From Firmicutes bacterium FC7 (GTDB taxonomy: Bacteria; Bacillota; Clostridia; Tissierellales; Tissierellaceae): DNA of 32,339 bases. Each line of letters opens with the position of its first letter. The first letter of the stretch is position 1. This document shows positions 1 to 32,339 of the stretch, piece after piece. Under the pieces are notes generated by a model, which saw nothing but the letters and a program-made list of their open reading frames with translations, was not told the DNA's origin and searched no databases. The position numbers and the translations under genes were made by a program. The stretch spans positions 69,752-102,090 of the forward strand of contig JAKELU010000007.1 in NCBI GenBank assembly GCA_022760735.1, given 5' to 3'.

Positions 1-70
1 TAATAATATACTTTACCAATTCATCGCAAAATATTTAACTATATTTTTCAATATACTTTCAATGTATACC

Positions 71-99
71 ATTATACTAGGATTTGTTACAATTTGCAA
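71..99 (-). promoter_or_regulatory. Promoter firing leftward out of the window
   Basis: On the minus strand a TTGCAA -35 (94-99) and a perfect TATAAT -10 (71-76) are separated by exactly 17 bp. It lies just past the stop codon of the deaminase gene and would transcribe a same-strand gene beyond the left edge. That gene is not visible, so its identity is unknown. The 121 bases between the window edge and the deaminase stop contain no convincing terminator hairpin. Confidence 0.55.
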
Positions 100-121
100 A
101 TATTTTTTTAAAGTATAATTA

Positions 122-1414
122 TTATCTATTTATTAAATCTCTGGCCTGCTTATCAGCCATATACATGATTTTCTCAACATCGACTGTTTTAATAATCCTT
201 TTTTCCATTACTACATTCCCATCAATAATTACAGTGTCAACATCGCTTCCTTGTACGCTGTATGCAATTGAAGATATCAAATTGTATCTTGGATAAAGAT
301 GTGGTTTGTCTAAGTCTATAAGTATTAAATCTGCCTTTTTCCCAACTTCAATAGAACCAATTTCATCAAACCAGTCTAATGCATATGCTCCATTTACTGT
401 TGCCATTTCAATAGCGTTAATTGCAGATACACTTACTGCATCAAGGTTAACAGCCTTATTGACTATTGCAGCAAGATTAATTTCTTCAAATATATTTAAA
501 TTGTTGTTACTTGAAGGTCCATCTGTACCTAATGAAACTTTAATACCTCTTTTTAACATTTTATCTACTGGAGCAAAACCACTAGCTAATTTTAGATTAC
601 TTCCAGGATTGTTAACTGGATATACATTTTTTTCAGCCATAATTTCTATATCCCTATCACTAACATGGACACAATGAGCAGCTAAAGTATGATAATCAAA
701 AAGTCCTAAATCATTCATATGCTCAATAGGGGACTTGCCATGTATGTTATAGCTATCCTCAACTTCCTTTTTAGTTTCTGAAAGATGAATGTGTATTCCT
801 GTATTTAGTTCTTCTGCTAGTTCCATTGCTTTTAATAAAAACTTATCACTACAAGTATAAGGTGCATGGGGCGCCACCATAGTTCTAATTCGACCATTAG
901 CTTTACCATGCCATTCCTTATAAAGATCCCTTGCTTCATTTAATTTGCTAAACGTAGGGTCATTTTTATCTTCTCCCATTCCTCTAGTTAGCATAGCCCT
1001 AATTCCAATCTCTTCTGCGCCTTTGCCTACTTCATCCATCATTATATACATGTCACAAAAGGTTGTCGTACCAGACTGAACCATCTCAACCATACTAAGA
1101 AGTGAGCCCCAATATATATCCTTTTCATTCATCTTTGCTTCAATTGGCCAAATTTTAGTTGTTAACCATTCAAAAAGTGGCAAATCATCTGCATAGTTTC
1201 TCAAAAGTGACATTCCCAAATGGGTATGTGCATTTATTAGTCCAGGCATAGCTAATTTATTATTTCCGTCTATTACCTTTTCTACTTCTAAATCAGGTCT
1301 TAATGCACCAATATGTTCAATTTTATTATCAGTAATATATATATTTGTACCTCTTATTATTTCATTGTTTCCATCCATAGCTAATAAATCTACGTTTTTA
1401 ATTAAAATACTCAT
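122..1414 (-). CDS. mtaD: MTA/SAH deaminase-family amidohydrolase
   Basis: Cytosolic metal-dependent deaminase of the SsnA/MtaD branch of the amidohydrolase superfamily, expected to deaminate S-adenosylhomocysteine, 5'-methylthioadenosine or a related adenosine. Counting from the upstream ATG at 1426, the metal and substrate residues are: the AHTH pair (His67, His69) after the [17 protein letters not shown] strand, His187 in APHAPYT, His212/His214 in [12 protein letters not shown] near 251-254, and Asp302 in [10 protein letters not shown]. The family length is about 430 residues. The ATG at 1426 overlaps the stop of the upstream gene and has no ribosome site; GGAGGA lies just before the ATG at 1414, so a 430-residue protein beginning MSILIKNV is preferred. 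It is the last gene of an operon with the MATE exporter and the M55 peptidase. Exact substrate is inferred; other adenosine or guanine-type deaminases cannot be excluded. Confidence 0.82.
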
Positions 1415-1425
1415 ATCTTCCTCCA

Positions 1426-2790
1426 TTAATCAATTAATAAGACCTCATTATTAAATATATCCTTCTTCTTAAATATTAAATAAGATATACAAAATCTTAA
1501 TATTAGATCTATACCCATAGCGATCCATATCCAATGAATTCCAGAGCTTAAAGCATAAGTTAATATTAAAACTAATGGTATTCTAACAAGCCATAAGCCG
1601 ACTCCAGCAATAATCATAGGAACTTTAGAATATCCAGCACCTCTAAGAGCACCATTTAGCAATGAGCTTACATTTTGAGGAACTTGGACTATACCCATGA
1701 CAAATAGATACAAAGCTCCAATCGAAATAACTTCTACATCATCGGTTAATAATCTCATTATAATTTTTGGGAAAAATACCAATAAGCCACCAGCAAATAA
1801 AGTTATTAAAATTGTTAAATTAGTTAGTTGCTTTAAATAACGCTTCCCCAACTGACTATCCTTTGAACCTATAGCCTGACCAATAAAAGTGGAAGCTGCT
1901 ATTCCAAATCCAGCAGCAGGCATGTACGAGATTGCCTCTGCCTGTAGGCCAAGTTGGTAGGCTGCATAGGCTGTCTCTCCATAGGTTAAAATTGCTCTTG
2001 TTATAATTATAGATGCTAATTGCCAGAAACTAGTTTCAAATGCAGTTGGTAATCCAAATTTCATTAAGTGATATGATTCAACCTTGTTAAAGCTAAGTTT
2101 AAATCCTCCACCTATTCTATCAAAAGTTCCATCTCTTCTAAACAATACAAAAAGTCCTATAGCGGCTGCTACTATGTAGGATATATTATAAGCTATAGCT
2201 GCTCCTCTTAATCCTAATCCAGGTAAGCCAAAGTTACCAAATATAAGTAAATAGCTAAAAATAATATTAACTACATTTAATATTGCAACTATAATCATTG
2301 GTATTTTGGCATTTCCCATACCTTGCAAAATTCCTGCTACTAGAAGAATAATTGCTGCAAATGGCAAACTCCATGAAATTATCTTTACGTATAAGACTCC
2401 ATCTGCAAGTAGTTTGGTTGTTGGATTAAATATGCTAATCAATTTTTCTGCATTCCAATACAGTATTTGCTGAAGTAATATTGAAAATCCCATTGATAAT
2501 ATAAATGCCTGCTCAGAAATACTTCTTAACTTATTATAATTCTGTGCACCAAAGCTTTGGGCCACAAAAACTGAAGCCCCTGTAGAAATACCTTTAAATA
2601 CTGACCAAATTATTCTAAAAAGTATATTGCTCATGCCTATAGCTCCAACAGCTATGGAACTAATCCGTCCTACCAAAGCCATAGAAACTACACCCGCTGT
2701 CATTTGCAATATATTTTCAGCAGTTATTGGTAATATCATTGAAAAAATTCGATTTCGTATGGTATTATCATCTAGCTGTTTTTTCTCCAT
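1426..2790 (-). CDS. MATE family efflux transporter
   Basis: Integral inner-membrane exporter of 454 residues, the usual MATE size. The sequence is almost entirely hydrophobic helices (about 12) in two MatE repeats. The first begins near residue 15 with the characteristic [20 protein letters not shown], and the second begins around residue 240 with [18 protein letters not shown] proteins expel cationic drugs or metabolites in exchange for Na+ or H+; the substrate here cannot be read from sequence. A GAAAGGG ribosome site precedes the ATG at 2790. It starts 20 bases after the M55 peptidase stop, and its TAA overlaps an upstream ATG of the deaminase frame, so the three genes are almost certainly co-transcribed. 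The neighbours suggest a metabolite or peptide-product exporter, but that is inference. Confidence 0.88.
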
Positions 2791-2810
2791 CTTATACCCT
2801 TTCCTGAAAA

Positions 2811-3608
2811 TTAAATTAGAAAATTCATCATCTTTAATACTTCTATATAGTCTTCAGATTTAAATTGAATAGTGTTTTCATCTGTTTTAACAATACCTGG
2901 ATAGAAAGAAGCTTTATATGCATCTTTATGCTGCTTGTATCTTATTTCAACATTAAACTCATTAGGTAAATCTATTATACAGTCAGATATATCTCTGCCT
3001 AAAGCATTCTTAACTCCATCTTTTATTAAATCTAATGCTAAATCAGGATGAATATTTATTGTAGAATTACCTTTTCCTTCTTTTACAGCTACAACCTCTA
3101 TATTCTTATTTAATTTCTTAGCTTCTTCACATAAACCTTTATCACCTGATAGGAAAATAACCGGAACTTTTAAGTAAGCAGCTATATATGAATGAATTAA
3201 AAATTCACTTGCAATCATTCCGTTTATCTTTACATAATCAACTGAAAGAGACATAGTATGTGACAATGGATTAGTATCTGTACTAGCTGCAGAATGGTAT
3301 CCTATATAAATTAATGCATCAAAGGAATCATCTATCTCCTGAACCATGGAAAATAGACCTCCTGACCATCCTCTAACTAACTTAGTGTTTCTAGGCAATT
3401 TACTATGGTCTATATTTCTGCCAGAATCATGTGCATCTTTGACTATTATTTCTTCTGCTCCTGCTATATTTGCTCCTTCACAAGCAGCATTTACTTCTCT
3501 TGTCATTTGAGCAGCAAAGGCTTCATACCCATCTTTACCTTTTTCTGTTTCATCCCATACTGTACAACCAGTGACACCTTCAATATCAGCACTGATAAAA
3601 ACCTTCAT
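2811..3608 (-). CDS. dppA: M55 family D-aminopeptidase (DppA-like)
   Basis: Zinc peptidase of family M55. The best-known member, Bacillus subtilis DppA, releases D-Ala from D-amino-acid peptides. At 265 residues it is slightly shorter than DppA. The whole metal and active site is visible: Asp8 and Glu10 (SADIEG), His60 (KDAHDSG), His105 (GYHSAA), His117 (PLSHTMS, the proposed nucleophile position) and Glu135 (ASEF). No signal peptide is present, so it acts in the cytosol, possibly on recycled cell-wall peptides. The ribosome site is an unusual run of G (AGGGGGG) about 8 bases before the ATG. It heads the operon dppA-MATE-deaminase and is divergent from rpsD, with 182 bases between them. No dipeptide ABC transporter accompanies it, unlike the B. 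subtilis dpp operon. Confidence 0.88.
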   Translation of the reverse strand: MKVFISADIEGVTGCTVWDETEKGKDGYEAFAAQMTREVNAACEGANIAGAEEIIVKDAHDSGRNIDHSKLPRNTKLVRGWSGGLFSMVQEIDDSFDALIYIGYHSAASTDTNPLSHTMSLSVDYVKINGMIASEFLIHSYIAAYLKVPVIFLSGDKGLCEEAKKLNKNIEVVAVKEGKGNSTINIHPDLALDLIKDGVKNALGRDISDCIIDLPNEFNVEIRYKQHKDAYKASFYPGIVKTDENTIQFKSEDYIEVLKMMNFLI

Positions 3609-3657
3609 CTTAATACCCCCCTAACAAATACTAATAATACTATAACATTTAAATTTT

Positions 3658-3678
3658 ATTAAATAAATATTATTTAAT
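3658..3678. promoter_or_regulatory. 9-bp inverted repeat between dppA and rpsD
   Basis: ATTAAATAA and TTATTTAAT form a perfect 9-bp dyad around an ATA centre in the divergent dppA/rpsD intergenic region. It lies about 50 bp upstream of the dppA start and about 35 bp upstream of the rpsD -35 box. It could be a regulator site or simply AT-rich chance; no regulator is recognised. Confidence 0.25.
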
Positions 3679-3710
3679 GCAAATTTATTGATAATAAATA
3701 TCATTTATTC

Positions 3711-3739
3711 TTTACAAATTCCTAGCATTTTGGTATACT
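3711..3739 (+). promoter_or_regulatory. rpsD promoter
   Basis: A TTTACA -35 (3711-3716) and TATACT -10 (3734-3739) are separated by 17 bp, the vegetative sigma-A pattern. Transcription should begin near 3746, giving a leader of about 45 bases ending in a GGAGAT ribosome site. No clear S4-binding pseudoknot can be identified by eye in so short a leader. Confidence 0.7.
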
Positions 3740-3790
3740 ATCCTTGGCTTTAAATTATCGCGGCAAAATCTTATATGGAGATGATAATTA

Positions 3791-4390
3791 ATGGCTAAAA
3801 TGATGGGACCAAGATTTAAGGAATGTAGAAGATTGGGCTTAAATGTATATGGTCATCCAAAAGCAATGAATAGAGCAACAAAAGGTACAAGCAGAGCTGA
3901 TAAAAAGCTTTCTGACTATGGACAACAATTGCTTGAAAAGCAAAGACTAAGAGCATACTATGGCGTAATGGAAAAACAATTCGTAAAATATGTAAAGATG
4001 GCTAAAAAGTCACCAGATCAAACAGGTCATGCTCTAATTAAAATACTTGAATCTAGATTAGACAACTTGGTTTATAGAATTGGGTTTGCTTCTTCAATTA
4101 GACAAGCAAGACAGATGGTTGTCCATGGACATATATTAGTCAATGGTAAGAAGGTAGATATTCCTTCCTATCTATGTAATGTAGGTGACACCATTACGCT
4201 AAGAGAAAAATCAAGAAACGTAGAATTATTTAAAGAAAACTTCCACAATTCAATGCTAAATACTTTACCTTATATCGAAAAAGACGAGGAAAATTTCACT
4301 GGAAAGCTAATTAGTATTCCAGAAAGAGAAGATGTTCCAATAGAAATACAAGACCAATTAGTTGTTGAATATTATTCAAAGACTATCTAA
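3791..4390 (+). CDS. rpsD: 30S ribosomal protein S4, zinc-free (C-) form
   Basis: Primary 16S rRNA-binding protein that nucleates assembly of the 30S body. The N-terminal S4 domain holds the conserved [13 protein letters not shown] region. The S4 RNA-binding fold spans about residues 88-142 ([20 protein letters not shown], then [11 protein letters not shown]). At 199 residues it has normal length. It lacks the four-cysteine zinc knuckle of C+ S4 proteins; only Cys12 and Cys129 are present. It stands alone, with its own promoter and terminator, not inside the alpha operon next to rpsK or rpoA. Several clostridia carry two S4 genes, so this may be the accessory zinc-independent copy, but the rest of the genome is not visible. 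Identification as S4 is secure. Confidence 0.95.
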
Positions 4391-4396
4391 TTTATG

Positions 4397-4420
4397 AAAG
4401 GAGGCACTATGCCTCCTTTT
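4397..4420 (+). terminator. rpsD terminator
   Basis: A perfect 9-bp stem, AAAGGAGGC/GCCTCCTTT with an ACTAT loop, is followed by a short T run, 6 bases after the rpsD stop. The left arm carries an AGGAGG-like core but no start codon follows at useful spacing, so it is not a ribosome site. Confidence 0.85.
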
Positions 4421-4488
4421 GTTATATAAGCCTGAAATTCCTCTAGATCAACATTATCATGTTGGCCTAATAATGGCATTTATGATTA

Positions 4489-6153
4489 CTATAATTCTCT
4501 AAATTGCTTCTCTATTAACTTCTTTAATATTATGGAGAAAACTATTATTGATATAAACAATATAGTAGTTAAGATTGAATAAATACCCCATATATTTATC
4601 TTATTTAACATAAACTTAACTAGTATAATTAGTGCTCCCCCATACAATACTCCTACTCCCATTCCAATTAAAACATTTAGATTTTGCTTCATAGCCTGTT
4701 GAGGATTTGACCAGTTAAGCATTGGCCTTAAAATATCAATAATCATACCAATTTGAGTCATCGGTATACTAGCAATTAATCCAAGTACTAGAATTAATAA
4801 TATACTTAGTATATCTAATCTAATAATAAAGAGAATACAACCTATTAAAACAAATCCTCCTAATACTTGTAATGCTATTGATGCCAAAACCCTTCCTAAA
4901 ATCTGATCTTTAGCTTTAATTGGAAGTGTCCTTTGTATCCAGAAATTCTTTCCTTCTCTTGAAAAGGTAGTTGCACCAACAGAATTTAATATTCCTAAAG
5001 CTCCAATCATGCCGATGGAAGCTAATATAACTATATCCATATTGCTAGATAAGTATTGAGCTAATGGCTCCGTTGATTGCTCACCAGTAAATAAACTTAA
5101 AACAATTATTATAGGTCCTATAATTACTCCACCTACTGAATTCATAAGGTATATAGGAGTCTTAATCAACATTTTTAACTCCTTTTTAGCTATTGCTAAA
5201 TATGGTTTTTTAACTGATGTAACTCTATATAAATCTTTCCTTCTATCCTTTCCCTTAGTAGCTGTTACTTCAATATTTCCTATAAGCCCATCAAAGAATA
5301 TTCTTTCAGATAGGAAAATCATTAATGCAAATCCTGCTATGCTAGTGGCTACAAACATCAGTATATTAGTAAGCCCAATTACTTTATTATAGTTTGCTAA
5401 GGATAAAGCACCCCACATACTTGGCGGAAATACAAGACCTAGATTTCTAACTAATAGATTAGCATCCCTTGCAAGATTAAAGTAAAAATCTTTTCCTTCA
5501 AGCATTGCTTTCTGAGCTAAGTTTTGAATTTTCAATTGGCTATATAGAATCAAGACAATAAATAATATAGACGATATTGTTCTTATTAGATCTCTTTTAC
5601 CCTTAATATTTGTATATTTCATTAATAGCATAATAACTATAGAAGCTAATACCAGTGGTAAAATAGGAAATGTTATTAATGCTAATAATGTATAGATCCA
5701 ATAAAGTAATCCTACTCTTCCTTTAATCCCGTATATAATGACAAATGGTAAAAACACAGGTATGGATGTTAAATATTCACTAACCATTATAGTTATAAAT
5801 TTTGAAGTTAGTATATGTGATGGTTTAATAGGAAGTGGCAACAGATGCATTAGATCATTTGAAAAATAATACTTACTCATTACATATAATAGACCAAAGA
5901 AAAAAACTATCATTTGAGACCCTAAAAATCCTGTTAATAAAAAATAGGATTGCTGTCCAATCTGCCTAAAGCTGACATATAACTTCTCCAAAGACACTAA
6001 AAAAAGCACATAGGTAGGAATTAGGGATAGCATAGCTATTCCAAATAAAAGCATTTGCCATCTTTGTCTCTTAGCTTTAAAACTATACAATATTGATGAT
6101 AGTCCAAAGGTTACATTTAAATCAGTCTTTATTAAGGAAAACAATTTATTCAT
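4489..6153 (-). CDS. ABC-2 type exporter permease
   Basis: Large integral membrane protein of 554 residues with roughly a dozen hydrophobic segments and no nucleotide-binding motif. It is the membrane half of an ABC exporter, with the ATPase directly upstream. Near the middle is a cytosolic stretch rich in Lys, Arg and Asp (TATKGKDRRKDLYRVTSVKK) followed by the conserved AIAKKELKMLIKTP, the coupling-helix type region seen in clostridial putative ABC permease subunits. Its ATG overlaps the last 8 bases of the ATPase gene, implying translational coupling. The substrate is unknown. Related pairs have been tied to peptide or antibiotic self-protection, but nothing here proves that role. Confidence 0.8.
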   Translation of the reverse strand: MNKLFSLIKTDLNVTFGLSSILYSFKAKRQRWQMLLFGIAMLSLIPTYVLFLVSLEKLYVSFRQIGQQSYFLLTGFLGSQMIVFFFGLLYVMSKYYFSNDLMHLLPLPIKPSHILTSKFITIMVSEYLTSIPVFLPFVIIYGIKGRVGLLYWIYTLLALITFPILPLVLASIVIMLLMKYTNIKGKRDLIRTISSILFIVLILYSQLKIQNLAQKAMLEGKDFYFNLARDANLLVRNLGLVFPPSMWGALSLANYNKVIGLTNILMFVATSIAGFALMIFLSERIFFDGLIGNIEVTATKGKDRRKDLYRVTSVKKPYLAIAKKELKMLIKTPIYLMNSVGGVIIGPIIIVLSLFTGEQSTEPLAQYLSSNMDIVILASIGMIGALGILNSVGATTFSREGKNFWIQRTLPIKAKDQILGRVLASIALQVLGGFVLIGCILFIIRLDILSILLILVLGLIASIPMTQIGMIIDILRPMLNWSNPQQAMKQNLNVLIGMGVGVLYGGALIILVKFMLNKINIWGIYSILTTILFISIIVFSIILKKLIEKQFREL

Positions 6154-6874
6154 TATCAGTCAACTCCAGGAATATATTCTCCAAGGATTCTCTTTCTTTT
6201 GCATGTGCTCTTAGCTCTTCCATTGTTCCTAAGGCAATTATCTTTCCTTTGTTAATAATAGCAATTCTGTCGCATAGTTTTTCCGCTACCTCCATTACGT
6301 GAGTGGAAAAGAATACAGTTTTTCCTTCATTGCACATCTTTCTCATTATTTCCTTTAAGTTAAACGAGGATTTAGGATCTAACCCTACCATAGGTTCATC
6401 AAGTATAAATAAATTTGGATCATTAAGAAGTGCAGAAGTCAGTACTAACTTTTGCTTCATACCATGTGAAAAACTGCCTATAATATCTCCTAAAGAATCC
6501 TCTATATTGAAGAGCTTTGTATAATATTCTATCTTCTTTGTTCTTTCTTCTTTTGAAATTCCATACATATCTGCTATGAAGTTTAAATACTCTATTCCAT
6601 TTAATCTATCATAAATCTCAGGATTGTCCGGCACATAGCTTATCATAGATTTAGCTCTTAAAGAATCTTGCCAAACATCTACTCCATCTAAAATTATCTT
6701 GCCTTCATCTGGTTTTAATAGTCCTACAATCATCTTTATAGTAGTTGTTTTTCCAGCCCCATTTGGTCCCAAAAATCCAAAGATTTCACCTGATTTTATC
6801 TCTAAATTTAAATTATCTACTGCTTTAACTTCACCTTTATTATATGATTTAGAAATATTGTTAAGTTTTAACAT
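6146..6874 (-). CDS. ABC transporter ATP-binding protein
   Basis: Cytosolic ATPase subunit (242 residues) of the adjacent exporter. Walker A GPNGAGKT is at residues 36-43, the signature SFSHGMKQK at about 134-142 (a common SHG variant of LSGGQ), Walker B LFILDEP at 155-161 and the switch His192 in FSTHVME. The Q-loop region reads YVPDNPEIYDRL, typical of the CcmA/YtrB-like class of ABC-2 ATPases. AGGAGGTGG gives a strong ribosome site before the ATG at 6874. It is the first gene of a two-gene operon and has its own sigma-A promoter. Confidence 0.92.
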   Translation of the reverse strand: MLKLNNISKSYNKGEVKAVDNLNLEIKSGEIFGFLGPNGAGKTTTIKMIVGLLKPDEGKIILDGVDVWQDSLRAKSMISYVPDNPEIYDRLNGIEYLNFIADMYGISKEERTKKIEYYTKLFNIEDSLGDIIGSFSHGMKQKLVLTSALLNDPNLFILDEPMVGLDPKSSFNLKEIMRKMCNEGKTVFFSTHVMEVAEKLCDRIAIINKGKIIALGTMEELRAHAKERESLENIFLELTDNE

Positions 6875-6899
6875 ACATCCACCTCCTAATTACAATATT

Positions 6900-6928
6900 A
6901 TTATATTCTTTATTCAAATTGTTATCAA
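6900..6928 (-). promoter_or_regulatory. Promoter of the ABC exporter operon
   Basis: On the minus strand TTGATA (6923-6928) and TATAAT (6900-6905) are separated by exactly 17 bp. The predicted start of transcription is about 20 bases before the ATPase start codon, leaving room for the ribosome site and little else. Confidence 0.7.
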
Positions 6929-6971
6929 ATAAACGTATAGCAATTAAAATGATTTCTTGCACCTTAAAGAA

Positions 6972-6999
6972 AAAGCTGAAATCCTTTGATTTCAGCTTT
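6972..6999 (-). terminator. Terminator of the transhydrogenase-like operon
   Basis: A perfect 12-bp stem (AAAGCTGAAATC/GATTTCAGCTTT) with a 4-base loop is followed on the minus strand by TTTTTCTTT. It lies 27 bases beyond the stop codon of the 1200-residue gene and separates that operon from the ABC exporter operon. Confidence 0.88.
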
Positions 7000-7026
7000 C
7001 ATCTACATAATATATATCAGAAATTC

Positions 7027-10000
7027 TTAAGCTTCTGCTTCGGCCAATTTTTCTTCTGAAATTTCTCCAATACTTGAAAGGACCTTGTTAAATTCCTTTT
7101 CGACGAAATCAGTGGTTATTCTTCTTTCAAATAGTTTTGCATCTCCTACTAGAATAAGATTTGCCTTCTTATCTGGCGTATTGAATCCATCTATATAAAG
7201 TACATTGGATTCTCCAAGTGGCCAGAAAGCCCCTTCTGTTAATTTATCTAATCCTTTGTAGCCATAGATGTTTCTAGATATTTCTTCGGTCAATTCTTCA
7301 AGACTATTATAGTTATCTGTCTTACCTAGTACATACATCATTTCATTTACAACTTCCCAGTTCTTATATCCACTTAATGCTGGAATAGCCGCATTCGTTT
7401 TTTGTATTCTTCTTTCCGTACTAGTATAAGTTCCCGTAGACTCAGCATAGCTTACTGCCGGTAATACTACATCAGCAAGTTCAGCTGTTGGAGTTATATA
7501 TAAATCTTGAACTACTAGAAAATCTAGATTTTCTAAATTAATTCCTTCTATATCTTCACCAAAGATCATTAAACCTCTTAGAGTTTTATCCTCTATAGCT
7601 TTAACTAATTCTGTATTTGGTTTATTTATTCCCATATCTACTAATCCTTGGCTGTTATTCTTTGGTTTTAGTTCTATTATGCCACGTCTAGCCTTTCCTA
7701 TTTGACCAGATACTACTGCTATATTAGCAATTAGTCTTGCGGCATCGCTAGTTAGGTAGTTTTGATCAAATACTATCATAGCTTTTTTAGCCTTAGTATA
7801 GATTTCAGCTATTTCCTTGGCATCTGGACTAGGTAATATATCCTTTAAACTTTCTTTTAACTCCTCAAATCCGTTAGCATTCTTAGGAGCAAATCCTAAA
7901 TCAATAATAGCTTTTAAGATTTCTTTTAAGAAGTTTACGCTATTGTCAGGACTAATTTTCTTACTTGCCCAGTCATCAACTTGACTATTAAAATCATTTA
8001 TGACAACTAGTTTGCTACCATTCTTTACAGCTTCCCTAATCTTAAGAGCTGCAATTGTATGATCTTTCATTACATCTGAGCCTACTAATAAAATATATTC
8101 AGCTAATTTGAGCTCATCAAAAGTATTTGTTGAAGCGTCTAATCCTAGAACATCTTCAATTCCACCGTAGTTTTTATTAAATGAAGTTATATTATCCGTA
8201 CTTAAGAACTCACTAGCAAATTTCTTTATTATATATATCTCTTCATTAGTATACCTATCAGAAACAGTAACGCCTACTGCTTTAGGTCCATACTGCATCT
8301 TTAGACTTTGCATTTTCTTAGCTGCTAGTTTTAATGCTTCTTCCCATGTTGCTTCTACTAACTTGCCATTCTTTCTAACAAGTGGTTTTATAAGTCTAGT
8401 CTTTTTATGAGCTTGATCGTATCCAAATCGACCTTTAACACATAATAGCCCATTATCTACCTTGCTATCATTATCAGGTAATGCTCTATATAACATATTT
8501 CCCTTTGTATTTAAGTTTATATTACAGCCTATAGAACAGAATGAACAAACTGTCTTAGTCTCTTCTGATTTAACTGGTACGGACTTTTCTATTTGTAACC
8601 TCTCTTGAATAGCCCCAACAGGACATACACTTACACATTGTCCACAGGAGATACATGATGTTTGCGCAAGAGGTAAGTCTAATGATGGCTTAACTATTGT
8701 ATCAAATCCCCTATTTACTAATCCTAATGCTCCATTGTCCATTATCTCATCACATACTCTAACACAAAGACCGCATAAAATACACTTGTCTGCATTTCTA
8801 ACTATAAATGGATGAGCATCATCGTATTCTCTATGATGCATTTCTCCTTCATATTTCTCTGGATGAACATCATATTCATTAGCTAAAGCATATAACTTAC
8901 ACTCGAATACATCATGGCATCCACATTCAAGACATCTCTTGGCATCTTCTATTGCATCTTCAGGACTAAATCCTAAGTTTACCTCTTGGAAGTTATATTT
9001 TCTATCCTCTGGTGAAAGATGTGGCATAGGGCTTCTATATACAATTTCTCTATCGGCAAAATCCTCTGCAGTAATAGTCTCATCTCGAGTTACTACAAAT
9101 GGAGCTTCATAAGGAACAATATCTCCTTCTAAGTAAGAGTTGATTACACCAGCTGCTTTTTTTGCATCTCCTATAGCTTTAATTGCTATATCTGCACCTT
9201 TATTTATAACATCTCCACCTGCAAATACGCCAGTTATACTTGTTGAGAAAGTAGCTTCATCAGCAGCTATTGTTCCCTTAGGAGTTTTTTCTAGAGCTTC
9301 AAACCCTTCAAGACTTGACTGTTGTCCAATGGCACCGATTATTAAATCTACATCTAGGATTTCAAATTCTCCTTCAATTGGTACTGGTCTTCTTCTACCA
9401 CTTGCATCTGGTTCACCTAGCTCCATCTTTTGAAGTTTAATCTTTGCAGCTCTACCATCTTCTTCTATAATTTCTTCAGGAGCTACTAAAAATTTAAATA
9501 TAACTCCTTCTTCTCTTGCTTCTTTAATTTCAATCTCCTCAGCAGGCATTTCTTCCTCTGTTCTTCTATAAAGCAAATATACTTCTTTTGCCCCAAGTCT
9601 TACTGCAGTTCTGCAGGCATCCATTGCAGTATTTCCTCCACCGACAACTGCAATTCTTTTGCCTATATTCATTGGAACATTTAGTGCAGCATTTCTTAAA
9701 AAGTCTATACCGCCTATTACACCTGGTAATTCCTCACCTTTAACTCGTAGGCTAGCACTTTTCCATGCACCAACAGATATATATACAGCATCAAAGTTCT
9801 TTCTTACATATTCTAAATCTAAATCTCTACCAATTTTTATGTTATTGACAAACTTAGCTCCCATCTTTTCGATTATGGCAATTTCTTGATCTAGAACCTT
9901 CTTTGGTAACCTGTATTCAGGGATACCATATCGTAACATTCCACCCATTTGTGGCATCATATCATAAATTGTAACTTCATGTCCTGCAGCCAATAAGTAA

Positions 10001-10629
10001 TAGGCCGCTGATAATCCACTAGGACCACCACCAATAATACCTACCTTTTTACCAGTTGGCTTTGATATTTCTGGCATAAATACTTCTTTGTCTTTTAGAT
10101 CTATATCAGCAACAAATGCTTTTAAATAAGCAATTGAAACAGGTTCTTCAACTAATTGTCTACGGCATGCATCTTCACATGGATGAGGACAAACTCTTCC
10201 AATGCTTGCTGGAAGTGGTAATTGCTCTTTTATGAGCTTAAGAGCTTCCTTAAATTCCCCATTAGCAATTAATCCTACATAGCCTTGACAATCTGTACTT
10301 CCAGGACATGCCCTTTTACAAGGAGCATAGCAATCACCTGTATGGTCTGACAAAAGTAATTCTAACGCTGCCTTTCTAGTACTTATTACCTTTGGAGTGC
10401 TGGTCTTAATAACCATACCATCAGAAGCCACTGTTGCACAGGCTCTCAATAGCTTTGGAACCCCTTCCACTTCAACTACACACAAGCCACAGGAACCATA
10501 AATTTCTACCCTTTCATCAAAGCACATAGTAGGGATCTCTATTCCATTGGCTTTTGCTATCTCCAATATAGTCTGACCTGAATTTCCCTGAACTTCTTTA
10601 CCATTTATATTAAGATGTATAACAGTCAT
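7027..10629 (-). CDS. GltD/FDH-like FeS flavoprotein, large subunit (Stn-like)
   Basis: Soluble 1200-residue composite redox subunit. Domains in order: [2Fe-2S] ferredoxin (Cys36, 47, 50, 64); a cysteine-rich GltD helical domain (Cys100-155); a GltD-type FAD site (GGGPSG near 200); an NADPH site (GGGNTAMDA near 330 with YRRTEEEMPA); a second FAD motif (GGD near 471); a cysteine cluster (Cys566, 569, 571, 577); two ferredoxin clusters (Cys616/619/622/626 and Cys659/662/665/669); then a formate-dehydrogenase/NuoG-like molybdopterin fold with its own cluster (Cys695/698/702/730). The segment that should carry catalytic Cys or Sec (about 811-850) has neither, so formate oxidation is unlikely. There is no H-cluster domain, so it is not a hydrogenase. 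With NuoE and NuoF partners it matches my knowledge of the Sporomusa-type Nfn, a ferredoxin- and NAD-dependent NADP reductase. Databases may call it formate dehydrogenase alpha or NADPH-glutamate synthase. Confidence 0.8.
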   Translation of the reverse strand: MTVIHLNINGKEVQGNSGQTILEIAKANGIEIPTMCFDERVEIYGSCGLCVVEVEGVPKLLRACATVASDGMVIKTSTPKVISTRKAALELLLSDHTGDCYAPCKRACPGSTDCQGYVGLIANGEFKEALKLIKEQLPLPASIGRVCPHPCEDACRRQLVEEPVSIAYLKAFVADIDLKDKEVFMPEISKPTGKKVGIIGGGPSGLSAAYYLLAAGHEVTIYDMMPQMGGMLRYGIPEYRLPKKVLDQEIAIIEKMGAKFVNNIKIGRDLDLEYVRKNFDAVYISVGAWKSASLRVKGEELPGVIGGIDFLRNAALNVPMNIGKRIAVVGGGNTAMDACRTAVRLGAKEVYLLYRRTEEEMPAEEIEIKEAREEGVIFKFLVAPEEIIEEDGRAAKIKLQKMELGEPDASGRRRPVPIEGEFEILDVDLIIGAIGQQSSLEGFEALEKTPKGTIAADEATFSTSITGVFAGGDVINKGADIAIKAIGDAKKAAGVINSYLEGDIVPYEAPFVVTRDETITAEDFADREIVYRSPMPHLSPEDRKYNFQEVNLGFSPEDAIEDAKRCLECGCHDVFECKLYALANEYDVHPEKYEGEMHHREYDDAHPFIVRNADKCILCGLCVRVCDEIMDNGALGLVNRGFDTIVKPSLDLPLAQTSCISCGQCVSVCPVGAIQERLQIEKSVPVKSEETKTVCSFCSIGCNINLNTKGNMLYRALPDNDSKVDNGLLCVKGRFGYDQAHKKTRLIKPLVRKNGKLVEATWEEALKLAAKKMQSLKMQYGPKAVGVTVSDRYTNEEIYIIKKFASEFLSTDNITSFNKNYGGIEDVLGLDASTNTFDELKLAEYILLVGSDVMKDHTIAALKIREAVKNGSKLVVINDFNSQVDDWASKKISPDNSVNFLKEILKAIIDLGFAPKNANGFEELKESLKDILPSPDAKEIAEIYTKAKKAMIVFDQNYLTSDAARLIANIAVVSGQIGKARRGIIELKPKNNSQGLVDMGINKPNTELVKAIEDKTLRGLMIFGEDIEGINLENLDFLVVQDLYITPTAELADVVLPAVSYAESTGTYTSTERRIQKTNAAIPALSGYKNWEVVNEMMYVLGKTDNYNSLEELTEEISRNIYGYKGLDKLTEGAFWPLGESNVLYIDGFNTPDKKANLILVGDAKLFERRITTDFVEKEFNKVLSSIGEISEEKLAEAEA

Positions 10630-10645
10630 ACTTCACCCCTACCTT

Positions 10646-12388
10646 TTAGTTTATTTCTACAGCATTAAATCTACATACATCGTGGCATTTTCCACACTTT
10701 GTACATAGTTCTTTATCTATTGTATGCTTGCCCTTTAACTCTCCAGAAATCGCATTTACTGGACAGTTTCTAGCACAAATTGTACATCCAGTACAGTTAT
10801 CACTTATTTCAAATGTAATTAAATTTCTACAAACATGAGCTGGGCATTTCTTATCTTTTATGTGTGCTTCGAATTCACTTCTAAAATTCTTTATCATGCT
10901 TAAAACTGGATTAGGAGCAGTAATTCCAAGCTGACAAAGTGCTCCCGCCTGAATATCTTTAGCTAATTGCTCTAATATTTCAATATCTCCTTCTTTTCCT
11001 TTGCCTTCTGTCATTCTTTCCAATATTTCAAGCATTCTCTTAGTACCTATACGACAATGAATGCATTTACCACAGGATTCCTTTCTCGTAAACGACAAGA
11101 AAAATTTAGCCATTTCTACCATACAAGCACTTTCATCTATAACTACCATACCACCTGAACCCATAATTGCTCCTACTTTAGTAACCGATTCATAATCAAT
11201 AGGCGTATCAATTAATTCAGCAGGAATGCAACCTCCTGATGGACCTCCCATCTGTACAGCTTTAAATTTTTTGTCATCTTGTAGTCCACCACCTATATCA
11301 TAGATAATTTCTCTTAAAGGCATACCCATAGGTACCTCAACAAGTCCACCTTTTTTAATTTTACCTGTTAATGCAAACACTTTTGTACCCTTGGATTTTT
11401 CTGATCCAAGTTTTGCATATTCTATACCACCGTGTCTAAATATCCAAGGAACGTTAGCAAAAGTCTCAACATTATTTATATTTGTAGGTTTACCCCAGAA
11501 ACCCTTTTGTGCAGGAAATGGTGGTTTTAATCTTGGCATACCCCTCTCACCTTCAAGAGAAGCAATTAATGCTGTTTCTTCTCCACAAACAAAAGCTCCA
11601 GCTCCAGCTTTTATCCTAATGTCAAAATCAAATCCAGAATCTAATATGTTTTTACCTAAATATCCTTCCTCTCTTGCCTGTGCAATTGCTATGTCCAATC
11701 TCTTAATAGCAAGTGGGTATTCTGCTCTAACGTATATAATACCTACATTGGCACCTATTGCATAGCCACCTATAATCATACCTTCCAGAACCCTATGAGG
11801 ATCTCCTTCAAGTACACTTCTATCCATGAATGCACCCGGATCCCCTTCATCCGCATTACACACCATGTATTTAGGTGTAGCTTTCTCTCTGTATGCTGCA
11901 TTCCATTTAAACCAGGTAGGGAATCCTGCTCCACCTCTACCTCTTAAACCAGCTATTTTTACTTCTTCTATTACTTCTTCCTGAGTCATGTTAAGAGCTT
12001 TCTTTAAACCTTCATATCCACCTACCGCTATGTAATCACTTATGTCCTCAGGATTTATGTATCCACAGTTTTCAGTAGCAATCCTTACTTGCTTCTTATG
12101 TGATTCCATATCCTCATTTGAAATTATTAAACTTTTATCGATTTCTTTTCTAATCGCTTTGTCTAATAAATCTAATACTTTATCAGATGAAACTTTAACA
12201 TATCTATCTAGATGTCCATTATCATCATAGATATCAACAATTGGTTCTAGGTGACATGAGCCTACACAACCTGTTATTTTCAAGTCTATGTCTAATCCCT
12301 TGCCTTCAATTTCTTCTTTAAGTACATTTAATACCTTATTTGCTCCTGCTGCAATACCACAACTACCAAGACCTACTACGACTTTCAT
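10646..12388 (-). CDS. nuoF: NuoF/HydB-like NADH- and FMN-binding subunit
   Basis: NADH-oxidising/NAD-reducing flavin subunit of 580 residues, the HydB-like long form of NuoF. An N-terminal thioredoxin-like segment carries Cys10, Cys41 and Cys45. The NADH/FMN fold has GLRGRGGAGFPTW (147-159), CNADEGDPGAFMDR (177-190) and CGEETALIASLEG (268-280). A [4Fe-4S] site is formed by Cys439/442/445 and Cys485. A CPAHVC pair (515, 520) leads into two C-terminal ferredoxin clusters (Cys532/535/538/542 and 562/565/568/572). In the bifurcating HydABC and Stn complexes this subunit holds the FMN that splits or merges electrons between NAD and ferredoxin. A GGAGG ribosome site overlaps the end of the preceding nuoE-like gene and only one base separates the two. 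The large subunit follows after 16 bases, so the three form one transcript. Confidence 0.9.
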   Translation of the reverse strand: MKVVVGLGSCGIAAGANKVLNVLKEEIEGKGLDIDLKITGCVGSCHLEPIVDIYDDNGHLDRYVKVSSDKVLDLLDKAIRKEIDKSLIISNEDMESHKKQVRIATENCGYINPEDISDYIAVGGYEGLKKALNMTQEEVIEEVKIAGLRGRGGAGFPTWFKWNAAYREKATPKYMVCNADEGDPGAFMDRSVLEGDPHRVLEGMIIGGYAIGANVGIIYVRAEYPLAIKRLDIAIAQAREEGYLGKNILDSGFDFDIRIKAGAGAFVCGEETALIASLEGERGMPRLKPPFPAQKGFWGKPTNINNVETFANVPWIFRHGGIEYAKLGSEKSKGTKVFALTGKIKKGGLVEVPMGMPLREIIYDIGGGLQDDKKFKAVQMGGPSGGCIPAELIDTPIDYESVTKVGAIMGSGGMVVIDESACMVEMAKFFLSFTRKESCGKCIHCRIGTKRMLEILERMTEGKGKEGDIEILEQLAKDIQAGALCQLGITAPNPVLSMIKNFRSEFEAHIKDKKCPAHVCRNLITFEISDNCTGCTICARNCPVNAISGELKGKHTIDKELCTKCGKCHDVCRFNAVEIN

Positions 12389-12389
12389 T

Positions 12390-12923
12390 CTAATCTGCCT
12401 CCTTTGCTAAGGATTTGGACTTTATGTCTCTTAATATTTTTTTTGTTTTTTGAGGTGTAAGGCTTCCATAAGTCTCTCCATTAATCATCATTACAGGAGA
12501 TAAACTACAGCAACCTAAGCATGCTACATTATTTAATGTGAATAGCTTGTCCTCAGTTGTTTCACCATCATGTATATTTAATTCTTCTATTATTGCTTCT
12601 TCGATTTTATCTGCCCCGTTTACATGGCATGCAGTTCCTTTACATAACATTATTACATTTTCACCTACAGGACTCAATCTAAACTGCGCATAAAAAGTTG
12701 CTACTCCATATACCTGTGAAGTTTTGATACCAGTTTCTTTTGCTATATAGTCTAATACAGATAGTGGTAGATAACCATATATTTCTTGAGCATGTTGTAA
12801 TATAGTTATCAAACTACCTTTGATACCTCTATACTCATATAAAACATCATTGAGTAGAGATAAATCAACATTTTCATCATCAATAAATTTTGATTTTAAG
12901 CTTTTTCCTCCACAGCAGCTCAC
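12390..12923 (-). CDS. nuoE: NuoE/HydC-like [2Fe-2S] subunit
   Basis: Small thioredoxin-fold subunit of 177 residues carrying one [2Fe-2S] cluster. Ligands are visible as Cys94 and Cys99 (CKGTACHVNG) and Cys135 with Cys138 or 139 (ACLGCCSLSP). The helical N-terminal part has ILQHAQEIYGYLP and VYGVATFYAQF, typical of the 24-kDa NADH dehydrogenase family. It starts with GTG, 7 bases after AAAGGAG. The N-terminal MSCCGGKS is an extra Cys pair not needed for the cluster. As first gene of the operon it would pass electrons between the NuoF-like FMN and the large FeS subunit. The operon's promoter lies about 95 bases upstream of this start. Confidence 0.9.
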   Translation of the reverse strand: MSCCGGKSLKSKFIDDENVDLSLLNDVLYEYRGIKGSLITILQHAQEIYGYLPLSVLDYIAKETGIKTSQVYGVATFYAQFRLSPVGENVIMLCKGTACHVNGADKIEEAIIEELNIHDGETTEDKLFTLNNVACLGCCSLSPVMMINGETYGSLTPQKTKKILRDIKSKSLAKEAD

Positions 12924-12948
12924 GAAATCACTCCTTTACATATTTTTT

Positions 12949-13003
12949 GCAAATAATATACGAAATTTTGGGAAATCGTTACCACAACAAGTATATTATT
13001 TGC
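12949..13003 (-). promoter_or_regulatory. 13-bp inverted repeat in the transhydrogenase leader
   Basis: GCAAATAATATAC (12949-12961) and its perfect complement (12991-13003) flank a 29-base spacer. The repeat falls between the predicted transcription start (about 13018) and the GTG start codon, so the mRNA leader could fold into a stem ending shortly before the ribosome site. Alternatively the half-sites bind a repressor. It does not match a Rex site or any riboswitch I know. Confidence 0.4.
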
Positions 13004-13024
13004 CTAAAATTACATTACATATTT

Positions 13025-13053
13025 ATTGTATAACTATGAGAAATTATTATCAA
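13025..13053 (-). promoter_or_regulatory. Promoter of the transhydrogenase-like operon
   Basis: On the minus strand TTGATA (13048-13053) and TACAAT (13025-13030) have a 17-bp spacer. It lies between the downstream terminator of the small hydrophobic gene and the nuoE-like gene, giving a leader of roughly 95 bases. Confidence 0.6.
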
Positions 13054-13081
13054 GACTTAAAAAAACAATATATTCCTTGAC

Positions 13082-13117
13082 AAATAAAAAATCCCGTAAA
13101 AACGGGATTTTTTATTT
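13082..13117 (-). terminator. Terminator of the 69-residue hydrophobic gene
   Basis: A perfect 15-bp stem with a GC core (ATCCCG/CGGGAT) and a 6-base loop, flanked by A and T runs on both sides, so it could work in either direction. It lies 6 bases past the stop of the minus-strand small gene and just upstream of the next operon's promoter, insulating the two. Confidence 0.9.
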
Positions 13118-13123
13118 ATATTC

Positions 13124-13333
13124 TTAGAAGAATTCTCCACTAAAAATTATTACTAGCAATAGGAAGAAGAATAACAATGAATCATCTGATTCGCCTCTTC
13201 CAAAGAAGCATCCATTGGAGAATAGAATAACTAATATTAGGAAGAAAAATAACAATGAGTCGTCAACGTCGTCAAATCCTCCAAATAATCCATTTCTTCT
13301 ACGATTATTGGTTAGAGTTAGTTCTTCAGACAT
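13124..13333 (-). CDS. Small hydrophobic protein with internal repeat
   Basis: 69-residue protein of no recognised family. After a polar N-terminus (SEELTLTNNRRRNGLFGGF) it has two near-identical units, DDSLLFFFLILVILFSNG (24-41) and DDSLLFFFLLLVIIFSGE (50-67), offset by 26 residues and joined by a Gly/Cys/Arg linker. The DNA carries the same imperfect repeat with a 78-bp period, so this is a real internal duplication. Each hydrophobic run is only about 14 residues, short for a membrane span. AAAGGAGG lies 6 bases before the ATG and a strong terminator follows, so it is a genuine single gene. Clostridia often have such small hydrophobic proteins in the cell envelope or the spore; that role is inference. 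Confidence 0.75.
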   Translation of the reverse strand: MSEELTLTNNRRRNGLFGGFDDVDDSLLFFFLILVILFSNGCFFGRGESDDSLLFFFLLLVIIFSGEFF

Positions 13334-13376
13334 AATAATCCTCCTTTTTATTTATTACTCAATTTATCTTATGAAA

Positions 13377-13405
13377 ATTATATTATTGTTGTTACACATT
13401 GTATA
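13377..13405 (-). promoter_or_regulatory. Possible promoter of the 69-residue gene
   Basis: On the minus strand a TATAAT -10 (13377-13382) lies 17 bp from a weak TATACA -35 (13400-13405). The -10 is perfect and the -35 poor; a sporulation sigma factor could be used instead. Confidence 0.35.
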
Positions 13406-13467
13406 AATTCACTATTAAAGGAGAAAATTAAACTTGATATAAGATTTCATAATATAAGGAGGAAAAT

Positions 13468-13677
13468 ATGGATTCATTAGCATTAACACTTGTTATTATA
13501 GGTGCTTTGAATTGGCTACTAGTAGGATTATTTCAATATGATTTAGTAGCAAATCTTTTCGGCGGAGCAGATTCAATAATTAGTAGAATTATATATTCTC
13601 TAGTTGGTCTCGCAGGAATATGGTGCATAAAATTCTATGGACGAGATAAAGTGGATAAAAGAACAAGGGTGGATTAA
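13468..13677 (+). CDS. DUF378 family membrane protein
   Basis: 69-residue membrane protein of the DUF378 (YuzA-like) family. It shows the hallmark ALTLVIIGALNWLLVGLF in the first helix, LVANLFGG in the loop, and a second helix IISRIIYSLVGLAGIW, followed by a charged tail (DKVDKRTRVD). The function of the family is unknown. AAGGAGG lies 6 bases before the ATG. It is divergent from the small hydrophobic gene and convergent with pmbA. Its last codons form the left arm of the terminator hairpin. Confidence 0.85.
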   Translation: MDSLALTLVIIGALNWLLVGLFQYDLVANLFGGADSIISRIIYSLVGLAGIWCIKFYGRDKVDKRTRVD

Positions 13678-13689
13678 CTCCACCCTTTT
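13665..13689 (+). terminator. Terminator overlapping the DUF378 gene end
   Basis: AAGGGTGGA/TCCACCCTT with a TTAAC loop and TTTT tail. The left arm lies inside the coding sequence and the stop codon sits in the loop. Being nearly symmetrical, it may also stop transcription of pmbA, whose stop codon is 6 bases away on the opposite strand. Confidence 0.8.
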
Positions 13690-13694
13690 ACTCT

Positions 13695-15044
13695 TTACTC
13701 TCCTGCTATCGATAAGAATTTTATTTTAATACTTGGAGAACCAAAATATCCACTTCCTGGAGTTCCAAATTTTAAATCATTAGCAATTAATTCGATATTT
13801 TTTAACAAACTAAAGAAATTACCTGCTATTGTGATCTGATTAATTGGTCTATGTATTTTTCCATTAAGAATTTCAAAACCATGTGCCGATAAAGAAAAAT
13901 CTCCAGAAACCGGATTTAATCCTGAATGTAATCCTGCCAAACTAGTTATATATACTCCATGATCAATTCCATTTAATATATCGTCAAAGGAATCGTCACC
14001 ATTTTCAACATAGAAATTACTTGGAGATATTGTTAAAGTAGATTTATATGATGGCCTAGACGCATTTCCTGTTGACTCTATTCCATCTTTCTTTGCGGTT
14101 CTCCAATTGTGAAGTAATGTTTTAAGTACTCCTTTATCAATTAACCTTTTATATTTTGTAGAAGTACCTTCATCATCGAATGAACTAGAAGCAAAACCTT
14201 CTTCAAACAATGGATTATCTACTAAATTGAATATTGGACTAGCTATTTCTTCATCTATTTTATCCTTTAATAAAGAAAGTCCCTTTTGTGCACTATCTGC
14301 TGAAAAAATAGAAGAAAAAGCTTGAAGTAAATCTGCAAAAACTTTATTTTTTATCACAGTAGTATAATTTCCCGTCTTAATTGAAGTAGCACCAAGCATT
14401 GATATAGCTTCTTCTACAGCCTCTTTAGCAATATCCTTATAGTCAACGGTGGTTAAATCAGTGAAAACCTTATAACCTATTCCAGTTTGAGTATCTTCTT
14501 TATCCTTGACAACTAATGAAACATAAGCAATTGCTAGATTTTGTTTGTCTATTAACTCTAGACCCTTTGTATTCTTTAAAATTCTTTCCTGTTCAAATTC
14601 CTCATACACACAGGTCTGAACTGCAACAACTCTGTCATCCAAGGAATATGCATATTTCTCTATATTTTTTGTAAATTCAATTTTTTCTTCTATGGGAACA
14701 GTTGCAAGCCTATCACAGTACAAATTTAATTTTTTATAATCAGTAGAGCCTTCAAATATTACATCTCCATCAGTTACATCAATATATTTGCCATTTTCAT
14801 AAGCCTGATCAATTAACATATCTATAGAACTTTCATCTAATTTCTCAGTATAGGAATAACCCATTTTCCCGTCTACTGTTCCTCTTAAAGATAAGCCTCC
14901 CGATTCTGAAACACTATACCTGTCTAGTTCACCTTTAAAAACTCCTATTTCGATAGATTTATTCTTAACTAAATAGGTTTCTAGTTCATCTAACTTTACT
15001 TTTCCCCTATTTATAATCTCATCAACTAGTTTCAAGTAATCCAT
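13695..15044 (-). CDS. pmbA: TldD/PmbA family protein, PmbA (TldE) subunit
   Basis: Partner subunit of the TldD/TldE heterodimeric metallopeptidase, which degrades unfolded peptides and in E. coli matures microcin B17 and removes CcdA. The protein shows the family features: SSFDDEGTSTKYKRLIDKG, STGNASRPSYKSTLTISPSN, and GLHSGLNPVSGDFSLSAHGF near the C-terminus. No HExxxH zinc motif is present, as expected for the TldE side. An ATG at 15068 opens the same frame but overlaps tldD by 23 bases; the ATG at 15044 follows AAAGGAGG by 6 bases and lies one base after the tldD stop, so a 449-residue product starting MDYLKLVDE is preferred. It is translated from the same message as tldD. Confidence 0.9.
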   Translation of the reverse strand: MDYLKLVDEIINRGKVKLDELETYLVKNKSIEIGVFKGELDRYSVSESGGLSLRGTVDGKMGYSYTEKLDESSIDMLIDQAYENGKYIDVTDGDVIFEGSTDYKKLNLYCDRLATVPIEEKIEFTKNIEKYAYSLDDRVVAVQTCVYEEFEQERILKNTKGLELIDKQNLAIAYVSLVVKDKEDTQTGIGYKVFTDLTTVDYKDIAKEAVEEAISMLGATSIKTGNYTTVIKNKVFADLLQAFSSIFSADSAQKGLSLLKDKIDEEIASPIFNLVDNPLFEEGFASSSFDDEGTSTKYKRLIDKGVLKTLLHNWRTAKKDGIESTGNASRPSYKSTLTISPSNFYVENGDDSFDDILNGIDHGVYITSLAGLHSGLNPVSGDFSLSAHGFEILNGKIHRPINQITIAGNFFSLLKNIELIANDLKFGTPGSGYFGSPSIKIKFLSIAGE

Positions 15045-15045
15045 T

Positions 15046-16434
15046 TTAATCCTCCTTTCTACCACCAACTGTAAGTGCTTTAACTCTAATAGATGGTTGA
15101 CCTACATTTGCTGGTATTGTACCACTAGATGCACCACACATACCCTGACCAAGTTTAAGGTTGTTGCCTACCATGTCTATTAATTCCAAAACTTTGGTGC
15201 CTTTTCCGATTAATGTTGCACCTCTTACAGGCTTTATAATCTTACCATTTTCCACAATATAACCCTCCATTACTGCAAAATTGAAATCACCAGTAGCAGG
15301 GTTTACACTACCTCCACCTAATTTTTTAGCATACAATCCTCTTTCAGTATTGGATATCATCTCATCTAATGTTGATTTTCCAGCGTCTATATAAGTATTG
15401 TTCATACGAGATGTTGGCGCAAATTTATAGGACTGTCTACGGGCTGAACCAGTCGATTTCATGCCCATCCTTCTACCATTCAACTTATCAATTAGATATG
15501 ATTTAAGAACCCCATCTTCAATCAATACATTCCTTTGAGTAGGAGTTCCTTCATCATCTATATTTGTTGTACCCCAACCATTTGGTATAGTTCCATCATC
15601 TATTGCTGTTACTAAAGGAGATGCTACTAGCTGTCCAAGTTTATCAGCAAAGGCTGAAGTTCCTTTAGAAACAAAAGCAGCTTCTAATGCGTGACCACAT
15701 GCCTCATGAAATAGAACTCCACCAAATTCATTATCTATAATAACCGGCATTACTCCACTCGGACAATAATCTGCATAAATCATTGTTTTCGCTATTCTTG
15801 ATGCCTCTTTAGCAATATCTTCAACATTTACCTTATCATAGAATTCAAAACCCATAGATGCACCAGGAGCATAATATCCACGTTGCATTTCACCATCTTT
15901 AGATGCTACAGAATCAACATAATATCTAGTTCTAACCCTCCTATCATCGACGAGTAATCCATCTGTATTAGCAATTAAAATATTTTGCTCTTCCTCCATA
16001 TAGCCTACTACAACTTGTGAAATAACTGAATCATAGTTCTTAGCTGCTTCATATCCTCTTCTTAATAACTCTATTTTGTCCGTCATTGGTATATCTTTTA
16101 GACTTTTTAATATTGAATTATTGTTACTAGTATTAGCTTTCATTAAATTTAATTTTAGATCTACTTTTGAAGAGTTTAAAGCTGCCGCGGCTGCCTTTGC
16201 AACTTTAATTAGATTTTCGTCTGTTGCATCATTGGTATAAGCATAAACACTATTATATTTATCTAAAATTCTTATTCCTACTCCAAAGTCCCTACCAGAA
16301 ATATTATTTTCTATAAGTCCTCCAACTAATTTTATATTCCCGTTTGTTTTATCTTCAACAAAAATTTCTGCAAAATCTCCACCTTTAGATAAGGCTGCAT
16401 CAAGTACATCTTCTATTAATTTTTTCTCTAACAA
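15046..16434 (-). CDS. tldD: Metalloprotease TldD
   Basis: Zinc-bearing catalytic subunit of the TldD/TldE protease. The signature LFHEACGHALEA (HExxxH) is at about residues 248-253 of the longest frame. Downstream lie NIDDEGTPTQRNVLIEDGVL, STGSARRQSYKFAPTSRM and LGGGSVNPATGDFNFAV, all typical of the family. An ATG at 16449 opens the frame but is followed directly by GGGAGGCGG, a ribosome site inside the supposed coding region. That site is correctly spaced (7 bases) for a TTG at 16434, so the true start is probably TTG, giving a 462-residue protein beginning MLEKKLIEDV. First gene of the tldD-pmbA pair; an extended -10 promoter lies just upstream. Confidence 0.92.
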   Translation of the reverse strand: MLEKKLIEDVLDAALSKGGDFAEIFVEDKTNGNIKLVGGLIENNISGRDFGVGIRILDKYNSVYAYTNDATDENLIKVAKAAAAALNSSKVDLKLNLMKANTSNNNSILKSLKDIPMTDKIELLRRGYEAAKNYDSVISQVVVGYMEEEQNILIANTDGLLVDDRRVRTRYYVDSVASKDGEMQRGYYAPGASMGFEFYDKVNVEDIAKEASRIAKTMIYADYCPSGVMPVIIDNEFGGVLFHEACGHALEAAFVSKGTSAFADKLGQLVASPLVTAIDDGTIPNGWGTTNIDDEGTPTQRNVLIEDGVLKSYLIDKLNGRRMGMKSTGSARRQSYKFAPTSRMNNTYIDAGKSTLDEMISNTERGLYAKKLGGGSVNPATGDFNFAVMEGYIVENGKIIKPVRGATLIGKGTKVLELIDMVGNNLKLGQGMCGASSGTIPANVGQPSIRVKALTVGGRKED

Positions 16435-16463
16435 AAGACCGCCTCCCATTTTTGATTTATCTA

Positions 16464-16472
16464 ATTATATCA
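16464..16472 (-). promoter_or_regulatory. tldD extended -10 promoter
   Basis: On the minus strand TGATATAAT, an extended -10 (TGnTATAAT), lies about 30 bases before the proposed TTG start. No good -35 is present at 17 bp, which fits an extended -10 promoter. Confidence 0.45.
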
Positions 16473-16510
16473 AATTAGAACACTTCAAGAAATATTTAAA
16501 TTTACAAGAA

Positions 16511-16540
16511 AAACACAGTAGATTTGACTCTACTGTGTTT
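16511..16540 (-). terminator. Terminator of the 65-residue hydrophobic gene
   Basis: A perfect 12-bp stem (AAACACAGTAGA/TCTACTGTGTTT) with a 6-base loop is followed on the minus strand by TTTTTCTTG. It begins one base past the stop codon at 16542. Confidence 0.88.
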
Positions 16541-16541
16541 C

Positions 16542-16739
16542 CTAGAAATGTTTATGATCTTTTTTATCGTCATTTAATAAGAAGAATAGTATTATTATCC
16601 AGATAAATAGGTTATCATCAAACAATCCTCCACCATGATGTCCTCCGCCGAAAATTCCTTTTCCGTCACCAGATAATAACAAGATTAATAGAATTATTAG
16701 CAATAAATTGTTATCCTTACCAAATACGCCCTGTAACAT
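16542..16739 (-). CDS. Small hydrophobic protein, Gly/His-rich linker
   Basis: 65-residue protein of no recognised family. Two hydrophobic segments (NNLLLIILLILLLSG, then NLFIWIIILFFLLN) are separated by a Gly/His-rich linker (GIFGGGHHGGGLFDD), and the tail is charged (DDKKDHKHF). The design resembles the 69-residue protein at 13124-13333: D/N-D/N before each run, short runs of about 14 residues and Gly between. Clustered histidines could bind metal. Of two in-frame ATGs, the one at 16745 is only one base after the AAGGGGG site; the one at 16739 has 7-base spacing and is preferred. The ribosome site is buried in a long hairpin. It follows the CYTH gene and ends at a strong terminator. Confidence 0.7.
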   Translation of the reverse strand: MLQGVFGKDNNLLLIILLILLLSGDGKGIFGGGHHGGGLFDDNLFIWIIILFFLLNDDKKDHKHF

Positions 16740-16741
16740 GA

Positions 16742-16792
16742 ACATACCCCCTTCATTGAATTAATATATATTATTCAATTAAGGAGGTATGT
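16742..16792 (-). promoter_or_regulatory. Long hairpin burying a ribosome site
   Basis: Twenty-base arms (16742-16761 and 16773-16792) pair with one G-U and one mismatch around an 11-base AT loop. On the minus-strand transcript the 3' arm contains the AAGGGGG ribosome site and first ATG of the 65-residue gene, and the 5' arm begins just after the CYTH stop codon. No T run follows, so it is not a normal terminator. It would be expected to block ribosome entry unless opened, for example by a ribosome arriving from the CYTH gene. Confidence 0.6.
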
Positions 16793-16793
16793 G

Positions 16794-17339
16794 TTACTTA
16801 TTCACAAGTTCATCCCTTAGCTCCACTATGGACTTAGTTGAAATTTGATCAGCTTTTATTCCTAGCATTTCAACTACTAAATCGAGAGTTTCTTTATTTT
16901 CTACTTCTATTTCCATATATGGATAAGGGTATGTTTTCTCATCCCAAATATCTATATCTATTCTTGCACCTTTGAACTCATAAGAAGTTCTTTTTTTATG
17001 GCCTACTTCAATTTTATCAAAGCCTAAATCCTTTAATATTTCAAGTACAACTTCCTTACTTTCAATTTTAGAATTTAATTCAATATTCTCTCTCATATGA
17101 GTGTTCTTTATGTTTTTCTTTAGTGTTAAGGTCGTACTTTCTTTATTATTTAACAAATCCTTCGTTTCCCTAATTCTCAAATAAGCATCTAGGTACGATT
17201 TTATTGGTCTAATATTTGAATCAATTAGTGTATTTACTTGAAGCTCCTTAGATAAAAGGGTGCCACCAAGTTCCATGATTTTCTTTTCCATATAGTCTAC
17301 ATCAATGTCTAGTATTTTAACCTCTAATTCCTTTGTCAT
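16794..17339 (-). CDS. CYTH domain protein (class IV cyclase/ThTPase fold)
   Basis: Small cytosolic CYTH-fold protein of about 181 residues. The fold binds triphosphates with divalent metal; members include class IV adenylate cyclase, thiamine triphosphatase and triphosphate tunnel phosphatases. The ExExK signature is KELEVKIL at residues 4-11, followed by YLRIRE, LTLKKN, RENIEL, GHKKRTSYEF, IDIDIWDE and MEIEVEN, the alternating charged strands that line the tunnel. Two adjacent ATGs exist; AGGTGG is better spaced for the second (17339). It follows nagB after 8 bases in the same operon. The substrate is not known; tripolyphosphate or thiamine triphosphate hydrolysis is as likely as cAMP synthesis. 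Confidence 0.85.
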   Translation of the reverse strand: MTKELEVKILDIDVDYMEKKIMELGGTLLSKELQVNTLIDSNIRPIKSYLDAYLRIRETKDLLNNKESTTLTLKKNIKNTHMRENIELNSKIESKEVVLEILKDLGFDKIEVGHKKRTSYEFKGARIDIDIWDEKTYPYPYMEIEVENKETLDLVVEMLGIKADQISTKSIVELRDELVNK

Positions 17340-17347
17340 CATACCAC

Positions 17348-18079
17348 CTATTTAGATTTACTATAAGCTTCTTCATCAACGATAATTGTAACATCATGGT
17401 GAAGCAAAATAAATGAAGCAGGATTTTGAGTGGAAATCCTTTCACATTTTAAGATATTTCTTATAGCTTCTGCTTTTCTTTCTCCATTTGCAAGGAGAAT
17501 AATCTTTCTAGCTTTAAGTATACTACCAATTCCCATAGTAATAGCTTTTTTAGGTACTTCTTCAGGTGAATCAAAAAATCTAGAATTAACTTTAATTGTT
17601 TCTTCTGTTAAATCTACTATACTTGTGCCAATTGAAAGAGAGTCGTCTGGTTCATTAAAAGCAATATGACCATTTTCTCCAAGCCCAAGTATCTGTATAT
17701 CTATTCCCCCAGCATCTTCTATTTTCTTATCATATAATTTACAATACTCTCTAGGCTCAGATGCTTTACCATCCGGTACGAAAGTATTGTTAATGTCAAT
17801 ATTGATATGATTGAATAAATTTTCATTCATAAAGAATCTATAACTATTAGGATTATTTCCCTCTAGGCCTAAATATTCATCGAGATTAAATGATCTAACA
17901 TTAGAAAAATCTAGCCCTTCTTCTTTATGCATTCTGATTAATTCTTTATATGTACCTATTGGTGTACTACCAGTTGCTAAACCAAGTACAACATTAGGAT
18001 TTTTTCTGATTTCATTAGCAATTAACTCTGCTGCAATCTTGCTGATACAATCATAATTTTTCTCTACTATTAACTTCAT
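17348..18079 (-). CDS. nagB: Glucosamine-6-phosphate deaminase
   Basis: Converts glucosamine-6-phosphate to fructose-6-phosphate and ammonia, feeding amino sugars into glycolysis. Motifs counted from the chosen start: the phosphate loop GLATGSTPIGTY (33-44), the base Asp67 in FNLDEYLG, and GLGENGHIAFNEP (132-144) with catalytic His138 and Glu143. At 243 residues it has family length and no allosteric extension. The longest frame begins at 18136 with a hydrophobic stretch that overlaps the upstream gene; the ATG at 18079 follows GGGAGTG by 5 bases and begins MKLIVEKNYD, the usual NagB start. It lies 4 bases after the metallophosphoesterase gene. No nagA is nearby, unlike many nag operons. Confidence 0.95.
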   Translation of the reverse strand: MKLIVEKNYDCISKIAAELIANEIRKNPNVVLGLATGSTPIGTYKELIRMHKEEGLDFSNVRSFNLDEYLGLEGNNPNSYRFFMNENLFNHINIDINNTFVPDGKASEPREYCKLYDKKIEDAGGIDIQILGLGENGHIAFNEPDDSLSIGTSIVDLTEETIKVNSRFFDSPEEVPKKAITMGIGSILKARKIILLANGERKAEAIRNILKCERISTQNPASFILLHHDVTIIVDEEAYSKSK

Positions 18080-18083
18080 ATTT

Positions 18084-18770
18084 TCACTCCCTATATATTG
18101 TTTTAGGTATAAAATCAATGTAATCGCTTGATACACAATGGAAATTAATCCCTTTTATTTCACCTTCAACCACAAACTTGTGTCCTTCTGAATGCAAATG
18201 CCCGTAAAGACAGGTTTCAACGTTATATTCCTTCATTAAATCAACGAATTCATTTGGGCTAAAATCAATATTAAAAGGCGGATAATGAACAACAGCTATA
18301 ATTCTTTTGTTTTTCTCAACGCTTTCCAGAGATAGTTTTAATCTGCTAAGCTCTCTATTAAATATCTTCTCGTCTTCATCCTCAAAATCCTCACTATCTC
18401 TTGCAATCCATCCTCTTGTTCCAGCTATTGCAAAATCATTAAAGTTATAACTGTTATTTTGTAGGAAAAATATTGAATTACATCCTAGAGAATTTAGTTT
18501 TGATAAGCTTGACCACCAATAGTCATGATTGCCTTTTAATATAACTTTCTTTCCAGGTAAAAAATCAATTCGTTCCAAATCAGCCTTAGCCTCATTTAGC
18601 TTTAGCGCCCATGAAATATCACCCGGTAGAATAACTAAATCATCATCCTTCACCATATCTATCCAATTATTAATTATTTTCTCTTCGTGTCCAATCCAAT
18701 TCTTACCAAATATATCCATAGGCTTCTTCTTAGAATAGTCAAAATGTAAGTCGGCTATTGCATATATCAT
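18084..18770 (-). CDS. Calcineurin-like metallophosphoesterase
   Basis: Cytosolic dimetal phosphoesterase, 228 residues. Complete motif set: DLHF (Asp7, His9), LPGDISWAL, LKGNHDYWW, VVHYPPFN and LYGHLHSEGH. The clostridial family with GNHDYWW and a C-terminal HCVSSDYIDFIPK is widespread but its physiological substrate is unknown; nucleotides or phosphoproteins are possible. GAGGTG lies 5 bases before the ATG. It sits 97 bases below yhaN and 4 bases above nagB, so it probably begins or bridges the nagB-CYTH transcript. Confidence 0.87.
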   Translation of the reverse strand: MIYAIADLHFDYSKKKPMDIFGKNWIGHEEKIINNWIDMVKDDDLVILPGDISWALKLNEAKADLERIDFLPGKKVILKGNHDYWWSSLSKLNSLGCNSIFFLQNNSYNFNDFAIAGTRGWIARDSEDFEDEDEKIFNRELSRLKLSLESVEKNKRIIAVVHYPPFNIDFSPNEFVDLMKEYNVETCLYGHLHSEGHKFVVEGEIKGINFHCVSSDYIDFIPKTIYRE

Positions 18771-18832
18771 TAATTCACCTCATCCTAATGTTAAACTTTA
18801 ACCTTTAGGAGTCTGCATTTTTACTAATTTCA

Positions 18833-18877
18833 AAGTTAATGTAATACATTAAGTTAATGCATTTACATTAACTTAAT
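18833..18877 (-). repeat. Overlapping inverted repeats at the yhaN end
   Basis: ATTAAGTTAATG (18848-18859) pairs perfectly with CATTAACTTAAT (18866-18877) around a 6-base loop. A second copy of AAGTTAATGTAA (18833-18844) can instead pair with 18863-18874, so two stems compete for one arm. It overlaps the yhaN stop codon. The stems are AT-rich with no good T run, so it is at best a weak terminator and might be an mRNA processing site. Confidence 0.5.
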
Positions 18878-21300
18878 ATAATTAGATTAAAATCAGATCC
18901 TAGCTTAGTTAACAAGTCCTTTTCTCTATTATGGCATGAAAATAAAATAATTTGTCTGTTTTTTGATATTTCCTCTAATAGGGCCAAAATATTTTTAAGC
19001 CTATTTTCATCATATTGGGTAAAACAGTCATCCAATATCAAAGGTAGACTTTCGTTATTAATCGAGTTAATTATACCAAGTCTTAAGGAAAAGTAAAGCT
19101 GATCAATTGTACCAACACTTAACGAATCAACTCTGAGCAACTCTCCAGTATCATGTTTAATGACTCCAATCTCCAAATTATCATTAATTCTAACTCCTGA
19201 ATATTTTCCATTTGTAATTCTACTTATTAAATTACCTACTTTTTTATTTATCTCTGGAGCAAATTGATTTTGAATATCTTTGGACAATTCTTCAATCTTC
19301 GTTTTCGCAAGTTCTAGTGACTTCTTTTTGAAATCTAAATTTCTAATTTGTGCAGTTACCCTATCTATCTCTTCCTCTATATCCACTAGGCTAGATATAT
19401 TAGCAGTTAATATATTTAATCGTTCCTCTAGTCCACGCTTTTCAATTCTGTAGTCAGTCAACCTTTCAGATATATTATTTATTCTATTATTAATATCATC
19501 TTTTCCCTCAATATCTACGTTGTCTATCTCTGTGTATTCAGCCAGTTCAGCCTTTAACTCATCAATTGATGAACCATTAAGTATCTTATTCAATATTTCC
19601 TTCTTACTATGATACTCCAATGTTTTTTCCTCGTAAATATTTTTTTTCTTAAGGTTCAAATCAAACTCTTTTAAGCTATTTACTTCATTTTTTCTTAATA
19701 TTATATTAAATTCTTCTAATAATTCTTTTTGTTGTGATATTAATTCTTCAACCTTTGTATTTATATAATTTAAACGGTTTCTTTTTTCTACTATTGCTTT
19801 TAGCTTTTCGTCTCTAATGTATTGTGAGTGTTGTATATTATTGTATAGATTTTTTAGCTCAATCTTAGATTTCAGATTATATTTATCTAAGATTTCCTTT
19901 AGCTTTCTTTCTATGTTCTCTATTTCTTTTTCTTTATCTAGTTCTTCCTTTTCAGCTTTTTTAAATTGTAATTCCTTTTCCTTTAAACACTTGTTTAATC
20001 TATTGTTACTAAATAATAGAATACAAATAGGCAATAAAAGTAATTGAGACAAAACTGTAAAATTAAAGTAATCCTTTATAAGTGATAGTAATGTTAATAC
20101 TATATAAGAAACAATAACACCTACAATTAAAATTCTTATTTTGGAAACTTTACTCTTAAAAGATGCATAGTCTCTTTTTATAAACTCTTTATTAGTATGA
20201 TTTTTTGCATAAATTAATTTATTCTTGGCATCCTCTAATTCATCGTAATTTATATAATCCGTTGATATTTCTTTAAACTTTGATTCACCTTTATTTTCTA
20301 TGGTTAAATTTTCTTCATCTATTGCCACTTTTAAATCAAAAGCTTGACTTTTTAAATCGTCAATTCTACCTGATATAATTTGAATATCGTTTGATAACCT
20401 AAATGCCTGAGCATAATCCTCTTTGGATATAGTTTTATATTTTTCGTATACTTTAATTTCTTCTTCAATTTCCCTTAGTTTATTTATTATATCTGAAGCC
20501 TCATTAAATAGTGACTTTTTTTCCTTAATAATAGCTAAATTTAATAGCTCTTTTTCCTTATTTAACAGAGCATCCAAAACTTCAATCCTATGCCCTAGTT
20601 CATTATTCTCATCTAATAATTTTTCATACTCATCTTTATACTTATTAATATTGTCTCTTTCTGAATATAATTCTCTTAATTTTCTATAAAGCCTTCCATA
20701 AGGAGTTGTTGAAGCCTTTTCAGTTCCAATGTCCCTAATTCTTTTATCAAGCTCCTTAATTGCATTCTCAACAGACACCTTATCATCTAAAGAAGATGTA
20801 ATATTTACAAGCTTATCCCTAACTTCATTAGCTAGCTTATCATCTGTTTTTGTACCTAATTGTTTAATAGATACAGTATTAGAAAATACACTATTGCTAA
20901 CACCAAAAAAATGCATGCCTGGCTGTAGAACCCTACCATTAGGTCCATTATTGATCTTATATGTTATATCTTCACCAGTTTTTTCTAAATAAACAGATGT
21001 TTCCTCCTTGTTTTTCGTAAAAACTCTTTCAATTCTATACTCTTCTCCATTAAAGACAAATTTTATAATACCAGCATATCTGTCCGAATCCCAAGGCTCA
21101 TATTTTTTATGTTCATCTTTATAAAGTGTTGATTTGACATATGGCCTTAAAAATCCGTAAAACATTCCATCTATAAAGCTATGAAGTGTAGATTTTCCTC
21201 CTTCATTTTGCCCATAGATTATATTCAAACCATTGTTTAGGTTTATTATTCTATTTTTAAACTTCCCAAAACCAATTAAATTAAGTTCAGTTATAATCAT
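18868..21300 (-). CDS. yhaN: YhaN-like SbcC/Rad50-type ATPase
   Basis: SMC-like ATPase of 810 residues, partner of the YhaO nuclease and related to SbcC/Rad50 in DNA-end repair. Walker A GQNEGGKST is at residues 30-38, with the preceding ITELNLIGFGKF typical of the AAA_27 family. Long coiled coils fill about 200-390 and 440-690. Two hydrophobic stretches (about 388-408 and 413-431) form a likely membrane hairpin between the coils, as in Bacillus YhaN. The C-terminal half of the ATPase has SLSVGTIDQLYFSLRLG (about 726-742), Walker B LPLILDDCF (752-760) and the switch FSCHNRE. There is no CxxC zinc hook. The ATG lies one base after the yhaO stop, so the two are translationally linked. Confidence 0.85.
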   Translation of the reverse strand: MIITELNLIGFGKFKNRIINLNNGLNIIYGQNEGGKSTLHSFIDGMFYGFLRPYVKSTLYKDEHKKYEPWDSDRYAGIIKFVFNGEEYRIERVFTKNKEETSVYLEKTGEDITYKINNGPNGRVLQPGMHFFGVSNSVFSNTVSIKQLGTKTDDKLANEVRDKLVNITSSLDDKVSVENAIKELDKRIRDIGTEKASTTPYGRLYRKLRELYSERDNINKYKDEYEKLLDENNELGHRIEVLDALLNKEKELLNLAIIKEKKSLFNEASDIINKLREIEEEIKVYEKYKTISKEDYAQAFRLSNDIQIISGRIDDLKSQAFDLKVAIDEENLTIENKGESKFKEISTDYINYDELEDAKNKLIYAKNHTNKEFIKRDYASFKSKVSKIRILIVGVIVSYIVLTLLSLIKDYFNFTVLSQLLLLPICILLFSNNRLNKCLKEKELQFKKAEKEELDKEKEIENIERKLKEILDKYNLKSKIELKNLYNNIQHSQYIRDEKLKAIVEKRNRLNYINTKVEELISQQKELLEEFNIILRKNEVNSLKEFDLNLKKKNIYEEKTLEYHSKKEILNKILNGSSIDELKAELAEYTEIDNVDIEGKDDINNRINNISERLTDYRIEKRGLEERLNILTANISSLVDIEEEIDRVTAQIRNLDFKKKSLELAKTKIEELSKDIQNQFAPEINKKVGNLISRITNGKYSGVRINDNLEIGVIKHDTGELLRVDSLSVGTIDQLYFSLRLGIINSINNESLPLILDDCFTQYDENRLKNILALLEEISKNRQIILFSCHNREKDLLTKLGSDFNLIILS

Positions 21301-21301
21301 A

Positions 21302-22387
21302 TTAATCCCTATCCTTTAAAAGAACCTCAAGACCATAATATAAGGCATCTTTATTGATCTGCTCATTGAGGTCTTCATTCATCATACTTTCTATAAAGAG
21401 TCCTATAATATTACTCTTGTTAGACTCTTTTAATAATGTAAGATCATAATCTGGTATAGTTTCATTCACTATTTCCAGGTAATAAAAAACGTCCTCCAAA
21501 TCCTTATGAATATTTTCAAGATTTATATCCTTTTGAACATAGCCTTTTAGCCTTATTCTATAAAGATCATTTAAACGTGATCCCACATTTAAATTCTTTA
21601 TTTTATTTATAATTTCTTGATAATTAAAGTTCTCGTTAATTTCAATAGATATATTATGAAAACATCTTTTGCTAAAAGGTACAAGGTTTATTCTTGTTGT
21701 TTTATCCTTGATTGTTCCAACAATTATTCCTCTTTCCCCTGTTTCACCAAAGTCCAACGGTTCAGGGCAACCACAATATGCTATATTGTCAGTTAGTATA
21801 TTAGGCTTATGAATATGTCCAAGTGCTATGTAATCCATATTCAGATTTACTAAAGAATTTATACTCATTGGAAGATAATTTGATTCTCTACTCACATCTC
21901 CATGAATTAATAGAATATTGTTCATACTTTTATCTATGATAGGAAAATCATCAAATAATTTATTCTCTTTTATCTCCACCCTATCCCAACTATATCCATA
22001 GATACTTGTATTCAACTCGGGAAACACCTTGTTTTCAATACAATTGGTATTAAAAATAGTCACATTCTTGCTCCATTCTACCCTATCATAGAGAGATTTA
22101 TTGCCTCTATAATCATGATTGCCAGCAGCAATTAATATATTTACATCTTCAGCACTGGATAAAATATCCCTAACCCTCTTTATGTCCCCAATTGTAAAAT
22201 ATTCAGATTCAAATAAGTCTCCTACGATAAATAAAAAATCTGCCTTCTCATTTATACTATAATCAACTATTTTTTGAAAGGTTGACCAAAGCTCCCTCCT
22301 TCTATCTAAAGCCTTATTTTTATCAAAGGAAACACTTTTAAATTGAAGACCTAGATGTAAATCACCTGTATGTATAAACTTAATCAA
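21302..22387 (-). CDS. yhaO: YhaO-like DNA repair exonuclease (SbcD family)
   Basis: Mre11/SbcD-type metallophosphoesterase nuclease, 361 residues. Metal-binding motifs in order: TGDLHLG (Asp9, His11), VGDLFE (Asp57), AAGNHDYRG (Asn90, His91), LIHGDVSRES (His162) and LGHIHKP (His191, His193), followed by a C-terminal capping region. With YhaN it would make a DNA-end processing complex. The start is TTG at 22387, 7 bases after GGTGG. B. subtilis adds the exoribonuclease gene yhaM to this operon; it is absent here. The 135 bases upstream hold no convincing promoter, so it may be read from the PfkB-like gene. Confidence 0.85.
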   Translation of the reverse strand: MIKFIHTGDLHLGLQFKSVSFDKNKALDRRRELWSTFQKIVDYSINEKADFLFIVGDLFESEYFTIGDIKRVRDILSSAEDVNILIAAGNHDYRGNKSLYDRVEWSKNVTIFNTNCIENKVFPELNTSIYGYSWDRVEIKENKLFDDFPIIDKSMNNILLIHGDVSRESNYLPMSINSLVNLNMDYIALGHIHKPNILTDNIAYCGCPEPLDFGETGERGIIVGTIKDKTTRINLVPFSKRCFHNISIEINENFNYQEIINKIKNLNVGSRLNDLYRIRLKGYVQKDINLENIHKDLEDVFYYLEIVNETIPDYDLTLLKESNKSNIIGLFIESMMNEDLNEQINKDALYYGLEVLLKDRD

Positions 22388-22522
22388 TATATCACCACCT
22401 TATCCCTAAGAGTTACCCTATGTAACCAATGACTAGCTCCAATAATTACCTTTGATCTTTTCCTGATAATACTACCTGACGACTCCTTCTACAATATATA
22501 GATGAGTTGCAATCTCCGTCAA

Positions 22523-23458
22523 TTAATAATTAAATTTTGCGACTTCCAAATTACCCATTATTCTTTTTATATCGCTCATATCAACTTCTTCCTTATGTCT
22601 AAAACAGTTTATTATTCCACAGGCTTGTCCGATACGAAGGAAGGTTTCAAAATCATAATTTCTTTCCATTGCCAAAGCAAATCCACCGAGCATATATCCA
22701 TAATTAGGTAATACATCCTGTAGTTCCACATATGGCACATCAATTCTATAAACTTTGTCTTCAAGTAAAACAATACTTCCTCTATTACCAAGTGAAATTA
22801 CTACAATTTTCACACCTTTATCAATTATAAAAAGCCCTGCTTTAATTATTTCATATTCAAAGTCTAACTTTAAATTTGTAAGTGTCTCTAGTTGATGCTT
22901 ATCCAGCACTACTAGATATGGTTTAGCATCTAAACAGTACTTCAATCCTTCTCCCCTAATAGCTATAAGTGCCTTTACACCTAAGATATTAGCATTTACT
23001 ACAAAATCAAAGAGAACACCTTTTGGAATATTAATAGGTACATCACCAACACAACAAATCATTTTAGAGCAAGGAAGAAGTTTATTATATAATTTTAAAA
23101 AACTTTCAATTTCATCTCTTGTAATTCGTGGTTCTTTAGTATTAATAAGTATATCGCTATCATCTTTAATAGAGATGATAATTCTTTCTTGAGTTTCATC
23201 CTTTATATTTAGGATTTCGTGTGGTATAGCGTCAGTATATAAATAATTCTCAATTATTGTTCCATTTGCGCCTCCTAATAATCCCAAAAACATCACATCT
23301 TCATTTAATGCATTCATAAAATATGCCAGTTCAATGCCATCTCCACCAGGTCCATATATAACTTCTGTTGCTGTGTTAGAACTATTTTTGTTAATTAAGT
23401 CTAATTTAAACTTTCTTTTTAATAAAGGATTGAAATCAACTGATAAAATCAAAATCAT
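22523..23458 (-). CDS. PfkB-family protein lacking the catalytic motif
   Basis: About 311 residues aligning by eye along its length with the 1-phosphofructokinase (FruK) branch of PfkB sugar kinases: ILILSVDFNPLL at the N-terminus, GPGGDGIELAYFMNAL where FruK has GGKGINVARVL, LGLLGGANGTIIENYL, PYLVVLDKHQLETL and ISLGNRG. The second PfkB signature is lost: where FruK has NTVGAGDSMVAGF, this protein has DVLPNYGYMLGGF (251-263 counting from a TTG at 23467), so the catalytic Asp is Gly257. Lys of GGKG is also Asp. It is therefore probably a non-catalytic sugar- or nucleotide-binding protein, not a working kinase. The open, intact frame argues against simple decay. The start is uncertain: TTG 23467, ATG 23461 or ATG 23458; the last best matches the family N-terminus. 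Confidence 0.75.
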   Translation of the reverse strand: MILILSVDFNPLLKRKFKLDLINKNSSNTATEVIYGPGGDGIELAYFMNALNEDVMFLGLLGGANGTIIENYLYTDAIPHEILNIKDETQERIIISIKDDSDILINTKEPRITRDEIESFLKLYNKLLPCSKMICCVGDVPINIPKGVLFDFVVNANILGVKALIAIRGEGLKYCLDAKPYLVVLDKHQLETLTNLKLDFEYEIIKAGLFIIDKGVKIVVISLGNRGSIVLLEDKVYRIDVPYVELQDVLPNYGYMLGGFALAMERNYDFETFLRIGQACGIINCFRHKEEVDMSDIKRIMGNLEVAKFNY

Positions 23459-23519
23459 CATCTCCAATTTAATATAATGGATAATTTTAGATATAAGAAA
23501 ATTCCGCCTCTTTTAGTAT

Positions 23520-23525
23520 ATTATA
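23520..23525 (-). promoter_or_regulatory. Possible -10 for the PfkB-like gene
   Basis: A TATAAT hexamer on the minus strand about 60 bases before the start, without a recognisable -35 at 16-18 bp. Confidence 0.25.
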
Positions 23526-23562
23526 CACTTTATCACCACAAAATGGGTATACTATTATTTGA

Positions 23563-23590
23563 TTGAAAGAAATAAGAAAGTCTATATAAT
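23563..23590 (+). promoter_or_regulatory. sdaAB-sdaAA promoter
   Basis: TTGAAA (23563-23568) and TATAAT (23585-23590) with a 16-bp spacer. Predicted leader length is under 30 bases, so no riboswitch or long attenuator is present. Confidence 0.6.
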
Positions 23591-23623
23591 AAATATAAGA
23601 GAAAGTGATGGGGGGTTATATAC

Positions 23624-24292
23624 TTGAAAGAATACTCTGCTTTTGATATTTTAGGGCCTGTAATGATTGGTCCTTCAAGCTCTCATACAGCAGGAGCAGC
23701 AAGACTTGGTAAAATTGCTAGTGAAATTGCTGGTACTGGCTTCTATAAGGTAGTTTTTTATCTTCATGGTTCCTTTGCAAAAACCTATAAGGGACATGGT
23801 ACTAATAAAGCTTTGGTAGCTGGAATTTTGGGATTGGATCCTTCTGATGAAAAACTAAGAGATTCTTTTGATATTGCCAAGAGTAAAAATATAAAAGTTG
23901 AATTTATTGAAGCAGATTTAGGTTATCAACATCCAAATTCTGTTAAAATAGTTTTTAAGTATCATGATAAAGAAGATTTTTATGTTATGGGTTCTTCAAT
24001 TGGAGGAGGAAGTATAATCATAAATAATATTAATGGTGTTCAGGTAGAATTTACTGGCGCTTATCCTACAATTATACTAAAGTACCCAGATAGAAAAGGA
24101 GTAATCAGCGTAATTAGTTCAATACTTGCAAATGCTGAAATTAACATAGCGACAATGAGAGTTACTAGAGAAGGAAATATTGCAACAATGATATGCGAAT
24201 TAGACTCGCAAATCACGGATGACGTTATCAAAGAGATATCTAATTTTAAGGATCTAGCTTATATACGATTCATTAACACAAGAAGGAGTTGA
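23624..24292 (+). CDS. sdaAB: L-serine dehydratase, beta subunit
   Basis: Regulatory/beta subunit of the two-chain iron-sulfur L-serine dehydratase, which splits serine to pyruvate and ammonia. The N-terminal domain has FDILGPVMIGPSSSHTAGAARLG (from residue 7) and the C-terminal ACT domain covers about residues 147-220 (LKYPDRKGVISVISSILANA, then INIATMRVTREG), a small-molecule-binding fold that often senses the amino acid. At 222 residues it is the standard clostridial length. The start is TTG, 8 bases after a GGGGGG ribosome site. The alpha-subunit gene follows after 4 bases. Confidence 0.95.
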   Translation: MKEYSAFDILGPVMIGPSSSHTAGAARLGKIASEIAGTGFYKVVFYLHGSFAKTYKGHGTNKALVAGILGLDPSDEKLRDSFDIAKSKNIKVEFIEADLGYQHPNSVKIVFKYHDKEDFYVMGSSIGGGSIIINNINGVQVEFTGAYPTIILKYPDRKGVISVISSILANAEINIATMRVTREGNIATMICELDSQITDDVIKEISNFKDLAYIRFINTRRS

Positions 24293-24296
24293 CAAT

Positions 24297-25166
24297 GTGT
24301 TTAATAAAGGTAGTGAACTAATAAACTTATGTAATGAAAAACAGGCAAAAATATTTGAAATTGTAATCGAAAAGGAGCAAAAAACATCAGGGCTTTCATA
24401 TGATGAAGTAATTAAGAAAATGAAGGAAACCTTAGAAGTAATGAAATCATCAGCTACATCAGCTTTAAATAAGGAGATTGTCTCTGTCTCAGGACTTACA
24501 GGAGGAAATTCAAAAAGGGTTCAAGATTATAAAAATAATCATAAAACCATAAGCGGAGAATTCATTAACTCAGCAATGGCTAAAGCTCTTTCAACATCAG
24601 AGGTAAATGCCTCCATGGGTAAAATCTGTGCTTCGCCAACAGCTGGCGCATCAGGAATTGTACCAAGCGCACTATTGGCAGCCCAGGAAAAATTGAATGT
24701 AGATGATGATATGCTAGTAAATGCACTCTTTACAGCTGCTGGAATTGGTGAAATTGTAGCAAAAAATGCGACTGTAGCAGGAGCAGAGGGTGGATGTCAA
24801 GCTGAGTGTGGAGTTGCTGCTGCTATGGCTGCAGGTGCAATAACAGAAATGGCTGGAGGAACCCCAAGTCAAGCCTTAACTGCTGCTAGCTTTGCCTTGA
24901 TAAATATAATGGGACTTGTTTGTGATCCTATCGCTGGTTTAGTTGAGTATCCATGTAATTTGAGAAATGCTTCGGGTGTTATTAATGCATTAATTTCTGC
25001 TGACTTAGCACTTGCTGAAGTTCAATCTTTAATACCATTTGATGAAGTAGTAGAAGCAATGTATAAGGTAGGGAAATCTCTACCTGAAAGCCTGAGAGAA
25101 ACTGCTCAAGGTGGTATAGCAGATACTCCTACTGGTAGAAAATTAAGTGATGAAGTAATAAAGTAA
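24297..25166 (+). CDS. sdaAA: L-serine dehydratase, alpha subunit (FeS)
   Basis: Catalytic subunit of the oxygen-sensitive [4Fe-4S] serine dehydratase, 289 residues. Cluster and active-site cysteines are visible at Cys111 (KICASPTAGASG), Cys167 and Cys171 (GGCQAECG), Cys209 (LVCDPIAGLVEYPC) and Cys220. SSATSALNKEI and SVSGLTGGNSKR form the N-terminal part. The start is GTG at 24297, 8 bases after AAGGAG; an overlapping ATG at 24295 is in another frame and soon stops. Pyruvate from this enzyme would feed ferredoxin reduction, tying it to the redox complex of this window. Confidence 0.95.
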   Translation: MFNKGSELINLCNEKQAKIFEIVIEKEQKTSGLSYDEVIKKMKETLEVMKSSATSALNKEIVSVSGLTGGNSKRVQDYKNNHKTISGEFINSAMAKALSTSEVNASMGKICASPTAGASGIVPSALLAAQEKLNVDDDMLVNALFTAAGIGEIVAKNATVAGAEGGCQAECGVAAAMAAGAITEMAGGTPSQALTAASFALINIMGLVCDPIAGLVEYPCNLRNASGVINALISADLALAEVQSLIPFDEVVEAMYKVGKSLPESLRETAQGGIADTPTGRKLSDEVIK

Positions 25167-25170
25167 TATC

Positions 25171-25198
25171 AAAAGCCTTCCCAAAAGGAAGGCTTTTT
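25171..25198 (+). terminator. sda operon terminator
   Basis: AAAAGCCTTCC/GGAAGGCTTTT, an 11-bp stem with a CAAAA loop and a TTTTT tail, 5 bases after the sdaAA stop. Confidence 0.92.
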
Positions 25199-25301
25199 CT
25201 AATTTGAATATATTCCCATTTAATTGTCTTAAATCTCAACTTTTATAACCATCTTACGAGTAAATTTACTTACATGGGAAGCCATATTCTAATAATTTCC
25301 A

Positions 25302-26987
25302 TCACTCTACACTTTCCATTCTTTCCCTTACAGCTTTTTCAATTAAATCAATTTTCGCAAAGGACTCATCTTTTGATTTAGCTGTTGAATATATATATAA
25401 TTTTATTTTCGGTTCAGTACCAGATGGCCTAATAGCATACCATGATCCATCATCCATATAATACTTTAACACATCCGAAATTCCTACCCCTGTACTATCA
25501 TTTAGAAAATCAATAGTCTTTTCTAACTTCATATCACCAATTTTATTTATAGGATTATGCCTGAAATTTTCCATTATTCTTTTTATCTTCTTCTGACCTT
25601 CTAATCCTTCAAGTACAATTGATATCAGTCTCTCACAGTAGTATCCATACTCTTTATATATATCTTCTAATACATCAAGAAGAGACTTACCCTGTTTCTT
25701 ATAATAAGCAGCCATTTCAGCTATTATCATGGAAGTAACAACTCCATCTTTATCCCTTACTAAAGTACCATATACATATCCTATACTTTCTTCATAACCA
25801 AGAATATATTCATATTCTCTAGTCTTTTCCCACTCATTTGCCTTTGAACAGATATTTTTAAAGCCTGTCAAAGATTCTACTGTCTTAACCCCATATTTGT
25901 CAGCTATAACCTTTCCTAAATCTCCTGTTACAATACTTTTTACAATAGCTGAATTTTCTGGAAGGTTATTTTTAGCGTATCTACTAGATAAGATATAATT
26001 TACAATAAGGGCACCTGTCTGATTTCCGTTTAAATAGACATATTTATTTCCATCATAAGCACCTATAGCTACCCTATCACAGTCTGGATCAGTTGCAATT
26101 AAAAGTTCTGCACCTAGTTTTTTACCTAATTCTGCAGCATATGTAAATGCCTTTACATCTTCAGGATTTGGATAACCCACTGTAGTAAAATTAGAATCAG
26201 GATTTTCCTGTTCTGGTACAACTATGACATTTGTAAATCCTCTCTCCCTTAAAATTCTTCTTACAGGTTTATTTCCAGTTCCATTTAAAGGAGTATATAC
26301 AATTTTTATATCCTTATCTATGTCATCATTAATAGCCATTTTTAGCAGTTCTTCATTGTATGCATCATCTATTTCGCTTCCAATAATTTTTATAAGTCCT
26401 TTTTCTATAGCTGAATCTTTATCCATTATCTTTATTTCACTAAAGCTATCTATTTTGCTAATTTCACCTAATATTTCATTGGCTATGTCATCTAAGATCT
26501 GAGAACCTTCCTCCCAATATACCTTATATCCATTATAATCCTTAGGATTGTGACTAGCTGTAACTACTACTCCTGAAATGCAATTTAATTTTCTAACTGT
26601 ATATGAAAGTATAGGTGTTGCTCTTAAATCATCAAATAAATAAGCTTTAACTCCATTTGCAGCCAATACTCTTGCAGTTATATCTGCAAATTCTTTTGAG
26701 AATCTTCGTACGTCATAAGCAATGGCAACCCCTCTTTCCATCGCTTCTTTCCCTTTGTTCACAATAGTTTGAGCAAGTCCCTGTGTAGCTAAAGATACAG
26801 TGTACTTATTCATTCTATTGGTACCAGCACCAATTTTACCTCTCAACCCAGCTGTCCCAAATTTTAAATCAGTATAGAATCTGTCCTCTATCTCTTTTTC
26901 ATCTTTTATAGATTTTAGTTCCGCTTTAGTTTCATCATCAAAATATTTATCACTTAACCAAAAATTATACTTCTCTCTATAATCCAT
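25302..26987 (-). CDS. pgcA: Phospho-sugar mutase (PgcA-like)
   Basis: Alpha-D-phosphohexomutase of 561 residues, close in size to the Bacillus alpha-phosphoglucomutase PgcA; it interconverts glucose- or mannose-1-phosphate and 6-phosphate. All four family motifs are intact: phosphoserine loop TASHNP (Ser145), metal loop DPDCDR (300-305), sugar-binding EESIGY (399-404) and phosphate-binding RPSGTEP (520-526). GTAGLRG is near 44-50. The ribosome site GGGGGAAG lies 5 bases before the ATG. Single-gene unit. The product would supply sugar-1-phosphate for wall or polysaccharide synthesis. Glucose versus mannose preference cannot be decided. Confidence 0.9.
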   Translation of the reverse strand: MDYREKYNFWLSDKYFDDETKAELKSIKDEKEIEDRFYTDLKFGTAGLRGKIGAGTNRMNKYTVSLATQGLAQTIVNKGKEAMERGVAIAYDVRRFSKEFADITARVLAANGVKAYLFDDLRATPILSYTVRKLNCISGVVVTASHNPKDYNGYKVYWEEGSQILDDIANEILGEISKIDSFSEIKIMDKDSAIEKGLIKIIGSEIDDAYNEELLKMAINDDIDKDIKIVYTPLNGTGNKPVRRILRERGFTNVIVVPEQENPDSNFTTVGYPNPEDVKAFTYAAELGKKLGAELLIATDPDCDRVAIGAYDGNKYVYLNGNQTGALIVNYILSSRYAKNNLPENSAIVKSIVTGDLGKVIADKYGVKTVESLTGFKNICSKANEWEKTREYEYILGYEESIGYVYGTLVRDKDGVVTSMIIAEMAAYYKKQGKSLLDVLEDIYKEYGYYCERLISIVLEGLEGQKKIKRIMENFRHNPINKIGDMKLEKTIDFLNDSTGVGISDVLKYYMDDGSWYAIRPSGTEPKIKLYIYSTAKSKDESFAKIDLIEKAVRERMESVE

Positions 26988-27034
26988 ATCAACTTCCCCC
27001 AGTCTTATAATATTACCTTATTTTATTTATTATG

Positions 27035-27063
27035 TGTTCTTAACCTTAGAGAGAATAAGAACA
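27035..27063 (-). promoter_or_regulatory. 8-bp inverted repeat upstream of the sugar mutase
   Basis: TGTTCTTA and TAAGAACA flank 13 bases, about 50 bases upstream of the pgcA start. It may be an operator or a leader stem. A TATAAT on the minus strand (27079-27084) lies just upstream but lacks a good -35. Nothing else is evident in the 203 bases between pgcA and nhaC apart from the nhaC terminator. Confidence 0.3.
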
Positions 27064-27136
27064 TTATTGTCTCAATATATTATACCCTATAATAATTAAC
27101 AATGCACGATTTCCATCAATAAATAAGGAAACAAAA

Positions 27137-27171
27137 AGGAAATCCTCATCTATTAAATGAAAGGATTTCCT
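27137..27171 (-). terminator. nhaC terminator
   Basis: AGGAAATCCT/AGGATTTCCT, a 10-bp stem with an inner TCAT/ATGA pairing, followed on the minus strand by TTTTTGTTT. Confidence 0.85.
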
Positions 27172-27190
27172 ATCTACTATTATAATCTAT

Positions 27191-28615
27191 TCAATGCTCT
27201 TCAGCAGTTTTTATAACCGTACTTGGATCATCTTTTATTTTATAAGCAAATAATCCGGCAAAAGCAAAGATAACTACAATAATTGGTGTTATATAGTTAA
27301 ATACTGCATATCTTGCATACTCCCATGCTGTTACTCCTAATACTCCATACAGAAAAGCTCCACATGTATTCCAAGGTACAAGTGCAGATGTAACAGTCCC
27401 TGCTCCTTCTAATGTACTTGATAGTAATTTTGGATGCAATCCTCTCTCCCTATACGCATTTGCATACATTCTACCTGGAACCACTATGGATATATATTGC
27501 TCAGGCATTGTTACATTACTAAAAAAGCAAGTTAAAACAGTTGTTGCTACTAATCCACCATTTGACTTAATTCTCCTTAAAATTGCATTTACAATAACTT
27601 CTAACTGGCCTGTTTTATCCATTATTCCACCGAACATCATAGCAATTATTGTAAGAGATATGGAATACATCATACCAGTTAATCCACCTGCTGATAGTAA
27701 TTCATCTATTACAGCTATACCTGTTTCAGAAGTATATCCTTCATAAGCAGCCGATATAAGACTACCTAAATCTACGCCTTGATATAACATTCCCAAAATA
27801 GCACCTAATACTATTCCAATTGTAATACCTGGAATCGCAGGCACCTTAAGGGCCATAGCTAAAATAACTGCCAATGGAGGTAATAGTAAAACAGGAGAAA
27901 TATTAAAATTATTAATTATTCCTTCTCTTATAATATTAATAGATGATACATCAGTGTTTCCGCTATTGTATTGTAATCCTGCTATTAAAAAGATCACTAA
28001 AGTAATTACGTATGATATTACTGTAGTTGGAACCATTCCCTTTACATGTGTAAAAACATCAGTACCTGAAACAGCTGGTGCTAAGTTAGTAGTATCAGAT
28101 AAAGGCGACATTTTATCACCAAAGTACGCACCTGAAATAATTGCACCTGCTGCAACTGGTGCAGGTATATCTAGACCAGTAGCTACTCCCATCAAAGCAA
28201 TACCTATAGTACCTGCTGTCCCCCAGCTAGTACCGGTTGCTAATGCTGTAACAGAACATATAAGTACAGTTGCGACTAGAAAAATACTAGGTTTCAAAAT
28301 TGATAATCCATAATAAATCATGCTAGGAACCACACCAGAAATTAACCATATCCCAATAAGCAAACCAATAATTACTAGTATAATAACTGCCTGTAAAGCT
28401 TGATAAATTCCGTCAAACATCGATTTTTCAATTTCAGTCCAACTAAACCCTATCTTTAATGCTACAATCACAGAAAACAGTGTCCCAATTAACATTGGTA
28501 CATGAGGGTCTGTTTTGTACTTAATTATACTGACTCCCATAATTAAAATTAAAAATACAAAAGATAAGAAAGCTTCCCATAGATGGGGTTTACGTACTGT
28601 ATTTCTGCCTTTCAT
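27191..28615 (-). CDS. nhaC: NhaC family Na+/H+ antiporter
   Basis: Inner-membrane secondary transporter of 474 residues with about 11 hydrophobic helices. The family signature is clear at residues 161-186: GAYFGDKMSPLSDTTNLAPA, then VSGTDVFTH. WGTAGTIGIALMG (131-143) is also typical. NhaC proteins exchange Na+ for H+; some members are amino-acid antiporters (for example malate/lactate or tyrosine/arginine exchange), so Na+/H+ is the default call only. The AAAGGAGG site is about 13 bases from the ATG, longer than the usual 5-9, and no closer in-frame start exists, so initiation may be weak. Single gene with its own promoter and terminator. Confidence 0.88.
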   Translation of the reverse strand: MKGRNTVRKPHLWEAFLSFVFLILIMGVSIIKYKTDPHVPMLIGTLFSVIVALKIGFSWTEIEKSMFDGIYQALQAVIILVIIGLLIGIWLISGVVPSMIYYGLSILKPSIFLVATVLICSVTALATGTSWGTAGTIGIALMGVATGLDIPAPVAAGAIISGAYFGDKMSPLSDTTNLAPAVSGTDVFTHVKGMVPTTVISYVITLVIFLIAGLQYNSGNTDVSSINIIREGIINNFNISPVLLLPPLAVILAMALKVPAIPGITIGIVLGAILGMLYQGVDLGSLISAAYEGYTSETGIAVIDELLSAGGLTGMMYSISLTIIAMMFGGIMDKTGQLEVIVNAILRRIKSNGGLVATTVLTCFFSNVTMPEQYISIVVPGRMYANAYRERGLHPKLLSSTLEGAGTVTSALVPWNTCGAFLYGVLGVTAWEYARYAVFNYITPIIVVIFAFAGLFAYKIKDDPSTVIKTAEEH

Positions 28616-28654
28616 TATAAATTATCTTCCTCCTTTAGTGAAATTATTTTTTTA

Positions 28655-28683
28655 ATTATATAATATCTAACTTCATATTACAA
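28655..28683 (-). promoter_or_regulatory. nhaC promoter
   Basis: On the minus strand TTGTAA (28678-28683) and TATAAT (28655-28660) are separated by 17 bp; predicted start near 28648, giving a short leader. Confidence 0.65.
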
Positions 28684-28705
28684 TAAATTTTAATTAATAA
28701 ATATA

Positions 28706-28727
28706 AAGGTAGAGATAACTCTACCTT
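28706..28727 (-). terminator. Terminator of the J-domain-like gene
   Basis: AAGGTAGAG/CTCTACCTT, a 9-bp stem with a 4-base loop and a T-rich tail on the minus strand. It overlaps the stop codon of the upstream gene by two bases. Confidence 0.75.
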
Positions 28728-29547
28728 AATTTAAATACTTGTTTTCAGTTAGTATCAATAAATAATGATCTTCTAATATTTTTAGAATATTTGCTCCTAG
28801 TTCGATATTTTTTCTTAATTCACTTTGAACTTCTTTTACTTTGCTTTCATCGCTTAGCAATTCAGCTATATTAAAAGGAAAATCATCTTGAATACTTCTT
28901 ATTTCATCATATTCTTCCTTTAATCTTGCCTCGAGATAATCGACCCTCATACTCAACTCATCAAGTGCGAAGTCTTCTAATCTAGTCGAGTTGATAGCTT
29001 CGTCATGAGCTAGCTTATATAGTATCTTTAGATACTCCAGCTCTGCTCTTTCATATGCTATTTTTGCTTTTTCCCACAGTCTTAACTGGGTATCTGTCAA
29101 TCTTACATTTATATCTGGATGCAACATCATTACAATATTTCTAAAATACTTATTTAATTCATTCAATTTATCATCAGACAAATTATTATTTAATTTTAAG
29201 TAATTAGCCATATCTATATCTTTTTCATTTTCCTTTAAGAACTCAAATAAATTTTCAAATTCATTATTAGCAATAAACTCTATTATAGTAACATTTACAA
29301 ATCCTACATTTTTCATATGAGATTGAGTTAACTGTATTTTTCTTTTTATCAATCCTAACTTAATATCAAGATCAAGGAGCCTATGCTCCAAAACTCCAAT
29401 TTTTAAAATATAGTTAGCTTTTAGGTGATAGAATTTGTGTTTTAATAGAGACTCTTTTGTTTCAATTACATTTATCATCTGATTTTTTAAATCTTCATAC
29501 TTATTTAAAAGCTTCTCATAATCAGATTGCAATTTTTTGTCAGCCAT
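28726..29547 (-). CDS. Coiled-coil protein with J-domain-like HPD motif
   Basis: 273-residue cytosolic protein, no signal peptide or membrane segment. The N-terminal third is charged and predicted coiled coil (DYEKLLNKYEDLKNQMINVI). The middle contains LNKYFRNIVMMLHPDINVRL followed by WEKAKIAYERAELEYLKILY: a helix, an HPD tripeptide (His143-Pro144-Asp145) and a helix with an alanine-tyrosine core, the arrangement of a DnaJ J-domain that stimulates Hsp70. The C-terminal part is again helical and acidic. The longest frame starts at 29592 inside the upstream gene; the ATG at 29547 follows AGGAGGTG by 5 bases and is preferred. It follows the gamma-carbonic-anhydrase gene, probably in one transcript. 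DnaK recruitment is inference; no specific client is evident. Confidence 0.65.
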   Translation of the reverse strand: MADKKLQSDYEKLLNKYEDLKNQMINVIETKESLLKHKFYHLKANYILKIGVLEHRLLDLDIKLGLIKRKIQLTQSHMKNVGFVNVTIIEFIANNEFENLFEFLKENEKDIDMANYLKLNNNLSDDKLNELNKYFRNIVMMLHPDINVRLTDTQLRLWEKAKIAYERAELEYLKILYKLAHDEAINSTRLEDFALDELSMRVDYLEARLKEEYDEIRSIQDDFPFNIAELLSDESKVKEVQSELRKNIELGANILKILEDHYLLILTENKYLN

Positions 29548-29563
29548 TAAAACACCTCCTAAG

Positions 29564-30067
29564 CTAGATGTGTTTAGTTCTCCATAATTCATAATATCTT
29601 AAAGCATTTTTTCTAATTCCTTCTAATTCTTCTTCAGTTACCTGTCTAACAATTTTCCCAGGTGACCCTATTACAAGTGAATTAGGTGGAATAACCTTCC
29701 CTTCTGTGATAAGGGTATTAGCACCTATGATACAATTATCACCTATACTAGCACCATTTAAGATAATTGCTCCCATTCCAATTAAACAGTTGTTACCTAT
29801 AGTACATCCATGAACTATGGCATTGTGTCCTACAACGGTATAATCCCCTACCTTTGCAGGAGTATTGGTTTCGTTGTGAACTGTCGCATTATCCTGTATA
29901 TTTGAATATTTGCCTATTGTTATAGGCGCTATATCTCCTCTTAATACTGCTCCATACCATATACTTGAACCTTCGCCAATAGTTACATTACCTAAAACTG
30001 CAGCTGTTTCTGCAACAAATGAATTTTTATGAACATTCGGTATCATTTCTTTCAAATTCTTAATCAT
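29564..30067 (-). CDS. Gamma-carbonic-anhydrase-like hexapeptide protein
   Basis: 167-residue left-handed beta-helix protein of the YrdA/PaaY group. Hexapeptide repeats run from about 20 to 140 (VLGNVTIGEGSSIWYGAVLR, IGNNCLIGMGAIIL, IGDNCIIGANTLI). The three zinc-ligand histidines of gamma carbonic anhydrases are present: His64 (ATVHNE), His81 and His86 (GHNAIVHGC), with Arg43 and Gln58 conserved. Many relatives have little carbonic anhydrase activity in vitro; some are metal-dependent acyl-CoA thioesterases, so the catalytic claim is tentative. AAGGAG lies 7 bases before the ATG. First gene of a pair with the J-domain-like gene. Confidence 0.88.
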   Translation of the reverse strand: MIKNLKEMIPNVHKNSFVAETAAVLGNVTIGEGSSIWYGAVLRGDIAPITIGKYSNIQDNATVHNETNTPAKVGDYTVVGHNAIVHGCTIGNNCLIGMGAIILNGASIGDNCIIGANTLITEGKVIPPNSLVIGSPGKIVRQVTEEELEGIRKNALRYYELWRTKHI

Positions 30068-30451
30068 ATCTAAACTCCTTAGGTTATTATATTATGGTTA
30101 TTTATTATATACTACCCAATTTTTGTTATCATGTATCAAGTCTATTTTGAATTGTACTACTCAAATACTATCAAATATCTGAAAAGTTAGACTTATTGTG
30201 ATTTGTTTAACATTTTAAAAAATGATAATTTGGGTATATAATTATAGTATTATATTTATATATTATTTTCAAGTTAGTGAATTCCAGACTTTTCATGGTT
30301 TTAAATTAATTAACTTTTTTATATAATATTACATTTTTTTAATATTAAATTTTTTTCGATATATTTACATTAAATGCAATAAATATATTGATATTTTATT
30401 ATCAATGTGCTAATATTATTTTGTTAGATTTTATTAACAGGGAGGAGCAAT
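30068..30451. other. Gene-free 384-base divergent region
   Basis: Very AT-rich DNA between the minus-strand carbonic-anhydrase-like gene and the plus-strand membrane operon. I see a likely -10 (30104-30109) with a weak ATGATA -35 (30127-30132) for the minus-strand gene, and the promoter of the plus-strand operon at its right end. A 7-bp inverted repeat (30138-30144 with 30188-30194) and several T and A runs are present. There is no convincing RNA gene, riboswitch or ORF in the middle 200 bases. Confidence 0.6.
30387..30416 (+). promoter_or_regulatory. Promoter and operator-like dyad of the membrane operon
   Basis: TTGATA (30388-30393) and TAATAT (30411-30416) have a 17-bp spacer. The -35 is one arm of a perfect inverted repeat ATTGATA-6-TATCAAT (30387-30406), so a regulator bound there would cover the -35 and half the spacer. 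Confidence 0.5.
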
Positions 30452-30619
30452 ATGTTACGTAAATTAATGGGGCTTATAGCTTTTATTATAACAGGTGTCG
30501 GTCTTGTATTTACTTCACAGCCAAGTGAAATGAGCATTTTAAACATTGGGTTACTATTACTTGTAGGCTTTTTTTATACAGTAAGTATAATTGGTCATTT
30601 TAAAGATCTTAAAGAATAG
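30452..30619 (+). CDS. Small two-helix membrane protein
   Basis: 55-residue ORF beginning MLRKLMGLIAFIITGVG and ending IIGHFKDLKE. Two hydrophobic helices (about 5-20 and 29-48) are joined by a short polar loop (TSQPSEMS); the ends are positively charged. GGGAGGAG lies 4 bases before the ATG, a promoter lies just upstream, and the next gene starts 9 bases after its stop, all of which support a real gene despite its size. No family recognised. It heads the three-gene membrane operon. Confidence 0.7.
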   Translation: MLRKLMGLIAFIITGVGLVFTSQPSEMSILNIGLLLLVGFFYTVSIIGHFKDLKE

Positions 30620-30628
30620 GTGATAAGA

Positions 30629-30988
30629 ATGAAATTTGATAAAAATAAAATTAAAATAATAATATGTGCTATTGCCGGTACAACTTTATCATGGTTTATC
30701 AATCACGAAATTGGCTTTGGTGCAATTGTAGCTAGCGGATTAGTAGGAGTAATTGCAGCTATTTTATTACCTGCTTCGCTTGCCGGTACAGCATATACTG
30801 CATCCTTCGTAGGTATGAGTTCAACTTCAATCATACCTTCCCTAGGAGCTGCTTTATTAGCGGGACTAATAGTTGGTATTATGATAATTTTTACTACTGA
30901 AATCTATGCTGGTATTGGCGGCAAAGGTGGTACAACTGCAGCACTATCAACAATAATCACAAAGATAATTCTTGGATTATTCAGTTAG
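30629..30988 (+). CDS. Small membrane protein, tandem paralogue A
   Basis: 119-residue integral membrane protein with about four hydrophobic segments. It aligns with the next gene product over its whole length: IVASGLVGVIAAILLP matches FASALVTLISGIFLP, and IIFTTEIYAGIGGKGGTTAA matches IIFSTSYVGIGGRLGSIAA. The shared glycine-rich YxGIGG(K/R)xG(T/S)xAA motif (about residues 93-105) is the family hallmark. I do not recognise the family. A GTG at 30620 opens the frame, but the ATG at 30629 follows AGGTGAT and fits better. Its stop lies 11 bases before the next start. Possible roles include a small transporter subunit; none is shown. Confidence 0.75.
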   Translation: MKFDKNKIKIIICAIAGTTLSWFINHEIGFGAIVASGLVGVIAAILLPASLAGTAYTASFVGMSSTSIIPSLGAALLAGLIVGIMIIFTTEIYAGIGGKGGTTAALSTIITKIILGLFS

Positions 30989-30999
30989 GAGGTTATATA

Positions 31000-31428
31000 T
31001 TGGAGATTTTAATGATTATACTTGTAGCCATATGCGCAGGTACAGCTACCTATTCTATATCTTATTTATTGAATAAAGGTCCTGTATTTGCTTCAGCCTT
31101 AGTTACTTTGATTTCAGGAATTTTCCTACCATATTTTCTTCCAGAAAATGGTCCTACATTGATGGCTGTAGCAGCATGTGCTTCATATGCAGGCCAGGTT
31201 TCAAATAAAAATGTACCTAACCTACGAGAAATGATAATGGTTTCTTTAATAACTGGTGCTTTGTTCATTATATTCTCAACTTCATATGTAGGAATAGGTG
31301 GAAGATTAGGTTCTATCGCTGCTATTTCTTGTTTTACATGGATGGGAATTAAAAAGGTTTTTAAAAATGACAATTTGCAAGATAATAAAATTTCATATAT
31401 AAATAAAGTCAATTTTTCTGAAAAATAA
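31000..31428 (+). CDS. Small membrane protein, tandem paralogue B
   Basis: 142-residue membrane protein with about four hydrophobic segments, homologous to the preceding gene product and sharing YVGIGGRLGSIAA (about residues 95-107). It differs by a short insertion after FLP (YFLPENGPTLM) and a polar lysine/asparagine-rich C-terminal tail of about 25 residues (FKNDNLQDNKISYINKVN). It starts with TTG at 31000, 7 bases after AGGAGG. The pair arose by duplication and probably assembles as a hetero-oligomer, an inference from linkage. A terminator follows at once, closing the operon. Confidence 0.75.
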   Translation: MEILMIILVAICAGTATYSISYLLNKGPVFASALVTLISGIFLPYFLPENGPTLMAVAACASYAGQVSNKNVPNLREMIMVSLITGALFIIFSTSYVGIGGRLGSIAAISCFTWMGIKKVFKNDNLQDNKISYINKVNFSEK

Positions 31429-31456
31429 GCTACACTATATGGTGTAGCTATTTTTA
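31428..31456 (+). terminator. Terminator of the membrane operon
   Basis: AGCTACAC/GTGTAGCT, an 8-bp stem with a TATATG loop and an ATTTTTAT tail, beginning at the last base of the stop codon. Confidence 0.85.
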
Positions 31457-31533
31457 TATAGAAATCAGAATAAATCTTGAAAAATTAAGAAAAGCTAGAG
31501 AGTATATAGCTATTTTATACTAAGGAGTTAATG

Positions 31534-32277
31534 ATGAATTTTATAGTTTTTGATTTAGAATTTAATCAAGATTTTTCGTCATATAAAGAAATTCTGAGAA
31601 ATAAATCCCTATACCCATTTGAAATTATACAAATTGGCGCAGTAAAATTAGATTCTAATTTTGAATTAATTGAGACATTTAATAAATATATTAAACCAAC
31701 AATGTATTCAAATATAAGTTCATTTATTACAGAGCTTACAGGTATTACAAATGATACGCTAAAGAATGAAAAAAAATTCCATGAAGTTTTTGAAAGCTTT
31801 GTTAAATTTATAGGTACTGATGATGCTATTTTATGCACTTGGGGTTTATCAGATGTTAAGGAGCTGTATAAAAATGCTGAATTTTATGAATTAAATATAG
31901 ACCTATTACCTAAATTATTCATTAATATTCAACCCTACTTTTCAAAATACATAGGTCTTTCCTCTAAAAAACTTGTCAAACTTAGAACTGCTGTTGAATT
32001 TTTAAATATTGATATAGAAGATGATTTTCATAATGCTTTAAATGACGCTTTATATACAGCAGAAATTTTGAAAAGAATTTACAGTCCACTCATACATCCT
32101 AAAGTATATAATCCTAATTTTAATAGAAGTTTGCAACCTACCAAAAAAGAAAAAATAGATTATGAAGGACTTTTCAAGCAATTTTACAAAATGTATGGCA
32201 GAGATATGTCTGAAGAAGAAAAACAAATAATAAAGCTTGCATATTTGATGGGTAAAACTCGCCAGTTTATTAAATAA
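31534..32277 (+). CDS. DEDDh 3'-5' exonuclease
   Basis: DnaQ-fold exonuclease of 247 residues, related to KapD/ERI-1 type nucleases acting on RNA or DNA 3' ends. Counting from the ATG at 31531: Exo I FDLEFN (Asp8, Glu10), ELTGITNDTL and a helix before the second acidic site, WGLSD (Asp108), and Exo III FHNALNDALYTAEI (His167, Asp172), giving the DEDDh set. A C-terminal helical extension (about 190-248) follows the domain. Two adjacent ATGs exist; AAGGAG has 3-base spacing to the first and 6 to the second, so 31534 is preferred. It lies about 80 bases past the membrane operon's terminator and is a separate unit. Confidence 0.85.
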   Translation: MNFIVFDLEFNQDFSSYKEILRNKSLYPFEIIQIGAVKLDSNFELIETFNKYIKPTMYSNISSFITELTGITNDTLKNEKKFHEVFESFVKFIGTDDAILCTWGLSDVKELYKNAEFYELNIDLLPKLFINIQPYFSKYIGLSSKKLVKLRTAVEFLNIDIEDDFHNALNDALYTAEILKRIYSPLIHPKVYNPNFNRSLQPTKKEKIDYEGLFKQFYKMYGRDMSEEEKQIIKLAYLMGKTRQFIK

Positions 32278-32293
32278 AAAATAAAATAAATAT

Positions 32294-32337
32294 CCACCGG
32301 CCTAGCCGGTGGTTTTGCCTTTACGGGCACAAGGCCC
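32294..32337. repeat. GC-rich double hairpin at the right edge
   Basis: CCACCGGC/GCCGGTGG (32294-32312, CTA loop) followed by TTTTG, then a second small hairpin GGGC/GCCC (32325-32337). The block is far richer in G and C than anything near it. The first hairpin could serve as the exonuclease gene's terminator. The two-hairpin layout also resembles the structured ends of IS200/IS605-type elements or a dispersed palindromic repeat, cut by the window edge. Confidence 0.55.
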
Positions 32338-32339
32338 TA

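Follow-up and report, generated by a model that had tools for sequence, protein, structure and literature searches.

Three small genes, P1, A and B, lie in a row on one strand at positions 30452-31428 of the window, the 32,339-nucleotide stretch of DNA from Firmicutes bacterium FC7 that was analyzed as a whole (Table 1). A and B are very probably the two halves of a single membrane protein, an inverted repeat of five plus five helices that is split over two genes. We tentatively propose that this split protein, AB, serves in transport, with formate as its most likely cargo.

Table 1. Features of the P1-A-B locus, with positions in the window
Feature	Position	Strand	Description
P1	30452-30619	+	55 aa, ATG start, two predicted TM helices
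A	30629-30988	+	119 aa from ATG; membrane protein, probable first half; predicted N-in/C-out
Likely RBS of B, AGGAGG	30987-30992	+	Overlaps stop codon of A; read from sequence
B	31000-31428	+	142 aa, TTG start behind AGGAGG; probable second half; predicted N-out/C-in
Intrinsic terminator-like hairpin	31428-31449	+	9 pairs, then T-run

An earlier note on this DNA had described an operon of three small membrane protein genes with its own promoter, an operator-like dyad and a terminator. The three same-strand ORFs were confirmed, with GTG at 30620 as an alternative possible start for A. The terminator was also borne out: the scan gave two hits, which represent one hairpin on both strands, compared with 0.5 ± 0.6 in shuffled sequences. 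The promoter and the dyad were not clearly supported. Promoter-like sites numbered 14 (both strands) versus 9.4 ± 3.2 in shuffles, and the AT-rich surroundings of the 12-nt dyad (30356-30391, 92% complementary) contain six other inverted pairs; neither element clearly exceeds what such AT-rich sequence yields by chance. The divergent gene adjoining the operon (29564-30067, − strand) encodes a hexapeptide-repeat protein that looks gamma-carbonic-anhydrase-like by eye, and a same-genus genome (L171) has a 167-aa frame at the matching position. About 18 kb from AB, the window also encodes a NuoE/NuoF pair and a 1200-aa protein in which ferredoxin, pyridine-nucleotide oxidoreductase and molybdopterin-oxidoreductase domains are joined (7027-12923, − strand).

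A and B are true paralogues, as the earlier note had claimed: in a single pairwise comparison by BLASTP, they were 37% identical over 106 columns (E 9e-15). The motif that it had noticed at matching positions is YAGIGGKGGTTAA in A (residues 93-105), which carries the GGK form, and YVGIGGRLGSIAA in B (residues 96-108), which carries the GGR form. This GG(K/R)xG turn precedes the last helix of each half. A base follows GG in 70 of 71 A proteins, the remaining one being broken off by a contig end, and in all 72 B proteins; among 45 fused proteins, 42 have it in each half. Of the three fused exceptions, the first is a truncated sequence, the second retains its lysine in a variant missed by the pattern, and the third, a haloarchaeal copy, has lost the base in its second half. 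Such near-invariance suggests that the motif is functional, in line with the earlier note.

The earlier reader had recognized no family, and profile searches likewise assigned none. P1, A and B had no match above cut-off in Pfam and NCBIfam, PADLOC and PHROGs gave nothing at E <= 0.1, and the tested relatives matched no Pfam or NCBIfam family, the sCache neighbour (see below) excepted. PDB sequences searched with fused-form and B profiles yielded nothing related, the single row being an ammonium transporter at E 0.18. Within these searches, a known family for the three proteins was ruled out. At E <= 1, the FNT profile PF01226 matched neither A nor B, nor a P1A form, nor P0004, a fused relative, and Fluc/CrcB and SMR profiles in Pfam and NCBIfam likewise gave no match. 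B matched RnfD weakly (E 0.003, and 1.7e-4 in another search), but this homology was dropped because hhalign gave nothing better than controls.

To count gene states, we fetched 68 related loci from genome contigs. A lies next to B in 49 loci, and 16 encode one fused protein of about 335 aa; the remaining three (L078, L095, L099) are cut by contig ends. P1 occurs in relatives either as a separate gene or as an N-terminal extension of A: a P1-like frame stands alone in 28 of the 49 adjacent loci, P1 is contained in a long A in 17, and no P1 was found in 4. Consistently, phmmer matched P1 to 186-187-aa A proteins of relatives, and P0004 (L017) unites all three parts in one 351-residue protein. 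The A-B gaps (n = 77, some loci counted twice) measured 1-24 nt in 67 cases and 94 nt in one, with nine overlaps. The 534-aa frame of the Natrialba copy probably begins too far upstream, because its initial portion overlaps an opposite-strand frame that looks like a gene. The genes thus stay together as one membrane system, as the earlier note had supposed, and adjacency together with fusion in relatives supports the A/B hetero-oligomer that it had suggested.

We then built a tree of 120 half sequences, 30 per class, randomly sampled from 66 A, 71 B, 43 repeat-1 and 43 repeat-2 sequences. A and repeat 1 grouped apart from B and repeat 2 (1 of 120 misplaced, support 0.98), and split A and split B each formed approximately one clade, with one sequence misplaced for A (support 0.94) and none for B (support 0.999). 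These groupings indicate that the duplication predates the split state, and that the splitting or fusion of the halves probably happened once.

The charge bias of the two proteins is opposite. Counts come from the sequences in which the anchors were located: 53 of 71 for A, 55 of 72 for B and 30 of 45 for the fused form. The ten-residue segment ahead of TM1 contains 2.58 K/R in A versus 0.16 in B, the five-residue TM1-H2 loop contains 0.26 in A versus 1.67 in B, and the tail of B carries 1.96 more. The same inversion appears within the fused proteins, where K/R per residue is 0.123 before TM1, 0.007 in the repeat-1 loop and 0.009 in the linker, then 0.167 in the repeat-2 loop and 0.219 in the tail. 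By the positive-inside bias, A is predicted to be N-in and B N-out, and the odd number of helices per half fits this inverted topology. The paralogous membrane pair of the earlier note stands, but that note had missed that A and B would be oppositely oriented halves of one inverted-repeat protein.

AlphaFold2 modelled the fused form (L090, 41-row alignment) with 2+5+5 helices (pLDDT 94.6, pTM 0.91), of which helices 2-30 and 34-60 are the P1 part, and gave five helices for the window's B (pLDDT 88.8); some helices of AB are short (14-19 residues). A mixed alignment with B rows placed B on the first half and was left out of folding. Foldseek returned no match at E <= 0.001 for the fused-form and half models. 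The CLC fold supplied its top rows and was rejected (E >= 0.013, TM < 0.2). In the VIA structural list, the rows of the fused form (Z 5.8-3.9), including an Amt sensor (5.8), a urea transporter (5.5), glutamate transporters (5.5) and an Rnf chain (4.4), lay within the background of helical proteins. The half-model search likewise stayed within the stated background: its rows ranged over Z 5-8, with TRIC best (Z 7.8) and TRIC and Rnf/NQR membrane chains together spanning 7.8-6.3. AB is accordingly given no fold assignment.

A first contig scan with B alone as the query found no relative. A search within the window's genus, family and order, covering 60 genomes with its own among them, gave 16 B matches, of which 15 are real; the match in G055 is RnfD and was not counted. 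In 398 genomes of the phylum, 27 of 28 matches were kept, that of G394 (L127, E 2.3e-4) being removed from the AB-positive set as a chance match. Matches were also obtained in 41 of 145 genomes of Halobacteria, two of them only as weak fragments, and in 9 of 149 genomes of the spirochaete phylum. Eight of the latter are long forms (L200-L207) that measure 507-529 aa where complete and are extended at the C terminus. They are without the N-terminal two-helix part, and the roughly 200-aa C-terminal part is soluble and GAF-like by eye; three of these forms were scanned in Pfam with no significant match.

Neighbouring genes were called by phmmer best match (E <= 1e-10, 17 query proteins) anywhere in a stretch of 3-16 kb. 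Of the 29 stretches that make up the phylum sample (L142-L170), 17 contained fdhD or fdhA, compared with none of 20 control stretches taken from 11 of these genomes (Fisher p 9e-6). L165 was not counted among the 17, its best score being to a hydrogenase. A single gene order, selA-selB-lysR-selD-fdhD-A-B, accounts for ten of the 17 and recurs in three families (f37, f79, f126; Pfam on representatives of all genes except lysR), so that these ten are not independent. Mrp genes occurred in 3 of the 29 stretches, [FeFe]-hydrogenase-type genes in 4, weak sCache matches in 2, and none of these in 9. The 68 contig loci, which overlap this sample (judged by length, L142-L146 and L153 are the contigs of L049, L053, L064, L057, L054 and L077), gave fdhA in 6, Mrp in 11, hydrogenase genes in 5 and sCache in 16. 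Only five of the six fdhA matches were counted as strong, three of these in Spirochaetaceae, because that of L067, located at the edge of a contig, scored only 45 bits. In 33 loci, many of them on short contigs, no tested neighbour was found.

The association with formate dehydrogenase does not extend evenly. Nine stretches of the window's genus, family and order (L171-L179) contained sCache in 2 and neither FdhD/FdhA nor any other tested neighbour, and among 20 haloarchaeal stretches only one had an fdhA-like gene, which is a molybdopterin oxidoreductase by Pfam. In the window's genome, a separate locus (L253, G000:C23:38000-57000) holds an fdh operon, read by eye with fdhD assigned by Pfam, that includes nuoE, nuoF, fdhA pieces, mobA, fdhD, a tupABC-like set, two moeA, moaA and moaC. 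In two genomes (L162, L163), the fused copy lies between formate dehydrogenase and Mrp genes. An excerpt of PMC8595942 describes an archaeal Fdh-Mfh-Mnh cluster accompanied by a formate transporter gene, and by analogy AB may fill that niche in loci of this type. The earlier note's description of the system as self-contained is not supported, since in many relatives AB sits among genes for formate dehydrogenase, hydrogenase, Mrp or sCache proteins.

Whole-genome comparisons were made across the 398 phylum genomes, with kinship ignored. FdhD was present in 20 of 27 AB-positive versus 181 of 371 AB-negative genomes (p 0.015), although 7 of the 27 show no FdhD. FNT was rarer with AB (3/27 versus 142/371, p 0.0035), also when only FdhD-positive genomes were compared, again ignoring kinship (1/20 versus 77/181, p 5e-4). 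In the window's genome, FNT was not found at E <= 1e-10 and ModB is present; metal uptake there looks covered and a formate channel looks missing.

The same genomes bear on an alternative in which a protein of identical inverted-repeat architecture would carry molybdate or tungstate for the Mo/W cofactor of formate dehydrogenase, which we regard as the main rival, though unlikely. Four loci (L151, L152, L154, L155) read fdhD-A-B-moeA-moeA, and moeA and moeB-like genes were seen by eye near haloarchaeal copies. We compared ModB in all 20 genomes with AB and FdhD, leaving out the seven AB-positive genomes without FdhD, and in the first 60 by handle of the 181 with FdhD and without AB. ModB was over cut-off in 2/20 versus 41/60 (p 5e-6, kinship ignored), a depletion as strong as that of FNT, and no ModB-like permease was detected at E <= 1e-10 in 6/20 versus 0/60. 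However, five of these six genomes, all with fdhD and AB, belong to one family (f37; G068, G217, G242, G363, G385) and the sixth is 87% complete, a ModB-like frame of 221-243 aa, resembling TupB by size and score, occurs in at least 7 of the 20, and the window's genome combines ModB with the tupABC-like set of its fdh operon. Nor do the Mrp, [FeFe]-hydrogenase and sCache neighbourhoods have an evident molybdenum logic. The formate reading has its own difficulties: the equally strong ModB depletion, the pairing with Mrp or sCache genes at many loci, the near absence of FdhD/FdhA beside copies of the window's own order and of haloarchaea, the single synteny behind most formate dehydrogenase stretches, the loci without tested neighbours, the AB-positive genomes that have FNT or show no FdhD, and the absence of a decisive fold match.

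Quite unlikely, in our view, is a role of AB as an accessory ion-homeostasis protein of Mrp-type Na+/H+ antiporters, be it in cation or bicarbonate movement or as an antiporter subunit. In Alkaliphilus-type loci, AB immediately precedes genes of the mrpE-F-G-mbhD-mbhE-mnhB type (Pfam confirmed one representative per Mrp gene), and single loci have TrkH-like genes (L048, by eye) or a Na/H exchanger and CLC (L049) alongside. A haloarchaeal fused copy adjoins DabA (by Pfam; inorganic-carbon accumulation) and a DabB-like antiporter gene (L193:8857-12838), a possible hint at bicarbonate. No Mrp query matched in the nine stretches of closer relatives or the 20 haloarchaeal ones, however, and the proteins themselves do not resemble Mrp subunits: Pfam gave no match to MnhB/E/F/G or MbhD/E profiles, NCBIfam gave only below-threshold matches to subunit F (E 0.046 for P1, 0.067 for a B relative), and hhalign against four Mrp subunits and MbhE showed no similarity above background. 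Osmotic or ion stress, to which the earlier note had pointed, is not the best-supported role, despite these neighbours. Tissierella-type loci (e.g., L035:6817-7539) have a membrane-anchored sCache_3 protein after AB, which could be a substrate-binding or sensing partner. This arrangement, together with the long spirochaete forms and their soluble C-terminal part, would suit a sensor or signalling module in place of a transporter; we consider that very unlikely, as the one sCache protein scanned, from a relative, has no output domain, Pfam found nothing significant in the long forms examined, and the split and ~335-aa forms are without such a soluble domain.

We return to formate transport. In the mechanism that we propose, A and B would together make up a ten-helix transport protein whose two sets of five helices (5+5) are related by internal inverted symmetry; A would insert N-inside/C-outside and B the opposite way up, so that antiparallel pairing would be needed to make the unit that relatives produce as one chain. 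P1 would be its two-helix N-terminal domain, a separate subunit in the window. The fifth helix of each half would start at the GG(K/R)xG(T/S) turn, and the two motif bases, one from A and one from B, probably form a pseudo-symmetric anion site in a narrow path lined by small residues. Transport is the likely role, and we favour a channel or transporter for formate or a similar small anion. Formate itself, for formate dehydrogenase or hydrogenase metabolism in genomes mostly without a FocA/FNT channel, is our best guess from genomic association and remains short of probable.

AB may, on a somewhat bolder reading that we put forward only as a possibility, represent a family of formate channels or transporters, distinct from FNT and so far undescribed, that replaces FocA near formate dehydrogenases in Firmicutes, spirochaetes, Chloroflexota, mollicute relatives and haloarchaea, in three-, two- and one-gene states. 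No non-FNT formate transporter of this kind appeared among the literature matches listed, which comprised titles and abstract starts and did not include subscription papers or preprints. In the 398-genome sample, 123 of 201 FdhD genomes had no FNT match, and an excerpt of an acetogen paper (PMC10213532) states that diffusion of formic acid was assumed because the genome was without a PF01226 gene. If true, a second formate transporter family would fill this gap, and AB would be a genome marker for formate users. The three gene states would also offer a natural series for the splitting and fusion of inverted-repeat transporters.

Several known systems resemble AB in part. Urea transporters, Amt/Rh channels and RnfD/NqrB are 5+5 inverted repeats. 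They share this helix count with AB and were among the top rows of the weak structural list, but their Z scores were within background and their hhalign probabilities (0.5, 0.2 and 0.6%, respectively) were like those of eight control families (0.1-1.1%), the urea transporter and Amt profiles being a weak test, built from only 2 and 3 sequences. The formate-nitrite transporters FocA/FdhC are like AB in proposed cargo and in their genomic niche near formate dehydrogenase genes, whereas AB does not match PF01226 and has its inverted 5+5 repeat in two genes. Fluc/CrcB and SMR proteins differ from A and B in their motif and in having an even number of helices instead of five per half. Like A and B, they are small homologous membrane proteins from adjacent genes, with opposite charge bias, antiparallel pairing (predicted in A/B) and fused versions elsewhere; a Fluc gene pair, according to an excerpt of PMC3755343, is active only if both members are present.
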